Origin: Candidatus Nitrosopumilus sp.
GTDB taxonomy: Archaea; Thermoproteota; Nitrososphaeria; Nitrososphaerales; Nitrosopumilaceae
Length of the DNA: 64,000 nt
NCBI GenBank assembly: GCA_029255365.1
Contig: JAPFQF010000005.1
Location: 1 to 64,000, forward strand
Reading direction: 5' to 3'
Part shown: piece by piece, positions 1-64,000 of the stretch
Numbering within the stretch: position 1 is the stretch's first letter
Layout of the letters: each line of letters starts with the position of its first letter
Translations under genes and position numbers: made by a program
The notes under the pieces: generated by a model
Databases searched by the model: none
Seen by the model: only the letters and a program-made list of their open reading frames with translations
Told to the model about the DNA's origin: nothing

Positions 1-1139
1 TACTGCATAGAGATTAACAGCGGGTCCGGTCTGTAAAATTCACCGTGCTCGTCTGCAAGTTTGTTTAACTCGTCTACGATTTTTTTGATTCCAATCTCTT
101 TCGCAGTCTCAAACAACGGTTTTTTGAGACCAAGTCCAAGCTTGGCAGCTTTCTCGATCTCTTCGATGTCGCTTGCCCCATTTGAGACAAGCCATGCCGC
201 ATTGTTTAAAATATTTGCAACAATCTGAATTGGGTTGAATTTCCCTGCAAGCTCTTCTGAAAGTGCAACGCGCTCGTACTTGTCGTCAGAATACTTGTAA
301 TACCCTTCGCCTGACTTTTGCCCGAGTTTTTTATCGTCAAACATCTTCTCGACAAGAGGATGCGGATTGATCACTTTTTTGTCACGCAAATGCATTTCGA
401 CAGTTGCTTTGTGGATGACATCCATTCCTGTAAAGTCTGCCAATTCAAATATTCCCATTGGAAATCCAAGATTGAACTTGACTGCCGAGTCTATCTCTTC
501 AAGCGTTGCACCCGTTCTATCTTTAGCAAAACATGCTTCGTGAACCATGGGGATGAATAGCCGGTTGATTATGAATCCAGGGACGTCCTTTCTGCACAGC
601 ACAGCCACCTTGTTCACCGATTTTACGTATTCTTGAGTTAAATCTGTAATCTCTTGGGCAGTTTTCTCACCTGGAATGATTTCTACTAGCTTCATCAGCT
701 GTGGGGGGTTGAAAAAATGAATTCCTATGAATTTTTCAGGACGTGATGTCGTGTTTGCAATCTCCGTAATTGGCAACGTGCTGGTATTTGACGCAAAGAC
801 CACTTCCGGCCCTGCAACTTTGTCTAACTCTGCATACACTGATTTTTTTAATTCCATTATTTCCGGAACTACTTCAATAACTAATTCTGCATTTTTTACC
901 GCATCTGCTAAATCGACAACTGGCGTAATTCTTGCAAAAATTGCATCCCCTTCTTCTCTACTAATTTTTTCTTTTGAAACTAGTTTATCCAAACTCCATT
1001 TTATTTTCTCCATAGCTTTATCTAAAAATTCTTGTTTGATATCTCGTAATACTACATTGTACCCTGCAGTTGCCGAAACTTGGGCAATTCCGTGTCCCAT
1101 GACGCCGGAACCCAGAACTGTAATGTTTTTCACTGCCAC
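1..1139 (-). CDS. 3-hydroxyacyl-CoA (3-hydroxybutyryl-CoA) dehydrogenase, 3' end beyond window
   Basis: NAD-dependent oxidation of an (S)-3-hydroxyacyl-CoA. In Thaumarchaeota this family serves the 4-hydroxybutyrate half of the 3HP/4HB carbon fixation cycle. It is not in the ORF track because the frame has no stop inside the window; I read it from the reverse complement. The N-terminus is VAVKNITVLGSGVMGHGIAQ, with the Rossmann GxGxxG signature, followed by SNTSTLPITEIA and the family motif HFFNPPQLMKLVEI, then a C-terminal dehydrogenase domain (GFIINRLFIPMVHEA). About 379 residues are present. The start is GTG at 1139 or GTG at 1133, with a TATA-like stretch (cattataaagg in gene sense, about 1164-1174) some 25 bases upstream, which fits a leaderless transcript. 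Family assignment is firm; the exact substrate is inferred from lineage. Confidence 0.9.
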   Translation of the reverse strand, partial: MAVKNITVLGSGVMGHGIAQVSATAGYNVVLRDIKQEFLDKAMEKIKWSLDKLVSKEKISREEGDAIFARITPVVDLADAVKNAELVIEVVPEIMELKKSVYAELDKVAGPEVVFASNTSTLPITEIANTTSRPEKFIGIHFFNPPQLMKLVEIIPGEKTAQEITDLTQEYVKSVNKVAVLCRKDVPGFIINRLFIPMVHEACFAKDRTGATLEEIDSAVKFNLGFPMGIFELADFTGMDVIHKATVEMHLRDKKVINPHPLVEKMFDDKKLGQKSGEGYYKYSDDKYERVALSEELAGKFNPIQIVANILNNAAWLVSNGASDIEEIEKAAKLGLGLKKPLFETAKEIGIKKIVDELNKLADEHGEFYRPDPLLISMQ

Positions 1140-1272
1140 AATTTAGCAAAAACCGAGTATCCTTTATAATGTATTTCAAATGGAATCCTGGTAATCTAGT
1201 TACTATCTGCACCCATTTCTATACCGTGAGGATGCACATTTTTGTTGAATGCATTCAGACAAAAAACTTGTT

Positions 1273-2028
1273 TTAATCACTGTCCACTTCATTTTTCTTT
1301 TTATTGAATTTGTTGTATCCTTCTTGGTTGTATCCTTCTTTGTCGTAACCTAGGTGATCATATCCTAGTCCGTCATACCCATTACTATCATACCCGTTAC
1401 CATCATACCCGTCTAAATCATACCCTTCTTGGTTATATCCGTCTTCATCATACCCGTTACCATCATACCCGTCTTCATCATGCCCGTCTTCATCATACCC
1501 GTCTTTGTCGTATCCTTTTTTGTCATACCCGTCTAGGTCATACCCGTTTTTGTCATACCCGTTTTTGTTAAACCCGTTTCGGTTAAACCCGTTTTTGTCA
1601 TACCCGTTTTTGTCATACCCATCCTTGTCATACCCATTTTTGTTAAACCCGTCTGTATCAAAAGCAATTTTTGTATCTATGTGAATTCCATATGTGGAAA
1701 AACCTCGACTGTCATACCCTTCTTCATCATACCCGTTTTTGTCATACCCGTTTTTGTTAAACCCCTCTCTATTGTAACCCTTGAAATCATACCCGTCTTC
1801 ATCATACCCATCTTTGCGTCCTTTTTTGTCGTATCCTTTTTTGTCATACCCGTTTTTGTCATACCCGTTTTTGTCATACCCGTTTTTGTCATACCCGTTT
1901 TTGTTAAACCCGTCTCCATCATACCCGTTTTTGTCATACCCGTTTCGGTTAAACCCGTTTTTGTCATACCCATCTAGGTCATATCCATATTTGTCAAACG
2001 TACGACTAAATCTATCAAACAAACCCAT
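1273..2028 (-). CDS. GYDKN-type pentapeptide tandem-repeat protein
   Basis: Function unknown. After a short start (MGLFDRFSRTFDKYG) almost the whole protein is a run of roughly 45 five-residue units of the form G-[YF]-[DN]-x-x, most often GYDKN, GFNRN and GYDED. The regular phase is broken twice, near KKGRKDGYDED and near GFSTYGIHIDTKIAFDTDG. The tail is lysine/acid rich (KFNKKKNEVDSD). The track starts at 2049, but MGLFDRF at 2028 is the likelier start because the separate small gene at 4285 begins MGLFNRK. There is no signal peptide or membrane segment, so it is probably cytosolic. The Asp/Asn pattern could bind metal ions, but I see no canonical EF-hand loop. The 98- to 102-residue ORFs in other frames here are repeat artefacts. 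Confidence 0.75.
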   Translation of the reverse strand: MGLFDRFSRTFDKYGYDLDGYDKNGFNRNGYDKNGYDGDGFNKNGYDKNGYDKNGYDKNGYDKKGYDKKGRKDGYDEDGYDFKGYNREGFNKNGYDKNGYDEEGYDSRGFSTYGIHIDTKIAFDTDGFNKNGYDKDGYDKNGYDKNGFNRNGFNKNGYDKNGYDLDGYDKKGYDKDGYDEDGHDEDGYDGNGYDEDGYNQEGYDLDGYDGNGYDSNGYDGLGYDHLGYDKEGYNQEGYNKFNKKKNEVDSD

Positions 2029-2068
2029 AACAGAATTCCATGAATTCAATTCAGATAAGCATTTTCAT

Positions 2069-2122
2069 GCCTGTCTGCGTCCATTTTGAACCCCCATTTA
2101 GTAGGTGAATCCCCGTGGATTC
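2069..2122 (+). repeat. Conserved intergenic element, copy 1, ending in a hairpin
   Basis: This 54-base stretch resembles 4153-4206: both begin GCCT[G/A]TCTGCGTC and both end in TGAA[T/C]CCCCGTGG plus the stem complement. Here the end folds as GAATCC-CCGT-GGATTC. In copy 2 the stem is AACCCC-CGT-GGGGTT, so pairing is kept while the bases change. It sits in the divergent spacer between the repeat protein and the small zinc-ribbon gene. Function unknown; it could be a structured RNA 5' region or a small dispersed element. Confidence 0.5.
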
Positions 2123-2173
2123 TAAATTGAATCTTTTTTTGTCCCTGAGGAAGGTTCAGGCCTTTAAGGACTC
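2118..2173 (+). repeat. Stem-loop plus T-run plus conserved 45-mer, copy A
   Basis: Stem GATTC-TAAATT-GAATC is followed by seven T and then the block AAGGTTCAGGCCTTTAAGGACTC. A second copy lies at 2349-2404, on the other side of the 36-residue zinc-ribbon gene. Over 45 aligned bases (2129-2173 against 2360-2404) I count 9 differences, all transitions, and the stem changes in a compensating way (GATTC/GAATC to GATCC/GGATC). It resembles an intrinsic terminator with a conserved tail. Confidence 0.5.
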
Positions 2174-2221
2174 GTTCAAAATCAAGATCATTCTTAATTC
2201 TTAGTTTGTTTTGAATGTATT

Positions 2222-2332
2222 ATGGCTTATACTAGATGTGACAAATGTGGAGAACTTAGATTTGATGGAAAAATTAATCTTTGTGCAAATTGTGGCCATC
2301 GAATTACAAAGACTGCCAAGACATTTGAGTGA
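2222..2332 (+). CDS. 36-residue zinc-ribbon protein
   Basis: Below the track's size cutoff. The product MAYTRCDKCGELRFDGKINL continues into CANCGHRITKTAKTFE. Two knuckles, CDKC (residues 6-9) and CANC (21-24), 11 residues apart, make one zinc ribbon of the kind that mediates nucleic-acid or protein contacts. The track ORF 2211-2444 covers the same DNA in another frame and has no recognisable pattern. The gene is bracketed by two related stem-loop elements (2118-2173 and 2349-2404). Function unknown. Confidence 0.7.
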   Translation: MAYTRCDKCGELRFDGKINLCANCGHRITKTAKTFE

Positions 2333-2348
2333 AATTAGAAATGCCATA

Positions 2349-2404
2349 GATCCTAAATGGGATCTTTTTCTATCCCCAAGAAAGGTTCAGGCCTCTAAAA
2401 ACTC
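2349..2404 (+). repeat. Stem-loop plus T-run plus conserved 45-mer, copy B
   Basis: Stem GATCC-TAAATG-GGATC, T-rich run, then AAAGGTTCAGGCCTCTAAAAACTC. It matches copy A at 2118-2173 with transition-only differences. It begins 17 bases after the zinc-ribbon stop and so could also terminate that transcript. Confidence 0.5.
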
Positions 2405-2638
2405 ACTTTGTATTTCTAAAACAGGGAATTTAGGCACGAAATAATTTTACAAAATTTACAATAAATTTAGCAATAAATCATGTAAAAAATAGGACGATAT
2501 TATCTGACTAATCTTTGAGCTTTGAACGATAATTTCTAAAGTATTTGCAGATGTTATGGGGTGCAATATTGTAACAAAACACATCGGGTCTTAGTGGAAT
2601 CAAGTATTTGGCAGAATACTTTATGAATCTCAATTTAG

Positions 2639-2830
2639 ATGGTAATCTACATGGTTATTTTATACGCAATCATTGGAGCTGTGACCACTATTGGCGCCAT
2701 ATTATTACGGTATTATCTTGCAGAACGCAAAAAAGCACCCGGGAATGATAAATTTTGTTATAATTGCAATCTAAATTTTCCAAGCAACTACAATGTATGT
2801 CCAAAATGCAGGATAAAATTTGGTAGTTGA
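2639..2830 (+). CDS. Membrane-anchored small zinc-ribbon protein
   Basis: 63 residues. An N-terminal hydrophobic segment (MVILYAIIGAVTTIGAILL) is followed by a basic stretch and a zinc ribbon with CYNC and CPKC knuckles (FCYNCNLNFPSNYNVCPKC). The likely layout is one transmembrane helix with a cytosolic zinc ribbon. A TATA-like actttatga at about 2618-2626 favours translation from the second ATG (2651) on a leaderless transcript, giving 59 residues. It lies just ahead of the sugar dehydrogenase gene. Function unknown. Confidence 0.65.
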   Translation: MVIYMVILYAIIGAVTTIGAILLRYYLAERKKAPGNDKFCYNCNLNFPSNYNVCPKCRIKFGS

Positions 2831-2834
2831 GAAA

Positions 2835-4138
2835 ATGAACACTATATTTTTGATAATTGTTGTATGTGGATTGTTTATTCCAACAGCATTTGCTCAAGAG
2901 TATCCTGAACTTGGAGTAAAAGTAGAGACGGTAGCTGAAAATCTTACCGTACCTTGGAGTATTGACTGGACTCCTGATGGAATGATTCTGTTCACCGAAA
3001 GAAACGGAGATCTAAGGGCAATTCAAAATGGCAATTATTGCAAGAGCCGTTATTATCACTAGGAGTTGCAGGTGTAGAAGGAGGGTTGTTAGGTGTTGCA
3101 GTTGATCCAAACTACTCCGCGAATAATTACATCTATCTGTATTACACTTACAATGAATTTCTCTCGACATCAAACAAACTAGTTCGCTATCAAATAGTAG
3201 ATGGCATAGTGAATGAAGATAAAGTTTTGATTGAAGGAATTCCAGGAGGGCCGTTTCATGACGGTGGACGAATTCAATTTGGGCCTGACAAAAAACTTTA
3301 CATTGCAACTGGCGATGCTGGAAATCCAGAGTTATCACAGGATCTAAATTCATTGGGGGGAAAAATTTTGCGAATCAATTCAGACGGAACAATACCTGAT
3401 GATAATCCTTGGAAAAATTCTCCAATTTATTCAACAGGTCATAGAAATCCTCAGGGGATTGATTGGGATGATTCAGGGAATTTGGTTGCAACAGAGCATG
3501 GACCGTCAGGATGGAGAGGAACTGCGCATGATGAAGTTAATGTAATAATTTCTGGTGGGAATTATGGGTGGCCTGACGTGATAGGCGATGAAACAATGGA
3601 TGGTTTAAAGAATCCAATCTTGCATACTGGAGAAGATACATGGGCGCCATCAGGTGCAGAATTTTACTATGGGGATAAAATCCCACAATGGTTTGGAAAA
3701 TATTTTGTTGCGACACTTCGTGGTAATCATCTACATATGATTGATTTTGATTTACAGAATAATTCTATAGTTTCACATGAAAAAATATTTCAAGATGAAT
3801 TTGGAAGATTAAGGGATGTTCAAACAGGACCTGACGGATTTTTGTATATTCTAACAAGTAATCAGGATGGACGAGGCGCACCAAAGATAAACGATGATAG
3901 AATTCTTAGAGTTCTTCCATTAGATGACACAATTGTAAACAATACAAATTCCGAGATCATTCCAAATAATGTTCAAAGTAATGATGATTCTTGTCCTGTA
4001 ATTCATTTTTTAAATTATGATTGGAAAGATTGTGGATCAATTTGGACTTGGAGTGTATTGGGAATTCCACTTTTAGTAATAATTACTGCACCCGTTGGAA
4101 TTATTTTGGCATTTGTAATTTGGAGAAATAGAAAATAA
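2835..4138 (+). pseudogene. PQQ-dependent sugar (glucose/sorbosone) dehydrogenase family, frameshifted
   Basis: A six-bladed beta-propeller oxidoreductase family that oxidises sugars with PQQ. The start at 2835 (MNTIFLIIVVCGLFIPTAFA) is a signal peptide. Blade motifs include NLTVPWSIDWTPDG, GGLLGVAVDPNY, GGRIQFGPDKKLYIATGD, GGKILRINSDG and GHRNPQGIDWD, and it ends in a transmembrane helix (IPLLVIITAPVGIILAFVIW) and WRNRK, so it is probably anchored outside the membrane. The reading frame breaks near 3033-3040: the first frame runs ...IQNGNYCKSRYYH-stop while the family sequence resumes as LQEPLLSLGVAGVEGG in another frame. One extra A after ggca would restore NGKLLQEPLLSLG. This is a real frameshift or a one-base assembly error. 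The TTG start in the track at 3038 is an artefact of the break. Confidence 0.8.
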
Positions 4139-4152
4139 AATCTAGATCTTAC

Positions 4153-4206
4153 GCCTATCTGCGTCTCATTTTATCCCCAAAATGGCAGCTGAACCCCCGT
4201 GGGGTT
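4153..4206 (+). repeat. Conserved intergenic element, copy 2, ending in a hairpin
   Basis: Pairs with 2069-2122 (see there). It carries an extra potential stem CATTTT-ATCCCC-AAAATG and the terminal hairpin AACCCC-CGT-GGGGTT. It begins 14 bases after the dehydrogenase stop and about 80 bases before the small zinc-finger gene, so it could end one transcript or lie in the leader of the next. Confidence 0.5.
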
Positions 4207-4284
4207 GAACCTGACCCAAAAATCTTGAAGATTATAAATGACGTTTAGCATCATTTTTAATGTATTTCAAAATTTTATCATTCA

Positions 4285-4452
4285 ATGGGCCTATTCAATC
4301 GTAAGAAAGATGACGAGAATAAAACCAAATGCGAAACATGCGGTACTGATCTGCATGATTCGGAGCGTCTGAAAAAACATGTAAAAAAAGCACATGGAAA
4401 CATACCTGCCAAAAAATTGGATCCTAACGGCGGCGATGGTGGAATTTGGTAG
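4285..4452 (+). CDS. 55-residue C2H2 zinc-finger protein
   Basis: Not in the track. The product MGLFNRKKDDENKTKCETCG continues into a classical C2H2 finger, C-x2-C-x12-H-x4-H (CETCGTDLHDSERLKKHVKKAH), then a glycine-rich end (GGDGGIW). It probably binds nucleic acid or a protein partner. TATA-like attataaatg (about 4230) lies some 50 bases upstream. The stop is directly followed by the ATG of the next gene with no spacer, so the two are co-transcribed. Confidence 0.75.
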   Translation: MGLFNRKKDDENKTKCETCGTDLHDSERLKKHVKKAHGNIPAKKLDPNGGDGGIW

Positions 4453-4731
4453 ATGAAACTAAGCTCCAGTCAGAAAACTAGCCTTGTATTTGTTGGCGTC
4501 TTTCTGTCTGCCGGAATCGTATTGTCTACGCTGGTCTTTCCGTTCTGGAATTTGATTCGTGAAGACGTGTTTGAAGAAGTAACCATCCTGGCAAATGACG
4601 GCGGTATCTGCTATGTGGAGACTGTCGACATGGTTCCAAAAACCATTGAGAATTGCACGTTGAAATCCGGCGATGTTGCCACTATCAAATTTGGGGAAGG
4701 CCTTGCATGGGCAACTATAGTGGGACCATGA
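4453..4731 (+). CDS. Small single-pass membrane or exported protein
   Basis: 92 residues. N-terminal hydrophobic helix TSLVFVGVFLSAGIVLSTLVFPFW is followed by an extracellular-type domain with two cysteines (GGICYVETVDMVPKTIENC) that could form a disulphide. It starts directly at the stop of the zinc-finger gene. No family recognised. Confidence 0.7.
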   Translation: MKLSSSQKTSLVFVGVFLSAGIVLSTLVFPFWNLIREDVFEEVTILANDGGICYVETVDMVPKTIENCTLKSGDVATIKFGEGLAWATIVGP

Positions 4732-4768
4732 TAGATGATTTAATATTTTAAAGTGTTTGTAAAATTAC

Positions 4769-5176
4769 ATGGATTGTATTTTTTGCAAAATTGTTTCTGG
4801 CGAAATAAGCACAAGATTCCTTGGGGAGACTGCGCACTCGGTTTCTTTCTTGGACGTATTTCCACTTGCGGCAGGACACGTGCTGGTCATTCCAAAAAAT
4901 CACCATCGGAAAATCCAGGATGTAAGTGTTGAAGAAAACACTGATCTGTTTTCACTGGTTCGTGAAATGGTCTCAAACGTTGACAAAATCACCGGCTCTA
5001 CCCTGATTGCAATACACAATGGAAAGGATGCGGGTCAGGAGATTCCACATGTCCATGTGCATCTGGTTCCTAGAAGTAATGGTGATTCCGCAGGCCCGAT
5101 TCACAGCATGTTTGGTTCTCCAGCAAATCCGTCTGAATCTGAAACGGATGATCTGTTTGATAGATTGAAAATCTAG
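4769..5176 (+). CDS. HIT (histidine triad) family nucleotide hydrolase/transferase
   Basis: 135 residues, the usual size of Hint-type proteins, which hydrolyse nucleoside phosphoramidates or adenylates. It opens with the typical MDCIFCKIVSGEI, where two Cys may bind zinc, and has the catalytic triad HVHVHLVPR near residue 95. A TATA-like taatattttaaag lies about 25 bases before the ATG. The physiological substrate cannot be told from sequence. Confidence 0.93.
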   Translation: MDCIFCKIVSGEISTRFLGETAHSVSFLDVFPLAAGHVLVIPKNHHRKIQDVSVEENTDLFSLVREMVSNVDKITGSTLIAIHNGKDAGQEIPHVHVHLVPRSNGDSAGPIHSMFGSPANPSESETDDLFDRLKI

Positions 5177-5844
5177 TACGGGTACATCCTTTCCCTGGTG
5201 TCTCTGTTTTCTACGCTGATTGCTTTGGTCGGACATGTTTCCGCCGCATTCATTATCTTGTTGATCCCTGCACCTTTTTGATTTATCACCGCCGATTTGG
5301 GGTTTGATCTGGTTTCCTTGTTGATTAAAAATACATCCGGTGCAATAATTTCACAGCTGCAGCAACCGATGCACAAACTCTCGTCTACACTTACGAAAAG
5401 ATCCGGCTGTTTTTTTGGCTCTTGCGCTTTTTCATACTCTCCATTCCTGCCATCGGATCGTACACGTGTGTTGTAATCCTCCCAAAACTTCCTTTCGTAC
5501 TCTTTCCAAAAGTCTGGGTCACCCTCTTCAAATTCGCGAGTGTATTTGCCCCAATCCTGTTCTGGAATGCTTCCGTCATCTGGCGCTCCCCACTGCGGTT
5601 TTCGCTTAAAATCATTCTTTGGTTTGCTTCTAGATGCATCTTGATGTGGCGAAGCATGTCCGTTGTGGTTTTTCTTTAGGTAGTTGTAAGCTTCAGTAAT
5701 TTTCACAAATTCCGCGTCTACGTTTTTGTCCTTGTTTTTATCCGGGTGTAGTTCAAGTGCCATTTTTCTATATGCCGCCTTGATCTCATCTTGTGATGAA
5801 CTGGAATCCACATTCAGTGCTCTGAGTGCTTGATACGTGTTCAC
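5173..5844 (-). CDS. DnaJ-domain/ferredoxin fusion protein
   Basis: 223 residues. The N-terminal J domain (about residues 1-62) carries the HPD motif (ALELHPDKNKD), which stimulates DnaK ATPase. The middle is Trp/Lys rich and linker-like. The C-terminus is a ferredoxin domain with CIGCCSC and a distal CPTKA cysteine, enough for one Fe-S cluster. A DnaJ-Fer fusion shared by Thaumarchaeota and plants/green algae has been described and interpreted as horizontal transfer (Petitjean et al. 2012). It may link chaperone recruitment to redox state or Fe-S assembly. It is convergent with the HIT gene and overlaps its last 4 bases. Confidence 0.9.
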   Translation of the reverse strand: MNTYQALRALNVDSSSSQDEIKAAYRKMALELHPDKNKDKNVDAEFVKITEAYNYLKKNHNGHASPHQDASRSKPKNDFKRKPQWGAPDDGSIPEQDWGKYTREFEEGDPDFWKEYERKFWEDYNTRVRSDGRNGEYEKAQEPKKQPDLFVSVDESLCIGCCSCEIIAPDVFLINKETRSNPKSAVINQKGAGINKIMNAAETCPTKAISVENRDTRERMYPY

Positions 5845-5902
5845 TGGTGGTAGTTAACTGCCATATGTTAAAAATAATTGCATGTTGTATGCAGTTTCTA
5901 AT

Positions 5903-6265
5903 TCACTCTAAGAGCGTTTCATCCTCTGTTTTCCACGCTGGTTCGACAATACAGAGAAATCTCAAATCCCCTGTTCCTGAATTCTCGATAAACTGTTTGG
6001 AGTTTGGTGGTACAAACGCCGAATCGTCTTTTTCCAATTTGTGTGACTCGCCATCGATGTGCAAAATCCCAGAACCTTCTAAGACATAGTATATCTCAGA
6101 CGAATTCATCTTGTGCAGTTTGGATTTTTTTCCAGGTTCTAGGCTGAATTGAGCCAAACTGTAGCCGATTCCATTCAGTGTGTTGTGTGGGTGGAAATAC
6201 TGCTTTATTCTGGTCCCCTCGTTTCCTTGGATTGAATCTATCTCGGAATTTTTACGCAATGACAT
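5903..6265 (-). CDS. Cupin domain protein
   Basis: 120 residues forming one cupin barrel. Motif 1 is in SLEPGKKSKLHKMNSSEIYYVLEGSG and motif 2 in FVPPNSKQFIENSG. Metal ligands His and Glu of motif 1 are visible, but the second motif lacks the usual His. It lies 5 bases downstream of a second cupin gene on the same strand. Substrate unknown; small cupins range from isomerases to sensors. Confidence 0.8.
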   Translation of the reverse strand: MSLRKNSEIDSIQGNEGTRIKQYFHPHNTLNGIGYSLAQFSLEPGKKSKLHKMNSSEIYYVLEGSGILHIDGESHKLEKDDSAFVPPNSKQFIENSGTGDLRFLCIVEPAWKTEDETLLE

Positions 6266-6270
6266 TTCAA

Positions 6271-6726
6271 TTATATTGTCTTTGAAACTCTGGTTTTGAA
6301 ATCCGACTCATACCATTCAGTTTTGTATGCCGCATTTTTCTTTGGCAAAATGTTGATTGCTATGTGTGAAAATTCTTTTTTCTTGTCAACTGAGCCATGC
6401 GTATGAAGTGTTTTTGCCGGAATGTGGACAATGTCCCCTTCGTTGAGGCTGACTCTCTCAATTTTTTTAATCTTAAAGTTTGTTTTACTTGTTCCAAATT
6501 TTTTAAAAATCTCTAGACTCCCTTTCCCCTTTACTCCTATTAGCACTTGGTTTCCGTCGTGCTGGTGAAGTTTGGTCCTTGAACCGTTTTCAAAATGAAC
6601 ATGGTAGATGTCTTGATCGTTTGATTTGATCTTCTCTGACAGCACTTTCATCCATGTTTTGTCTGTAAACCAGTCTGGGTTTATCTTTCGTCTGTCCCCG
6701 GTGCCTGAAATGTTTGATTTTTTCAT
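6271..6726 (-). CDS. Cupin-like protein
   Basis: 151 residues. A cupin pattern is visible in HFENGSRTKLHQHDGNQVLI and EGDIVHIPAKTLHTHG, which keeps the His residues of both motifs, so metal binding is likely. It sits head of a tight minus-strand run with the SHOCT protein (1 base upstream) and a second cupin (5 bases downstream). Function unknown. Confidence 0.75.
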   Translation of the reverse strand: MKKSNISGTGDRRKINPDWFTDKTWMKVLSEKIKSNDQDIYHVHFENGSRTKLHQHDGNQVLIGVKGKGSLEIFKKFGTSKTNFKIKKIERVSLNEGDIVHIPAKTLHTHGSVDKKKEFSHIAINILPKKNAAYKTEWYESDFKTRVSKTI

Positions 6727-6727
6727 G

Positions 6728-7090
6728 TTATACCCTGTCTAGAATCTTTTTCTTTTTCGCTTGAAACTCTTTCTCTGTGATGACATCATCTTTTCTTAGC
6801 TTGCCTAATTTTTTTAATATTTCCAAGTCGTCATTTGTGTTTGACGTGATGTTTTTTACGTTTGTCAGTCCCTCGTTAATTTTTACAATTCCTCTTTTCT
6901 GCAATGCCTCACTTTCTATTTTGGCCTTGCTGTGTAATTCTTTGCCTGTCTTGGAAGCTTGTTTTGCAGTCATCGCCCCAAATTCAACTGCTTCCTCCAA
7001 CACCTCATCTGCTTTTTTAATTCCTTTCTGAATTGCCTTGTCTGCCTTCTTGAGGAACTTGTCGATATATCTGCCCTTTTTCTCTTCCAT
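6728..7090 (-). CDS. SHOCT-domain protein
   Basis: 120 residues, mostly charged helix, with a C-terminal SHOCT-type motif (LEILKKLGKLRKDDVITEKEFQAKKKKIL). SHOCT segments are short C-terminal oligomerisation or interaction modules. The lysine-rich N-terminal part has no other recognised domain. First gene of a three-gene run with two cupins. Confidence 0.7.
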   Translation of the reverse strand: MEEKKGRYIDKFLKKADKAIQKGIKKADEVLEEAVEFGAMTAKQASKTGKELHSKAKIESEALQKRGIVKINEGLTNVKNITSNTNDDLEILKKLGKLRKDDVITEKEFQAKKKKILDRV

Positions 7091-7171
7091 ACGTTGGAGA
7101 TGATTCCAAACGTATTATTTCTTTCTTATCTGAATTGACTTAATACCTGGAATTGTGTACGATGAGTAATT

Positions 7172-7879
7172 TTGGTAAACGCTGATTTTAATGTGAAAGA
7201 AATTGTGATAAAAAAATCCATTGAAGAAGCAGACGCGATGGTGATTGTAGAGCAAAAGAAAACGGATCCCTTCAAGTCATTGCTCTCCAGGCCCAAAAAA
7301 GAGGATATCCGCATCGATTCACTGAAATTAATCTACGAGGGCTCCTTGATAGTGTCTGGGAAATATGCCGCTGATTATTTTAGAAAATCTTCACACACAA
7401 TTGACGTTGATTCGAATGTTCAGGACGTTGTTATCGGAGACGGCACTTTTACGGTTCGCTCAAAGTCTGGCCTTGAAAAGGCGTTCGTTGGAAACAGGGG
7501 TAAAAATAAAATCGATTTGGATTTGGAGGAGCATGTCTTTGTTGAGGGTGACGATGAATTGACGTTTGATCATAATGGGTTGGAAGTCGAACTGCCCTTC
7601 AAAATTGACTCGAAGAACATTGAGAATTTTGGCAAAAAAATACTGGATGAAAATCGCTCGAATGTGAAAAAACCGGATTTTCCATACGATTCTGCAATTG
7701 ATAAACTAAAAATTTATCTGAAAAAACCATTAGAGTCAGATGTCAGAGATCTTAAAGATGAATTTACGTTACATGATATTACCGAAGTATACATTCCAAT
7801 TTTTGAAGCAAGATTGTCTGATCTTAAAAAGAAAGTAGGTATTATCCGAATTGATGCCGTAAGAAAGAAAGTTTTATAA
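7172..7879 (+). CDS. Conserved hypothetical protein, 235 aa
   Basis: Starts at TTG (7172), MVNADFNVKEIVIKKSIEEA. No signal peptide or membrane helix, mixed alpha/beta composition. The centre (SSHTIDVDSNVQDVVIGDG to EHVFVEGDDELTFD) looks beta-rich. No family recognised. It stands alone, divergent from the SHOCT/cupin run. Confidence 0.65.
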   Translation: MVNADFNVKEIVIKKSIEEADAMVIVEQKKTDPFKSLLSRPKKEDIRIDSLKLIYEGSLIVSGKYAADYFRKSSHTIDVDSNVQDVVIGDGTFTVRSKSGLEKAFVGNRGKNKIDLDLEEHVFVEGDDELTFDHNGLEVELPFKIDSKNIENFGKKILDENRSNVKKPDFPYDSAIDKLKIYLKKPLESDVRDLKDEFTLHDITEVYIPIFEARLSDLKKKVGIIRIDAVRKKVL

Positions 7880-7927
7880 TTTTTTAAATTGATTTAATTT
7901 GAATCTTTATTGTTAAAATCTATTCAG

Positions 7928-8749
7928 TTATAGTTTTACTAGTTTTCTGAATTGATCATTTGTGTGCAGTTTTTGAAACACAGGCTCTTCTTTTGCCCAA
8001 CTTCTAATAATTTTTGGATTTTTTGATATTGACTGTTTTAGCAATTCCAGCGCTTGCGGGTATTCCCCCAGCGCCGCTTTGCTTCTGGACTTTGCATAGA
8101 CGATGTTCACGTTGTCTTTGTGTTTTGACAGTATTTTGTCGAAAATTTCAATCGCTTTTTCATGCTTGTTCAACTCTGCTAGCTCAATTCCTTTGTGAAA
8201 AAATGCATCCATGTGGCTGGGATTGTTCTTGTGAACTATGTCAAAACAATTCAGCGACTCTTCGTGTTTTTTCATTTTCCCCAGGATGATTCCCTTGTAG
8301 AACAGTGCGTTTGGTTTTCTGGGCTCTATTGATATGGCCTTGTCTAGCACTTCCAACGCCTCCTCTCTTTCCTGCAACTTGTCTAGCAGGACGCCTTTGT
8401 TAAAGTACGACGCTGCATTTTTAGGGTCTGCGTCTATCGCCTTGTCGTAACATTCGGCAGCTGCTTGTATGTTGCCATTTTCTGCCATCGCGATTCCTTT
8501 GTTGTTGAAAGCCTGCGAGTCTTTTGGATTAATTTCTAGCAAACTATCAAAACAAGTTATCGCGTCGCTGTATTTTTTTATCTGGTTCAGCGCAAGGCCT
8601 TTGTTGAACAACGCTGCTATGTTTTTTGAATCTTGTTTTAGAACTTTGTTGAACAGCGCTATGGCCCCCTTTGGCTGGTTTTTCTCCATCAAGGACATTG
8701 CATTATACAGCACATCCTCTGCACCGTCTTTAGATCCAAACAGTCCCAT
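7928..8749 (-). CDS. TPR-repeat protein
   Basis: 273 residues with about seven consecutive tetratricopeptide repeats (e.g. AAALFNKGLALNQIKKYSDA, AQAFNNKGIAMAENGNIQAA pattern), a protein-interaction scaffold. It starts MGLFGSKDGAEDVL and has no signal peptide, so it is cytosolic. The C-terminus leaves the repeat pattern at SWAKEEPVFQKLHTNDQFRKLV. Partners unknown. Confidence 0.88.
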   Translation of the reverse strand: MGLFGSKDGAEDVLYNAMSLMEKNQPKGAIALFNKVLKQDSKNIAALFNKGLALNQIKKYSDAITCFDSLLEINPKDSQAFNNKGIAMAENGNIQAAAECYDKAIDADPKNAASYFNKGVLLDKLQEREEALEVLDKAISIEPRKPNALFYKGIILGKMKKHEESLNCFDIVHKNNPSHMDAFFHKGIELAELNKHEKAIEIFDKILSKHKDNVNIVYAKSRSKAALGEYPQALELLKQSISKNPKIIRSWAKEEPVFQKLHTNDQFRKLVKL

Positions 8750-8786
8750 GGCTCCTCAAAAATAATATCGCTAATGAAAGTTTGGC

Positions 8787-8903
8787 TTAGCCTAATGATT
8801 TGAATTTCTTTATTGCCTCTTTTGCCATGTTTTCTTGCTTTTCGGCAGACGTGTCGGTTGGATCATCTGTTGCGTAGGCTTCTTTTGCTTCCTTCTTTTC
8901 CAT
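8787..8903 (-). CDS. 38-residue charged protein
   Basis: Not in the track. Product MEKKEAKEAYATDDPTDTSA followed by EKQENMAKEAIKKFKSLG; soluble, Lys/Glu/Ala rich, predicted mostly helical. It lies between the TPR gene and a divergent gene, 38 bases upstream of the TPR start on the same strand. Small size limits certainty. Confidence 0.4.
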   Translation of the reverse strand: MEKKEAKEAYATDDPTDTSAEKQENMAKEAIKKFKSLG

Positions 8904-8978
8904 GCTTGGTAAAATAACTCATTTTATAAAAATCTGAAATGCTGAGATAGGCTTAATTTCAATCAGAGATGGTCTGTT

Positions 8979-9338
8979 TTGTTGTCTGATTTCGAAATAA
9001 AATATTTTGCCGACAAGGTACATGTGCACAGGTGGCCGCAAGAGTCCCCCGTCTGGGATGACTCTGTAAAAAAACAGTTGGATGAACACATCAACAAAAA
9101 CCCCCGCAAAAAACAAATCACTGTCAGGGACAACTATTTAAAAATTGAAAATTTTGAATTTGGCTCGTTGAAAAAAATCGGCGTCTCTGTACCTTTTTTC
9201 AAAGAAGAATGCACGATGATTTTGGAGGTTGGATTTGGAGAACTGATGGCGCATGCCCACATCACAACTAAATCTGGGGACTATCTTGAAGTTTTTAACA
9301 AACTGATTTCATGGAGCAAGTCTTTCTCAAAAATTTGA
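8979..9338 (+). CDS. Conserved hypothetical protein, 119 aa
   Basis: TTG start (LSDFEIKYFADKVHVHRWPQ). Soluble, with no recognised domain. The end (AHAHITTKSGDYLEVFNKLISWSKSFSKI) is amphipathic. It converges on hemL, ending 7 bases from that gene's stop codon. Confidence 0.6.
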   Translation: MLSDFEIKYFADKVHVHRWPQESPVWDDSVKKQLDEHINKNPRKKQITVRDNYLKIENFEFGSLKKIGVSVPFFKEECTMILEVGFGELMAHAHITTKSGDYLEVFNKLISWSKSFSKI

Positions 9339-9344
9339 AAATGA

Positions 9345-10625
9345 TCACTGGATCATCTTTTTGATGTCTGACTTTTCATGAGCGTTTGATATTGCGCCCA
9401 GTTTTCCCGGCAAAAAGAATATTCCGTCATGTGCAATCATTTTGAAATGATATTCGTGTAACGCTTTAACATCACACATTGACGCTTGAGCTGCGTTTGT
9501 AACTTCTGTAATCCCGCCTTTGGTAAAATGAGTCATGAACAGAGATCCTTTTCCTGTAACTATCACCTTGCCATCAAAAGACTTGCTCAACTCTTTTCTG
9601 GCGTATTCTCCAAGGCCGTTGATTTTAGAATATATCGATTTTCCATTTTTCAAAACAGACAGTGTTGCATATCCTGTGGTCATCGAACTGGGATTTGCAG
9701 AAAATGTGCCACCGCCAACATACGACCTCTCCGACTTTTTCTTACCTACTGTATTGGAGTGTTCCATTATCTCTTTTTTGCCACACATTACACCTATTGC
9801 CATTCCTCCCCCGACAATTTTTCCCAACGTGACAATGTCAGGATCTAACTTCATGGTTGGATACAGACATCCGTATCTGAATCTGAACCCCGTGACAATT
9901 TCATCCAGAATGAACAGTGATTTATTTTTGTGAACGAACTCTTGTATCCCTCTCAGGTAATCCTGGGTTGCAGGGATGCATCCTGCGCCGCCTAACACCG
10001 GTTCAATAATCACACCTGCCAAATCTTTTGAATGTTTCTTGAGAATTTGGAGCGAGCCTTCTAAATCATTGTAAGGGATGGAGACAATTTTTTCTTCATT
10101 TACAACACCGGAACTCTCTGATTCCGTAAAAGGCCAGTTGACTGATTTCAATAAATCTGATGTATACCCGTGCCACCCGCCATCGATTTTGGCAATTATT
10201 TTTCTGCCTGTCACAGAGCGTGCCAATCTTACAGCATACATTGTAGCTTCAGTCCCGGAGGTAACGTAGCGAATTTTCTCAGCTACTGGGACTGCCTTGG
10301 AAATTAATTCCGATAACCGTATCGTCTGCTCGTTTACAGTCCCGTACATCCAGCTTTTCTCAATCTGTTTTTTCAAAGAATCTTTAACTTTGCTTGGGGC
10401 ATGACCCAAAATCAAACTCCAGTGGCCCATCCAATAATCCGTGTATTTGTTGTCATCTACATCTGTGAGGCTTTTTCCTCCTGATGACTTTACAACAAAT
10501 GGATACGGTTCATAATATCTTATGTTGTGAGAAACCCCATTCACGTGAAGCTTTAGAGACTTTGCAAACAACCTTGCAGAATTTTTTGTCTTTTTCTTAT
10601 ACTCTGTAATGTAGTCCAAAAGCAA
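9345..10625 (-). CDS. hemL: Glutamate-1-semialdehyde 2,1-aminomutase-type PLP aminotransferase
   Basis: Class III aminotransferase, 426 residues, close to HemL length. HemL converts glutamate-1-semialdehyde to 5-aminolevulinate for haem/corrinoid synthesis. Motifs: [39 protein letters not shown], and the PLP lysine in [10 protein letters not shown]. It replaces the usual GGGLPVGAYGG with [11 protein letters not shown], so a related aminotransferase activity cannot be excluded. A hemL-type gene upstream of the 16S-23S operon is a known arrangement in group I.1a archaea. It is divergent from the rRNA operon. Confidence 0.82.
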
Positions 10626-10666
10626 TTTTCAAAGTGACATGTATCATTTTAACTATCAAAATATCG

Positions 10667-10757
10667 CTGATCGGTCCGTTTTTTACCCCTCACCTGGGTC
10701 TTTGGGGTGATCTAAAAAACAAAATATGTAATTTTTTCAATTTTTGTGACCGATCAG
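10667..10757. promoter_or_regulatory. 10-bp perfect inverted repeat upstream of the rRNA promoter
   Basis: CTGATCGGTC at 10667-10676 and its exact complement GACCGATCAG at 10748-10757, 71 bases apart. Between them lies a smaller inverted pair, ACCCC...GGGGT. The downstream arm ends about 20 bases before the TATA-like box of the rRNA operon. It could be a regulator binding pair, a looped operator or a folded transcript end. Confidence 0.45.
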
Positions 10758-10773
10758 GCATAATTTCACGGTT

Positions 10774-10786
10774 GGTTTATATGTAT
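10774..10786 (+). promoter_or_regulatory. Probable rRNA operon TATA box
   Basis: gtttatatgtatt is the best TATA-like match before the 16S leader. Transcription would begin near 10805 and give a leader of about 200 bases that includes the 16S processing arm. Inferred by eye only. Confidence 0.45.
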
Positions 10787-10924
10787 TCTGACTTTGTTGG
10801 CTTCTGCATACGTAACGCAATAGGCGGCGCTCGTGATGAAGTATGGCAAGATGCCACTTTGTGATTCATGGGCCTCCAGTTACGCATACAAGAATGAGGA
10901 TTTGATTGCAAGATCAATATCTGA

Positions 10925-10948
10925 AATGTGAAGATTATGTGCATCCGT
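10925..10948 (+). other. 5' arm of 16S pre-rRNA processing stem
   Basis: AATGTGAAGATTATGTGCATCCGT can pair along all 24 bases with 12497-12520 (two G-U pairs). Archaeal pre-16S is excised from such a stem at a bulge-helix-bulge by the splicing endonuclease. The placement on both sides of 16S makes this assignment secure. Confidence 0.8.
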
Positions 10949-11009
10949 CAATTCCAAATTAAAGTACATGATGTGTACTTCAGTAATCAAAATACAAAAT
11001 ATAATTCAG

Positions 11010-12482
<1,473 letters not shown>

Positions 12483-12620
12483 GACATGGAAAGTGTACGG
12501 GTGTACATAATCTTCACATTGAAATCATCGATGCAATGCATCACGAAAGTGATGTATGAAGGATGTAGTGGGCCACTCACCGGTGGCTTGCAATGATCGT
12601 CGTGCATAGTCGTGTAATAT
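12483..12620 (+). other. 16S-23S internal transcribed spacer without tRNA
   Basis: About 138 bases. It contains the 3' arm of the 16S stem (12497-12520), a hairpin CATCAC-GAAA-GTGATG with a GNRA loop (12539-12554), a GCCAC/GTGGC stem near 12568-12586, and the outer 5' arm of the 23S stem (about 12601-12628). No tRNA fits, as expected for group I.1a, in contrast to the tRNA-Ala found in Euryarchaeota. Confidence 0.85.
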
Positions 12621-15632
<3,012 letters not shown>

Positions 15633-15726
15633 TTACATAGAGACTATGCGCGATGAATCATTTTCAATTCATCAAGTGGAATATAACACATACACGACTT
15701 GTACGATGATTTCATTTTTAATCATT

Positions 15727-15752
15727 CATAGCGGATGCTATGCGTTTTTAAT
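15727..15752 (+). terminator. Terminator-like hairpin after 23S, copy 1
   Basis: CATAGC-GGAT-GCTATG followed by CGTTTTTAAT. A perfect 6-bp stem with a T-run, the best candidate for the rRNA transcript end. Confidence 0.6.
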
Positions 15753-15765
15753 TTGACAATTAACT

Positions 15766-15790
15766 CCTAGCGGACGTTATGGGTTTTTAA
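15766..15790 (+). terminator. Terminator-like hairpin after 23S, copy 2
   Basis: CCTAGCGGACGTTATGGGTTTTTAAT is a diverged copy of the preceding hairpin 39 bases downstream (same TAGCGGA core and TTTTTAAT tail) with a weaker, mismatched stem. It is a probable duplicated backup terminator. Confidence 0.5.
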
Positions 15791-15896
15791 TCATTTAAAA
15801 TCCGCCTTAGTGAAAACTATGCACGACTATTTACTATGTTATTAAAAATAACACACACCAGCTTGTATTCTATTGAAAGCGATCTAAAATATACTC

Positions 15897-16661
15897 ATGA
15901 GGGAAAATATCCTAAAAAAGAAAGAACTTCAAGAACGTCTTTCAAAAATAGATAAACAACTTCTCAAACAAAATAAAATTTTGATTAGTGAAGTTGAAAA
16001 TAAAACTGCTGAACTGGTAAGATCTGAACGATTGGCAACAATCGGTACAATGTCCAGTAGAATTGCTCATGATTTGAAACAACCTTTGACAATTATACAA
16101 ACTTATACAGATATGTTAACTCCTGAAATTATTTTAAAATTAGATTATGCTGATAAACAAAAATGGTCCCGAATACAGAATTCTATTTTAGACATGTCTA
16201 GAATTATTGAAGATGTTTTAGATTTTGCAAGAACAACTGAAATTAAAAAAATAGAATGCAATTTTTCAACAATTTTGAATTTAGCGATGAATCGTGTTAA
16301 ATCTTCTTATGGAATCCAAATTAATTTACCTGAAAATGATATCTCTCTAAAGTGTGATGCACGAAAAATAGAGGGTGTATTATCTAACTTGATCAATAAT
16401 TCAGTTCAAGCATTGGATGGCAATGGTGAAATCGATATAATTGTTAATTCTAATTCTAACTTTGTAACTATTATCGTTAAAGATTCAGGCCCTGGCATAC
16501 TTGATCAAAATTTAAAGAAAATCTTTGAGCCCATGTTTACAACTAAAACTACTGGAACGGGATTGGGGTTGGTAATTTGTAAAAGTATTGTAGAACAACA
16601 TGGTGGTACAATTTCAGTAAGTAACAAACCTACCACCTTCACTATCACTCTTCCTCTTTAG
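15897..16661 (+). CDS. Soluble sensor histidine kinase
   Basis: 254 residues. A short N-terminal coiled coil is followed by a HisKA dimerisation domain with the phospho-acceptor H box (IAHDLKQPLTIIQTYTDML) and a HATPase_c domain with N box (LINNSVQALDGNG), G1 (VKDSGPGI) and G2 (GTGLGLVICKSIVEQHGG). No transmembrane or sensory domain is seen, so the signal probably comes through a partner protein or the coiled coil. No response regulator is adjacent, making it an orphan kinase. Confidence 0.93.
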   Translation: MRENILKKKELQERLSKIDKQLLKQNKILISEVENKTAELVRSERLATIGTMSSRIAHDLKQPLTIIQTYTDMLTPEIILKLDYADKQKWSRIQNSILDMSRIIEDVLDFARTTEIKKIECNFSTILNLAMNRVKSSYGIQINLPENDISLKCDARKIEGVLSNLINNSVQALDGNGEIDIIVNSNSNFVTIIVKDSGPGILDQNLKKIFEPMFTTKTTGTGLGLVICKSIVEQHGGTISVSNKPTTFTITLPL

Positions 16662-16665
16662 ATAC

Positions 16666-16806
16666 TTATTTTTCTAATTCAATATCTTTTTGAAGTTCTT
16701 TTGGTAATCCTACCCACCACTCATTTTGGTTTTCAGACATTAAACCAAATGATCTGCGGATGCTAATAGATCTGCCGCTTAATTCTTCAAAGTAACTGTT
16801 CAACAA
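16666..16806 (-). CDS. Possible 46-residue protein
   Basis: An open frame not in the track, TTG start, LLNSYFEELSGRSISIRRSF followed by GLMSENQNEWWVGLPKELQK and DIELEK. An internal ATG would give 24 residues (MSENQNEWWVGLPKELQKDI...). It lies convergent with the histidine kinase, 5 bases from its stop. No family recognised; it could also be the remnant of a longer gene. Confidence 0.35.
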   Translation of the reverse strand: MLNSYFEELSGRSISIRRSFGLMSENQNEWWVGLPKELQKDIELEK

Positions 16807-16818
16807 AATATGACAAAC

Positions 16819-17298
16819 TCAGTCTTTCACATATTCCATATCTGATGTTTCTGGGGCATCTTTGATTTTTACGGTTACGGTGTCACCTAATTTATTGAAA
16901 ATCCTTTGCCTTTTTTCATTCGTTAGTATCCATCCCAAAATCACGTCAATTGGCAACAGAAATGATTTTCCAAAACCACTTAGCATTACTCCAGACAGTT
17001 TTGGCTTTCCGCCTTTGATGCCTGTGACTTTCAAATTGAGTATTTTTTTTCCAACTGTCTGCCCAGTCTTGTATTCCAAAATTACCCAATAAACAAAAAA
17101 CAACGTGCTGACTGGGATGTATTGAGTACTTTCAGCCCATAGCCAGTCCTGATCAAATTCATAGTGTATTGTCCCAAATGACAAGAAAATTATCGCTGTG
17201 GATATGCTTGAAACAATGACGAAATCAATCAACCATGCAAGAAACCTGTCGCTCCATTTTGCAAGGATAACCTTTGAATCTGATTTTTCATCACACAT
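16819..17298 (-). CDS. RDD-family membrane protein
   Basis: 159 residues. The RDD domain has three hydrophobic segments: near residues 18-42 (AWLIDFVIVSSISTAIIFLS), 62-80 (PVSTLFFVYWVILEY) and 110-130. It has the family signature residues (RFLAWLIDF and QTVGKKILNLKV). RDD proteins are membrane proteins of mostly unclear role; some are linked to ion or small-molecule transport. Confidence 0.88.
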   Translation of the reverse strand: MCDEKSDSKVILAKWSDRFLAWLIDFVIVSSISTAIIFLSFGTIHYEFDQDWLWAESTQYIPVSTLFFVYWVILEYKTGQTVGKKILNLKVTGIKGGKPKLSGVMLSGFGKSFLLPIDVILGWILTNEKRQRIFNKLGDTVTVKIKDAPETSDMEYVKD

Positions 17299-17395
17299 GT
17301 GCTGACTGGGTGTTACAAATTAATAAAATATGTTACTCATTGGTTAGCACAAATTGCAACACAGTTGATTTATTTCTTGACGATATGGACTATAC

Positions 17396-17527
17396 ATGAA
17401 AGCAAAGTTTGCAACATCATGCACTTCATGTGGTGATAAAATTCAACCCGGGAAAGAGATTTTAAAAGACAAAGACGAAAACTGGGTTCATAAGCACTGT
17501 ATTGACGATTCAGAAGGGCTACCTTAG
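17396..17527 (+). CDS. 43-residue zinc-finger protein
   Basis: Not in the track. Product MKAKFATSCTSCGDKIQPGK followed by EILKDKDENWVHKHCIDDSE and GLP. The CTSC pair plus HKHC makes a CCHC zinc site like the short single-zinc PARP/LIM-type fingers. A TATA-like tatttcttga or tatac element lies upstream. Function unknown. Confidence 0.65.
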   Translation: MKAKFATSCTSCGDKIQPGKEILKDKDENWVHKHCIDDSEGLP

Positions 17528-17567
17528 AAATTAATAGTCTGATCTTTAAACAATCTTAGAATTATTT

Positions 17568-18401
17568 TTGTTTGCGATAAACCCCGTTGATCTATTTTTG
17601 TGGACGTTTCGAAGAAATGAAAAAGACGTTGTAAATCTATACACCTCCCTGTCACCTGTAATGCAATTAGCTACGGGCGGTACAATGCTTAATTTTGGAC
17701 TTTGGTCTCCGGAGCATCTGGAACCTGTTTCCGCGCAAAAAAACCTCTGCAGCGTTTTTGCAGACATGGCCGAAATGTCCTCTGGTGTGACCGCTGTTGA
17801 TGTGGGAAGTGGATTGTCTGCCCCCTCTGAGTTTTGGAGGGATCTCTTTCCTGGAATCAAACTGTACGATGTCAATATCAATTTCAAGCAGTTGGTTTTT
17901 TCTGGACATCAGGATGGCATCGAATTTGTAAATTCAACTTCTACAAAATTGCCCTTTGACAACAATTCAGTTGACCGCGTCTTGGCGTTGGAATCGGCAC
18001 AACATTTCAAACCTCTCTGTGATTTTATTTCTGAATCTAAAAGAATTTTGAAACCTGGCGGATTGCTTGTCATGGCCGTTCCAATAACAATCGGAAACCC
18101 GTCGTTTAAAAAATTAGGACTCTTAAAGTTTACATGGTCTTCTGAGCATTACAGCCTGGATTTTCTAAAAAACTCAATCATGTCCTGCGGTTTTACAATA
18201 TCTGAAGAAAAACTAATTGGCTCGAACGTGTATGAGCCACTTGCAAACTATTATTTGAAAAACAGGGCAGATCTGAGAAAATCCATTCTGAAAAATTATC
18301 CCTCATATGTTGAATTTCTGCTGTTTAACTCAATTCAAAAAATGAAGAAAGCGTCTGAATCCAAAGTCATTGACTATGTGCTGCTAAAGTGTCATCTGTG
18401 A
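17568..18401 (+). CDS. SAM-dependent class I methyltransferase
   Basis: 277 residues, TTG start (MFAINPVDLFLWTFRRNEKD). SAM-binding motif I is VTAVDVGSGLSAPSEF. The acidic end of strand 2 is KLYDVNIN, then PFDNNSVDRVLALESAQHF (motif IV region) and LKPGGLLVMAVP (motif VI). It resembles type-11 small-molecule methyltransferases. The N-terminal 50 residues (TSLSPVMQLATGGTMLNFGL) resemble gamma-tocopherol/sterol-type methyltransferases. Substrate unknown. It is convergent with the next gene, sharing the boundary exactly. Confidence 0.85.
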   Translation: MFAINPVDLFLWTFRRNEKDVVNLYTSLSPVMQLATGGTMLNFGLWSPEHLEPVSAQKNLCSVFADMAEMSSGVTAVDVGSGLSAPSEFWRDLFPGIKLYDVNINFKQLVFSGHQDGIEFVNSTSTKLPFDNNSVDRVLALESAQHFKPLCDFISESKRILKPGGLLVMAVPITIGNPSFKKLGLLKFTWSSEHYSLDFLKNSIMSCGFTISEEKLIGSNVYEPLANYYLKNRADLRKSILKNYPSYVEFLLFNSIQKMKKASESKVIDYVLLKCHL

Positions 18402-19499
18402 TCAAACTCTTAGTATGTTTCTGGAGATTAAGTTTTCCATGGCTTGCAAATACTCTGATTCGGAAATTTTTTCTTCCAGTAGCCACTTTGTAGTCGTTTT
18501 CCACCACTTTGGTATCGCTGTACTATATGATTTGCTGTTGTGTTCTGCATCAAAAAAATTCGTGGCTGTAATTTTTGTGTCGTCTCCCACTGTCAGCACT
18601 TCGGTTTCATGAAATTCATGCGAAAAAACAAGCCCTGTCTCCTTGTCGATGATTTTTAGATTTTGACCTGAAGAATCTCTTGCAAACAATGACTGTCTAA
18701 TTTCACCGTCTACTGTGTATGTTGTTTCGCTCATAATCTTCAAATCTTTTGAAATCACATCTCCCAACGCGATCGGCATCGGCACCGCATACTCGTAAAA
18801 TTCACAACACTTTTCCGAAATGATCAGTCCCTGAAAATTCAGATTCATCTGCCCTGTGCTTGTTCCTTCCTTTGAGGTCTCGTAGATTTTTAGAATTATT
18901 TCCTCGCTGTCTATGGAATACACTTCGTGTTTCACGGTGATGACGTTTTTGAATTTGTCTGTGTGTGAATATTTTATGAAATCCCCTACTTCAAAACATA
19001 TTCTGCCTTCATCGCATTTTCTGTCTTTGGTTTCATTAAAAATAACTCCCGCCTCAATCATTGCCCTAATCCCATACGCGAAATCTGTATCGCTATTTAC
19101 GTTATCTATCCATAGCTGGGCATCTTTCTTGATCCAACTTGGCATGATGTTGGAAATCTTTAGATGTCTTTCTTTGATGTATCTTGAGTCCCCGAGATAT
19201 TTTTCAATTTCAGACAACAACACTAGATCTCTTGCCTGATGCGTGCTGTTCCATGCTACGTGGTTGTACAAAATTACACATGCCCTGATGTTTGGATGGT
19301 ATGGGTGCTGTAGAGACAGGTTTTCAACCCCTAGCAATTTGTATTCGTCATAATAGAATTCGCAGAACCTCAAAATATCTTTCGAAGTAATTATTTCAAA
19401 ATCAGGGTCGTGTGCGTAGGTGTTTTGAAGGCCGGAACTTGATATTAATCCAATTAACATGATCCCAAAAATAATATTTTTCAATGATTCTGTGTTCAA
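18402..19499 (-). CDS. Secreted protein with two Trp-rich modules
   Basis: 365 residues. Signal peptide NIIFGIMLIGLISSSGLQNTYA, then an unrecognised alpha/beta region. Two copies of the 38-residue Trp module discussed in the findings: MPSWIKKDAQLWIDNVNSDT in the middle and IPKWWKTTTKWLLEEKISES at the extreme C-terminus. Probably exported and cell-surface associated. The upstream part (FEVGDFIKYSHTDKFKNVIT) looks beta-rich. Confidence 0.75.
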   Translation of the reverse strand: MNTESLKNIIFGIMLIGLISSSGLQNTYAHDPDFEIITSKDILRFCEFYYDEYKLLGVENLSLQHPYHPNIRACVILYNHVAWNSTHQARDLVLLSEIEKYLGDSRYIKERHLKISNIMPSWIKKDAQLWIDNVNSDTDFAYGIRAMIEAGVIFNETKDRKCDEGRICFEVGDFIKYSHTDKFKNVITVKHEVYSIDSEEIILKIYETSKEGTSTGQMNLNFQGLIISEKCCEFYEYAVPMPIALGDVISKDLKIMSETTYTVDGEIRQSLFARDSSGQNLKIIDKETGLVFSHEFHETEVLTVGDDTKITATNFFDAEHNSKSYSTAIPKWWKTTTKWLLEEKISESEYLQAMENLISRNILRV

Positions 19500-19637
19500 A
19501 GTTTTGCTTATTAATTCAATGTAGAAATTCCTTAAACTATGATGCCAATCCGGAATTGTGTGTGTGGCTTTGATTCTGTGTTTGCTGCTTTTTGAAATTG
19601 GCTAAGGTTTTTATTTTTGGTGCTTCACCTTAAAGTC

Positions 19638-20009
19638 GTGACTGGTAACGCTTTGTATGCTGAAAAATGTGCTAAACTGTTAAGAGAATCTGAAATTCGT
19701 TTTGCAGGAATATTGGACAAAGACGGCAAACTAATTTCTGGCGGTTTTAAGGAAGGCCTTGTCCCTTATGAGGGAGATGAGACCAAATTGCAGTCGTTTT
19801 TTGACTTTGTTTCAAAAGCATCTATACGAAAAGAATTTGATGAAAGTCTGGGGCCGATAAACTACATTGCTGCCAGAAGAGACAAGGCGGTTTTAGTAAG
19901 TTTCCCGTTTCCAATAACACAAATTCTGCTGTTGATCTCTGCAGAGCCAACTGTAAATATTGAAAATCTGGCAAAAAAAGTTGTAGAAATTTTCACCGAT
20001 GTCAACTAA
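19638..20009 (+). CDS. Small conserved archaeal protein (DUF6659-like), paralogue 1
   Basis: About 123 residues from the GTG at 19638. The track's TTG at 19617 adds seven residues not seen in the paralogue. It aligns along its length with the protein at 25331-25723: KLISGGFKEGL against HLTAGGMKDGM, and DKAVLVSFPFPITQILLLIS against DKVIVMSFPLNGDNVLLLSC. The fold pattern resembles a profilin/roadblock-like sensor domain, but that is inference. I think this matches the thaumarchaeal family annotated DUF6659; unverified. Confidence 0.65.
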   Translation: MTGNALYAEKCAKLLRESEIRFAGILDKDGKLISGGFKEGLVPYEGDETKLQSFFDFVSKASIRKEFDESLGPINYIAARRDKAVLVSFPFPITQILLLISAEPTVNIENLAKKVVEIFTDVN

Positions 20010-20068
20010 GTCTGATTGAACAATCTGGCGAATTCTTTAATTACGCGTATGAAAAATTGCCATTGATC

Positions 20069-21055
20069 ATGAATTCTAATTTGCTGATTGTTTTACTGCT
20101 GATAATATTTCCGCTCTTTTTCGCAGATTCTTTTGCTAGTGTCAATGACTTTACCACTGACAAAATATCGTACGGCACTGATGATTTTATAATTATTTCT
20201 GGCAGTGTCGATTACAACCCTGATCTTTTCTCAATAATTATCCAAATTATCACCCCCGGCGGATCTGGTTTGGCCCACGTTGACAGCGTTATTCCAAACA
20301 GTGACGGAACTTTTAAAAAAACAATTCATGCCGGTGGCCCTACCTGGTCCGAAAATGGTAAATACACGATTAAGATTTCTTACGGCGGAAATTTGGAAAA
20401 ATTCATAGAGTATGAAAAATCATCCGAGTATGTTCCTGGCATTTCGACACCGCGCCTTTCAACACCTGGCACCTCTACCAACGATTATTTTGTTGAGAAT
20501 CCTAAAATGAGGATTCTGGGATTTCCCTCTCTTGATAACTCGCCACAATACTATATCGACAGGTACAACAACGAACCTGGTTACAGATCGTGGTTTGATT
20601 CCCAGTTCCCGCTTTACACTGTTTATGAAGTCGTTGGATACAAATCCACACACGTTGAAAATTTCCCATCACTTGACACTCCCCCACAGTACTATATCGA
20701 CAGATACAACAACGAACCTGGTTACAGATCGTGGTTTGATTTTCAATTTCCAGGACAAACAATTTACGACATACTGGGATTTTCCACGTATGTTCCTGAT
20801 TGGATAAAGACGTATGCTGAAAATTGGGCTGCTGGTGATATTTCTGACAATGAGTTCATGGACGGCTTGGATTTCATGCTGAAAAACAAGATAATGGTAA
20901 TTCCAAATATCAATTCTGCCGCTTCCTCCGTTGATGAAATCCCTCACTGGTTTAGAAATACGGCTCACTGGTGGTCCATCGACCTTATTTCCCAACAAGA
21001 ATTCATCAATTCCATAAAGTATCTTATCCAAGAAGACATAATTTTAGTTGAATAG
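20069..21055 (+). CDS. Secreted protein with internal duplication and two Trp-rich modules
   Basis: About 328 residues from ATG 20069 (MNSNLLIVLLLIIFPLFFAD is a signal peptide; the track's TTG at 20057 is less likely). An Ig-like beta domain (SGSVDYNPDLFSIIIQIITP) is followed by two near-identical 47-residue units (PQYYIDRYNNEPGYRSWFD) and two C-terminal Trp modules (VPDWIKTYAENWAAGDISDN and IPHWFRNTAHWWSIDLISQQ). Likely an exposed structural or adhesive protein. Confidence 0.78.
   Translation: MNSNLLIVLLLIIFPLFFADSFASVNDFTTDKISYGTDDFIIISGSVDYNPDLFSIIIQIITPGGSGLAHVDSVIPNSDGTFKKTIHAGGPTWSENGKYTIKISYGGNLEKFIEYEKSSEYVPGISTPRLSTPGTSTNDYFVENPKMRILGFPSLDNSPQYYIDRYNNEPGYRSWFDSQFPLYTVYEVVGYKSTHVENFPSLDTPPQYYIDRYNNEPGYRSWFDFQFPGQTIYDILGFSTYVPDWIKTYAENWAAGDISDNEFMDGLDFMLKNKIMVIPNINSAASSVDEIPHWFRNTAHWWSIDLISQQEFINSIKYLIQEDIILVE
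20543..20741 (+). repeat. 58-bp direct repeat inside the secreted-protein gene
   Basis: Units at 20543-20600 and 20684-20741 differ at 2 of 58 bases and are spaced 141 bp (47 codons), in frame. Such high identity points to a recent duplication or ongoing gene conversion. Confidence 0.9.
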
Positions 21056-21094
21056 TTTAGAATCCTTTTAATTCTATAATGCAATGGTAATTCT

Positions 21095-21550
21095 GTGAAA
21101 GCTACTTTTGGTGCAGGATGTTTTTGGCATGTTGAGGACTTGCTAAACAAAACAAAGGGAGTGAAGTCTACTGCAGCGGGGTACATTGGAGGGCAACTTA
21201 CAAACCCCACATACGAAGAAGTATGCACCGACAAAACTGGTCATGCAGAAGCGGTGGAAGTTGAATATGACCCGGATGAAATTTCTTTTGAAGAATTGCT
21301 GGACGTATTTTGGTCAAACCACAATCCTACGACATTAAATCGACAGGGCCCTGACGTTGGAATTCAGTATCGCTCAGCAATTTTTTACCACGATGAAAAG
21401 CAAAAAGAAATTGCAGAAAAATCAAAACAAGAGTTGGAAAAATCAGCCAAATTCAGCGATCCTATAGTTACTGAGATAGTTCCTGCCCCTACATTTTACA
21501 AAGCAGAAGAATACCATCAGAAATATTTCAAAAAACACGGATTTTCTTAG
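21095..21550 (+). CDS. msrA: Peptide-methionine (S)-S-oxide reductase MsrA
   Basis: 151 residues, GTG start. It reduces methionine-S-sulphoxide in oxidised proteins. The catalytic GCFW motif is at the N-terminus ([11 protein letters not shown]), then [17 protein letters not shown] and [12 protein letters not shown], and ends [11 protein letters not shown]. The catalytic Cys and the substrate-pocket residues are present. Standing alone between secreted-protein and hydrolase genes. Confidence 0.96.
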
Positions 21551-21933
21551 ACTGTTTACCCGTAAGACTGGGATCTTTGGTGTATGTGTCCCTTTGACTC
21601 TTCCACGAATTTCTTTACTTGCACGCCGAGTGATTTTTCTACTTATCCACCCGCCCTGAATTCTGAACTTGGCAGCGCGCAAATTGAACAAATTCCAGCA
21701 ACTGCGAACTCGCAATTCGTATCCGATGTGACGGCCAGTCCAATCCCCTGATGGAATTTTTAGGTTCGTCTGACTGATGGCACTTTTGGATTTTTTTTAT
21801 ATCCAATCCGCGTCTATTTTTATGCCGAAAACCACTCCGAATTTCAAATAACATGAAAATGTATTTTGATATATGTCTATCTGATCGCACAATTCGTTAA
21901 GGCTTATCTAGTGATTATAATTCACCCAAAACG
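21551..21933. other. 383-base spacer without supported gene
   Basis: The first part (about 21560-21750) is visibly richer in G+C than the surrounding DNA and is open in several frames on both strands. A minus-strand frame reads LFNLRAAKFRIQGGWISRKI without a good start and runs into msrA. No tRNA fold or known RNA signature is evident. The last 60 bases are AT-rich promoter-like sequence for the downstream hydrolase. Confidence 0.4.
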
Positions 21934-22725
21934 GTGGAAGATAAATTCCTTGAAATTGACGGACGCAGGATTAGGTACTTGGAATCTGGCAGTTCTAAAA
22001 ATACACTCGTACTACTTCACGGCTTAGGTGCTTCTGCTGAACGGTGGAGTCATGTTGTTCCCCTCTTTGTAGACCGTTTTAGAGTTATAGTCCCAGATTT
22101 AGTTGGATTCGGATACAGTGACAAACCTACGGTGGATTATACTCTTGATTTTTTCACAGACTTTCTTGAAAAGTTTTTCACCGCATCTAAAATCTACAAA
22201 CCTAACATCGTCGGCTCTTCACTGGGGGGCCTAATTTCCGCGGAGTATGCTGCATCTCACTCTGATGAAATTGAAAAACTCGTTCTTGTATCCCCTGCCG
22301 GGATTATGAAGAAATCCACCCCTGCACTTGACGCGTATATCATGGCAGCTTTGTATCCTAATGAAGTCAGTGCGAAACATGCGTTTGAGATGATGGAAGG
22401 TTCTGGAAAAAGCATTGAAGACAATATTGTCAGTGGGTTTGTAGAGCGAATGCAACTGCCTAATGCCAAACTTGCATTCATGTCTACTGTTTTAGGGCTG
22501 AAAAACTCTGACTTTATCGTATCCAAGCTACAATCTGTCTTGACGCCAACCTTGATTATTTGGGGTGCAAATGATCCTGTGATTCCAATTGAATATGCTG
22601 ATGATTTTGTTTCGGCAATTCCTGATTGCAAATTTTACAAAATGGATGGATGTGGACATACTCCGTATGTCCAGAAACCTCAAATTTTTGCTTCAAAAGT
22701 GTTGGAATTTTTGAACGATACTTAG
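21934..22725 (+). CDS. Alpha/beta hydrolase next to PHA genes
   Basis: 263 residues, GTG start (MEDKFLEIDGRRIRYLESGS). Oxyanion motif HGLG, nucleophile elbow GSSLGG with catalytic Ser, acid in WGANDPVIP and the catalytic His in GCGHTPYVQKP. Its position 35 bases upstream of the PHA granule genes suggests a role in PHA turnover (depolymerase or hydroxyacyl ester hydrolysis), but that is inferred from context only. Confidence 0.88.
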   Translation: MEDKFLEIDGRRIRYLESGSSKNTLVLLHGLGASAERWSHVVPLFVDRFRVIVPDLVGFGYSDKPTVDYTLDFFTDFLEKFFTASKIYKPNIVGSSLGGLISAEYAASHSDEIEKLVLVSPAGIMKKSTPALDAYIMAALYPNEVSAKHAFEMMEGSGKSIEDNIVSGFVERMQLPNAKLAFMSTVLGLKNSDFIVSKLQSVLTPTLIIWGANDPVIPIEYADDFVSAIPDCKFYKMDGCGHTPYVQKPQIFASKVLEFLNDT

Positions 22726-22730
22726 ATTCA

Positions 22731-22738
22731 TTTAAATA
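22731..22738 (+). promoter_or_regulatory. TATA-like box of the AbrB/phasin operon
   Basis: TTTAAATA lies 23-30 bases upstream of ATG 22761, the spacing expected for a leaderless archaeal transcript. Confidence 0.5.
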
Positions 22739-22760
22739 TCAATTATTCCAATCATTACCT

Positions 22761-23186
22761 ATGAGTGGTAATCAAAACCTATACGATCCTTCTGAGATGT
22801 TCAAGTCTTGGATTCAAAAAAGTGGACGCGCTCAAGCAGAATTTATGAAAAATTTTGGCTCTTTGATGTCGAATCAGTCCAGTCAAACATTCAATCCTTT
22901 GGAAACGTTGAAAGGAGTTTCTGACAGTGCACGACAAACTCAATCTAATATGATGGATAACATGTCTACCATGCAAAGTAAAAGCATGGATACGATGTTT
23001 AGCATCGGTCAATTGCTTCCCTCGTTTATGAATTGGGGTGCTTACAAGACCACAATCAGCAGTAATGGAAGAATCTCCATTCCTGAGGCTGAACGCAACG
23101 CCCTGGGTTTAGGGGACGGCGATTTAGTCCAAGTCATTATCTTGCCAATAGCAAAAAAATCAAAAAATAAGGAGGTGAAACAATGA
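22761..23186 (+). CDS. PHA granule-associated protein with C-terminal AbrB/SpoVT domain
   Basis: 141 residues from ATG 22761; the track's longer start at 22626 lies inside the hydrolase gene. The N-terminal about 90 residues are a Gln/Ser/Met-rich amphipathic helix of phasin type (SWIQKSGRAQAEFMKNFGSL). The C-terminus is a swapped-hairpin AbrB-type DNA-binding domain (TTISSNGRISIPEAERNALG). In haloarchaea an AbrB-domain protein, PhaR, represses the pha operon and binds granules; this looks like a functional counterpart. It overlaps the next start by ATGA. Confidence 0.8.
   Translation: MSGNQNLYDPSEMFKSWIQKSGRAQAEFMKNFGSLMSNQSSQTFNPLETLKGVSDSARQTQSNMMDNMSTMQSKSMDTMFSIGQLLPSFMNWGAYKTTISSNGRISIPEAERNALGLGDGDLVQVIILPIAKKSKNKEVKQ
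23171..23177 (+). promoter_or_regulatory. Strong Shine-Dalgarno site of the phasin gene
   Basis: GGAGGTG, five bases before ATG 23183, is complementary to the 16S 3' end (CACCTCC at 12474-12480). It lies inside the upstream coding region, as expected for internal operon genes in an archaeon whose first genes are mostly leaderless. Confidence 0.85.
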
Positions 23187-23611
23187 GTAAGAACGAAACA
23201 ACACAAACAAAATCACAAGATGTGTTTTCTGTATCTCAAGAAAATGTAGACAAGATCTTCCACGGTATAAAACAATCAGTACCGCAATATCATCAGTCAA
23301 TTACAAATGTGCAGCAGGAATACCTTCAAGCATACGAAAACGTAGTGGGTTCAACTATCTCGCTACAAAAAGAATATGTGAAGAAAGCGGGTATTGCAGC
23401 AAACATTCCTGAGGCAACATTGAAGGTAATCCATTATGCGACTGAAGAATTTGTAAAGGCAGCTTCTATACAAAACCAGGTGACACTTGCAACAATAGAT
23501 GCAACACAACAGAATATCAAAACATTCAACGATAATGCAAAATCATTTGCTGACCTGAACAGAAACATTCTACAGTCTTGGATTTCTGCATTCACTGCAA
23601 AAACAAACTAG
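23183..23611 (+). CDS. Phasin-like PHA granule protein
   Basis: 142 residues, all helical, rich in Gln/Thr/Ala, without membrane segments (VDKIFHGIKQSVPQYHQSIT, NPAT-like helices AYENVVGSTISLQKEYVKKA). The composition and amphipathic pattern fit phasins, which coat PHA granules. Co-transcribed with the AbrB-domain protein (ATGA overlap, strong SD) and convergent with phaC/phaE. Confidence 0.75.
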   Translation: MSKNETTQTKSQDVFSVSQENVDKIFHGIKQSVPQYHQSITNVQQEYLQAYENVVGSTISLQKEYVKKAGIAANIPEATLKVIHYATEEFVKAASIQNQVTLATIDATQQNIKTFNDNAKSFADLNRNILQSWISAFTAKTN

Positions 23612-23643
23612 CGAGCAATCAATTTTTTTAATTTTTTCCTTTT

Positions 23644-24708
23644 TTATGATCTTTCGGCCAACCATGCTCCTAGCTCAGGCAACACTTTTTTCTGAGACAG
23701 GGAGCTAGCTATCATACCTACATGTCCTGTTGGATACATTCTAAGGGTTTTGTCCTCGCTTCCGATGGCGTAATGGAGGGGCATGCTGCACTCTGGTGAA
23801 ACCAAGTGGTCTCCAACTGCAATCTGTGTGAATGTTGGCATGTCTATTTTTTTCAAATCTATGCGCTCTCCTCCGACATACATTTTGTTCTGGATTAACA
23901 AATTGTCCTGGTAGATGTCTTTGATCCACTGCTTGAACAATTCTCCTGGTATTGGCGGTGTATCGCCCAACCATTTTTCAACTCTGAGGAAATTATCCAC
24001 GTATTTCTTGTTGTCTATGTTTTTGAAGAATTTCACGTATTTTTCAATTCCTTGCTCAAATGGCTTTAGAACCGAGAAACAATAGTACATGAATTCCGGA
24101 GGCATGTTGCCTATGGTGTCTACCATTTTGTCCACGTCCATGTGTTTGGCAAGATTGCTGATTACTGTGGTGTCTCGCCACCCGTCAATTACTGGGGCTG
24201 TGGCAATGTAATTTTTTACGTTTTCTGGATGTAGCGCCGCATATGCCGTTGCAATTGTTCCTCCGGTACAATACCCCTGAATTGATATTTTTTCATTCGA
24301 TGACTCGTTCTTGATGTGTTCTACAGCCGAATCCAGATACCCGTTTACATAATCATCAAAATCCAGATACTTGTCCATGCTAGTTGGCGATCCCCAGTCC
24401 AACATGTACAAGTCAAATCCCTGCAACAGCAGATTTCTGACCCAGCTTTTTTCCGGCTGAATGTCTAGTATGTGATATCTGTTGATTAGCGCATAAGAGA
24501 TTAGCAATGGCGTCTTGTGTTGTTTTTCTGTAAGTGGTCTGTAATGCAGCAATCTGGTTTTATCTAATTCGTGAACTACGTCGTGTGGTGTCACCTCCAA
24601 ACTGATTTCATCTGGGGCAGATACCAGTTTTGGGGCGTCCATTACATTTTTGGTAAATTTTAACATCTCCTCTATGATTTTTGGATCTATCTTGGATTCG
24701 CTGTTCAT
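23644..24708 (-). CDS. phaC: Class III poly(3-hydroxyalkanoate) synthase subunit PhaC
   Basis: 354 residues, typical of class III PhaC (about 355). It polymerises (R)-3-hydroxyacyl-CoA. The lipase-like box has catalytic Cys, GYCTGGT; the other catalytic residues are Asp in VGDHLVSPE and His in PTGHVGMI. YMLDWGSPT is a further PhaC signature. It overlaps phaE by the ATGA at 24705-24708, so the two subunits are translationally coupled. Confidence 0.95.
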   Translation of the reverse strand: MNSESKIDPKIIEEMLKFTKNVMDAPKLVSAPDEISLEVTPHDVVHELDKTRLLHYRPLTEKQHKTPLLISYALINRYHILDIQPEKSWVRNLLLQGFDLYMLDWGSPTSMDKYLDFDDYVNGYLDSAVEHIKNESSNEKISIQGYCTGGTIATAYAALHPENVKNYIATAPVIDGWRDTTVISNLAKHMDVDKMVDTIGNMPPEFMYYCFSVLKPFEQGIEKYVKFFKNIDNKKYVDNFLRVEKWLGDTPPIPGELFKQWIKDIYQDNLLIQNKMYVGGERIDLKKIDMPTFTQIAVGDHLVSPECSMPLHYAIGSEDKTLRMYPTGHVGMIASSLSQKKVLPELGAWLAERS

Positions 24709-25277
24709 TTTTTTGACATCTCTTTTTTCTTTAGTTCCAATTCTAGCTTGCCTACCCTTTTCTTAAGGGAGTGCATTTCTTTGTACACTTCATCAATCTC
24801 TTCTTTACTGGGAAGATTTGCTGACTGTAAAATTACATTTGTAATGTTGTTCCAATGTTTAGTCAATTCGAGCTCTTTTGAAACAAGTTTCCCATAATTT
24901 TCCCCGAATTTTTTTGAGTCAAACAGTTCGGTAAAATCGTTGTCAAAAATATCTATCCAGATTCTTTTGAAAGTCTCAATCTGCTCTACATCTTGTGGCA
25001 CTTCGGGAGCTTTTAGGTTGACTTTCTTTTGAGCTACTTCCCACGCGTTTGCCAGCTGTTTGTAGTATTCTGTAAGGTATTCGTTGAACCCCATCAGGTC
25101 TTCGTTGATTTCAATCAGCTCTGTAGTTATTTTTTTTGAATTGCTGGCGAATGCTCTCATGGGCCCCGTCGATGTCAATGCCTGTGGCTTGCTGGACATC
25201 AAATACATGATGTCTGTCCAAAACAGCGACAAATGCTTGTAGTAATCTGTGATGTTTTTTGAGGAATCTTCTTGCAC
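24705..25277 (-). CDS. phaE: PHA synthase subunit PhaE
   Basis: 190 residues, GTG start, helical. The C-terminal PhaE signature LPSKEEIDEVYKEMHSLKKR is clear. PhaE is the non-catalytic partner required by class III PhaC; archaeal PhaE proteins are shorter than bacterial ones (about 180 against 350), as here. First gene of the phaEC operon. Confidence 0.93.
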   Translation of the reverse strand: MQEDSSKNITDYYKHLSLFWTDIMYLMSSKPQALTSTGPMRAFASNSKKITTELIEINEDLMGFNEYLTEYYKQLANAWEVAQKKVNLKAPEVPQDVEQIETFKRIWIDIFDNDFTELFDSKKFGENYGKLVSKELELTKHWNNITNVILQSANLPSKEEIDEVYKEMHSLKKRVGKLELELKKKEMSKK

Positions 25278-25330
25278 AGATATCCATTATTACAGATCGC
25301 AATAAATAGTTCGATTTCTAAATCAGACCC

Positions 25331-25723
25331 ATGGATAATGTTGACGATCTTGAAAAAATGTGTCGCAAAATTATCGCTTTAGACCCCAAAATGCGTTCAG
25401 CTAGGCTCATCAACAGCAGAGGCCATCTTACAGCTGGCGGAATGAAGGATGGCATGCTGTCTCTTGAATCCCAAAAACAAGACGAAATGATGTTCATGGA
25501 ACTTGCATTGCGTGTTCGAATGAGGCATGAATTCGATGTAGAGTTTGGAGAAGTGCATTTTTCAATGTCCTATCGAGATAAAGTCATCGTCATGAGTTTT
25601 CCTCTGAATGGCGACAATGTGCTGCTACTGTCTTGTGAAAAGGATATTGATTTTGGCAAGCTGCCTTTTGAAGTTCTAAAAATTATCGAGCCTTTGAAAA
25701 AATCCCCGATGAACACGTTCTGA
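25331..25723 (+). CDS. Small conserved archaeal protein (DUF6659-like), paralogue 2
   Basis: 130 residues, ATG start (MDNVDDLEKMCRKIIALDPK). It is a paralogue of 19638-20009 (see there) with the same pattern: helix, RxxxLxxxGxLxxGGxKxG strand pair, then DKxIVMSFPL. Function unknown; a small ligand- or protein-binding sensor domain is plausible. Confidence 0.68.
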   Translation: MDNVDDLEKMCRKIIALDPKMRSARLINSRGHLTAGGMKDGMLSLESQKQDEMMFMELALRVRMRHEFDVEFGEVHFSMSYRDKVIVMSFPLNGDNVLLLSCEKDIDFGKLPFEVLKIIEPLKKSPMNTF

Positions 25724-25760
25724 CCGTAACAACTTAATCCGCCGTTTCAAATTGCTAGCC

Positions 25761-26171
25761 ATGGGCCTGGAGCAATATGTCAGTTGGTCTGAAATTGACT
25801 CTTTGGTTGGACTGCTTTCCAACCTTGTTTTGAAATCCAAGAGAGAGTTTTCCAGCATTTCCACCCTGAGCAGAGGCGGGCTGATTCCGTCTCGTCTGTT
25901 GGCAGACTATTTGGGTATAAAAAAAATATTTGTGGATGAAAAAACAATCTCTTCTGATTCCATATTTGTCGACGATATTTTTGATTCTGGTAAAACTTTT
26001 GATAAAATCATTTCAAAGTCAGATGATCCTGCAAAATTACTTTATGTTACTTTGTTTGCAAGGCGCGGAAAAAAATTCCCGCCGCAGTTAATCTACGGGA
26101 AGGAAACCGACAATGACGCCTATGTTGTGTTCCCTTGGGATAAGATAGAATTTGAGATGTCTGAGAAGTGA
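25761..26171 (+). CDS. Phosphoribosyltransferase-domain protein
   Basis: 136 residues from MGLEQYVSW (track start 25752). The type I PRTase fold shows the PRPP loop SIFVDDIFDSGKTF and a PP loop RGGLIPSRLLAD. It resembles xanthine/hypoxanthine-guanine PRTases of the Gpt type, ending FPWDKIEFEM, where VFPWE is the Gpt-like motif. Likely purine salvage; the exact base is uncertain. Confidence 0.85.
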   Translation: MGLEQYVSWSEIDSLVGLLSNLVLKSKREFSSISTLSRGGLIPSRLLADYLGIKKIFVDEKTISSDSIFVDDIFDSGKTFDKIISKSDDPAKLLYVTLFARRGKKFPPQLIYGKETDNDAYVVFPWDKIEFEMSEK

Positions 26172-26176
26172 TTTAC

Positions 26177-27103
26177 TTATTCGTCATCACTTATCATTTG
26201 CCTTAGCCCTGCACACCTGTTTCTTATGGTCACTTCGGTAACTCCTGACGCAATTGAGATGTCTTTTTGAGATTTGACTTCCCCAGTGCTAATGCATGCA
26301 AGATAGAGTGCGGCAGCCGCAATTCCCATCGGGTCTTTTCCTGCAACCATACCCATCTCTTTAGCTCGATTTAAAATCATGATTGCTTTACGCTTGCTTT
26401 TTTCGCTTAGTTCCGCAATGCTTGCAATTCTGGATATGCCTCTTACAGGATCAACTACTGGCATTTTTAATTCAAGCTCTCTGAAAATCAACCTGTAGCA
26501 TCTTGCAACATCTTTTCTTCTGATGTTGATCCCCTTTGCAACGTCATCCAATGTTCTAGGCGTTTCAGTATTTCTGCATGATGCATACAGACAAGCGGCT
26601 ACCAGCCCTTGAATTGAGCGACCGCGGACCAATTTTTTCTCCATCGCTTTTCTGTAAATGTACGCAGCTTTTTCAATTACTGCATCCGTTAATGCAAGTT
26701 TATCTTTTAGTTTGTCCATTTCATTAAGTGCCTGTCTCAAATTTCTATCTGCTGATGAGTGAGCTTGACTTCTGCTGTCCCAAGTTCTTAGTCTCTCGAT
26801 TGAGCTTTTTACGCTTGCGGATAGCGGCTTTCCTGTGGCGTCTTTATTTGCAGCGCCAATGACTGTTGATAGCCCCATGTCGTGCATCGTCAGAGATGTT
26901 CCCGCTCCCGTTCTAGCTTTACTTCCTTCGTCGTTTGAAAATGAACGCCATTCGGCACCTGTATCTGTAATCTTGTCTGTAACCACTAAACCGCATTTAC
27001 TGCAGAATAATTCCCCTGTGTTTTGGTCTGTAACCAATTTATTATCACCACAAGACGGACATTTTGGACTTGACATCATCGTATTTTTAAGCATAATACG
27101 CAT
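26177..27103 (-). CDS. tfb: Transcription initiation factor TFB (first of two)
   Basis: 308 residues. N-terminal zinc ribbon (CPSCGDNKLVTDQNTGELFC plus SKCG), B-reader/linker (WRSFSNDEGSKARTGAG), two cyclin repeats and a C-terminal HTH (VTEVTIRNRCAGLRQMISDD). It recruits RNA polymerase with TBP to TATA/BRE promoters. The start could be at the inner ATG (MMSSPKCPSC). A second TFB lies at 51067. Multiple TFBs are common in Thaumarchaeota and may give promoter choice. Confidence 0.96.
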   Translation of the reverse strand: MRIMLKNTMMSSPKCPSCGDNKLVTDQNTGELFCSKCGLVVTDKITDTGAEWRSFSNDEGSKARTGAGTSLTMHDMGLSTVIGAANKDATGKPLSASVKSSIERLRTWDSRSQAHSSADRNLRQALNEMDKLKDKLALTDAVIEKAAYIYRKAMEKKLVRGRSIQGLVAACLYASCRNTETPRTLDDVAKGINIRRKDVARCYRLIFRELELKMPVVDPVRGISRIASIAELSEKSKRKAIMILNRAKEMGMVAGKDPMGIAAAALYLACISTGEVKSQKDISIASGVTEVTIRNRCAGLRQMISDDE

Positions 27104-27214
27104 AATTGAAAAAATAGGTTATTATTCATTTTACCAAATATCTGCAGGTTAATTGTGTGTAGGTTGAGCTAACCAACATTCTAGTTTTTTAGAACACGAT
27201 CTGGTTTTATAATT

Positions 27215-28654
27215 TCAGCTCAGCAAACAGTATGCATATGATGGAGCAAATGACGGATACATGATGTTGTTTTCTTCACTGACATGTTTCAATCCTATGG
27301 AGTGGCCTAACTCATGTGTCATGATAGTTTCGACACTGTTTACATCGTACAACTGAAAGCTTCCATCACAGTTGTAATCCCCAAGCGTAACTTCCACAAC
27401 TCCTTTTCCTAGGTGCGCATGTCCCAACACCCCGTCTCCTATATCGCGAACCACCCAAGTTACCCAAACATTTGCTTCGTGTTTCTGACTTGTCACTTCG
27501 AATTCCATTCTTGCATTTTGATTGTCTGTGCTTAATTCTTGTTTTTCCCAAAAAGCAAAAGAATTCTTCAATGTACTAACATGATCTAACGGAAGCCCGT
27601 TTGGTTGGTCGTTGATGAATACCTTGTAGTGGATAATGTATGTCCCGTTATTGATTTGATATGTTGGATCTGGAAACTTATCTGATGCTTTTTTTACCTC
27701 CTCCTCAAAATTCCATTTGATGTAGTCCCTGAGGAATTTCTTTATGACGTCCTGACTTGGATTGGGATATTCTATGTATCTTTTCTCTTTGATGATGTTG
27801 CTGGAGATGTCTCTGAGGTATTTTTCAAACAAATAAAATTCGTGATCAAACTCCTCTTGAGATTTCTGCGGCTCCTTTTCAATCGCAATAACAATCAATC
27901 CGTTTTCAATCAGGTGTTGGATTCCAGATACAAACGCGTCGTCGCTTATCTGACTGTCTGCCCACCATCCAGCATTGTTTTTTACCCATTCTGGAATGTT
28001 TTCATCTGACTGTTTCAACGCCTCGACTGGGGGGATTTGAATAATTTTCTTTTCTATCATGTACCTCAAGGCCGAATTGAACTCGGAGTCTTCTATCTTT
28101 CCCTCCGACCACCATTTGGCAATCGGTCTTACCCATTCTGGAATGGATGAAATTCGTACTTGTGCTTTTTCATCTGGTTTTTCAGTAGAGGTGTACGGGT
28201 ATTTCAAAATCACGCTGTTGATGAAGTTTTTGTAATTGTTTATTATGATGCTATTTGGTTTTTCTTTTGACGCTTTTTCAAAATATGTTATTGATTCTTG
28301 GTATTCTCCCAAATTCCCAAAACCTACGCCCATCCCTGTCAATGCGATTACGTCGTTTGGTTTGTACTGCAGTACCTTGAAGAACTGTTTTAGTGAATTG
28401 CCGTGTTCATCCAGATTGCTCTGAGCAATTCCCTTCATTTTTAGAGTTGAGATGTTGTTTGGAAACATCTCCAATATTTCATCATATATTGTGATTGCTA
28501 CCTTGTATTCCCCCTTGACAAAGTGCTCTTTAGCCTGATTGAACATTTGCTCGGGGTTTTCGGTTGTCTGTGCAGATGCCGTTTCTAATGATATGGCTGA
28601 ACTGAATAAAATTACCAGTAAAAGATAAAAAACTTTCATCATGTCTTTTTTCAT
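27215..28654 (-). CDS. Secreted matrixin-type zinc peptidase with TPR and Trp-rich modules
   Basis: About 479 residues from MKKDMMKVFYLL (28654), which is a signal peptide (ILFSSAISLETASA); the track start at 28738 adds a basic leader. Order: TPRs (residues about 40-150), two Trp modules (IPEWVRPIAKWWSEGKIEDS and IPEWVKNNAGWWADSQISDD), then a metzincin domain with HELGHSIGLKH (HExxHxxGxxH) and the Met-turn NIMYPS. Probably degrades extracellular or surface proteins. Confidence 0.87.
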   Translation of the reverse strand: MKKDMMKVFYLLLVILFSSAISLETASAQTTENPEQMFNQAKEHFVKGEYKVAITIYDEILEMFPNNISTLKMKGIAQSNLDEHGNSLKQFFKVLQYKPNDVIALTGMGVGFGNLGEYQESITYFEKASKEKPNSIIINNYKNFINSVILKYPYTSTEKPDEKAQVRISSIPEWVRPIAKWWSEGKIEDSEFNSALRYMIEKKIIQIPPVEALKQSDENIPEWVKNNAGWWADSQISDDAFVSGIQHLIENGLIVIAIEKEPQKSQEEFDHEFYLFEKYLRDISSNIIKEKRYIEYPNPSQDVIKKFLRDYIKWNFEEEVKKASDKFPDPTYQINNGTYIIHYKVFINDQPNGLPLDHVSTLKNSFAFWEKQELSTDNQNARMEFEVTSQKHEANVWVTWVVRDIGDGVLGHAHLGKGVVEVTLGDYNCDGSFQLYDVNSVETIMTHELGHSIGLKHVSEENNIMYPSFAPSYAYCLLS

Positions 28655-28779
28655 GTTTTTATTTTGTTTATAGTTTATTTCTAATTTACACTTTTTACAG
28701 GCTCGTTTTGCATGCTGTGGTTGAGTAATTCGCATCATTTAGAAAATCTTTAATTCACTAATGGCCATGTGGCCATGTA

Positions 28780-29115
28780 TTGACAAATATTGGCGCTGGC
28801 GAAATCATCTATGATTTACGTAAAAAGATCCAAGAAATCCGGGCTGATCTGGAACAATTGGGAGAGACTCCGACCGACATGCCGGAGATGATTGCGTCTG
28901 CAAATTTGCTGCGCTCAAACGAGCATCTTTCAAAGACAAATGAGCAGAAAACAAAACTGTTGGTCGCTTATGAGCAATACTCCGCAGCCCTTGAGGAATT
29001 ACTTTTAACGGTTTTTGACATTCAAAAAGATCTTAAAGAAATCCTGAAAGAACAATCCTCACTAATCACAGGCTCTTCAAAAAAACATCCAAAGCCAAAG
29101 ATCAGGAAAAAATAA
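28780..29115 (+). CDS. Coiled-coil protein, 111 aa
   Basis: TTG start (MTNIGAGEIIYDLRKKIQEI). Nearly all helix with heptad pattern and a basic end (KKHPKPKIRKK). It is divergent from the peptidase and convergent with birA (2 bases between stops). Function unknown. Confidence 0.65.
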   Translation: MTNIGAGEIIYDLRKKIQEIRADLEQLGETPTDMPEMIASANLLRSNEHLSKTNEQKTKLLVAYEQYSAALEELLLTVFDIQKDLKEILKEQSSLITGSSKKHPKPKIRKK

Positions 29116-29117
29116 TC

Positions 29118-30125
29118 TCATTTTGATAAGTGAATTACGTCTCCTGCGATAATTCTGTGGGTTTTACTGTTCTCTGATACCACCAATGCCCCATCATCAT
29201 CAATTTTAATCGCTTTTCCTTTAATTTTACTGTCTGGCGTATTTAATTCGACATTTTTACCTATTGTCGAAGACCTTGCCGTCCACTCTGCGATTATTTT
29301 CTTTGTTTGTTTTGCGTTGAGGGACTTGTATATTTTTTCCAATTCCACTAAGAAAGATTGCACCAGCTGAACCGGTTTGACGTTTTGTTTTTGGTCGCTA
29401 AGTGATGCAACTCCGTAAAAATTCGGGGTTCCTTTGAGTGACTTCTCAATTTCTTTTGCGTTTACATCAAAATTTATGCCTACTCCTAAAACCAAACTTT
29501 CGATTTTATTTGATTCCAGTGACACGTCTACTAGCATTCCTGCCACTTTTTTGCCTTTGATTGTTAAATCGTTTGGCCATTTCAATTCAGGTTGAATTAA
29601 AAATGTTTTTTCTATTGCGACAGATAATGCAAGTGCCGATGCGATTGGAAATAGTGTTGTTATGGAAATATCAAACGTGGGGTGCAGTATGATTGAAATC
29701 CATATCCCTCCTGTGGGTGAAATCCACCTTCTTCCGGATCTGCCATGCCCACCAGTTTGTTTTGCTGCAACTATTATCACTCCGTTATTTGCAACATCTT
29801 CTGCCATTTTCAATGCCTGATTTTGCGTAGAGTCAATAGTATCAAAATAATATGCATGTTTTCCGATGATTTTTGTTTTTAAATTTGCAGTTATTTCCCA
29901 AGGAAGCAGTAATTCTGAATTTGATATCAACTTGTATCCTAGTTTTTGCTTTGATTCTACCGTGTACCCAAGGTCTTGAATTTTTTTGATGTGCTTCCAC
30001 ACTGCCACTCTGCTGATTCGCAGTACATCGCTCAAATCCTGACCTGAAAGGTACTCTGTATTGTGGGTTTGTAGAAATTTAAGTACTTTTACTAGTCCTG
30101 GATTGTCCGATGAATTGTAAATCAA
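29118..30125 (-). CDS. birA: Biotin-protein ligase with N-terminal HTH (BirA)
   Basis: 335 residues. N-terminal winged helix (LSGQDLSDVLRISRVAVWKH), catalytic domain with the biotinyl-AMP loop GGHGRSGRRW and KWPNDLTIKGKKVAGML, then a C-terminal SH3-like domain. It attaches biotin to the carboxylase of the 3HP/4HB cycle and may also repress biotin genes. Bifunctional architecture is complete. Confidence 0.95.
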   Translation of the reverse strand: MIYNSSDNPGLVKVLKFLQTHNTEYLSGQDLSDVLRISRVAVWKHIKKIQDLGYTVESKQKLGYKLISNSELLLPWEITANLKTKIIGKHAYYFDTIDSTQNQALKMAEDVANNGVIIVAAKQTGGHGRSGRRWISPTGGIWISIILHPTFDISITTLFPIASALALSVAIEKTFLIQPELKWPNDLTIKGKKVAGMLVDVSLESNKIESLVLGVGINFDVNAKEIEKSLKGTPNFYGVASLSDQKQNVKPVQLVQSFLVELEKIYKSLNAKQTKKIIAEWTARSSTIGKNVELNTPDSKIKGKAIKIDDDGALVVSENSKTHRIIAGDVIHLSK

Positions 30126-30161
30126 CTACGGGTTGTTTTTATCTCAAGTATAAAACACACT

Positions 30162-30659
30162 CTAGAATCCGATGTCAAAATCAAATCCTCCGCCATCCGT
30201 GCCTCCGCCATCCGTGCCTCCATCAGGCATACTTTCTTGTGATACATAATCTGACATTCCAATTCCCATCATGCTAAACATCATTGAAAACATCACCATG
30301 TCCATCATTCCAAAAAACATCATTGTTGGAAGCAGTGATTTGTTTTCTTCCATTTTTTCTTGGAGTTTTTGTTTGTCTCCGCTCTGATAAATTGACTGCA
30401 TTTCTTTCCATTTGTTTTGTATATGTATGATTTTTCTATCCAATTCCATCGAACCCTCTTCCGTAATTTTTAATTTAATTTTCTTGCCAAACAATCCGTT
30501 TTTTTCCTCCACTGTTATGAAATTTTTCTTCTCTAGCTCTTCTAAAATCGAATTTAATTCATCTATTGCAATCTTTGTTTCACTTTGTATGTTTGAAAAT
30601 TTTACTCTGCCTCTTCTGATTGACCCTAACACAATAACGTCTTTTGGCTCCGTTTCCAT
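30162..30659 (-). CDS. Winged-helix protein with Met-rich hydrophobic segment
   Basis: 165 residues. N-terminal winged-helix fold (VLGSIRRGRVKFSNIQSETK, then the wing at KNGLFGKKIKLKITEEG), a helical linker, a methionine-rich hydrophobic stretch (MMFFGMMDMVMFSMMFSMMG) and a Gly/Asp tail with a repeated GGTDGG. It could be a DNA-binding protein tethered to the membrane, or the Met stretch could bind copper. No close family known to me. Confidence 0.65.
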   Translation of the reverse strand: METEPKDVIVLGSIRRGRVKFSNIQSETKIAIDELNSILEELEKKNFITVEEKNGLFGKKIKLKITEEGSMELDRKIIHIQNKWKEMQSIYQSGDKQKLQEKMEENKSLLPTMMFFGMMDMVMFSMMFSMMGIGMSDYVSQESMPDGGTDGGGTDGGGFDFDIGF

Positions 30660-30970
30660 GACTGCCTAATGTCTCCGTAATTAAAATACCCTGTGGTTTT
30701 ACTTATATCCGGTTTTTTGATTTTGCTTGCTTCTTTATGATCTGGTTTTGGGTTTTCATTTTTACCTTTAAGGATTAAACTGGCCGCTTCACATCCTTTT
30801 TCAATTAACCCTTACACTGATCTTGAATCGATAAGCCCTGTTGCAACTGTCGCCAAAACTGTTTCTGTCCCCACAGTTCTCTATTTTTTTAAATTTACTG
30901 CGTTTGTATGTGTTTTACTGGCGCCGTGTGTTGATTTAAAAATTATATGCAACGTTGTTGAAATATTGCC
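30660..30970. other. Spacer of about 310 bases
   Basis: AT-rich divergent spacer. TATA-like aaaattatatgc at about 30937-30948 lies some 25 bases upstream of ATG 30971. No RNA gene, repeat or convincing small ORF is seen. Confidence 0.5.
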
Positions 30971-31384
30971 ATGAATCGAGATTCACATTCTGATGAAAAA
31001 ATAATGGATATACTGTCTATGAAAACTATCGCTGTAATTGGAATGTCTAAGAATCCCTCAAAAGCCGCCCATTATGTTCCAAAATATCTAATTGATCATG
31101 GGTATGATGTCACTCCTGTAAATCCAACCGCTGATGTAATTTTAGAAAAACAATGCTGTGACTCAGTTTCTGAAATCAAAGGGACCGTTGATATCATTGA
31201 TGTATTTCGACCGTCGGATCAAATCTCCTCTATTATTCGTGATTGCATTGCAAAAAAACCCAAAGTCATATGGTTGCAAGAAGGCATTCATGATTTTGAG
31301 TCTGAGGAGTTGGCTAGGCAAGCTGGAATTACTGTCATTTTCAATAGATGCATGTTGGCAGAACATCAGAGATTATCGTCATGA
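30971..31384 (+). CDS. CoA-binding (YccU-like) Rossmann protein
   Basis: 137 residues. A CoA_binding domain: IAVIGMSKNPSKAAHYVPKY, VTPVNPTADVILEKQ, DIIDVFRPSDQI and IWLQEGIHDFESEELARQAG. Small stand-alone members bind CoA or acyl-CoA and have no proven enzyme activity. It overlaps the next gene by 4 bases (ATGA). Confidence 0.88.
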   Translation: MNRDSHSDEKIMDILSMKTIAVIGMSKNPSKAAHYVPKYLIDHGYDVTPVNPTADVILEKQCCDSVSEIKGTVDIIDVFRPSDQISSIIRDCIAKKPKVIWLQEGIHDFESEELARQAGITVIFNRCMLAEHQRLSS

Positions 31385-31746
31385 CTGACTTTGAAAACTT
31401 TTATCATGATTTGTTGGCGTTTGCTAAAAAATATGAATCTCAAAACATCCCTCTAAAAATAGAAAAAGATCTTGATAATGACATCGTTAAGATTTTTGGG
31501 GAAAAAATTACCTCCTTAGCTAGGGCCCAAAATGGCCTCAATGATGTGACCGAGCTTGCATACACGACTGCCGAGCATCATCCGTATTGGAATTTAATTT
31601 ACAATTGCTCTGAAATTACAAACAGTGTTTTGGAAAAATGGAAGCAGTCTCTCTCGGAAGAAGATATTTCTGATATCGAATGGGCCATCCGAGAACTTGA
31701 CGAAACATTGAAAAAAATAAAAAACAAAACGCTTCCCAATTCCTAG
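31381..31746 (+). CDS. Hypothetical helical protein, 121 aa
   Basis: ATG at 31381 (MTDFENFYHDLLAFAKKYES) overlaps the previous stop and replaces the track start at 31348. Soluble, acidic, alpha-helical. Translationally coupled to the CoA-binding protein and 34 bases before the GTPase. No family recognised. Confidence 0.68.
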   Translation: MTDFENFYHDLLAFAKKYESQNIPLKIEKDLDNDIVKIFGEKITSLARAQNGLNDVTELAYTTAEHHPYWNLIYNCSEITNSVLEKWKQSLSEEDISDIEWAIRELDETLKKIKNKTLPNS

Positions 31747-31780
31747 ACAGAGATAAATATTCTGAAATGATCCTTATTCC

Positions 31781-32992
31781 ATGCCGATAAAGATAGGGTT
31801 GATTGGTAAAACCAACACTGGGAAGACCACCTTTTTCAACTCTGCCACGCTGTCTTCCGAAGAAATTTCATCATATCCGTTTACCACCAAATCGCCTGTA
31901 TCTGGCGTAGCGCATGCAATTACGCTGTGTGTGCACCCTGAATTTAAAATTCAAGACAACCCAAATAATTCCAAATGTCTTGACGGGTGGAGGTATATTC
32001 CAATCGAACTAATCGATTTGCCTGGGCTCATCAAGGATGCCTGGAAAGGCAAGGGTCTTGGAAATCAATTCCTGTCCATTGCTGCACAATCTGATGCGCT
32101 ACTTCACGTTGTTGATGCGTCAGGAGGGATTGATTCAACTGGAAAAATAACTGAATCTGGAACCGGAGATCCGATATCTGACTTTGCAGACATTGAAGAA
32201 GAGCTAATCATGTGGTATCACAAAATACTTGAGGGCAACAGGGACAAAGTTTCAAAATTAATCAAAACTGGTACGGATGTTTCAGACGCTATGACTGATC
32301 TTTATCGTGGAATTGGCGTGACTAAAATCCATGTTAAGGAAGCATTTCGCGCAACCGATCTGGAGGAAAAAGATTTTGATGATTTTGACATGGTTGACAC
32401 CAAAAAGTTTGCGTCTTACCTTAGGAAAATTTCAAAACCCACGCTGATCGTTGCTAACAAAGTCGATGTTGAAGGCGCAGACAAAAACTTTGCACGACTG
32501 AGAGAACGGTATAATGACTTGATCGTAATTCCAGTCAGCGGCGATAGTGAATTTGTTCTTAGACGCGCTGAACAGAAAGGACTCATAAAATATTCCCCTG
32601 GGTCTGAAACGTTTGAAATTATAAAATCAGATGAACTTAATGAAAAACAAAACAACGCGTTAGATTTTATCAAGCAAGGGATAATGGGCGAATACATGAG
32701 AACAGGTGTTCAGTTTGCAATCAACGTTGCTGTTTTCAAACTACTCAAAATGAATTCGATTTACCCTGTGGCTGACGACAAGAACCTTTCAGACAAAAAG
32801 GGCAGAGTCTTGCCTGATTTGATCCTGCTAAAGGACGGTGCCACAATAAGTGATCTTGCAAAAGAGATTCATTCCGATTTGACAAAAGGGTTGCTTTATG
32901 GTAAAGATTTGAGATATAATTTGAGACTGCCAACTGATTACCAGCTAAGAGACAGAGACGTTGTATCTCTAGTCAGCGCCATCCAAAAATAA
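31781..32992 (+). CDS. ychF: YchF/Obg-related GTPase with TGS domain
   Basis: 403 residues. G1 GKTNTGKTTFF, G3 DLPGLI, G4 NKVD and a C-terminal TGS domain (RVLPDLILLKDGATISDLAKE). It is an archaeal Obg-like ATPase/GTPase, a translation-associated P-loop protein binding ribosomes. Last gene of a three-gene run. Confidence 0.92.
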   Translation: MPIKIGLIGKTNTGKTTFFNSATLSSEEISSYPFTTKSPVSGVAHAITLCVHPEFKIQDNPNNSKCLDGWRYIPIELIDLPGLIKDAWKGKGLGNQFLSIAAQSDALLHVVDASGGIDSTGKITESGTGDPISDFADIEEELIMWYHKILEGNRDKVSKLIKTGTDVSDAMTDLYRGIGVTKIHVKEAFRATDLEEKDFDDFDMVDTKKFASYLRKISKPTLIVANKVDVEGADKNFARLRERYNDLIVIPVSGDSEFVLRRAEQKGLIKYSPGSETFEIIKSDELNEKQNNALDFIKQGIMGEYMRTGVQFAINVAVFKLLKMNSIYPVADDKNLSDKKGRVLPDLILLKDGATISDLAKEIHSDLTKGLLYGKDLRYNLRLPTDYQLRDRDVVSLVSAIQK

Positions 32993-32997
32993 CTCCG

Positions 32998-33090
32998 CTA
33001 TTGAACCTCTTTCTTTACTTTATCTAAAACACTGTTTGTGATTTTTAACAAACCGTCTATGCTTGGATCTCCTTCAAAATTTATCGTCAT
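32998..33090 (-). CDS. Possible 30-residue protein or gene remnant
   Basis: MTINFEGDPSIDGLLKITNS followed by VLDKVKKEVQ. The frame extends upstream without a start as SGDVYFWKSYH until a TAA, which looks like the tail of a lost longer protein. It lies between convergent ychF and the BtuF-like gene. Confidence 0.3.
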   Translation of the reverse strand: MTINFEGDPSIDGLLKITNSVLDKVKKEVQ

Positions 33091-33159
33091 ATGATATGAT
33101 TTCCAAAAATAGACATCACCACTTGTGTGTTATGTTGTGTGACAATCAATAATTTGAGC

Positions 33160-34095
33160 CTAGGTGATTTTGTTTACAATTTGCTCAAATGACGTGTCTG
33201 AAACTCTCAAATCCTTGAATTTCTCGGGCTGAATGATTTTTGCCAAAATTTCAATTCCTTCCACGGTTCGTATGCTCGGTTTACTGAAAAATGAATTTGC
33301 GTCTACTGCAAAAATTTGGTTGTTTTTTACAGCTTCTAGATCTTTCCACCCTTCTTTATTTTTTAGAAATTTTTCATATTCTGCAACTGTTCGCCGAGTG
33401 TCGAAGCCACACGGCATCAGGATAATTACATCTGGATTTGATTTTACTATTTCATCCATGTCTAATCTTCTTGAATGCTCCCCCGTTCTGCTTATCATGT
33501 TTATTCCGCCTGCCGTTTCTATCATCTCTGGAACCCAATGCCCTGCAGTAAAAAACGGCTCAATCCATTCAATTGCGAGAACTTTTGGAATTTTTTCTGA
33601 TTTTACCTTTCTAATGTTTCCAATTCTTTTCTCTAGGGAATTCACAATCTCTTTTGCTTTTTCTTTGCGTTCTAATATTTCTCCCAGTTTTATGACGGAT
33701 GCGATTATCTCTTTCATGTTGTGAGGATCCATTGAATGAAGAATTGGTTTTTTTCCAAGTATTTTTACAGCCTTACTGACTTGATCAGTATACGCCGCAC
33801 ATACTTCACAAGTTTCTTGGGAGATAATTAAATCCGGATCTGCTTTTTTTAAATTGTTTTCGTGTATGACAAAAATATCTTTTCCATCCTTGAGTATCTG
33901 GCAAGTCATCGTATCAATTTCTTTACTGGTAAGCTCGTCTGACTTTATCACTGAACTGATCACATGTGGCTTTAGTGCTGCATCTGGCGGATATTTGCAT
34001 TCGTGAGTGACTCCGTACAGGCTATCCTGGACTCCAAATTCGTACAGTAATTCTGTTGCACTGGGCAAAAATGAAACAATTCTGTCTATCGCCAT
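33160..34095 (-). CDS. BtuF-like cobalamin-binding protein without signal peptide
   Basis: 311 residues with a periplasmic-binding-protein fold of the BtuF/FecB helical-backbone type (RIVSFLPSATELLYEFGVQD, IMPCGFDTRRTVAEYEKFL-like C-terminal lobe). There is no signal peptide or lipobox and no ABC permease or ATPase neighbour, so it is probably cytosolic and may bind or store corrinoids. Thaumarchaeota make B12, and the mutase here (50-58 kb) needs it. Ligand inferred from family. Confidence 0.82.
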   Translation of the reverse strand: MAIDRIVSFLPSATELLYEFGVQDSLYGVTHECKYPPDAALKPHVISSVIKSDELTSKEIDTMTCQILKDGKDIFVIHENNLKKADPDLIISQETCEVCAAYTDQVSKAVKILGKKPILHSMDPHNMKEIIASVIKLGEILERKEKAKEIVNSLEKRIGNIRKVKSEKIPKVLAIEWIEPFFTAGHWVPEMIETAGGINMISRTGEHSRRLDMDEIVKSNPDVIILMPCGFDTRRTVAEYEKFLKNKEGWKDLEAVKNNQIFAVDANSFFSKPSIRTVEGIEILAKIIQPEKFKDLRVSDTSFEQIVNKIT

Positions 34096-34218
34096 GGCTT
34101 AGTTTTGCAAATAATCCCTTAAACACTATCCGTTAACACGCTCTCAGTTTTTGTAATCCGCCAAGTCGCTCTGAAAAACCCTACTTGCATCTAAATCAGG
34201 CACAGAATGAGCATTAAT

Positions 34219-34497
34219 CTAGCCATTCAAATCCGCTTTCATCTTGTAGAATTCTTTTTTGCCAATTTCACCCTTGCCGTATCTTTCTTGCAGGATTGCT
34301 AATTTCTTATTTGGTGATTTTTCAAAGTCGGTCTTTTTTATTTTTCTATTACTGCCTGCTGACTCTTGTATTTTTTTGAAACCGCATTTTGGACATTGAT
34401 AAATTCTGCTACCTACACTGTATTTACCATTATACGGCACTTCTAATTCAAATACTTCTTGACAATTTTTACATGTGTTGCTCACAATTCTTACCAT
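34219..34497 (-). CDS. Zinc ribbon plus SHOCT protein
   Basis: 92 residues. N-terminal zinc ribbon with CKNC and CPKC separated by a beta hairpin (VPYNGKYSVGSRIYQ), then a SHOCT-like C-terminus (LAILQERYGKGEIGKKEFYK). It has the same C-terminal module as the protein at 6728. Function unknown. Confidence 0.72.
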   Translation of the reverse strand: MVRIVSNTCKNCQEVFELEVPYNGKYSVGSRIYQCPKCGFKKIQESAGSNRKIKKTDFEKSPNKKLAILQERYGKGEIGKKEFYKMKADLNG

Positions 34498-34730
34498 TTA
34501 CGAATTACCTACAATGATTTTGAACTTAAGCGTTATTGAAAAATTATCGTCAGTTGTATTGAACAGAACCAAGTCCATACAAAATCCCGTTTGGTTTCCT
34601 TTAGAGTGTTATACTCAGGGGGTAGAGGTGAACTTTGTTCTTGTATTTGTTACACTCTTTTGAAACTTAAGTATTTCTGTAAAATCATTCTTCGATCTGA
34701 TGGGTGATTGGGGTATCTCGCTCTCTTTTT

Positions 34731-34871
34731 CTAATTTTTAGAGTGCTTTTTTTTAAATTTTTTCTTTTTTTGCTGCTCACTCTTGTATTTTTTAACTCGT
34801 TGATTGGATTCGGATAGTTTCTCACCTTTCTGCTTCCTCCCGTCTTTTTTCTTTGATTTTTTCTCTACCAT
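34731..34871 (-). CDS. 46-residue lysine-rich protein
   Basis: Not in the track. MVEKKSKKKDGRKQKGEKLS followed by ESNQRVKKYKSEQQKKKKFK and KKHSKN: more than 40 percent Lys/Arg. A small basic nucleic-acid-binding protein or a ribosome-associated peptide is plausible. Low-complexity A-rich coding DNA can also give such frames by chance. Confidence 0.4.
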   Translation of the reverse strand: MVEKKSKKKDGRKQKGEKLSESNQRVKKYKSEQQKKKKFKKKHSKN

Positions 34872-34987
34872 CTTTTGAAATCAATGTTGAATACATGGCT
34901 CGTGTTAATTAGATTTTGTGCCTAATATGGGTGCAATTAGCCATGACGTTGATTATTCCTATCTGAAGATTACGTCGTGTTTCATGA

Positions 34988-35152
34988 TTATTCTGACATG
35001 TCTCTTGTCTTTGATGATGTACATTCTGAATCTTTTCTTTCGTTATCTTTTTTATTAAAGATGATGTCTGAATCGCCTTCTTTCTTCTCAAACTCATCAA
35101 ATTCTTCTTTTTGCTTAATCATTATTTTGCGATATTCCTCCTCGACATTCAT
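34988..35152 (-). CDS. 54-residue charged protein
   Basis: Not in the track. MNVEEEYRKIMIKQKEEFDE then FEKKEGDSDIIFNKKDNERK and a Ser/Thr end. Helical N-terminus, disordered C-terminus. It is divergent from the nreA-type gene. Function unknown. Confidence 0.45.
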   Translation of the reverse strand: MNVEEEYRKIMIKQKEEFDEFEKKEGDSDIIFNKKDNERKDSECTSSKTRDMSE

Positions 35153-35201
35153 GGATCATCTACACAGATTTTGAACTTAAGCCTATTGAAATAAAAATAA
35201 T

Positions 35202-36404
35202 GTGAATCATAGACAGGTTAATAGTCTAATTTTAGGCACAAATTGCATGTTTTCAGACTCTCAAAACATTCGCCGTGCAATTTTATCTAAATGGCAAGAG
35301 TCTCTTTCAAAGCATGGAAACTTATTTTCATCTGATTCTGTGAGTGGATCTAGTCCTCCTTCCGTATTTGTTGGATCTTACGATTATCCTAAGGTCTTTG
35401 TTGGTCCTATGGTGCCACCAATTCATGGTGATACAAGTTTACTTGACAGTCCCGAAAAGTGGAAAGGAAAATCATTAGAAGACATTGTTAATTTTAGATT
35501 AAACTTGGTTAGAGGAATACAAAAAATCCCCATTGAGCAGACTGATGGCCGTTACATTGAAAATCTCCAAGAAGTTGCAATGTCGTCAAAACCTATTGAC
35601 TCTGATCTGATTTTTCAAAAAGCAACTTCCCCCAATGTCACTTTGGATGGGGAAAGTGCACCTTTTGGCCCAATAGGAGAAATTAAATCTGCAAAATTTT
35701 CTAATACTTCTTCTGTCAAATCTATTGAAAAAATATACTATGATAAAGATTTGAAAGCACAAGATGCAGTATTGAATTTGTATAATTCTGGAATTGAAAT
35801 TTCAAAAATTCAAAAATGTTTTAGCATCGGCATGCTTGGACAAAAAAGAAAATTGGTTCCTACTAAATGGAGTATTACTGCAACTGATGATATTATATGT
35901 AAATCCCTTACTGAAGATGTTCTCAATTTTAGTATAATTGATTCTCATAGAATTTTTTCATATGAACATTTGGGAAATATTTTCACAATTGTATTATTTC
36001 CTCATAGGTGGGTCTATGAAATGATTGAAGCTTGGTATTCTAACGGAGTAATTGGTTTTGGTTCTGACTATGAAGACGCCCGTGGAATTGATCACCCTCC
36101 AGCAATTGCCGGCGCATATTTTGCAGCAAAATTGGGTGTTTTGGAATATTTGAATAAAAATAAAATTCAAGCAGGAGTCATTATTTTACGAGAAATTAGA
36201 CCAGAATATGCAATTCCTGTGGGTGTATGGCAAGTTCGTGAAGGAATTCGTGAGGCTATGAAACAAAACCCAATACTTGCTGATGATTTTGAACATGCAT
36301 TGCTTTTGGCATCAAACAAAATGAGTATTAGCAAATCTGAATGGCTTTCTCATGGAAATATTGTTGAATTAATGCGACAAAAAACAATCTCTGACTTTTT
36401 TTAG
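35202..36404 (+). CDS. nreA: NreA-family DNA repair protein with C-terminal PIP box
   Basis: 400 residues, GTG start. The archaeal Nre family is known from PCNA interaction and mitomycin C resistance studies in haloarchaea. Signatures: GSSPPSVFVGSYDYPKVFVG, GPMVPP, HGDTSLLDSPEKW, FGPIGEIKSAKF and WYSNGVIGFGSDYEDARG. The last residues QKTISDFF match the PCNA-interacting peptide Qxx[ILM]xxFF exactly. The usual N-terminal zinc cysteines are not seen. Confidence 0.9.
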   Translation: MNHRQVNSLILGTNCMFSDSQNIRRAILSKWQESLSKHGNLFSSDSVSGSSPPSVFVGSYDYPKVFVGPMVPPIHGDTSLLDSPEKWKGKSLEDIVNFRLNLVRGIQKIPIEQTDGRYIENLQEVAMSSKPIDSDLIFQKATSPNVTLDGESAPFGPIGEIKSAKFSNTSSVKSIEKIYYDKDLKAQDAVLNLYNSGIEISKIQKCFSIGMLGQKRKLVPTKWSITATDDIICKSLTEDVLNFSIIDSHRIFSYEHLGNIFTIVLFPHRWVYEMIEAWYSNGVIGFGSDYEDARGIDHPPAIAGAYFAAKLGVLEYLNKNKIQAGVIILREIRPEYAIPVGVWQVREGIREAMKQNPILADDFEHALLLASNKMSISKSEWLSHGNIVELMRQKTISDFF

Positions 36405-36474
36405 ATTTACGACGATGACTTCTTTTCATTCCGATGGCATACATTAAATCATAGATTTTCATTGAAATAATATA

Positions 36475-37230
36475 ATGAGTACTGAAACGTCGGAATCTGC
36501 ATTTTCTAATTACGGTCTATACACTATTCGCGATAATCTTGAACTGTTTATGCCTAACACTGAAATTAAAATTGAACGAATGGGACCAAATGTTTTTTCT
36601 TATATTAGAAACGACTCTGAATCTAATCTAGTTAAAAAAATAATTCCAGTTAAATCTGATCAACTCACAATTGAGATCTCTCCAATCCGGCCACTGAACT
36701 ATCCTGCGAGAAGAACAAGTTATGTCTATTTAGAACTTGAGACTCCTGTTTTTTTATCTGAAAACTCTGCAGCTACTATTTTTGCTCGCTGCCCTATAGA
36801 GATTGGCGTATTTTTAGTTCATGACGGCCACAAGGACTCTCTGGATTGCTTTACCTGCGACCCTGTAAATTCAAGATTTGCGCTTTATGGGGCGCCTGAT
36901 TCTGGAACTTTGTGCAAATATGCCCATTCTGAGATTGTTGAATCTTATGAAGACTCCACACCGTACATTGATGCAGTTTTGGAAATAAATCTTCAAAACG
37001 AACTGGACGAGGGACACTCTGTTTCTAAAATTATTTTTCCAATATTTGACAACTCTGTTTATTACAAGGATTCAAAGGCGATAATTGATTCTATTGAAGC
37101 TGTGTTGAAGAAAAAACTTACCTTAGAGGTCTTTGATGTTTCCAAAAAATCCATTCAGACTGATTGGACTTTGTCTCCGTCATACGTGCGCGATATGGTT
37201 GTCAAATCTATTGACATGGGTGTTGACTGA
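36475..37230 (+). CDS. DUF432-family protein
   Basis: 251 residues, soluble. It resembles the archaeal DUF432 family (SENSAATIFARCPIEIGVFL, FDCFTCDP-like SLDCFTCDPVNSRFALYGAP), which commonly precedes MscS-type channels. The stop overlaps the ATG of the MscS gene by one base, so they are one operon. It may be a channel-associated cytosolic protein; function unproven. Confidence 0.8.
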   Translation: MSTETSESAFSNYGLYTIRDNLELFMPNTEIKIERMGPNVFSYIRNDSESNLVKKIIPVKSDQLTIEISPIRPLNYPARRTSYVYLELETPVFLSENSAATIFARCPIEIGVFLVHDGHKDSLDCFTCDPVNSRFALYGAPDSGTLCKYAHSEIVESYEDSTPYIDAVLEINLQNELDEGHSVSKIIFPIFDNSVYYKDSKAIIDSIEAVLKKKLTLEVFDVSKKSIQTDWTLSPSYVRDMVVKSIDMGVD

Positions 37231-38054
37231 TGGTTTTAGATTTCCTACAGAGTCTAAGTGAAATAGAAATTGTAGGCGGTTTGACGCTTCTATCTTTATT
37301 TGTCGGGGGAATAATAATGGGAGTCGGCATAATTATTGCTAAGACTGTAAGATTGCTTTTTACAAAATACTATGCACCAAAATTATCTCAGGATACTGCC
37401 AAGAATTTTGGCAAGATCATCTATTTTGGAATAATAATTATTGCATTTTTGCTGTTTACATCTTCCACAGGCGTTGATTTATCGGGCCTCCTTGTGGCGG
37501 GCGGGATATTTGGAATTGTAATTGGTTTTGCGACACAATCTGTCGTTTCAAATTTAATTTCAGGAGTTTTCTTAATGTTGGAGAAACCTGCCAGACAGGG
37601 GGATTCTATCGAGCTTCCAAGTTTGAATATTTCTGGGGCTTTATTGGACATTGGCACTTTCTCTGTCCGAATAAGACTGTTTGATGGAACAATCATGCGT
37701 GTTCCAAACGAATCTGTTTTCACATCTACTATTAGATCACTCACTTCCACTCCTGTAAGGCGTTCTGAATGTGTGGTGGGAATTGCGTACAAAGAGGACA
37801 TTGACGCTGCTACAAATGTCATTAACAAAGAGATTCGCAAAACAATGCCTTTTGTTTTAATGCTGCCAAAACCCGAATTCCGTATAAAAGAATTGACTGA
37901 TTCAAGCGTAAATATTGAAATTTTGGTGTGGCATCCTAGAGAAGACTGGGGAGAGGTGGCTCCAAAATTGCTCAAGGTTGTTAAAAAAGCTCTGGATGAC
38001 AACGGAATAGAGATTCCATTCCCTCAGCGCGTAATTTGGAATGCAAAAGAATAA
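37230..38054 (+). CDS. mscS: MscS-family small-conductance mechanosensitive channel
   Basis: 274 residues. Transmembrane helices near residues 10-40, 60-80 and 85-110. The pore helix region GLLVAGGIFGIVIGFATQSVVSNLISG is followed by the beta domain (EKPARQGDSIELP) and C-terminal alpha/beta domain. It releases solutes under hypo-osmotic shock. Coupled to DUF432. Confidence 0.94.
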   Translation: MVLDFLQSLSEIEIVGGLTLLSLFVGGIIMGVGIIIAKTVRLLFTKYYAPKLSQDTAKNFGKIIYFGIIIIAFLLFTSSTGVDLSGLLVAGGIFGIVIGFATQSVVSNLISGVFLMLEKPARQGDSIELPSLNISGALLDIGTFSVRIRLFDGTIMRVPNESVFTSTIRSLTSTPVRRSECVVGIAYKEDIDAATNVINKEIRKTMPFVLMLPKPEFRIKELTDSSVNIEILVWHPREDWGEVAPKLLKVVKKALDDNGIEIPFPQRVIWNAKE

Positions 38055-38059
38055 TTTTT

Positions 38060-38356
38060 TTATTTCTTTATTTCTATGCTTGGATTGTTTTTAGATGCTC
38101 TTTTCTTCTTAATCAAACTGAACATGATCATTCCCACATTGATAATCGAGATGATTTCAATCAAATCTACGCCGTACAAGAGCCAATCAATTACGGGGTG
38201 AACTCTTGACACAATTCCCGCTTCTAGCATGATGTCTGCATTCCATATCATGTGTGGAATTTGAATGAATTGTATTATTGCAATGAGTATTACGCTACCT
38301 AGGATTTTGTTTTCATACCAGTTCCAAAACTTATTCCATGCATTCATGTAATACAT
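38060..38356 (-). CDS. Small membrane protein, 98 aa
   Basis: Two or three hydrophobic segments (LGSVILIAIIQFIQIPHMIW, WLLYGVDLIEIISIINVGMI) and a basic C-terminal tail. No family recognised. It is convergent with mscS. Confidence 0.65.
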   Translation of the reverse strand: MYYMNAWNKFWNWYENKILGSVILIAIIQFIQIPHMIWNADIMLEAGIVSRVHPVIDWLLYGVDLIEIISIINVGMIMFSLIKKKRASKNNPSIEIKK

Positions 38357-38446
38357 TATTTTTTAATTCTATTAAACACACCTAAAATTAGATTCTCCTA
38401 ATTAGACTGGACTAATTATTTTAGGAATAAAAATAATTAGTTAAAA

Positions 38447-39109
38447 CTAATCTATCCACATATCTTTGTGAATGAAATTCTTTGTAGTGGCGCTATACTC
38501 ACTTAGCATTCCATATCCGCATTTTTTCCCCGAATTAGTATATTCAAAATATAATCCAGTATGAAGTGGTTCTGAACCTGAATCAGCTTTTTTCCATATC
38601 TCGGAATTAATGAAAAACCAATAGTGTTTTTCCATGGTTGGCATGACCGGACCTAAATTATATGAACTGACATCGTTTGATTCTATTGCTTTACGTGTAA
38701 GTGGTTTGTCACTTCTTACAAATTTTGCAATAACGCCAACTGCAGGTAATTCACCGAAATTTTTTATGGTAACATCAAACTGACAGTCATCACTGATGGA
38801 TTTCTCCATTTTTTTAATAGGACCAGTAGGGCCAATCCAAGGTCTTAAACGGTATTCTGTTTATATAGTGCTCATTTTTGTAACAATCTCCATGTGCTTA
38901 AATGTCCTAATGAGGGCAATTGCCAATACTACGGTGCCAACCCCTGTTAACCAGTGAGCAATACCAATCCATATTTCTATTTCATGACTTAATTTCATAC
39001 CGTGATCAGCATTTTCTGAAGAGACAATTTCTTCAGCAAAAATACTTAACGTAAAACTAGAACTAACTAAGAGTAAAGCACCGATTGTAATTAGTATGAT
39101 TTTATTCAT
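38447..39109 (-). pseudogene. Membrane protein gene interrupted by an in-frame stop
   Basis: The track shows two ORFs (38861-39109 and 38447-38809) that lie in the same frame. Between them the frame reads KMSTI-stop-TEYRLRPWIGPTGPIKKMEKS with no other stop. A single TAA at 38861-38863 (probably CAA, Gln) splits one roughly 220-residue protein: signal/TM segment (IILITIGALLLVSSSFTLSI), second TM helix (GIAHWLTGVGTVVLAIALI), then an extracytoplasmic beta domain (QFDVTIKNFGELPAVGVIAK). Nonsense mutation, readthrough or sequence error. Confidence 0.72.
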
Positions 39110-39290
39110 TAGTAACTAAGTTTTCTAAATTTACATAGTATTCAAAGATTATCTTTTTCATTTAACTATTTTGCCAAATAATCTGTAAAATTTATGATCT
39201 AACAAAAAATAGACTTTGCTAGAATCACTAAAAGAAAAGAGGATAAAAGAAAACAATATCTTTTTTAATAATAATTGCTATTCTCAATGT

Positions 39291-39389
39291 ATGCGATTCG
39301 GAGCCTCGGAGATAATGTATTCTATTATGATTGTACCTACCGTAATAGGATGTGCGTTTGGAGTCTGGTTCTATATGCAGATAATCTGA
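39291..39389 (+). CDS. 32-residue single-TM peptide
   Basis: Not in the track. MRFGASEIMYSIMIVPTVIG then CAFGVWFYMQII: one hydrophobic helix, the size of accessory subunits of membrane complexes. It lies in a 426-base spacer otherwise empty. Evidence is only the clean start, composition and stop. Confidence 0.4.
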   Translation: MRFGASEIMYSIMIVPTVIGCAFGVWFYMQII

Positions 39390-39535
39390 ATAATTATGAA
39401 TAGTAAATAGTATGCATGTTTTTTAAAAAAAGTTGGCAACATTTTTTGATGACTATTTACAATTAGAAAAGATTCGTTATTGAAGAAAAATTGAACAATC
39501 TATGAATGAAATACTATACTTTTGATTACATGGAC

Positions 39536-40921
39536 TCATTGAGATTTGATTCTTTCTTTTTTCATCCAGATTGTTCTATTTTTATGATCAATTAATTCTA
39601 TATTCATTTCATTTAATTTGTCACGAATTTTATCTGCTTTTTCAAACTGTTTTTCTTTTCTATACTCTTCTCTGTTTTTAATTAATTCATCAATTTCTTC
39701 TTTCTCGCTATCTGTAATTTCTGGAATTAGTAATCCTAAAATTTCTTGCATTCTCTTTAATTCTTTTTTTATTTCATCGGCATTGTTTTTTCCTAATTTT
39801 TCATCAGCAGCTAATTTATTGGTCTCTTTTACCAGTTGAAAAAATGCTGATAATGCTAGATGTGTGTTAAAGTCATTATCTAAAGAATTATCAAAATCAA
39901 TACCTAATTTCTTTATCATTTGTGTAATCTCTTCACTATTTTCATTATTGGCATGAACTAATTCATAATGGCAGGTCTCAACTTGCCTCCATTTAGTTAA
40001 ATTCTCTTTTAGCAATTCTTCAGAATAATCAATTGGTTTTGAATAGTGTCCTGACAAACAAAATAGTCTGATTATGTTGGGTCCCCAATTTTCTAAAACA
40101 TGTTTAATTGATTTTACGTTCCCTGTCGATTTTGACATTTTTTCACCGTCGATTGTCACCATTCCCACATGCATCCAAATTTTTGCAAACTGACTATTTG
40201 TACATGATTCTGATTGAGCAATTTCGTTTTCATGGTGGGGGAAAATTAGATCCCTCCCACCTCCATGAATGTCAAAGTTCTCCCCGAGATACTTTACACT
40301 CATTGCGGAGCATTCTATGTGCCATCCTGGCCTTCCTTTGCCCCACGGACTATCCCATGTTGGTTCCGTGTCTGAGAATTTCCATACTGCAAAGTCTAGC
40401 GGATCTTTTTTTTGCTCATCAACTGCAATTCTTGAACCTGACTGGAGTTCATCTGTTTTCTTTTTTGATAACTTGCCGTAGCCTGGAAATTTTGACACTG
40501 AAAAATAAACGCCGTTCTTTGAAGTGTATGCGGTCCCTTTCTCAATTAGTTTTTCTATAAACTTGATGATGTCGTCTATGTGCTCTGTTGCTTTTGGATA
40601 GTTTGTTGCCCGCTTTACATTCAATCCGTCAAAATCTTTGAAATAATTTTCAATGTATTTCGTACTGATCTCTTCCGCCGTTGAATTTTCTGCCTGTGCC
40701 CTATTGATTATTTTATCGTCCACATCTGTAAAATTCTGAATCAATTCTATCCCTATCCCCTTGTTTTCGAGATATTTTCTAAGAACATCAAAAACTATGA
40801 TTGTTCTTGCATGACCTATGTGAGATTCATCATAAACAGTTACCCCGCAAAGGTAGATTTTCACATTTTTTGAAATGTCTAATTCTTGTTCTATATTGGA
40901 TAATGTGTCTTGTATCTTCAT
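39536..40921 (-). CDS. cysS: Cysteinyl-tRNA synthetase
   Basis: 461 residues. HIGH motif in DESHIGHARTI, zinc site including CGVTVYD and HIECSAMS / HHENEIAQSE, and KMSKSTGN. Charges tRNA-Cys. It overlaps nadE by 4 bases (ATGA) and follows it in one operon. Confidence 0.97.
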   Translation of the reverse strand: MKIQDTLSNIEQELDISKNVKIYLCGVTVYDESHIGHARTIIVFDVLRKYLENKGIGIELIQNFTDVDDKIINRAQAENSTAEEISTKYIENYFKDFDGLNVKRATNYPKATEHIDDIIKFIEKLIEKGTAYTSKNGVYFSVSKFPGYGKLSKKKTDELQSGSRIAVDEQKKDPLDFAVWKFSDTEPTWDSPWGKGRPGWHIECSAMSVKYLGENFDIHGGGRDLIFPHHENEIAQSESCTNSQFAKIWMHVGMVTIDGEKMSKSTGNVKSIKHVLENWGPNIIRLFCLSGHYSKPIDYSEELLKENLTKWRQVETCHYELVHANNENSEEITQMIKKLGIDFDNSLDNDFNTHLALSAFFQLVKETNKLAADEKLGKNNADEIKKELKRMQEILGLLIPEITDSEKEEIDELIKNREEYRKEKQFEKADKIRDKLNEMNIELIDHKNRTIWMKKERIKSQ

Positions 40922-41718
40922 GGCTGTTCGCTGTCTGGTTTTTGTGATGGCAATCTTTTATGTTCGCTGTTTGCATTTAGCCGACGGATTTTTTCTATTA
41001 CATCTCTGTCTATCTGGGTGATTTTTTCTGTTTCCTCAACTGTTAATTTTTTCTCAAGCAGACAATACAGGATGGAGTCGATTTCCTCATATGGCACTCC
41101 TAATTCTTTTTCTGCCTCATGCTCTTTCCATAAATGCGGGCTACTTTTCTTTGAGATTATGTTTTCTGGAACTCCCAAATATTTTGCAATTTCCCTTAAC
41201 TGAATCTTGTATAGTGAGATGATTGGCGTGATATCAGATGCCCCGTCCCCAAATTTTGTAAAGTACCCAATCATGTGTTCACTTTTGTCGCTTGATCCTA
41301 ATACGAGATAATTTTTAGAATTCGCATAATAATACAGGATGTTCGTTCTGACCCTTGCGCGGAGATTGCCTCTTGATTTCTCATTTGGCTCAAGGTACAT
41401 TGCATATTCGTTAATGATTGGTTTGATGTCTATTAACTTGTATTCTATTCCTGTTAACGCAATCATCTTCATTGCATCTTTAGTTTCAGAATCTGGCGTA
41501 ATGGCAGTGTCTGGCATCACTAATGCGAGTGTTTTGTCTTTTAGTTTTCTTTTACAAATGTATGCTATGACTGCAGAATCGATGCCCCCACTTAATCCCA
41601 ATATCACTCCATTGACATGGCTTTTTTCCACCTGATCTGATATGAATTTTTCAATTGTCTCGGTGATGGAAGCGTAATCCTGATTTGTAATTTCATTGAT
41701 GATGTCTTGATTCAACAA
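40918..41718 (-). CDS. nadE: NAD+ synthetase (ammonia-dependent)
   Basis: 266 residues. ATP-pyrophosphatase P loop GLSGGIDSAVIAYICKRKL, then TPDSETKDA and GTSDKSE-like LVLGSSDKSEHMIGYFTKFG. No glutaminase domain, so it uses free ammonia, which suits an ammonia oxidiser. Operon with cysS. Confidence 0.95.
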   Translation of the reverse strand: MLNQDIINEITNQDYASITETIEKFISDQVEKSHVNGVILGLSGGIDSAVIAYICKRKLKDKTLALVMPDTAITPDSETKDAMKMIALTGIEYKLIDIKPIINEYAMYLEPNEKSRGNLRARVRTNILYYYANSKNYLVLGSSDKSEHMIGYFTKFGDGASDITPIISLYKIQLREIAKYLGVPENIISKKSSPHLWKEHEAEKELGVPYEEIDSILYCLLEKKLTVEETEKITQIDRDVIEKIRRLNANSEHKRLPSQKPDSEQP

Positions 41719-41775
41719 TTAGATTTTAGAATGTGCGAGAATAAACCTTATGCCTAATATTGAATCCTGATTAGT

Positions 41776-41946
41776 TCACTTTGAACATGGTTGCTGGAAC
41801 TGTTCTTCGTCAACTCCTATGTATGTTATTTTGGCCTCTTCTGCAAAAGCAAACTGTGTGATGTCTACAATCATGATTCCTAATGGCACTGGGAGAATTA
41901 TCTTGCTTTGATTCCTTTTTTCAGCATAAAAGAAGTGTGCGAACAT
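41776..41946 (-). CDS. Possible 56-residue exported peptide
   Basis: Not in the track. MFAHFFYAEKRNQSKIILPV followed by PLGIMIVDITQFAFAEEAKI and TYIGVDEEQFQQPCSK. The hydrophobic stretch ending FAFAEEA resembles a signal-peptide cleavage region. It could be the start of a truncated secreted protein. The rest of the 41719-42047 spacer holds no gene I can support. Confidence 0.35.
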   Translation of the reverse strand: MFAHFFYAEKRNQSKIILPVPLGIMIVDITQFAFAEEAKITYIGVDEEQFQQPCSK

Positions 41947-42047
41947 TCCAACTCTGGAAGTTTACGATTTTTGTCATTTTATAAGATTACACAACTTGTA
42001 ACCCGTATGCGGTCGTATTTTTTTGAATTTACACGGTATTTTTGTAA

Positions 42048-42350
42048 TCAAATGTCTATGTAGATGCCGTCATCTCTGGCTTGTACTGGGTATGTTTCAA
42101 GTTTTACGTCTTTGAGATAGTCTGTCAACTCCCCTGTCTTAATGTTGTAATGCCAAAAATGCAGTGGACATTCCACGATGTTCCCTTCCAGTTTTCCAGG
42201 TGCGATTGACCCATCTTGATGAACGCAAAGATCATCCATCGCATGATATCCGTCTTGATTAAAAACTGCTATTTGCTTACCGTCGACTTTGAAAGCTTTC
42301 CCTCTCCCTTCTGCTACTGCTCCTTTATCTGCAATTTTCTTCCAAGTCAA
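42048..42350 (-). CDS. Rieske-type [2Fe-2S] ferredoxin
   Basis: 100 residues, one Rieske domain with both ligand boxes, CVHQDG (C-x-H) and CPLHFWHY (C-x2-H). It resembles the small NirD / dioxygenase-ferredoxin type, a soluble electron carrier. No oxygenase component is adjacent; it is divergent from ahcY. Confidence 0.93.
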   Translation of the reverse strand: MTWKKIADKGAVAEGRGKAFKVDGKQIAVFNQDGYHAMDDLCVHQDGSIAPGKLEGNIVECPLHFWHYNIKTGELTDYLKDVKLETYPVQARDDGIYIDI

Positions 42351-42425
42351 TATTTTTGTGATATCCTTGTCATTTATTTACATTCGCATGATAGAATTTT
42401 ATACGGTGATTCACGTGTGTTGTTA

Positions 42426-43667
42426 TTGAGCAAAGTAAAGACTAGTCCAAAACTGATCCAGGAAGGCAAGTTATCTTATGAATGGGCTAAATCTCACATG
42501 CAAATCCTTGATAATACTATCAATCGATATAAAAAATTAAAGCCTCTAAAGGGAATCACACTTGGATTCTGTTTACACATTACAAAGGAAACGTCTGTTT
42601 TACTCATGGGTGCTAAAGAATTGGGCGCTACAGTTGCATGCTGTGGAGGAAACCCGCTAACTACACAAGACAACATCGCCGCATTTTTGGCATCTCAGGG
42701 AATCAATGTATATTCTTGGCATGGACAGTCAGTCAAAGAATATGATTGGTGTATTGATCAAGTTCTAAAACATAAACCAACAATTCTCACCGACGACGGT
42801 GCCGATATGAACATCAAAGCACATTTTGATAAACGATTTATGGACATGAAAATTTTAGGGGCCACTGAGGAAACAACTGCAGGAGTCACTAGAATTAGAG
42901 CTGTGGAAAACCAAGGAAAACTGCGTTACCCCGTAATCTTAGTTAATGAAGCGTATACAAAACACATGTTTGATAACCGGTACGGGACAGGCCAAAGCAC
43001 CATTGACGGATTCCTTCGAGCGATGAATCTCCTGATGGCCTCAAAACGGGTTGTAGTTGTCGGATATGGTTGGGTAGGACGTGGCGTGGCGTCAAGATTT
43101 AATGGAATGGGTTCCAAAGTTATTGTAACCGAGGTGGATCCTGTGAAAGCTCTCGAAGCCCATATGGATGGATTTGAAGTAATGCCAATGAATGCAGCTG
43201 CGAAGATTGGTGACATGTTTGTCACGTGCACTGGAATGACCAGTGTAATCCGCAAAGAGCACATTTTACAAATGAAAAACGGTGCCATCATGGGCAACGT
43301 CGGCCACTTTGATGTTGAAATTGATGCCAAGTTCTTACTCAAATCTTCAAAGTCTGTCAGAGAAGTAAGGCCAAATCTTGATGAGTGTACTTTGAAAAAC
43401 GGAAAAATAGTTTATTTGATTGGGCAAGGCCGTCTTGCAAACCTGGTTGCAGCAGAAGGACATCCTCCAGAAGTCATGGCACAATCATTTTCAAATCAAA
43501 TCCTTTCTGTATTGTATATTCTTAAAAACCATAAAAATATGGAAAATAAGATCATCAACGTTCCAGAGGAAATTGATAAGCAAATTGCAGTTGATGCCCT
43601 AGATGCAATGGATGTTAAAATTGATAAATTAACTCCTGAACAAGTAAAATATGCAAACAACTGGTAA
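42426..43667 (+). CDS. ahcY: Adenosylhomocysteinase
   Basis: 413 residues from TTG 42426 (MSKVKTSPKLIQEGKLSYEW); GTG 42417 and TTG 42420 are alternatives. The track's 42216 start runs over the divergent Rieske gene. TATA-like ttttatac (about 42396-42403) lies some 25 bases upstream. It hydrolyses S-adenosylhomocysteine to recycle SAM methyl donors. NAD site GYGWVGRGVASRFNGMGSKV, plus DDGADMN and GNVGHFDVEID. Confidence 0.94.
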   Translation: MSKVKTSPKLIQEGKLSYEWAKSHMQILDNTINRYKKLKPLKGITLGFCLHITKETSVLLMGAKELGATVACCGGNPLTTQDNIAAFLASQGINVYSWHGQSVKEYDWCIDQVLKHKPTILTDDGADMNIKAHFDKRFMDMKILGATEETTAGVTRIRAVENQGKLRYPVILVNEAYTKHMFDNRYGTGQSTIDGFLRAMNLLMASKRVVVVGYGWVGRGVASRFNGMGSKVIVTEVDPVKALEAHMDGFEVMPMNAAAKIGDMFVTCTGMTSVIRKEHILQMKNGAIMGNVGHFDVEIDAKFLLKSSKSVREVRPNLDECTLKNGKIVYLIGQGRLANLVAAEGHPPEVMAQSFSNQILSVLYILKNHKNMENKIINVPEEIDKQIAVDALDAMDVKIDKLTPEQVKYANNW

Positions 43668-43704
43668 ACTTCTTAACCTCAATCCCGTCACTGACTAATA
43701 TCAA

Positions 43705-45360
43705 ATGAACAAAAAAGCTATCATTACAAGTGCGTTACCCTATGCAAACGGCGAGATTCATTTAGGACATGTCGCATCAACATATCTTCCAGCAGATGTA
43801 ACTAACAGATTCCTGAAAATGAACGGTGTTGAGTCATACTATGTTTGCGCGTCTGATGATTTTGGAACACCTATTCTGATTCAATCCGAAAAAGAGGGAA
43901 AAACTCCTGCCGAATACGTGGCTCACTGGAATAAGCGAGACTATGATGACTTTACTGCATTTAATATTAAATTTGATTATTTTTACAAAACCAGCTCTCC
44001 TGAAAACATTGCCTTCGTTCAAGACGTTTTCAAGAAATTAAATGATTTAGGGCATATTTACGAAAAAGAAATCATCCAATTCTATTGCAATAACGACAAA
44101 AAATTTCTGCCTGACCGATATGTGAAGGGAGTCTGCCCCTATTGCAAGGCTGAGGATCAGTATTCTGATCTCTGTGAAAGTTGTGGTCGTGTACCTGACG
44201 AAATCACTGATCCAAAATGTTCTCTTTGCGGGCAACCTCCGACTAAAGAAAAAACAAAACATTATTTTTTCAAACTCAAAAATTTTGCCGATTCCTTAGA
44301 AAAATGGTTGGAAGAAAACCAACACCTGCAAAAAGATGTTAAAAAATATGTCCAAAACTGGATCAAGTCTGGATTGATTGATTGGGATATTACGAGAGAT
44401 ATTCCGTGGGGGGTGCCAGTCCCGCTTGATGGTGCAGAAGGCAAAGTTTTCTACGGTTGGTTTGATAATCATTTGGCATACATTTCAACTGCAATAAAGT
44501 TCCTCAATGATAAGGGAATTGACGGAAAAGAATTTTGGAATTCTGCTGATATTTACCATTTCATTGGAAAAGATATCGTATATCACCACTATCTTTTCCT
44601 ACCTGCGATGAGACTGGGGATTGACTCGGAATACAAGCTTCCTGATTACATTCCAACTCGAGGGCATCTGACTTTACAATCAAAGAAAATTTCAAAAAGT
44701 AGGAATTGGTACATTGGTTTGAAACAATTTTTAGAATATTATCCTGCTGACTATCTTCGGTTCTATCTGATTTCCATCAATCCCTATTCACAAGATGACT
44801 TGAATTTTGATTGGGATGATTTTACAACTAGAATTAATTCGGAACTGATTGGGAACCTTGGAAATTTTGTCAATAGGGCGCTTGGATTCACCAAAAAAGC
44901 GTTTGATGGGATAGTTCCAGAACCTGATTCTTTTGACGAAAAAGATTCTGATGCGGAAGAAAAGATAAAAAATCTGTCTGCTGATGTTGGTTCACTTATG
45001 GAGCAAAATCATCTTGACAGGGCTTTGAAAAAAATCATGGAGTTCTCATCTTTCTTCAATCAATATTTTCAACACAAAGAGCCTTGGAAAAAAGGTCCTG
45101 GGACTGCAAACTGCGTGTATCTTTCAGTAAATGCTGCAAGAGCCATATCTATAGCACTCTTCTCATTTCTGCCTGAATCTTCACAGAAAATTTGGGAGCA
45201 GCTTGGATTGGACGGGGAGATAAGCAAATCTTCATGGGGTGATATGTCATTATTGGGAATTGCACCAAATCATGTACTGGGTGATGCATCGCCAATATTT
45301 GCTAAAGTAGAAGAATCTGATATAGAAAAACACAAAAGCCAATTGGGCCCATCTGAGTAA
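43705..45360 (+). CDS. metG: Methionyl-tRNA synthetase
   Basis: 551 residues. HLGH variant of HIGH (GEIHLGHVAST), two zinc knuckles (CPYC/CESC and CSLC region), KISKS variant (QSKKISKSRNWYIG) and an anticodon-binding helical domain. There is no C-terminal tRNA-binding appendix. 37 bases after ahcY, so Met/SAM-cycle genes are grouped. Confidence 0.97.
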   Translation: MNKKAIITSALPYANGEIHLGHVASTYLPADVTNRFLKMNGVESYYVCASDDFGTPILIQSEKEGKTPAEYVAHWNKRDYDDFTAFNIKFDYFYKTSSPENIAFVQDVFKKLNDLGHIYEKEIIQFYCNNDKKFLPDRYVKGVCPYCKAEDQYSDLCESCGRVPDEITDPKCSLCGQPPTKEKTKHYFFKLKNFADSLEKWLEENQHLQKDVKKYVQNWIKSGLIDWDITRDIPWGVPVPLDGAEGKVFYGWFDNHLAYISTAIKFLNDKGIDGKEFWNSADIYHFIGKDIVYHHYLFLPAMRLGIDSEYKLPDYIPTRGHLTLQSKKISKSRNWYIGLKQFLEYYPADYLRFYLISINPYSQDDLNFDWDDFTTRINSELIGNLGNFVNRALGFTKKAFDGIVPEPDSFDEKDSDAEEKIKNLSADVGSLMEQNHLDRALKKIMEFSSFFNQYFQHKEPWKKGPGTANCVYLSVNAARAISIALFSFLPESSQKIWEQLGLDGEISKSSWGDMSLLGIAPNHVLGDASPIFAKVEESDIEKHKSQLGPSE

Positions 45361-45362
45361 TT

Positions 45363-46115
45363 ATGAAATCAATCCCCAGAATTTCTACAAGGGGTTACTA
45401 TGATCTTTCTAATGGGATGACACTGAAAAATAATTCATACTATACATATCCAAAAAACGATTTTAAAAAATTAATCAATTCACAAGAAATCACAATTATG
45501 ATACATGGGTTGAGAAATGATAATGCAGGAGCTATCACTAAAGTCATTTTAGCCCAAAAACAATTACGAAAATTGGGATATGTCTACCCTGTAATTGGAT
45601 ATAGTTATGATTCAAACATCATTGGTGCTCATTTAATCAAACATGCAAAAAATGCTCTTGATGTAGGTCAAAAAATTGCAATAAAAAATGGAAAAAACCT
45701 TGGAAAATTTATTGAAGATTTTAAAACTAACAATCCTAAAACAAAGATAAGGCTAATGGGCCATTCTTTAGGTTCACAAGTAATTTTGAGCACTGTTGAA
45801 TATCTTGCAAAAAAGAAACAAAATGTTGGAATTATAGAAGGTGCGTATTTTTTTGGTGCGTCAATAACTAGCGATGTCCCGTCATCAAAAAAATATGGAA
45901 AAATTCTCCAATCAATAATCCACTCAAAAATAGTAAATCACTATGCTCCTAAAGATGAAGTTCTTCTATGGGCAAACAAGGAAAAATATGTAAACGGTCC
46001 ACTTGGTCTAAACGGTGCAACTGGTAAACCAATAAGAAAATATCGTCAAAAATTAGTCAAGCCAAAAAATCATCGTTTTGCTAGTTATGCTCAAGTTTTG
46101 AACTCATATCCTTAG
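45363..46115 (+). CDS. Alpha/beta-hydrolase-fold protein (lipase-like)
   Basis: 250 residues, 2 bases after metG. MIHGLRNDNAG holds the oxyanion region and RLMGHSLGSQVIL the GHSLG nucleophile elbow; a catalytic His is likely near KNHRFASY. It resembles DUF726-type or intracellular lipase-like hydrolases. Substrate unknown. Confidence 0.78.
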   Translation: MKSIPRISTRGYYDLSNGMTLKNNSYYTYPKNDFKKLINSQEITIMIHGLRNDNAGAITKVILAQKQLRKLGYVYPVIGYSYDSNIIGAHLIKHAKNALDVGQKIAIKNGKNLGKFIEDFKTNNPKTKIRLMGHSLGSQVILSTVEYLAKKKQNVGIIEGAYFFGASITSDVPSSKKYGKILQSIIHSKIVNHYAPKDEVLLWANKEKYVNGPLGLNGATGKPIRKYRQKLVKPKNHRFASYAQVLNSYP

Positions 46116-46189
46116 TTATTCTGAACGTATTGGTTTAGTATGATTCGTGCATTAGTTTTTTATATAAAAAACCATATTCATATTTTATC

Positions 46190-46297
46190 ATGAACAGAAG
46201 CCTGAATTCTTCAAACAATAAATCTATTTTGTATCATCTTCACATTTTAGATGAACAACATGATGTACCTGCAGATCTTTCAGAATACCCTTGTTAG
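46190..46297 (+). CDS. Possible 35-residue peptide
   Basis: MNRSLNSSNNKSILYHLHIL then DEQHDVPADLSEYPC. A clear TATA-like box (tttttatataaaaaa, about 46156-46170) lies about 25 bases upstream of the ATG, which supports transcription from here. No homology recognised. Confidence 0.35.
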   Translation: MNRSLNSSNNKSILYHLHILDEQHDVPADLSEYPC

Positions 46298-46338
46298 TTA
46301 CTAGAATGGTTTTTAGATAACTTTTATCAAAATGATTC

Positions 46339-46455
46339 ATGAATGGAATAAACTGTGATAATTGTTTCACCGGATACCGGCCTGGACAGTTAATAGCATG
46401 TGATCAATGTGGTTCAGAATTTTGTGATAGTTGTATAAAAAATCATAAACACTAA
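46339..46455 (+). CDS. 38-residue double zinc-finger protein
   Basis: Not in the track. MNGINCDNCFTGYRPGQLIA then CDQCGSEFCDSCIKNHKH. Pairs CDNC, CDQC, CDSC plus HKH give up to two zinc sites in a RING/B-box-like pattern. It might mediate protein interactions. Stands alone before the EF-Tu-like gene. Confidence 0.65.
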   Translation: MNGINCDNCFTGYRPGQLIACDQCGSEFCDSCIKNHKH

Positions 46456-46508
46456 TGTTTGATTTAAAAAAATCAAAACTTCATAAGATCCATTTTTAAT
46501 CAAAATCT

Positions 46509-47429
46509 ATGATTCGCTCAGTAAATTTTGTAGTTTTAGGTAAACAAGACATTGCAGCAGAATTTGGAAAAAAAGGAACTGAAACTGATCTTACTCTTTA
46601 TGATAGAAAAGAGGCCGATGTTATCAAAACTTGGGTTGTCCCTAGCGGATTTCCAGATAAAATTCAACCCCTGTTTCAGGCAATAAACTTGGCAGAATAT
46701 GTAATATTTCATGTAGATAAATTAGATAAATTCACTGGAGAACAAATCATTGCACTTGATTCACTAAAAAAAGAAAAAGGAATTTTGTCACACACATTTG
46801 ATGTCGATAAATCAAAATTAGATTTAATGATAAAGGGAACTGTAGTTGAAAAATACATCAAAGTTGATCAAGACAAAATTAAAGAAGAAATGGATAAACT
46901 TGAACCAATTTCAAATGATGACCCTTCTGAGATGGTAATTGATCATTGTTTTGATGTAAAAGGTGTTGGAACTGTAATTTTAGGTAAGGTGACTAGTGGA
47001 ACAATAAAACAATATGATAATTTAAAATTATATCCTGCCGGAATTGATGTTTTGATAAAGTCCATTCAAATGCATGATGATCCTGTTACTGAATCTATTT
47101 GTCCTGCACGTGTTGGATTGGCAGTAAAAGGTGTAAAACCTGATGATGTTGGACGTGGTGATGTGATTTCAAAAGAAGGTGCAGTGGAAATTAAAACTGA
47201 ACTTGAACTTGATTTTCAAAAGAACCCTTTTTACAAAAATGACATTGCTGAAAATCAGGGTTGTTTGGTAAATGTTGGATTACAAATAAAATCTGCAAAA
47301 TTTACATCCGTTTCTCCTCTGAAACTGGCATTTGAGAAACCAATTGTATACAAAAAAGGTCAAATTGCTGTAATTTTAAAACCTGAATCAACTACAATTA
47401 GAATTCTCGGTAGTGGAAAAATCAAATAA
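46509..47429 (+). CDS. EF-Tu/SelB-like protein with degenerate G domain
   Basis: 306 residues. Residues about 120-200 are a clear translation-factor domain II (MVIDHCFDVKGVGTVILGKV, VGLAVKGVKPDDVGRGDVIS) followed by a domain-III-like barrel. The first 115 residues occupy the G-domain position but lack a usable P loop: GKQDIAAEFGKKGT stands where GxxxxGK[ST] belongs, and neither DxxG nor NKxD is present in the expected context. So it is probably not a GTPase. Archaeal SelB-like paralogues with lost GTPase motifs are known; role unknown. Confidence 0.8.
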   Translation: MIRSVNFVVLGKQDIAAEFGKKGTETDLTLYDRKEADVIKTWVVPSGFPDKIQPLFQAINLAEYVIFHVDKLDKFTGEQIIALDSLKKEKGILSHTFDVDKSKLDLMIKGTVVEKYIKVDQDKIKEEMDKLEPISNDDPSEMVIDHCFDVKGVGTVILGKVTSGTIKQYDNLKLYPAGIDVLIKSIQMHDDPVTESICPARVGLAVKGVKPDDVGRGDVISKEGAVEIKTELELDFQKNPFYKNDIAENQGCLVNVGLQIKSAKFTSVSPLKLAFEKPIVYKKGQIAVILKPESTTIRILGSGKIK

Positions 47430-47456
47430 ATTTTCTGTTTATTTAAATAATAATCT

Positions 47457-48432
47457 ATGAAAATCATTTTTGTGAAAAAGAATTTCTATTTTCTAACATC
47501 AATTTTATTTTCAGTTTTATTATTTTCAGGATTTTCCTATTCTGATGCTCAAATATTTTCGCAAAACGGCAAGGTTGTAGTAATTGGATTTGGTATTGGA
47601 CATGCTGACACATTGGAGAAAACATCCGTGGTTGGTGCTCAAACTCTTTTAAAAAATTCTGTAATTTGGGCTAGTGGAACTGAATCTCCTAAAATTTTAC
47701 TCTTAGTTGACTATTCAATTGATACATCCAGTATGGATTCAAAAGATTCTGCTTTCATTGAATATACTTTATCTGAATTCTCCATTGTTAAAAAAATTGA
47801 TTCTACTGATGGAATTAGTATTATCAATTGAACTTTATGAAGACCGAGGAATTGCTAATGTCTATCACTCTGAGGTATTATTTGACTTTGGAGGGTTGGT
47901 AATGGATGAAAACAATCTGACCTCAATTATTTATGAAAAAGATTCCTTGACAACAATCAATGATCCAAATGAATTGCTCTCGCATGCATCACTACAAATT
48001 TTAGAAAAAGATACAGATAATGGAGTATTACAACTCAAAGTCAAATTCCAAAAACCAATGGATACATCAAGTGTTCAAATTGTGACTTGGGATTTGGAAA
48101 GAAATACCTCTATCAAAACATTTGAAAATATTCTAAGAATTGAAACACCACAAGAATCTAACAAAGAAATTCCAAACTGGGTAAAGTCTTCTGCTAGTTG
48201 GTGGTCAAATGGTCAAATTTCAGATGATGACTTTGTACAAGGATTGGAATTCCTAGTCAAAGAAGATATTATTTCAGTTAAAGATGTAACCTCTGCTGAA
48301 TCATCCTCAGAAATTCCATCGTGGATTAAAAATAATGCAAAGTGGTGGTCTGAAGATTCACTTTCTGATGATGAATTTGTTTCAGGAATTGAATATTTAA
48401 TTAAAACAGGAATACTTAGTGTACAAAAATAA
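47457..48432 (+). pseudogene. Secreted protein with two Trp-rich modules, frameshifted
   Basis: The first ORF (47457-47831) has a signal peptide (FLTSILFSVLLFSGFSYSDA) but no C-terminal modules. The second frame continues as LVLSIELYEDRGIANVYHSE and carries two Trp modules (IPNWVKSSASWWSNGQISDD, IPSWIKNNAKWWSEDSLSDD) but has no signal peptide of its own. Removing one base near 47812-47820 (ggaattagtatt) gives a continuous ...DGIVLSIELYEDRG. A 7-A run at 47790-47796 is an alternative slip site. Real pseudogene, recoding or sequence error. Confidence 0.7.
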
Positions 48433-48947
48433 TGAATAGATTAATTCTCAGAGTTTCTGTATTTTTTGTATTTATGGCATTATACACTGCGTCATATTAT
48501 ATTGGAACATTTGGTGATGTTAGTAATGAGGAATCTTTGGCATTTGTCGAAGAATTTGGAGAATTATTAGAAAGTATAGATACATTTGGAATTTTTGCAA
48601 ATAATGCAATTTTGTCATTACCTATGTTTATTCCGGGAGTTGGGGTTGCATGGGGGCTGTTTTCTGGTTGGTCAACAGGATATGCGTTTGCATCAATTGC
48701 AGCTACTACTCCTGCATTAGCTGATTTTCCACCATTAGCCATTTTATATTCATCAGCGTTTGGTTTTGTTGAACTAGTTGCATACTCTATTGGAACGTCT
48801 CGTGGATATTTACTAATTTGGAGTATCATTAAAAGAAAGAAACTCAGTGTAGATATGATTCCTGTATCTATAGAGATTGCAGTAGTAATTGCACTGCTTT
48901 ATGTTGGTGCAGTATTGGAATTTGATTTAATCAAAGATTTTTTGTAA
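48432..48947 (+). CDS. SpoIIM-like membrane protein
   Basis: 171 residues with about four hydrophobic segments. The family-like sequence IFANNAILSLPMFIPGVGVA WGLFSG resembles the stage II sporulation protein M family (DUF95), widespread membrane proteins of unclear function in archaea. Starts on the last base of the preceding stop. Confidence 0.8.
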   Translation: MNRLILRVSVFFVFMALYTASYYIGTFGDVSNEESLAFVEEFGELLESIDTFGIFANNAILSLPMFIPGVGVAWGLFSGWSTGYAFASIAATTPALADFPPLAILYSSAFGFVELVAYSIGTSRGYLLIWSIIKRKKLSVDMIPVSIEIAVVIALLYVGAVLEFDLIKDFL

Positions 48948-48977
48948 TTTAATTACTCTTCTTTATTCTAGTTTGAT

Positions 48978-49097
48978 GTGGATCCAATACGTTCATGCCC
49001 TATTTGTCCAGAATGTGGTTCAAAACGATTCATTAGACTTCCTGGTGACAAGGTTACTGTCAAATGTCGTTCATGTGATAGAATAATCTCTATCTGA
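48978..49097 (+). CDS. 39-residue zinc-ribbon protein
   Basis: Not in the track. GTG start, MDPIRSCPICPECGSKRFIR then LPGDKVTVKCRSCDRIISI. Zinc pairs CPIC/CPEC and CRSC form a ribbon resembling TFIIS/RPB9-type folds. Sits between the SpoIIM-like gene and ilvC. Confidence 0.65.
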   Translation: MDPIRSCPICPECGSKRFIRLPGDKVTVKCRSCDRIISI

Positions 49098-49135
49098 ATT
49101 TCATAGTTAATATTTGCAATATTCTTGTCAGAATT

Positions 49136-50134
49136 ATGGCAAAAACATGGAAAGATACTGATATCAATCTTGATCTAATTAAAGATCAAACAATTGCTGT
49201 AATTGGTTACGGAATCCAAGGTGATGCACAAGCAAACAACATGAAAGACTCTGGTCTTAATGTAATAATTGGTCTTAAGAAAGGCGGTAATAGCTGGAAA
49301 AAGGCACAAGCTGATGGTCACAAAGTAATGTCTGTTGCAGATGCAACTAAACAAGCAGACATTGTTCACATATTGATTCCTGACATGATTCAAGGTCAAG
49401 TATACAAAGATGAAATCGGACCAAATCTTTCAGAAGGAAAAGCATTGTCATTTTCTCATGCAGCTGCAATCTATTGGAAATGGATTGAAGCACCAAGCAA
49501 CGTTGATTTAATCATGGTTGCACCAAAGGGACCTGGTTCTAAAGTCCGAGAAACATACCTTGATAATTTTGGAACTCCTGCAATTGTTGCAGTTGAACAA
49601 GATTTTACAGGAAAAGCTTGGGATAGAACATTGGGAATTGCAAAAGCAATTGGTAGTGCAAGAGCCGGATTAATCAAAACTGCTTTCAAAGAAGAAGTCG
49701 AAACTGATTGGTTTGGTGAACAAGCTGACCTTTGCGGTGGAGCAGCTTCTATGGTTACAAATGCATTTGAAACTCTTGTTGAAGCAGGATATCAGCCGGA
49801 AATTGCATACTTTGAAGTTTTACATGAACTCAAACTCATTGTAGATATGATTCAAAGATATGGGATTAATGGAATGTGGAGACGTGTAAGCGAAACTGCC
49901 AGATATGGCGGACTAACACGTGGGCCAATGGTAATGGATAAATCAAACAAAGAGAACATGAAAAAAGTTCTCACCATGATTCAAGACGGCACATTCAACA
50001 GCGAGTGGATTTCCGAATATCAGAAAAACGGAAAAGATTCATTTGATAAACACATGAAAGTATATGACGAACACCAAATTGAAAAAGTTGGTAAAGAAAT
50101 GCGTAAAATGATGTGGCCTGATTCCACAGAATAA
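49136..50134 (+). CDS. ilvC: Ketol-acid reductoisomerase
   Basis: 332 residues, class I length. NADPH site GYGIQGDAQANNMKDSGLNV, catalytic region with VAPKGPGSKVRETY, DLCGGAASMV and E-rich Mg sites in the knotted C-terminal domain. Second step of valine/isoleucine synthesis. TATA-like gttaatatttg about 25-30 bases upstream. Confidence 0.97.
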   Translation: MAKTWKDTDINLDLIKDQTIAVIGYGIQGDAQANNMKDSGLNVIIGLKKGGNSWKKAQADGHKVMSVADATKQADIVHILIPDMIQGQVYKDEIGPNLSEGKALSFSHAAAIYWKWIEAPSNVDLIMVAPKGPGSKVRETYLDNFGTPAIVAVEQDFTGKAWDRTLGIAKAIGSARAGLIKTAFKEEVETDWFGEQADLCGGAASMVTNAFETLVEAGYQPEIAYFEVLHELKLIVDMIQRYGINGMWRRVSETARYGGLTRGPMVMDKSNKENMKKVLTMIQDGTFNSEWISEYQKNGKDSFDKHMKVYDEHQIEKVGKEMRKMMWPDSTE

Positions 50135-50143
50135 TCTTTTTTC

Positions 50144-50566
50144 TTATATTTTTCTCAGTTTAGATACGCCGGTTGTGATGTGATCGATGATTGTTTGTAA
50201 CGGTGTACCTGGACCAAACACATGATCAACTCCTGCTTTTACAAGTTCATCATGATCAATGTCTGGAATTACTCCGCCTCCGACTATCAAAACATCTTTG
50301 ATTCCTTTCTTTTTTAGCGTCTTGACTACTCTTGGAAAGAGTGTCCCGTGTGCTCCGTTTAACAAACTCATTGCAATCACATCCACGTCTTCATCTTCTG
50401 CAATTTGTGCAATTCTGTCCGGAGTGGCAAAAAGCCCTGAATAGATTACCTCCATTCCTGCATCTCTGAACGCCCTGCATAACACAAGGGCTCCCCTATC
50501 GTGGCCATCAAGCCCTAACTTGGCAACCAAAATTTTGATGCTTCGTGATGCTGCCTTTTGCTTCAT
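50144..50566 (-). CDS. Methylmalonyl-CoA mutase, B12-binding subunit
   Basis: 140 residues. B12-binding signature KLGLDGHDRGALVLCRAFRD (DxHxxG with the axial His), then GLFATPDRIAQIAEDEDVDV and VGGGVIPDIDHDELVKAGVD. It pairs with the catalytic subunit at 55948. In Thaumarchaeota the mutase is split in two genes. Converts methylmalonyl-CoA to succinyl-CoA in the 3HP/4HB cycle. Convergent with ilvC. Confidence 0.94.
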   Translation of the reverse strand: MKQKAASRSIKILVAKLGLDGHDRGALVLCRAFRDAGMEVIYSGLFATPDRIAQIAEDEDVDVIAMSLLNGAHGTLFPRVVKTLKKKGIKDVLIVGGGVIPDIDHDELVKAGVDHVFGPGTPLQTIIDHITTGVSKLRKI

Positions 50567-50666
50567 AATGATAGTTGTATTTTGGGATATTTTAAAAGGT
50601 TTATTTGATTTTCATCCATTTCCCCTCCAAATATATTGATTCAGCCATCAACAGTGACGGTAAGAT

Positions 50667-50930
50667 ATGACTGAAGGCGTTTGCGATTTTTGTAAGGGCG
50701 GAGGTTCTTCATCTACAAACATGTGTGTTTATTGTAACGGGACTGGAGAATGGAACCAAGCAGCACAAGCATATGTGAAAAATCATATTTGCCAATGCAT
50801 TGTACTTGATAGAAAGTTCTGCCCTGTCTGCAATAAAGCGTGTCATCACGATACCAGCCTGAATCCTAAACAAACTATTGATCCTGGTTACGGGGGCAAT
50901 TCAACTCCTGAAATTACCGTTGTGATGTAG
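50667..50930 (+). CDS. 87-residue multi-zinc-finger protein
   Basis: Cysteine-rich: CDFCKGGG, CVYCNGTGEWNQ, CQCIVLDRKFC, CPVCNKACHHD. The CxxCxGxG-like units resemble the DnaJ-type zinc domain, but no J domain is present. It could act as a zinc-dependent chaperone fragment or RNA-binding protein. Confidence 0.75.
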   Translation: MTEGVCDFCKGGGSSSTNMCVYCNGTGEWNQAAQAYVKNHICQCIVLDRKFCPVCNKACHHDTSLNPKQTIDPGYGGNSTPEITVVM

Positions 50931-51066
50931 TGAAAAAATCACATTACACTTCTATTAAATACTCACACTTCTTATACCTGAGATAAGATTCCAAATCATG
51001 TTTCAGGGTATCCTCATTCTCTATGTCTCAATTACCAATTTTCAAAAAAACGGGATGGCTTTCTAA

Positions 51067-51966
51067 ATGGAAACCCCGTCATGTGCACGTTGTGGAAAGA
51101 ACTCAATTCTATCTGACGAAGTTACAGGTGAACAGTTTTGTGGCAAGTGCGGATATGTGATTGATGGAAAATCCCAAGAGTCTGGCCCCGAATGGAGATC
51201 GTTCCAAAAAGATGGCGGCGCTGATCCTGCAAGAACCGGCGCTCCTTCATCCCTTATGATACATGACATGGGCTTGTCTACTGTAATTAATCCTCTAAAC
51301 AAAGATGCGTCTGGAAAACCCCTTTCCACATCTATGAAAAGCACTATTGAGCGATTGAGAACTTGGGACAGCAGAAGTCAAGTTCATGCACCTGTTGATA
51401 GAAATTTGAGACAGGCTCTGAGTGATTTGAATAAATTAAAAGATAAAGTTTCAGTTCCTGCCAATGTTTTGGAGAAAGCAGCATATATTTACAGAAAAGC
51501 ATTGGAGAAAAAATTGGTTCGTGGAAGATCCATCTCTGCAATGATTGCCGCATCTCTTTATGCCGCCTGTCGAGACACTGAAACTCCAAGAACTCTGAAG
51601 GATGTCTCGGATGCTGCAAACGTTAAGCGAAAAGACATTGCAAGATGCTACAGATTATTACACCATGAACTGGAGCTAAAAATGCCTGTAGTTGATTCTA
51701 TTCAGTGTATTGCAAGAATTTCAAGCAAACTTGAGATATCTGAAAAAACAAAACGATATGCCGTCAAAGTGCTCAAAGAGGCACAAGAACGTAAAGAATC
51801 TGCGGGAAAGGATCCTATGGGGCTTGCAGCAACCGCCCTCTATCTATCGTGTGTTAAGAACGGAGTGTCCATCACACAGCGAGATCTTGCTGAAGCTGCA
51901 GGGGTGACTGAAGTTACAATAAGAAACCGTTACAAGGGATTAAAAGCAGACCATCCTGTAAAATAA
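51067..51966 (+). CDS. tfb: Transcription initiation factor TFB (second)
   Basis: 299 residues. Zinc ribbon CARCGKNSILSDEVTGEQFC plus GKCG, B-linker EWRSFQKDGGADPARTGAPS, two cyclin folds and HTH end VTEVTIRNRYKGLKADHP. Closely similar to the TFB at 26177, more so in the core than in the reader loop (RTGAGTSLTMHDMG against RTGAPSSLMIHDMG). Confidence 0.96.
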   Translation: METPSCARCGKNSILSDEVTGEQFCGKCGYVIDGKSQESGPEWRSFQKDGGADPARTGAPSSLMIHDMGLSTVINPLNKDASGKPLSTSMKSTIERLRTWDSRSQVHAPVDRNLRQALSDLNKLKDKVSVPANVLEKAAYIYRKALEKKLVRGRSISAMIAASLYAACRDTETPRTLKDVSDAANVKRKDIARCYRLLHHELELKMPVVDSIQCIARISSKLEISEKTKRYAVKVLKEAQERKESAGKDPMGLAATALYLSCVKNGVSITQRDLAEAAGVTEVTIRNRYKGLKADHPVK

Positions 51967-52079
51967 CATCACTGTTTGTCTTGCAATGCAGAGTGCAATT
52001 ACGTGGGATGAAAAATCCGATCCCTGGACATGATGCAAAATAGAAAATCTACTTAAAGTGCAACCAAATTACCAGAAAT

Positions 52080-54581
52080 ATGGATGTAAATCCAACCAAT
52101 TACAATCTTACGTTTGAACCTGATCTCAAAAAATTCACGTTTAATGGAATTGAATCAATCTCAGCTGATTGCAAAAAACTAACGAATCTAATCACGATGC
52201 ACTGCGCCGAATTAAAAATCACATCTTGCCAGGTGACATCAAAAGGGAACATCGTCAAATCCTCGCATAAGACCAACGAGAAGAAAGAAGAATTGGAAAT
52301 CAGATTGTCTGAAAAAGTCAAAGGTACAATTACAATTGATTTGAAATTCCAAGGAATTCTGAATGACCGGCTGCTTGGATTTTACCGCAGCCAGTACACT
52401 CAAAACGGAAAAACCAAATATCTTGCCACGACCCAATTCGAAGCAGCTGACGCCAGACGCGCATTTCCATGTTGGGACAAGCCTGAGGCTAAGGCGACAT
52501 TTGATATTTCGATAATTGCGGATAACAAATTCACTGCCATTTCCAACATGCCTGTCAAGTCAAAGAAAAAAATTGGAGGTAAGACGCTATACATCTTTTC
52601 GAAAACCCCTGTTGTTTCCACATATCTGATCTACCTTGGCGTCGGGGAATTCGAATACCTTACAGGCAAGGTTGGAAAAATCCAGATCAGGGTTGTTACA
52701 ACAAGGGGAAATAAATCAAAAGGACAATTCTCGTTAGACCTGGGAAAGAAACTTCTTGTTTCCTATGAAAAATACTTTGGAATAAAATACCCCTTACCTA
52801 AATTGGACTTGATTGCAGTCCCTGATTTTGCAGCAGGGGCAATGGAGAATTGGGGGGCGATTACTTTTAGGGAGACCATTTTACTGTATGACCCCAAGAC
52901 GTCTTCCACCGGAACTAAGCAATTCATTGCAGAAGTAATTTCACATGAAATTGCCCACATGTGGTTTGGAAACCTTGTCACTATGAAGTGGTGGAATGAT
53001 TTGTGGCTGAATGAAAGCTTTGCAACTTTCATGGCGACAAAATTTGTTGATAAATTTTACCCCGAATGGGATTTGTGGAATCAGTTTGTTGAGGATGCAA
53101 TGAACGTTGCAATGGGTCTTGACTCGCTAAAAACAACACATCCGATAGATGTCACGGTGAACTCTCCAGCTGAAATTCGTGAAATTTTTGATGCGATTTC
53201 TTACGACAAGGGTGGCTGCGTGTTAAGGATGCTTGAACATTATGTGGGCGAACCAAACTTCCAAAAAGGCCTGAAAAAATATCTGTCTGATTTCAAATAT
53301 AAAAACGCAAAGGGGCAAGATTTGTGGGATGCAATTGGCAAGGCGTCCAACATGCCTGTTTCATCTATGGTCAATACCTGGCTAAAACAGCCAGGATTCC
53401 CTCTGGTTGAAATTAGCCAGGACGGGGATACTCTGAAACTAAAACAGAAACGATACCTTCTAGAGCCTGACAAAAAATTCGGAAAGGGACTGTGGTCTAT
53501 TCCGATGTCTCTGGGTTTGGAATCTGAGATTTCTCAAAAACTATTCACTACAAAATCAATGTCTGTGAAATTACCGAAGAACACTCTGGGTTTTGTCGCA
53601 AATTACGGTCGTAAGGGATTCTACCGTGTAAAATATGATGAGGGAATTTTGCTGGATTTGAAAATGCTAGTTGACGAAAAACGCATTCCTGCAATTGACA
53701 GATGGGCAATACAGAATGATCTGTTTTCTTTATGTGTCTCTGGAGACGAGCAAGTGAGAAACTATCTTGACTTTTCAGACGCTTACTTTGATGACGACAG
53801 TTACCTTGCATCAGTCAATGTCGCGCATAACCTGGCATCGTTGTATTTCCGTGCATTTGACGAGCCGTTTGCGGAAGAAATTCGTGGATATGCCGTAAAC
53901 TACTTTGGAAAAATACTGTTTAATTTGGGGTGGGAGCCGCAAAAATCTGACAAACACACAGATGCATTGCTGCGCGGATTTGCAATTTCCGTGTTGGGAA
54001 AAATGGATGATGAGGAAGTTACTGACGAAGCACTTAGAAGATATAAAAAATTCCTGAAATCTCCAAGTTCAATCCCTCCTGATCTGGTGGAACCTATCTG
54101 TTCTATTGCCGCATGGAACGGAAATGCAAAAACACATGCTGAACTGACAAAACTATACAAAGATGCAAAAACCATGGAGGAAAAACTCCGGTTCTTGGGG
54201 GCTTTGTGTGGGTTTAAGGACAAGAAACTGCTCTTGAAATCGCTTGACTTTTCACAAACGTCGCAAGTTCGCTCCCAAAATATGCAGCTGCCAATCATGA
54301 AAGTTGCCGCAAATCCATACGGCGATAAAGTTTTGTGGCCATGGCTTAAGAAAAATTGGAAAAGCATTAACAAAAAAGTAGGACATGGAAATCCACTCTT
54401 TAACAGAATCGTGGCAAGCATCACCTCAATTGCCGATGACTCTATGGAGAATGAAATTAAAACATTTTTCAAAAAGAACCCCACTCCCGGTACAGAGCGC
54501 ACTCAATCTCAAACTCTAGAAAGGATTAGAATAAATTCAAAATTCCTCAGACGCATGAGAAAAGAGTTCAAAGATGGCTAA
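52080..54581 (+). CDS. M1-family zinc aminopeptidase
   Basis: 833 residues, the normal M1 length. Exopeptidase motif GAMENWGAITFRE, zinc site HEIAHMWFGN with downstream Glu in LWLNESFATFM. No signal peptide, so cytosolic; related to tricorn-interacting factor F2/F3. Trims peptides from the proteasome. TATA-like ctacttaaag about 25-30 bases upstream suggests a leaderless mRNA. Overlaps the next ORF by 8 bases. Confidence 0.96.
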   Translation: MDVNPTNYNLTFEPDLKKFTFNGIESISADCKKLTNLITMHCAELKITSCQVTSKGNIVKSSHKTNEKKEELEIRLSEKVKGTITIDLKFQGILNDRLLGFYRSQYTQNGKTKYLATTQFEAADARRAFPCWDKPEAKATFDISIIADNKFTAISNMPVKSKKKIGGKTLYIFSKTPVVSTYLIYLGVGEFEYLTGKVGKIQIRVVTTRGNKSKGQFSLDLGKKLLVSYEKYFGIKYPLPKLDLIAVPDFAAGAMENWGAITFRETILLYDPKTSSTGTKQFIAEVISHEIAHMWFGNLVTMKWWNDLWLNESFATFMATKFVDKFYPEWDLWNQFVEDAMNVAMGLDSLKTTHPIDVTVNSPAEIREIFDAISYDKGGCVLRMLEHYVGEPNFQKGLKKYLSDFKYKNAKGQDLWDAIGKASNMPVSSMVNTWLKQPGFPLVEISQDGDTLKLKQKRYLLEPDKKFGKGLWSIPMSLGLESEISQKLFTTKSMSVKLPKNTLGFVANYGRKGFYRVKYDEGILLDLKMLVDEKRIPAIDRWAIQNDLFSLCVSGDEQVRNYLDFSDAYFDDDSYLASVNVAHNLASLYFRAFDEPFAEEIRGYAVNYFGKILFNLGWEPQKSDKHTDALLRGFAISVLGKMDDEEVTDEALRRYKKFLKSPSSIPPDLVEPICSIAAWNGNAKTHAELTKLYKDAKTMEEKLRFLGALCGFKDKKLLLKSLDFSQTSQVRSQNMQLPIMKVAANPYGDKVLWPWLKKNWKSINKKVGHGNPLFNRIVASITSIADDSMENEIKTFFKKNPTPGTERTQSQTLERIRINSKFLRRMRKEFKDG

Positions 54582-54981
54582 AAAATTAGGTCCTCCGATA
54601 TTTCTTGGAGTTTTCACCGTCCTGGCGATTGTATTTTTGACCGGCGGTGCATCTGATGACAATGACATTCTTCGTCAAACATTTCAAGTGGATGCGATTT
54701 ACTATGATTCGGGGCATGTCGAGATTTCATATGTTGATAAATCTGGACAGACAGATTCTGTGATCATGGAGATACTTGGAATGGATGAATCTTTTCAAAA
54801 ATCATTTCTTGGTTCCCAATTTGTTGAAATTGTCCCATTTCCAAACGTGCCAAAATATGGCTGGGCAATCCATCCGATAGTTTTGGAAATTGATCATTTG
54901 GAATTTGGCCACATTCAACTAAAAACCGAAATTCACGCACCTGGCCAACCAATTCCACCTGTAATCTATTCTCGACCGTAG
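54574..54981 (+). CDS. Small membrane-anchored protein, 135 aa
   Basis: N-terminal helix PIFLGVFTVLAIVFLTGGAS then an extracytoplasmic beta-rich domain (VDAIYYDSGHVEISYVDKSG). Overlaps the aminopeptidase end, so co-transcribed. No family recognised. Confidence 0.68.
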   Translation: MAKKLGPPIFLGVFTVLAIVFLTGGASDDNDILRQTFQVDAIYYDSGHVEISYVDKSGQTDSVIMEILGMDESFQKSFLGSQFVEIVPFPNVPKYGWAIHPIVLEIDHLEFGHIQLKTEIHAPGQPIPPVIYSRP

Positions 54982-55025
54982 ATCGGGTACAAGATTTTAT
55001 TGCACCTCTGAAAACTTGTGGTATC

Positions 55026-55943
55026 TTGGATTTAACTGCTGATTTAAAAAAAGGAAAGCGTGGAGCAATTGCAAAAGCAATTAGCATTGTTGAAAATGAT
55101 CAAACAGAATCAAAAAAACTATTAAAAAAAATTTTCAAGTCTAGCGGGAATTCTATTATTATTGGGATTACTGGTCCTGCCGGAGCAGGTAAAAGTTCTT
55201 TGATTAACAAGACTGTAATGGCTATGAAAAAATTGGGTACAAAACCTGCTGTGTTGGCAGTTGATCCTACTAGCCACATTACAGGCGGTGCTATTTTAGG
55301 TGATAGAGTTAGGATGAGTGAATTAACTGATTCTGGAACATACATCCGAAGTATCGCATCCAGGGGTGCAACTGGTGCAGTTTCTCGTTCATTACGTAAT
55401 AGTATTCGTGTTTTAGAATATGCTGGATTTAATCCAATAATTATTGAAAGTGTTGGAGCCGGACAAACTGAAGTAGAAATTTCAAATATCGCTGATATCA
55501 TAGTTGTTGTTTTCAATCCAAACACTGGGGATAGTATTCAAACTATCAAATCTGGTTTAACTGAGATTGGAGATATTTATCTTGTTAACAAAAGTGACCT
55601 TAGTGGATCAAATCAATTATTTGATGCTGTTCGTGATTTCATTGGAGATTCTGAAAGAAACCCTGTAATTCTCAAGACATCTGTAAAAAAGAATTCTGGT
55701 ATTGCAGTATTTGCTAAAACCCTAAAGGATATGATGAAATCTAAACAGAAATTCAAGGATGTAAAGGACAGAGAACGACTTGAAATCGAACTAAGAGATA
55801 TTGTTTTAAACAACATCAAAGAAAAGATTGATGATATGCTAGTTTCTGATAAAACATTTTCAAAATATCTTAAAAAATTACAATCCAAAGACATTGACCC
55901 TTTCTTAGCTGCTGAGAAAATTACGAAATCTTTGATAAAGTGA
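55026..55943 (+). CDS. meaB: MeaB/ArgK-type G-protein chaperone of methylmalonyl-CoA mutase
   Basis: 305 residues, TTG start. P loop GPAGAGKSSLI, base-recognition NKSD, and MeaB-specific VLAVDPTSHITGGAILGDRV plus SVGAGQTEVEI. It protects and reloads the B12 cofactor of the mutase. 4 bases before the catalytic subunit, one operon with it and the epimerase. Confidence 0.96.
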   Translation: MDLTADLKKGKRGAIAKAISIVENDQTESKKLLKKIFKSSGNSIIIGITGPAGAGKSSLINKTVMAMKKLGTKPAVLAVDPTSHITGGAILGDRVRMSELTDSGTYIRSIASRGATGAVSRSLRNSIRVLEYAGFNPIIIESVGAGQTEVEISNIADIIVVVFNPNTGDSIQTIKSGLTEIGDIYLVNKSDLSGSNQLFDAVRDFIGDSERNPVILKTSVKKNSGIAVFAKTLKDMMKSKQKFKDVKDRERLEIELRDIVLNNIKEKIDDMLVSDKTFSKYLKKLQSKDIDPFLAAEKITKSLIK

Positions 55944-55947
55944 TTAT

Positions 55948-57549
55948 ATGGCTGCAAAAAAACCTGTAAAACAAAAAACACTCGAAAAGAAAATTTTCAC
56001 TGATTCTACTTTTCTTGTAAAACGAATCTATCAGAAATCTCCAAAAAAGAGACCTGCAGAAGACGCAGGAACATTTCCTTTCACTAGGGGAATTCATCCT
56101 GAGATGTTCCGTGAGCGATTCTGGACCATGCGACAGTATTCTGGATTTGGTGATGCAAAACTAACCAATGAGCGATTCAAATTTATGCTTGACAAAGGCC
56201 AGACCGGCCTCAGCATGGCATTTGATTTGCCGACACAGATTGGATATGACTCTGATTCCCCGCAAGCTGAAGGTGAAGTTGGAAAGGTTGGCGTATCAAT
56301 CACCTCGATCAAAGATATGATGACTGCATTTGATGGAATTCCATTGGGCAAAGTCAGCTCTTCGATGACGATTAATTCCACCGCATCCACGTTGTTGGCA
56401 TATTACATTGCAGTTGGGGAGGCCCAGGGTTTCAAAAGCCATGAACTTCGCGGAACAACCCAGAACGACATTCTCAAAGAATACATTGCAAGAAACACCT
56501 ACATCTATCCACCGCAACCATCCATGCGATTAATCGGCGACATGATAGAGTATTGTGCAGAAAAAGTCCCCTCCTGGTATCCTGTATCGATTTCAGGCTA
56601 TCATATGAGGGAGGCTGGCTGCACTGCAACGCAGGAAGTCGCATTTACTTTGGCTAACGCCATTGCATACATTCAAACTTGCATTGACAAGGGATTAAAA
56701 ATTGATGACTTTGCACCACGTTTGTCGTTTTTCTTTTGTTGCACTATAGAGTTCTTTGAAGAGGTTGCAAAGTTTAGGGTCGCTAGAAAAGTTTATGCAA
56801 AAATTCTCAAAGAAATGTTCCATGCAAAAAACCCGCGTTCGTTACAATTAAAATTCCACACTCAGACTAGCGGCGAATCGCTAACTGCACAGCAGCCAAA
56901 CAACAACATCATCCGCGTTGCAATACAGACCATGGCTGCAGTTGCTGGCGGTACGCAATCATTACACACAAATTCCAGGGACGAGGCCCTCGCACTTCCG
57001 ACAGAGGAATCTGCAAAAATCGCACTCCGAACTCAGCAAATAGTGGCGCATGAGAGTGGAATCACAAAGACTGCGGATCCCCTTGCAGGCTCGTACTATC
57101 TTGAAGAACTGACTGACCAAATTGAAGACGGCGTGTGGAAATACCTCAAAAAAATTCAAAAAATGGGTGGCTCTGTCAAAGCGATTGAAAAAGGATTCTT
57201 CCAATCTGAAATTAGAGCAAATGCATATCGTCTCAAAAAAGAAACCGATAATGGTGAACGAATTATTGTGGGAGTAAACAAATATGCTGAGGATGAAGAA
57301 CAGCCTGAATTGTTGAGAGTTGACGGTAGAATTGAAGTTCAACAAAAGAAAGCACTCAAAAAATTACGTGAAGAAAGAGACTCAAAAAAATTAGAAAAAG
57401 CCCTGTCTGCAATGCAGAGTGCCGCCGATACCGAAGAAAATCTCATGCCTTACATCGTAACATCTGCCAAAGCATTTGCTACAACCGGAGAAATCAGCAA
57501 CACTTTACGAGAAGTGTTTGGCGAATATCGTCCAAAAGAGGTCTTTTAG
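55948..57549 (+). CDS. mcmA: Methylmalonyl-CoA mutase, catalytic (large) subunit
   Basis: 533 residues, TIM-barrel part only; the B12 domain is the separate gene at 50144. Signatures: PFTRGIHPEMFRERFWTMRQ, YSGFGDAK, GLSMAFDLPTQIGYDSDSP, SISGYHMREAG and LAGSYYLEELTD. Middle gene of meaB-mcmA-mce. Works in the 3HP/4HB cycle. Confidence 0.97.
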   Translation: MAAKKPVKQKTLEKKIFTDSTFLVKRIYQKSPKKRPAEDAGTFPFTRGIHPEMFRERFWTMRQYSGFGDAKLTNERFKFMLDKGQTGLSMAFDLPTQIGYDSDSPQAEGEVGKVGVSITSIKDMMTAFDGIPLGKVSSSMTINSTASTLLAYYIAVGEAQGFKSHELRGTTQNDILKEYIARNTYIYPPQPSMRLIGDMIEYCAEKVPSWYPVSISGYHMREAGCTATQEVAFTLANAIAYIQTCIDKGLKIDDFAPRLSFFFCCTIEFFEEVAKFRVARKVYAKILKEMFHAKNPRSLQLKFHTQTSGESLTAQQPNNNIIRVAIQTMAAVAGGTQSLHTNSRDEALALPTEESAKIALRTQQIVAHESGITKTADPLAGSYYLEELTDQIEDGVWKYLKKIQKMGGSVKAIEKGFFQSEIRANAYRLKKETDNGERIIVGVNKYAEDEEQPELLRVDGRIEVQQKKALKKLREERDSKKLEKALSAMQSAADTEENLMPYIVTSAKAFATTGEISNTLREVFGEYRPKEVF

Positions 57550-57948
57550 ATGAAAATTGACCATATTGCAATTGCAGTAAACGATGTTGAAGAATCCGCC
57601 AAAATTTACCAGCAGGCCTTGGGTGTTGACGATGTGGAATTTGAAACGGTCGAATCCGAAGGCGTCAAAATTGCAATACTGCATCTGGAAAACGCTCGCA
57701 TAGAACTAATGCAGCCGACAAACGAAGAAAGTCCAATCAAAAAATTCCTTGACCGGAAAGGGCAAGGGTTGCATCACATGGCGCTGGACACTGACAATAT
57801 TGAAGGCGAAGTTGAACGGATGGAGGGCTGTGGAATACAGTTTTTAGGAAAAATCAGGCCTGGTTCTGCCGGAACTAGAGTTACTTTCATCCATCCAAAA
57901 TCGTTACACGGCGTATTGGCAGAACTCTGCTCTCATCCTGAAGAGTAA
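57550..57948 (+). CDS. mce: Methylmalonyl-CoA epimerase
   Basis: 132 residues, glyoxalase/VOC fold. MKIDHIAIAVNDVEESAKIY, metal ligands His7, His in GQGLHHMALDTDNI and Glu near LAELCSH. Interconverts (S)- and (R)-methylmalonyl-CoA. Starts immediately after the mutase stop. Confidence 0.95.
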   Translation: MKIDHIAIAVNDVEESAKIYQQALGVDDVEFETVESEGVKIAILHLENARIELMQPTNEESPIKKFLDRKGQGLHHMALDTDNIEGEVERMEGCGIQFLGKIRPGSAGTRVTFIHPKSLHGVLAELCSHPEE

Positions 57949-58014
57949 TCTGGCTAAACAGCGCACATCTATCTGAATACGCTTGTTATTATAGGCTCAA
58001 AGCTCATGTACGTT

Positions 58015-58143
58015 ATGTCACAAGACAGAAAAATGTACAAATGTACCTGTACTGACTGCGGAAAAGATTCTGAGGTTCCTTTTGAACCAAAAGAAGGCAG
58101 ACCAGTATATTGTAAAGAATGTTTACCAAAACACAAAAAGTAG
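58015..58143 (+). CDS. 42-residue zinc-binding protein
   Basis: Not in the track. MSQDRKMYKCTCTDCGKDSE then VPFEPKEGRPVYCKECLPKH. The pattern CxxC(G/K)...(F)xPxxGRPVYCxxC is that of the small CxxC-x(n)-CxxC zinc proteins widespread in bacteria and archaea. An in-frame ATG at 58006 is a possible earlier start. Confidence 0.8.
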   Translation: MSQDRKMYKCTCTDCGKDSEVPFEPKEGRPVYCKECLPKHKK

Positions 58144-58220
58144 ATGTAATTTAGTTTCGTTTGATTAATTTTAAACTTAATTCTTTTCAAATATTTTTTT
58201 ATTTTTAATATCGGCAGTCT

Positions 58221-58275
58221 CAACTGTGTCCGTTCCACATCTGGCCCAAACGGGAACTGTTGAAGCGTTTTTTTG
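58221..58275 (+). terminator. Imperfect long hairpin with T-run
   Basis: CAACTGTGTCCGTT (58221-58234) can pair, with internal mismatches, with AACGGGAACTGTTG (58249-58262), followed by GAAGCGTTTTTTT. It may terminate the small zinc gene transcript. The 10-mer AATATCGGCA occurs just before it and again at about 58296. Confidence 0.4.
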
Positions 58276-58323
58276 TGAAATTTCAATTAACCCTCAAATA
58301 TCGGCAATTAAATTAACCGTATT

Positions 58324-58503
58324 ATGGGATTCAGGGATTTGTTTGTGGGGGACAATGCCGGAAACTATTCTGCCAAAGTAAAGTGTACTGGATGTAACCG
58401 TGTAACTGTTGTAAAAATTCCTCAGGGAAAGACGGTTGAGAAGTGGAGTAAGGGCACAAAGTGCGGTCAGTGCAACGCTTCCGATTCTTGGACAAGTGTC
58501 TGA
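58324..58503 (+). CDS. 59-residue zinc-ribbon protein
   Basis: Not in the track. MGFRDLFVGDNAGNYSAKVK then CTGCNRVTVVKIPQGKTVEK, CGQC near the end and SWTSV. CTGC and CGQC knuckles flank a beta hairpin, a rubredoxin-like or zinc-ribbon fold. Function unknown. Confidence 0.7.
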   Translation: MGFRDLFVGDNAGNYSAKVKCTGCNRVTVVKIPQGKTVEKWSKGTKCGQCNASDSWTSV

Positions 58504-58520
58504 AAACAAACCTGGACTTT

Positions 58521-58763
58521 TCAGGGTTGGAGTGGCTGTGGATCTTTGGCCAGTTTTTCTATCTCACGTAATAATTTTTCACGTTTTTTATCGTATGCTG
58601 TAATTTTCGCTACTGTTTCTTCGGCATGAATTTCAAGTTTTACTTTTTCCTTGCCATCTGTTGATCTTAGACATTCATGCCTTAACGATGCCAACTGGCC
58701 AACCAAAACCTCTATTTCTTCATTAAGACAGCTGACTTCTTTCACCAATTCTTCCATTTGCAC
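58521..58763 (-). CDS. Coiled-coil protein, 80 aa
   Basis: MQMEELVKEVSCLNEEIEVL and onward is a continuous heptad-patterned helix, ending KLAKDPQPLQP. Soluble. Might scaffold or pair with another small protein. Convergent with the 59-residue zinc protein. Confidence 0.6.
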   Translation of the reverse strand: MQMEELVKEVSCLNEEIEVLVGQLASLRHECLRSTDGKEKVKLEIHAEETVAKITAYDKKREKLLREIEKLAKDPQPLQP

Positions 58764-58810
58764 GTTTTCTGCAAGAATATCAAACTTAAGTGCATTGGGG
58801 GTGGTGGGAT

Positions 58811-59416
58811 CTAAAGATTGTGCTCTGCCTTCTCGCTGTTTGTAAATTCAACAAATCCTGAAATCAGACCTTTTACATGTGCATCAAGTTCCTGCAATGC
58901 AAAAATGTCGTACGTCTCTTTCTTTTTAACGTCGTCTGGGTAGATCGTTATTCCGTCTTCGGTTATTAGAAACGCGTGATGTGCTATTGCGTTTTTAAAT
59001 TTGGGGTGGAACGTTTCTTTAGTCCTTTCACTCCAGTTTTCACTATGCCCGAGATTGTCGCAAATCATGCTGATCAGTTGGGGTAATGTGGTTTGTTTCT
59101 TGTACTCGAGCTTGGATTTTTTACATACCATTAATTTTAAAAGTTTGTTGATGACTTCGAGATGAGATATGACGTAATTGTATCTCACATAAATCCTGAA
59201 GACTGTGTTCTGTCTCAGTTTTTCTCTGTCTGCTGTGTTTTTGCTGTCTGACTCTATTTTTGTAAATACTGATTCAAAGTCTTTTTGAAAATTAAGAAAG
59301 TTGGCATAAAATTCCTCATCCTCAAGCGATACCCTATTCCAGCAAATCAGTTTATCGTCTTTCAAGTCACTGAGAAATACCATGGCAGATTTCTTACCGT
59401 CGTCAAAACCTGTCAT
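58811..59416 (-). CDS. Helical protein with HEPN-like motif
   Basis: 201 residues, all helical. FKNAIAHHAFLI resembles the [R/K]NxxxH motif of HEPN-type RNases and nucleotide-binding helical bundles, preceded by a long helical bundle (RIYVRYNYVISHLEVINKLL). No partner nucleotidyltransferase (MNT) gene is adjacent. Function unknown; the HEPN link is tentative. Confidence 0.55.
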   Translation of the reverse strand: MTGFDDGKKSAMVFLSDLKDDKLICWNRVSLEDEEFYANFLNFQKDFESVFTKIESDSKNTADREKLRQNTVFRIYVRYNYVISHLEVINKLLKLMVCKKSKLEYKKQTTLPQLISMICDNLGHSENWSERTKETFHPKFKNAIAHHAFLITEDGITIYPDDVKKKETYDIFALQELDAHVKGLISGFVEFTNSEKAEHNL

Positions 59417-59540
59417 GACTTTCTATGAAATTTTTGAACTTAAGCGTATTGGAGTTTGAATTTTTCATATGTTTTGGCATCGTGGCATGATCCCTGATAA
59501 TTACTTGGGCTGTTGTCCCTGTGATGACAATGCAGTCTGC

Positions 59541-60149
59541 TCATTCCATCATTTTCAAAGTATCTGAAGCTGTTATGATTCCTATGATTTTTGATTTTTT
59601 GGAAACTAGGATGCATTTGGAGTATCTTATCAAAGGAACTAGGACGTTTGCAGGAGTGTCAAAATCCACTATTGGTGGAATCGAGTCCATGGTGTCTGCA
59701 AGCGTTGCTTTTTTCAAATCTGTTTGGCCTAAATCAGATAGGTGTTTCACAATCCCGTCTTCTGAAACCACACCTACTATCTTTGAATTGTCAAAAACAG
59801 GAATCTGGCTGATTGACAATTCATGCATTTTTTTAATCGCATCATGGAGTGTATTTGTCGGTTTTAGCTTTACGATATCCTGACTGCAAAAATCCCCCGC
59901 CGTGTATGAGGATGACTCTCCCTCTAGTTTTGCAAGGCTCTCGAAGATTTTTTTAGCTGTATTGTAGCTTGGCTGACTTCTGCCTGATTCAATTTGATTG
60001 ATCATTGAGGTGCTGACTCCTGTCATGCTGGCTAGTTTTTTTTGGGTGATGCCCATTTTTTGCCTAATTTGCTTTATTGAATCAATTCTTGGTAACAATC
60101 CACTTAGAGATGATTTTGATTGGCTTAAAAATTTATTTTCAGAGATCAT
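59541..60149 (-). CDS. HTH (XRE) plus CBS-pair regulator
   Basis: 202 residues. Helix-turn-helix of Cro/C1 type (MGITQKKLASMTGVSTSMIN QIESG) then two CBS domains (CSQDIVKLKPTNTLHDAIKK and ADTMDSIPPIVDFDTPANVL), which usually sense adenine nucleotides or SAM. Probable transcription regulator common in archaea. It follows a C2H2 finger gene by 6 bases. Confidence 0.92.
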   Translation of the reverse strand: MISENKFLSQSKSSLSGLLPRIDSIKQIRQKMGITQKKLASMTGVSTSMINQIESGRSQPSYNTAKKIFESLAKLEGESSSYTAGDFCSQDIVKLKPTNTLHDAIKKMHELSISQIPVFDNSKIVGVVSEDGIVKHLSDLGQTDLKKATLADTMDSIPPIVDFDTPANVLVPLIRYSKCILVSKKSKIIGIITASDTLKMME

Positions 60150-60155
60150 TACATA

Positions 60156-60311
60156 TCAGTCATCGCTTCTAAACGTCCATTTCAATTCACCGCCTTCTTT
60201 TACAAATGATTCTGGAGATTCTTTACTGTGCCTGTTTTTGATGTGGGACATGTATGTGACAAGCGACAAATATGTCTGTCCACACATTGGACAAATTTTG
60301 GTAAATCCCAC
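60156..60311 (-). CDS. 51-residue C2H2 zinc-finger protein
   Basis: Not in the track. GTG start, MGFTKICPMCGQTYLSLVTY then MSHIKNRHSKESPESFVKEG. Classical finger C-x2-C-x12-H-x4-H. It lies 6 bases upstream of the HTH-CBS regulator on the same strand, so they are probably co-expressed and may act together. Confidence 0.72.
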   Translation of the reverse strand: MGFTKICPMCGQTYLSLVTYMSHIKNRHSKESPESFVKEGGELKWTFRSDD

Positions 60312-60423
60312 GTTCTACGGTTGATTGCAGTGCATATTACCAAAGTTGTAATTTTCAAGTTTGATATTGTTATATTATTTTCACTGAGTTTTGGATTTAT
60401 GTTTTGACGGCTGACTGAAATGA

Positions 60424-63270
60424 TTATTTATTTCTTCTAGATTTAGCTTTTGCCTTTGGTTTTACCTTTGGTTTTGATTTAGCTTTTACCTTTGGTTTTG
60501 ATTTGGCTTTTGCCTTTGGTTTTGATTTGGTTTTTACTTTTGGTTTTGATTTGGTTTTTACTTTTGGTTTTGATTTGGTTTTTACTTTTGGTTTTGATTT
60601 GGCTTTTGCCTTTGATTTTGCAATTGTTGGTTGCTCGATTGCTGCCTGTGCCGCTGCAACTATTGCGATAGGGATTCTGTGTGGTGATGCGCTCACATAA
60701 CTTAGCCCTGCACCGTGACAGAATTTAATGGAACTTGGGTCTCCTCCATGTTCACCGCATATGCCAACTTCCATGTTTGGTCGTAATTCTCTGCCTGCTG
60801 CAAGACCCATTTTTATCAAACTGCCTACGCCGTTTACATCGATGGATTGGAATGGATTTCTTTCTAGGATTTCTTTTTCCATGTATTCTGGGAGGAATTT
60901 TCCTTCCACATCTTCTCTGCTGAAACTAAATGTCCCCTGCGTCAAGTCGTTTGTACCGAAACTGAAGAATTCTGCAGTGGTTGCAAGTTCGTTTGCAGTT
61001 AATGCGGCTCTTACGACCTCTATCATGGTTCCAAAATTGATGTTTAGTTTCATATTGTGTTTAGACTCTGTTTCTTTTTTGATTCTGTCGTAAATTTTCT
61101 TGATGTGGTTTAGCTCTGCGATGCTGCTAATCTGCGGAATCATTATTTGGGGATGGGCTTTTACATTTTTCTTTGTTAGTTCTACCAGTGCCTCAAAGAC
61201 TGCTCGAATTTGCATTTCGTATATTTCTGGGTATGTGATTCCAACCCTTACCCCTCTGTGTCCCATCATAGGATTCACCTCCGCAAGCTCCCTCGCTCTT
61301 TTTAGGACGATTTTTGCTTCTGCAATTTCACTTGCTGCATTCTGTAATTCTAATTTGCGAATTTTCTCTGACAACTCTTCAGGATTTGGTAGGAATTCGT
61401 GCAATGGCGGGTCTAGCAATCTGATTGTGACTTCGTAACCTTCCATAGCTTGTAGAATTTCAATAAAGTCACTTTTCTGCAACTCTCCTAGTTTTTGGAG
61501 AATCTTGCTTCGCTCGTGTATGTTTTCAGCCATGATCATGTCTACAAATAGATTGATTCTGTCGCTTCCGTTGAACATTCTTTCAGTTCTACACAGGCCG
61601 ATTCCTTGGCCTCCAAACTCTCTTGCCAGTTTTGCGCCTTCAGGGGTGTCTGCATTTGCTCTGACCCCAATCCTCTTTATTTTTTGCGACCATTCTAGAA
61701 TTTGTTTAAAGTCTTCGTTTACTTTTGGCTCTATGGTTGGAATGTCTCCGATGTATACGCTTCCGGAACTGCCGTCAATTGTGATTGTGTCGCCTTCATG
61801 TACGACTTTTCCATCCACACTGCACTGCTTGTTGTCCAAATCGATTTTCAAATTAGAACATCCGACGATACACGGCTTGCCCATTCCTCTGGCTACCACT
61901 GCCGCATGAGATGTTTTGCCGCCTCGGCTTGTTAGAATTCCAACTGATTCAAAGAAGGCAGGTACGTCTTCTGGCTTTGTTTCTTCTCTGATTAGAATTA
62001 CTTTGGCGCCGTTCTTGCCCATTACCGTCGCTCTTTTAACATCCAAGACTGCGATTCCGCTTGCTGCCCCTGGGGATGCGGCTATCCCTTTAGCTAGTAA
62101 TGTAAAGTTCTTAATTTGATCAGGATCAATTCTTTTATGTAGTAACTGTTCTAATTGCTCTGCATCGAGTCTTGTTATTGCTTTATTTTTATCAATTAAT
62201 TTTTCATTGACCATGTCGATTGATGTTTTTACCATTCCGACTGCGTTCATCTTTGCATTTCTTGTTTGTAGCAAGTAAAATCTTCCCTGCTCTATGGTAA
62301 ATTCAATATCCTGTGGCTCTTTGTAGTGTTTTTCTAGTCTTTCACATGTTTCTGCTAATTGCTTGTATGATTTTGGAAGGTCCGTTTTCATATCGTCAAC
62401 CTGTTTTCCGGTTCTTACGCCCGCAACAACATCTTCGCCTTGGGCGTTGATTAGATATTCGCCGTAAATTTTGCGTGTTCCGTCTCCTGGGTTTCTTGTG
62501 AATACAACACCTGTGGCGCAGTCGTCTCCCATGTTTCCAAACACCATTGATACGATGTTTACGGCGGTTCCATCTGCTATGTCTTTTGTAATGTTGTTTC
62601 TCTCTCTGTATACAATCGCTCTTTCTCCCATCCAGCTGCCAAACACTGCCTTGATTGCAAGTTCCACCTGTTCAGTTGGGTCTGTTGGGAATTTTCTTCC
62701 TGTATGGCTATCGCAAATTTGCTTGTACTGGGATACGATCTCTCTCAATGACTGTTCGTTCAAATCGCTGTCTATCTCAACACTTTGTTTTTTCTTTGCC
62801 GCCTCTAACACGTCATCGAATTTCCTGTCGTTTACCCCGAACACTACTTTGCCAAACAATTGAACGAATCTTCTGTAGGAATCCCAGGCAAATCTTGGAT
62901 TTTTGCTTTTTTCAGCAAGCCCTAGCACCGTTTCATCGTTTAGTCCCAAGTTCAAAATAGTGTCCATCATTCCTGGCATTGAGATTGCCGCCCCTGATCT
63001 GACTGAAACTAGTAGTGGGTTTGATTTAGAATTCCATGTTTTACCTGTTTTTTTCTCTATTTTTGCAATGTTCTTTTTTACTTCTGCCATGAGTGTATTT
63101 GGCAATTTTTTATTATTTTCATAGTAATTCTTACACACCTCTGTAGTAATTGTAAAACCTGGCGGGACTGGCAGTTTTATTCTGGTCATTTCACACAGAC
63201 CTGCCCCTTTGCCTCCTAGAAGCTTCTTGTTTTTGGCGTCTCCTTCATCATAAAAATAAACCTGTTTCAT
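60424..63270 (-). CDS. ppdK: Pyruvate phosphate dikinase with lysine-rich C-terminal tail
   Basis: 948 residues. ATP-grasp domain (GGKGAGLCEMTRIKLPVPPG), phosphohistidine domain with catalytic His in TSRGGKTSHAAVVARGMGKP, and PEP-binding TIM barrel ending VGICGEHGGDPSSIKFCH. Makes PEP from pyruvate for gluconeogenesis from fixed carbon. The normal enzyme ends near residue 880; here it continues with about 65 residues of KSKPKVKT-type repeats (KSKPKVKTKSKPKVKTKSKP), which the enzyme does not need. Confidence 0.96.
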   Translation of the reverse strand: MKQVYFYDEGDAKNKKLLGGKGAGLCEMTRIKLPVPPGFTITTEVCKNYYENNKKLPNTLMAEVKKNIAKIEKKTGKTWNSKSNPLLVSVRSGAAISMPGMMDTILNLGLNDETVLGLAEKSKNPRFAWDSYRRFVQLFGKVVFGVNDRKFDDVLEAAKKKQSVEIDSDLNEQSLREIVSQYKQICDSHTGRKFPTDPTEQVELAIKAVFGSWMGERAIVYRERNNITKDIADGTAVNIVSMVFGNMGDDCATGVVFTRNPGDGTRKIYGEYLINAQGEDVVAGVRTGKQVDDMKTDLPKSYKQLAETCERLEKHYKEPQDIEFTIEQGRFYLLQTRNAKMNAVGMVKTSIDMVNEKLIDKNKAITRLDAEQLEQLLHKRIDPDQIKNFTLLAKGIAASPGAASGIAVLDVKRATVMGKNGAKVILIREETKPEDVPAFFESVGILTSRGGKTSHAAVVARGMGKPCIVGCSNLKIDLDNKQCSVDGKVVHEGDTITIDGSSGSVYIGDIPTIEPKVNEDFKQILEWSQKIKRIGVRANADTPEGAKLAREFGGQGIGLCRTERMFNGSDRINLFVDMIMAENIHERSKILQKLGELQKSDFIEILQAMEGYEVTIRLLDPPLHEFLPNPEELSEKIRKLELQNAASEIAEAKIVLKRARELAEVNPMMGHRGVRVGITYPEIYEMQIRAVFEALVELTKKNVKAHPQIMIPQISSIAELNHIKKIYDRIKKETESKHNMKLNINFGTMIEVVRAALTANELATTAEFFSFGTNDLTQGTFSFSREDVEGKFLPEYMEKEILERNPFQSIDVNGVGSLIKMGLAAGRELRPNMEVGICGEHGGDPSSIKFCHGAGLSYVSASPHRIPIAIVAAAQAAIEQPTIAKSKAKAKSKPKVKTKSKPKVKTKSKPKVKTKSKPKAKAKSKPKVKAKSKPKVKPKAKAKSRRNK
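60430..60620 (-). repeat. 24-bp minisatellite encoding the PPDK tail
   Basis: Repeats of tttggttttgatttggtttttact type (24 bp, coding KSKPKVKT or close variants) tandemly arranged about seven times at the 3' end of ppdK. Units differ by single-base changes; array length is likely to vary between strains. Confidence 0.8.
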
Positions 63271-63303
63271 TTTTTACGATTATCCAATCTTAGAAAGGGG
63301 GTA

Positions 63304-63960
63304 TTAAACCATTGACTTGGCAAAATCACTTATTATTTTATTCCAGTCTTTTGCTTTGATGATTCCGCTTGCAACCAGTATTCCTTCAGATCCTAGTTCA
63401 ATTGCTTTTGAAACGTCTTCTCCTGAAACTATTCCTGCACCGCAAAGTAGTTTTGTACTATTTTTTGCATTTTTTATGGCGTCTGCAGCTTTCAGAATAA
63501 GATCTGGTTTTTCTTTGGATACTGCTTTACCTGATCCGATTAATTCTGGAGGCTCAATTGCAATGTAGTCTGGATTTATTTTTACATATTTTTTTACCTC
63601 GGCCACATCCTTTACGCATACAATGGATATCATCTTGAGCTCTTTCAGTTTTAGAACCAGTTTTTCAATCTCTTTGCTTGAAATTCTATGCTCGCTGTGA
63701 TTGATCAGTGATCCTTTGACCTTTGATTTTTTTAACAATTCTGGAATTACAAAACCTGTCGTACTTCCGACCTTGGAATTATCTATATGTTGAGCCAGGA
63801 TTGGAACTGCACTGTTTGATACCAGTCCCACTAGGTGCTGTGGCGGTGCGATTGCAATTTTAATTTTATATTTTTTGGAAATCTTTTCTGCTATTTTTAC
63901 AAATTTGACGATGTTGTCCCCTGCAATTTCTTCATAGTTTTTGCAGTTGATTACGAACAT
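63304..63960 (-). CDS. tpiA: Triosephosphate isomerase
   Basis: 218 residues, the short archaeal form. N-terminal MFVINCKNYEEIAGDNIVKF, catalytic His in NHSEHR, catalytic Glu in AIEPPELIGSGKAVS, and phosphate loop LCGAGIVSGEDV. Gluconeogenesis next to PPDK; the pair is 33 bases apart on one strand. Confidence 0.96.
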   Translation of the reverse strand: MFVINCKNYEEIAGDNIVKFVKIAEKISKKYKIKIAIAPPQHLVGLVSNSAVPILAQHIDNSKVGSTTGFVIPELLKKSKVKGSLINHSEHRISSKEIEKLVLKLKELKMISIVCVKDVAEVKKYVKINPDYIAIEPPELIGSGKAVSKEKPDLILKAADAIKNAKNSTKLLCGAGIVSGEDVSKAIELGSEGILVASGIIKAKDWNKIISDFAKSMV

Positions 63961-64000
63961 CTTTTTTTAAAATTTTCTATAACGTATTTAATTCTTGATT

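Follow-up and report, generated by a model that had tools for sequence, protein, structure and literature searches.

The question raised by this locus is whether a gene composed almost wholly of a short tandem repeat codes for a functional protein and, if it does, whether that protein is an ordered structure or a disordered polymer. The gene resides in an ammonia-oxidising marine archaeon, Candidatus Nitrosopumilus sp., on the minus strand at positions 1273-2028 of the window, i.e., the whole stretch of 64,000 nucleotides analysed here. Its ORF starts with an ATG at 2026-2028 and ends with a stop codon at 1273-1275, the coding part extending from 2028 to 1276, and the product of 251 amino acids is referred to as the GYDxx-array protein. 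Acidic and strongly hydrophilic (pI 4.4, GRAVY -1.88, net charge -23), this protein contains 49 Gly (19.5%), 49 Asp, 36 Tyr, 30 Lys, 30 Asn, 13 Phe, and 11 Glu among its 251 residues, is nearly devoid of aliphatic residues and, in a charge-hydropathy comparison, lies deep in the disordered range (0.29 versus 0.446 at the boundary).

Architecture of the GYDxx-Array Protein

A first-pass annotation of this DNA had described a protein of about 45 tandem G[YF][DN]xx units encoded by a 15-base minisatellite, and the description holds well. The protein contains about 41-44 such units (41 by a G[YFH][DN] count), and Tandem Repeats Finder places a 15-bp repeat of 40.2 copies at 1403-1996, with a score of 302. 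The array occupies residues 15-241 (1306-1986, minus strand). Within it, a four-residue unit, GRKD (residues 70-73, 1810-1821, minus strand), falls into the same column in all 12 sequences of the alignment A1; its counterparts in the orthologues are GYKD, GFKD, GYKE, or GYKN, and the unit gives the array a phase shift that is fixed in position. The degenerate unit B, GIHIDTKIAFDTDG (residues 114-127, 1648-1689, minus strand), interrupts the array over 14 residues, and G114, I115, H116, I117, T119, F123, and G127 are invariant among the 12 aligned sequences. Neither the short unit nor this interruption figures in the first-pass annotation.

The array is preceded by an N-terminal lead, MGLFDRFSRTFDKYG (1984-2028, minus strand), in which M1, G2, D5, F7, T10, and D12 are invariant in A1. 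A helical hydrophobic moment of 0.66-0.78 suggests that the lead may form an amphipathic helix, which is treated here as putative because the pLDDT of AF2 lies below 50 across residues 1-8. Neither a signal peptide nor a transmembrane stretch is visible in the archaeal protein. The start MGLF is common to the array protein and to the products of two nearby genes of the window, a zinc-finger-like protein of 55 residues (4285-4452) and a TPR-like protein of 273 residues (7928-8749).

Conservation at Fixed Length Despite Block Turnover

Among 95 genomes of the same genus (Nitrosopumilus-type), 44 contain a match to the array protein at E ≤ 1e-10. About 34 of these by our tabulation, roughly a third of the 95, carry an orthologue, the remainder carrying paralogues, and two further genera of the family carry the orthologue as well (G145, G268). 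It is absent from several complete genomes, so that its presence is patchy. The first 12 orthologues, which are 66-82% identical to the window protein, show no gap inside the array. The distance between the first GYD and the last GYNKF is exactly 222 residues in 22 of the 33 distinct orthologues and 223 in three more; over three genera, the span thus lies within one residue of 222 in 25 of 33. In the other eight, two of which come from single-contig genomes, it deviates by multiples of five residues, some plus or minus one, and not of fifteen.

The orthologues stay in frame without internal stops, and their dN/dS relative to the window copy ranges from 0.05 to 0.23, several of the dS values being saturated. 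Together with the ORF and its composition, these data identify a real coding gene under purifying selection. A functionless ORF produced by a chance minisatellite would agree with a tandem 15-bp repeat that bears signs of block copying, but the low dN/dS, the open frame, the fixed length across three genera, and a conserved promoter make this origin extremely unlikely. According to the first-pass annotation, a prediction of full disorder together with absence from all related genomes would speak for chance; as to the second condition the opposite is found, because close relatives keep the array protein at the same length and under purifying selection.

Turnover within the array is most visible in residues 128-215 (1384-1647, minus strand), where close orthologues are 58-83% identical at the amino acid level, compared with 87-96% over residues 1-127. 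The blocks recently copied in this region differ by species and comprise two, three, or four units at 95-100% DNA identity, i.e., a two-unit copy in L009 (100% over 75 nt), a three-unit copy in L005 (99%), and four-unit copies in L013 (99%) and L012 (95%). Despite this copying the total length of the array is unchanged, which might reflect either a conversion process that keeps length or selection on length itself.

A Solitary Gene With Its Own Promoter

In most orthologues about 40 bp 5′ of the start codon are conserved, comprising the proximal promoter CTTATCTGAATTGAATTCATGGAATTCTG (2029-2060, minus strand), and sequence further upstream is unrelated. A TATA-like CTTATCT is located about 30 bp ahead of the ATG, suggesting that the mRNA is leaderless. 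Exact or near matches to the promoter occur mainly in front of the array gene, and a related element precedes the type-B paralogues. Genes near the window copy are not found near other copies, common neighbours being confined to close relatives, and the neighbourhoods lend no support to any partner. The array gene stands alone and behaves as a single transcription unit, its promoter travelling with it while the neighbours differ.

Two covarying stem-loops had been reported beside the gene in the first pass. They correspond to two 61-nt direct repeats (2113-2173 and 2344-2404, 79% identical), in each of which a short hairpin leads into a T-run, as in a terminator. The hairpin and its compensatory change (GATTC/GAATC versus GATCC/GGATC) are real, but the repeats have no folding advantage over shuffled sequence (z -0.1 to -1.4) and are not part of the array gene, because the conserved upstream DNA of the orthologues ends before them. 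An Rfam search of window positions 1-5000 gave no match. The repeats flank an ORF of 36 residues for a zinc ribbon (2222-2332, MAYTRCDKCGELRFDGKINLCANCGH...).

Elsewhere in the window, a gene for a glucose/sorbosone dehydrogenase (PF07995, 2835-4138) is split by a frameshift or an assembly error, its signal-bearing frame (2835-3062) ending early and the remainder being read, from about 3038 onward, in another frame. At 60424-63270 on the minus strand, a protein of 948 residues, which by eye resembles pyruvate phosphate dikinase in sequence, ends in a Lys-rich tail of KSKPKVKT-type octapeptides encoded by a 24-bp tandem repeat (60455-60620).

A Repeat Family of Archaea, Bacteria, and Viruses

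Unit B follows the pattern G-x-H-xx-(T/N)-G-T-x-(Y/F)-D-xx-G, which the window copy matches in degenerate form and which recurs as GIHKVTGTKFDEDG in paralogues, as GIHKVTGTMFDEHG and GMHKVTGTKFDGEG in archaeal paralogues (L021, L212), as GIHKDTGTEYDLEG in bacteria (Clostridia), and as GIHRNGTRYDEDG (L080) and GIHCDTGTEYNEDG (L037) on viral contigs. Of 202 array frames, 24 contain the strict pattern, and residue shuffles never do. We take this recurrence as evidence that GYDxx and unit B probably constitute one repeat family, the alternative being that a common structural demand led to convergence. When G[YF][DN]xx is required five times in a row, a pattern scan retrieves 66 viral stretches; with seven consecutive units, at least 116 stretches are retrieved, which belong to Nitrosopumilaceae and to many phyla of bacteria, the matches being a mixture of some simple low-complexity or wrong-frame sequences and many clearly genuine arrays. 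If the wider family is defined by at least seven consecutive units, with or without unit B, the window protein is one of its members. A coupling of Y with D and of F with N within units was weak beyond the archaeal set (odds ratio 1.2) and was dropped.

According to Pfam, arrays are joined to VWA (L097), DnaJ plus DUF6273, OmpA, an Lcl_C-like domain with TPR, amidoligase, and PelG. In the Clostridiales protein L149 (6131-7684), a GYDxx array accompanies a DnaJ domain and DUF6273. In Cetobacterium (L267, 2486-4597) and Fusobacterium (L268, 2387-4705), the exopolysaccharide exporter PelG possesses a lipobox-like GCAS/GCTS stretch at its C-terminus, followed by a GYDxx/unit-B array, and the Cetobacterium copy adjoins pelF. 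Among 139 array proteins whose start is visible, a crude hydropathy rule assigns a signal or membrane stretch ahead of the array to 51, and the archaeal ones lack it. In mycobacteria, an unrelated conserved protein, for which a single membrane stretch is predicted, carries a GYDRW-type array (L115, L123, L137, L155, L165, L167, L181, L194, L205, L206, and L208), which is likewise gap-free in 11 species. The archaeal paralogue L021 (1462-2025, MGIFSRRDKDGYD...) ends in a zinc-ribbon-like CSKC...CSKCGK motif. The viral contigs L093 and L080 (3300027996) encode many adjacent short GYDxx ORFs and possibly belong to a large DNA virus.

No model in Pfam, NCBIfam, or PHROGs covers the GYDxx repeat. 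A tblastn search of INPHARED phages gave no match, the query possibly being masked by low-complexity filtering. Literature searches with repeat strings found no paper, and those with x-patterns returned chance text matches and one paper on a DivIVA-type motif.

Ordered Spiral or Disordered Polymer

With the 12-sequence alignment, AF2 predicts an array protein nearly without regular secondary structure (mean pLDDT 85.9, pTM 0.41), with pLDDT values of 95-96 over residues 151-220 and isolated bridges spaced 15 residues apart (Y21/Y36, N27/N42). The model of a type-B paralogue, built from only five aligned sequences, has a pLDDT of 48. Foldseek comparison of the array model with the PDB gave no match at E ≤ 10, and the single match among the viral models of BFVD (E 0.77) is meaningless. 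Since AF2 has been shown to give confident but unrealistic β-solenoids to repeats (PMC11795689), the model is not evidence by itself. Across 84 non-redundant arrays, units three apart match each other more than they do in shuffled arrays (p 0.002, all positions together), indicating a weak 15-residue period; among lags of one to seven units only three falls below 0.05, with a hint at six, and four is not enriched (p 0.71). The solenoid suggested in the first pass is a possible fold for the array protein. The pLDDT of 86 and the weak super-period point toward it, and the failure to match a PDB fold, the low pLDDT of the paralogue, and the over-calling by AF2 temper this reading.

The protein might instead be an intrinsically disordered hydrophilin or a sticker-and-spacer polymer, in which evenly spaced Tyr and Phe would serve as stickers between charged spacers, the chain would stay soluble, and reversible condensation would protect the cell against osmotic or cold stress. 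This rival is serious because the protein, with 49 Gly in 251 residues and a hydrophilicity of 1.88, falls within the compositional definition of hydrophilins, i.e., Gly >6% and hydrophilicity >1.0 (PMC11277543). In addition, charge-hydropathy predicts disorder, the paralogue is modelled with low confidence, and UCST phase separation is seen with synthetic repeats (GRGDSPYS) that include Gly, Arg, Asp, and Tyr (PMC10491311). On the other hand, unit-specific residues are kept at fixed positions, and a 15-residue period is unexpected for a disordered chain. Disordered repeat arrays usually differ in copy number, whereas this array has a fixed length despite internal recombination. A disordered polymer seems a substantial possibility, well short of an even chance.

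Other identities are harder to reconcile with the data. A divalent-cation buffer, whose repeated D-x-D-G-Y-D stretches would bind Ca2+ or Mg2+ along the chain, would make sense of the many acidic residues (49 Asp, 11 Glu), of the net charge of -23, and of D or N at the third position of nearly all units. It is nevertheless unlikely: the fifth position is N or K as often as D (154 N, 130 D, 108 K), so that there is no regular second ligand, other arrays often have E, Q, A, S, or something else at this position, and no EF-hand, RTX, or dockerin model matches the protein, its acidic ligand positions being irregular. The first-pass annotation was thus right to deny an EF-hand array, for which Pfam shows no match, and its metal-binding surface finds no specific support.

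That annotation had likewise set the protein apart from classical pentapeptide-repeat proteins (PRPs), and our results agree. Membership in PF00805 and related families is defined by at least eight contiguous repeats fitting the consensus profile, by four repeats per coil, i.e., a 20-residue period, and by a right-handed quadrilateral β-helix in a solved structure. A five-residue unit with one large residue each would fit such a protein, and many PRPs are acidic. However, the window protein and the 12 orthologues have no Pfam match at E < 0.1 except a chance match to PMG, the residue two before the aromatic one is D, N, K, or E and not a small one, the enriched lag is three units and not four, in keeping with AF2 bridges 15 residues apart, and no PDB fold matches. 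The profile searches rule out the classical family, the period speaks against it, and a coil of four units per turn is very unlikely.

Discussion

Over the disordered polymer we favour, tentatively and with somewhat less than even confidence, a fixed-length, turn-rich, acidic cytosolic scaffold, a role that we infer from the features described above. Each [YF][DN]xxG unit would form a tight turn, capped by D or N and closed by Gly, and about three units might complete one revolution of an extended spiral, so that the number of units would set its length. Evenly spaced Tyr and Asp/Asn/Lys side chains would then form an extended, multivalent, and acidic surface for holding a partner, and the N-terminal MG(L/F)(L/F)D(R/K)F may tether the rod to the inner face of the membrane. 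In favour of the scaffold we count the gap-free array in 12 species, its fixed 222-residue span, the dN/dS values, the length-neutral block copying, the AF2 model, the period of three units, the gap-free mycobacterial array, the lack of a signal peptide, and the N-terminal hydrophobic moment. Against it we count the composition on the side of disorder, the solenoid bias of AF2, the pTM of 0.41, the poor model of the paralogue, length exceptions in steps of five residues and not fifteen, and neighbourhoods that support no partner.

The GYDxx repeat, for which neither a database entry nor, by PDB fold search, a solved structure was found, spans archaea, bacteria, and viruses and is fused to exporters, adhesion-type domains, chaperones, and viral enzymes. 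It is possible, though doubtful, that GYDxx and unit B form a single family of archaea, many bacterial phyla, and viruses that adopts a solenoid of three units per turn absent from fold libraries and sets length as a stalk or scaffold, which in Fusobacteria would belong to the Pel exopolysaccharide exporter. The archaeal array protein is small, single-domain, and soluble by composition, and its natural variants share a fixed length. As a clean test case, it could decide between ordered spiral and disordered polymer for such arrays, and it would be a demanding real-world challenge for structure predictors prone to over-calling repeats. Its fixed length amid active recombination of the array raises the question of how copy number stays constant.

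Like PRPs with the Rfr fold (MfpA, Qnr), the array protein consists of tandem five-residue units with one large residue and possibly forms a spiral of fixed length; unlike these proteins, with A(D/N)LXX units and four per turn, it has G[YF][DN]xx units, a signal at three units, and no Pfam match. PF25296 (Decapeptide/DotG, IcmE) is matched weakly by the bacterial array L143 (E 9.6e-6, 25.8 bits versus a cutoff of 45), which stays below the cutoff, and neither the window protein nor its orthologues match it. YD/RHS repeats (PF05593) have a YDxxG turn motif in common with the array and are about 20 residues long and contain strands; the array differs from them and has no Pfam match. With hydrophilins and LEA-like proteins the array protein shares a Gly content >6%, a hydrophilicity >1, acidity, and predicted disorder, but, in contrast to them, its aromatic repeats are strictly phased and its length is fixed. 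Resilin- and elastin-like polypeptides are similarly built from short Gly-containing units, with Tyr and Asp in the resilin-like ones (PMC10491311), whereas the array protein is archaeal, has neither a signal peptide nor Pro, and keeps a constant length.

Follow-up and report, generated by a model that had tools for sequence, protein, structure and literature searches.

The present analysis bears on how marine ammonia-oxidizing archaea, which rank with the most abundant cells of the sea, hold copper proteins, proteases and transporter-binding proteins between the membrane and the S-layer. Surface attachment is the task of SLH domains. In Nitrosopumilus strains, PEFG-CTERM proteins are likely membrane-anchored surface proteins (PMC6593220). 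In the lattice of the Nitrosopumilus maritimus S-layer protein NmSLP, the outermost position is taken by the glycosylated N-terminal domains, and the final Ig domains are in the pseudoperiplasm; how the Nitrosopumilus S-layer is anchored to the membrane is left unresolved in the published lattice, and a SlaB-type anchor has been suggested to link the two in these archaea (PMC11153153). The N. maritimus parvulin NmPin is exported and sits on the outer membrane face with neither a transmembrane (TM) helix nor a lipid anchor (PMC4922055). Here we describe a short Trp-rich module of exported Nitrosopumilaceae proteins which, we infer from its place in related proteins, keeps them at the cell surface.

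The module in four exported proteins of the window

The window (the whole 64-kb stretch of DNA that was analysed) carries eight copies of the module, two in each of four proteins, as a preliminary description of this DNA had counted. A six-frame regular expression recovered 7 of the 8 copies, and an HMM built from the eight recovered all of them (E 2e-22 to 1e-18) when the whole 1.2 Mb assembly was searched. The first protein (18405..19499, minus strand), identified from its open reading frame and translation, starts with TTG at 19499 and stops at 18402-18404. It is an exported protein with one internal copy (copy 1, NIMPSWIKKDAQLWIDN..., at 19035..19154, minus; HMM E 1.0e-18) and one at its C-terminus (copy 2, at 18405..18524, minus; E 2.2e-19). 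Both copies stand as described, and the strand is to be corrected to minus. Its orthologue in a closed congeneric genome (G007, 1,563,356 bases) has an identical layout (L178:2955-4076).

The second protein (20069..21052, plus strand) consists of a signal peptide, an Ig-like domain (about 20141-20416, plus), two YIDRY repeats and a C-terminal doublet of the module, formed by copy 3 (20783..20902, plus; HMM E 1.9e-20) and copy 4 at the C-terminus (20933..21049, plus; E 2.5e-20). The YIDRY unit, FPSLDxxPQYYIDRYNNEPGYxSWFD, is a second repeat in this protein, occurring at 20522-20584 and 20663-20725, and it is also found twice in the G007 orthologue (L178:4609-5694). The third protein (27218..28738, minus strand) is likewise exported and combines TPR repeats (TPR_1, E 1.2e-8), a mid-protein doublet and a C-terminal M10-type metalloprotease (Pfam PF00413, E 9.6e-9), whose HELGHSIGLKH motif lies at 27284-27316 (minus). 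Its doublet comprises copy 5 (28034..28150, minus; HMM E 2.3e-20) and copy 6 (27887..28003, minus; E 6.4e-21).

The fourth exported protein (47457..48432, plus strand) holds copy 7 (48160..48279, plus; HMM E 1.1e-21) and, at the C-terminus, copy 8 (48304..48423, plus; E 2.0e-22). The two copies had been described correctly, but the single open frame had not: the coding sequence falls into two overlapping frames, 47457-47831 with the signal peptide and 47707-48432 with the doublet. The apparent frameshift lies close to a run of seven A. The gene contains either an assembly error (frameshift) or a real break that makes it a pseudogene, and the two look alike here because a search of 39 congeneric genomes yielded no homologue of the 47457-47831 frame.

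Sequence, predicted fold and distribution of the module

The module has the consensus xxEIPSWIKNNAGWWADGxIDDxSFVQGIQFLIKEGIMKI, with a core, IPxWIKNNAGWWADGxIDDxSFVQGIQFLIKEGI, that was derived from 268 distinct copies. Conserved polar and aromatic positions include K9-N10-N11 and the pair W7/W14. The copies are acidic, with a mean net charge of about -2.4, and nearly free of cysteine. The latter disfavours disulfide links, and the net charge of the average copy makes it unlikely that lipid is contacted by electrostatics alone, in the manner of NmPin. AlphaFold2 modelling of 49 doublets predicts a pair of helical hairpins, with helices at 9-19/25-37 and 57-67/73-85 (mean pLDDT 82.8, pTM 0.69), in agreement with the compact hairpin per copy that had been proposed from the letters.

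Neither Pfam nor NCBIfam has a model that reaches its cut-off over the module stretch. A sequence profile search of the PDB gave an epitope scaffold as its best match (E 0.084), and Foldseek reached E 3.8 at best in the PDB and 1.2 in viral models, the 93-residue hairpin pair being a weak fold query. The module thus matches no Pfam, NCBIfam or PDB family, and full-text literature searches found no account of it. It is best explained as an autonomous soluble helical-hairpin domain.

Counted with a profile, as the preliminary description had proposed, the 1.2 Mb genome of the window contains 26 solid copies in 15 proteins; a 27th match, in an SMC-like protein (L027, E 0.004), was set aside as chance. 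With these 26 copies as the profile we found, in the closed genome, 42 copies in 25 proteins, all 25 of which begin with a signal peptide, so that the carriers are not mainly cytosolic proteins. By hand count, the module stands at the C-terminus in 16 of them, right behind the signal peptide in 7 and internally in 2. Counted over every locus examined, 142 of 153 adjacent pairs have starts separated by 49 or 50 residues, and as a rule the final copy stops at most 2 residues before the C-terminus of its protein; the loci from the contig collection were chosen with a doublet query and are therefore biased to doublets, and the G007 set is unbiased.

The module was present in all 200 Nitrosopumilaceae genomes searched, covering 22 of 22 genera (E <= 1e-5), typically in ~15 to 45 copies per genome; some genera have merely 3 to 8 copies, and the highest counts are at least 37. 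None was detected in 24 genomes from 16 other families of the same order. Likewise, a 300-genome draw from the phylum gave 44 strong matches, all in Nitrosopumilaceae, and four genomes outside the family gave single weak matches (E 3e-4 to 4e-3), which is about chance level over about 256 genomes. The best 80 of 471 matches in the contig collection bear Nitrosopumilaceae-type names or broader thaumarchaeal or archaeal labels, with one Proteobacteria bin. The family is called Nitrosopumilaceae here on the strength of these names together with its S-layer and its genes. As far as searched, the module thus appears specific to Nitrosopumilaceae. The contig titled Proteobacteria (L103, JADFOC010000001.1) encodes a typical doublet protein and is probably mis-binned archaeal DNA. 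A viral origin was considered and rejected: the sole IMG/VR locus (L064, contig 3300006340_000718) has phage-like DNA in one half and an archaeal PhnD-ABC operon in the other. The contig is probably chimeric, and its PhnD has two modules behind the signal peptide.

Exchange of the module with membrane anchors

Three protein families contain members in which a known type of anchor occupies the place of the module. The first is the phosphonate-binding protein PhnD, where the exchange concerns the N-terminus. In the closed genome PhnD is ordered as signal peptide, cleavage site (TAQA-ES), module and binding protein. The window genome's own PhnD, 86% identical to this orthologue, is module-free and begins with an uncleaved-looking membrane helix. 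The gene adjoins phnC and phnE, encoding the ABC ATPase and permease, and PhnD must therefore remain at the membrane. Among 70 PhnD orthologues of Nitrosopumilaceae, 51 have the module and 19 lack it. Inspection by eye found a signal-peptidase site in all 50 judgeable module-bearing sequences (the remaining one is truncated where its contig ends) and, at the N-terminus of all 19 module-free ones, a TM helix that looks uncleaved. An automatic rule detected the site in 47/51 module-bearing versus 2/19 module-free proteins (Fisher p 1e-10, kinship ignored). Of the four module-bearing exceptions, three have clear sites that the rule missed and one is the truncated sequence; in the two module-free exceptions the rule picked up a chance match within the helix or beyond it. 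The best PhnD tree demands at least 8 changes of state, with only 2 independent pairs on well-supported branches. Since the module-free N-termini belong to several unlike membrane-helix types, the sequences suggest that module and membrane helix were exchanged repeatedly.

At the C-terminus, we compared homologues of a carrier encoded on contig C41 (L176 in the closed genome) from Nitrosopumilaceae and sister families. The doublet is present in seven Nitrosopumilaceae members. In another Nitrosopumilaceae protein (L330) and in most sister-family relatives it is replaced by a PEF-type tail with a membrane helix; the tails give weak NCBIfam matches to PEFG-CTERM or PEF-CTERM, slightly under the cut-offs. 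Some Nitrososphaeraceae-like and family f8 relatives have neither the doublet nor a PEF-type anchor. The third family comprises the Ig-domain relatives of the 20069 protein. All six doublet-bearing relatives are without a C-terminal TM helix, and 39 of 40 complete module-free ones possess it (p 7e-7, kinship ignored); a PEF motif is found in 36 of those 39.

Across carriers more generally, 0 of 29 have a C-terminal TM helix, compared with 7 of 33 other secreted proteins of the window and the G007 stretches (Fisher p 0.012; signal peptides and TM helices were called by simple rules rather than by a trained predictor). The lack of this helix in the 29 carriers, and of any NCBIfam match to the module, sets the module apart from PEFG-CTERM (TIGR04296). 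The carriers of the closed genome include a polysaccharide deacetylase, fibronectin type III repeats, a plastocyanin-like copper protein, an M10-like protease and PhnD. Plastocyanin was tried as a further exchange family and set aside: the module is present in the close orthologues, and the paralogues that lack it are without an anchor, which neither supports nor refutes an exchange. These paralogues (L348-L362, about 250 residues) have another N-terminal domain where the module would be. As they possess neither module nor anchor, the absence of an anchor does not in itself prove that a protein needs one.

A further carrier in the closed genome (L175) matches NmSLP (PDB 8c8k) over most of its length (E 5.8e-102) and ends in a doublet. 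In 8 of 12 genomes this short S-layer paralogue, of about 1000 to 1130 residues, bears the doublet, and in the other 4 no TM helix takes its place; from the main S-layer protein, of about 1700 to 1800 residues, the doublet is absent in all 8 cases examined. Because the last Ig-like domains of NmSLP lie in the pseudoperiplasm, the doublet of the paralogue would be expected to face the membrane. The paralogue encoded in the genome of the window, on contig C25 (L019, about 1255-1607 of the locus), lacks an internal stretch, so that its first residues run directly into the final module, the two meeting in a short sequence that they share. The loss is either a deletion in the organism or an assembly collapse.

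Possible roles of the module and comparison with known systems

We consider it likely that the module is a non-covalent cell-surface tether, which would hold exported proteins on the membrane side of the envelope. The argument is one from homology: related proteins carry a membrane anchor in the module's place. Export by a cleavable signal peptide would come first, and a free terminus with a single module or, more usually, a pair of them would then keep the carrier between membrane and S-layer, the module taking over the job of the TM helix or PEFG-CTERM tail of its relatives. Each hairpin may occupy one binding site, and the second copy of a doublet, by adding avidity, probably strengthens the tether. 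The binding partner would lie on the membrane side, and might be a lipid head group, a glycan or a protein of the membrane. The module had been suggested to attach to S-layer, membrane or polymer; the anchor exchanges in three families argue for attachment, and they indicate the membrane-facing side of the envelope more than a free polymer. PhnD, the exchange with PEFG-type tails and the S-layer paralogue all favour the membrane over the S-layer. More tentatively, and with slightly less than even confidence, we propose that a dedicated membrane receptor, protein or lipid, recognises the hairpin, as part of a protein-retention system evolved in Nitrosopumilaceae.

Some properties of the module would also be expected of a docking domain by which different proteins pair into complexes, homotypically or heterotypically and in a dockerin-like manner, with no surface receptor: there are about 25 carriers per genome, the doublets have a fixed spacing, and K9-N10-N11 and W7/W14 are conserved. 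Such pairing leaves the swap with single-protein membrane anchors unexplained unless at least one partner is itself anchored; none of the 29 carriers checked has a C-terminal TM helix of its own. We regard this explanation as improbable.

It is similarly unlikely that the target is the lattice of the S-layer, or glycans on it, and that the module has none at the membrane. In favour of such a target, all carriers are exported, the S-layer is the sole wall of N. maritimus, and Trp-rich pairs like that of the module are common in sugar-binding sites. Three of the 49 doublets do match the bacterial SLH model (PF00395) weakly, but the best of them (E 0.022) is far under the Pfam gathering score, and no carrier protein scanned whole gave an SLH match. 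Furthermore, the S-layer paralogue itself bears a doublet, at its presumed membrane-facing end, and a transporter-binding protein, PhnD, exchanges the module for a membrane helix. Finally, a sorting or maturation signal that is recognised in export and then removed, as thought for PEFG-CTERM tails, would suit the terminal position in 23 of 25 G007 carriers and the exchange with PEFG-CTERM, but is highly improbable for a module that has no hydrophobic stretch and no conserved cleavage motif beside it, is found at both ends of proteins and inside them, and forms a folded, duplicated hairpin of fixed spacing unusual for a cleaved signal.

If such a receptor-based retention system exists, a genome would hold about 15 to 25 of its exported proteins, or more, in the pseudoperiplasm, among them proteases, copper proteins, transporter-binding proteins and an S-layer paralogue, and this retention would need no TM helices, lipoprotein modification or archaeosortase. 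The module would also allow part of the surface proteome to be predicted from sequence alone, flagging many 'hypothetical' proteins as envelope proteins, and the question of its receptor could be approached directly with a 90-residue tag.

The family-wide module itself is new, and its functional kind, a non-covalent surface tether, is already known. Like SLH domains, it is a short repeated helical unit of exported proteins that stands in tandem at a terminus; it differs in length and motif, and forms doublets whereas SLH domains form triplets. We know of no pyruvylated wall polymers, the ligands of bacterial SLH domains, in these archaea. With PEFG-CTERM and PEF-CTERM (TIGR04296, TIGR03024) it shares the C-terminus of exported proteins in the same archaea, and homologues bear either one or the other. 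Whereas PEFG-CTERM combines a PEF motif, one hydrophobic helix and a basic tail, the module is a soluble, acidic and duplicated unit that occurs N-terminally as well. SlaB has a C-terminal transmembrane domain, whereas the short S-layer paralogue ends in a module doublet. A parallel in location is NmPin, likewise exported and lacking a membrane anchor of its own, but what NmPin presents is a lysine-rich patch on a folded enzyme, and the module is a separate acidic domain.
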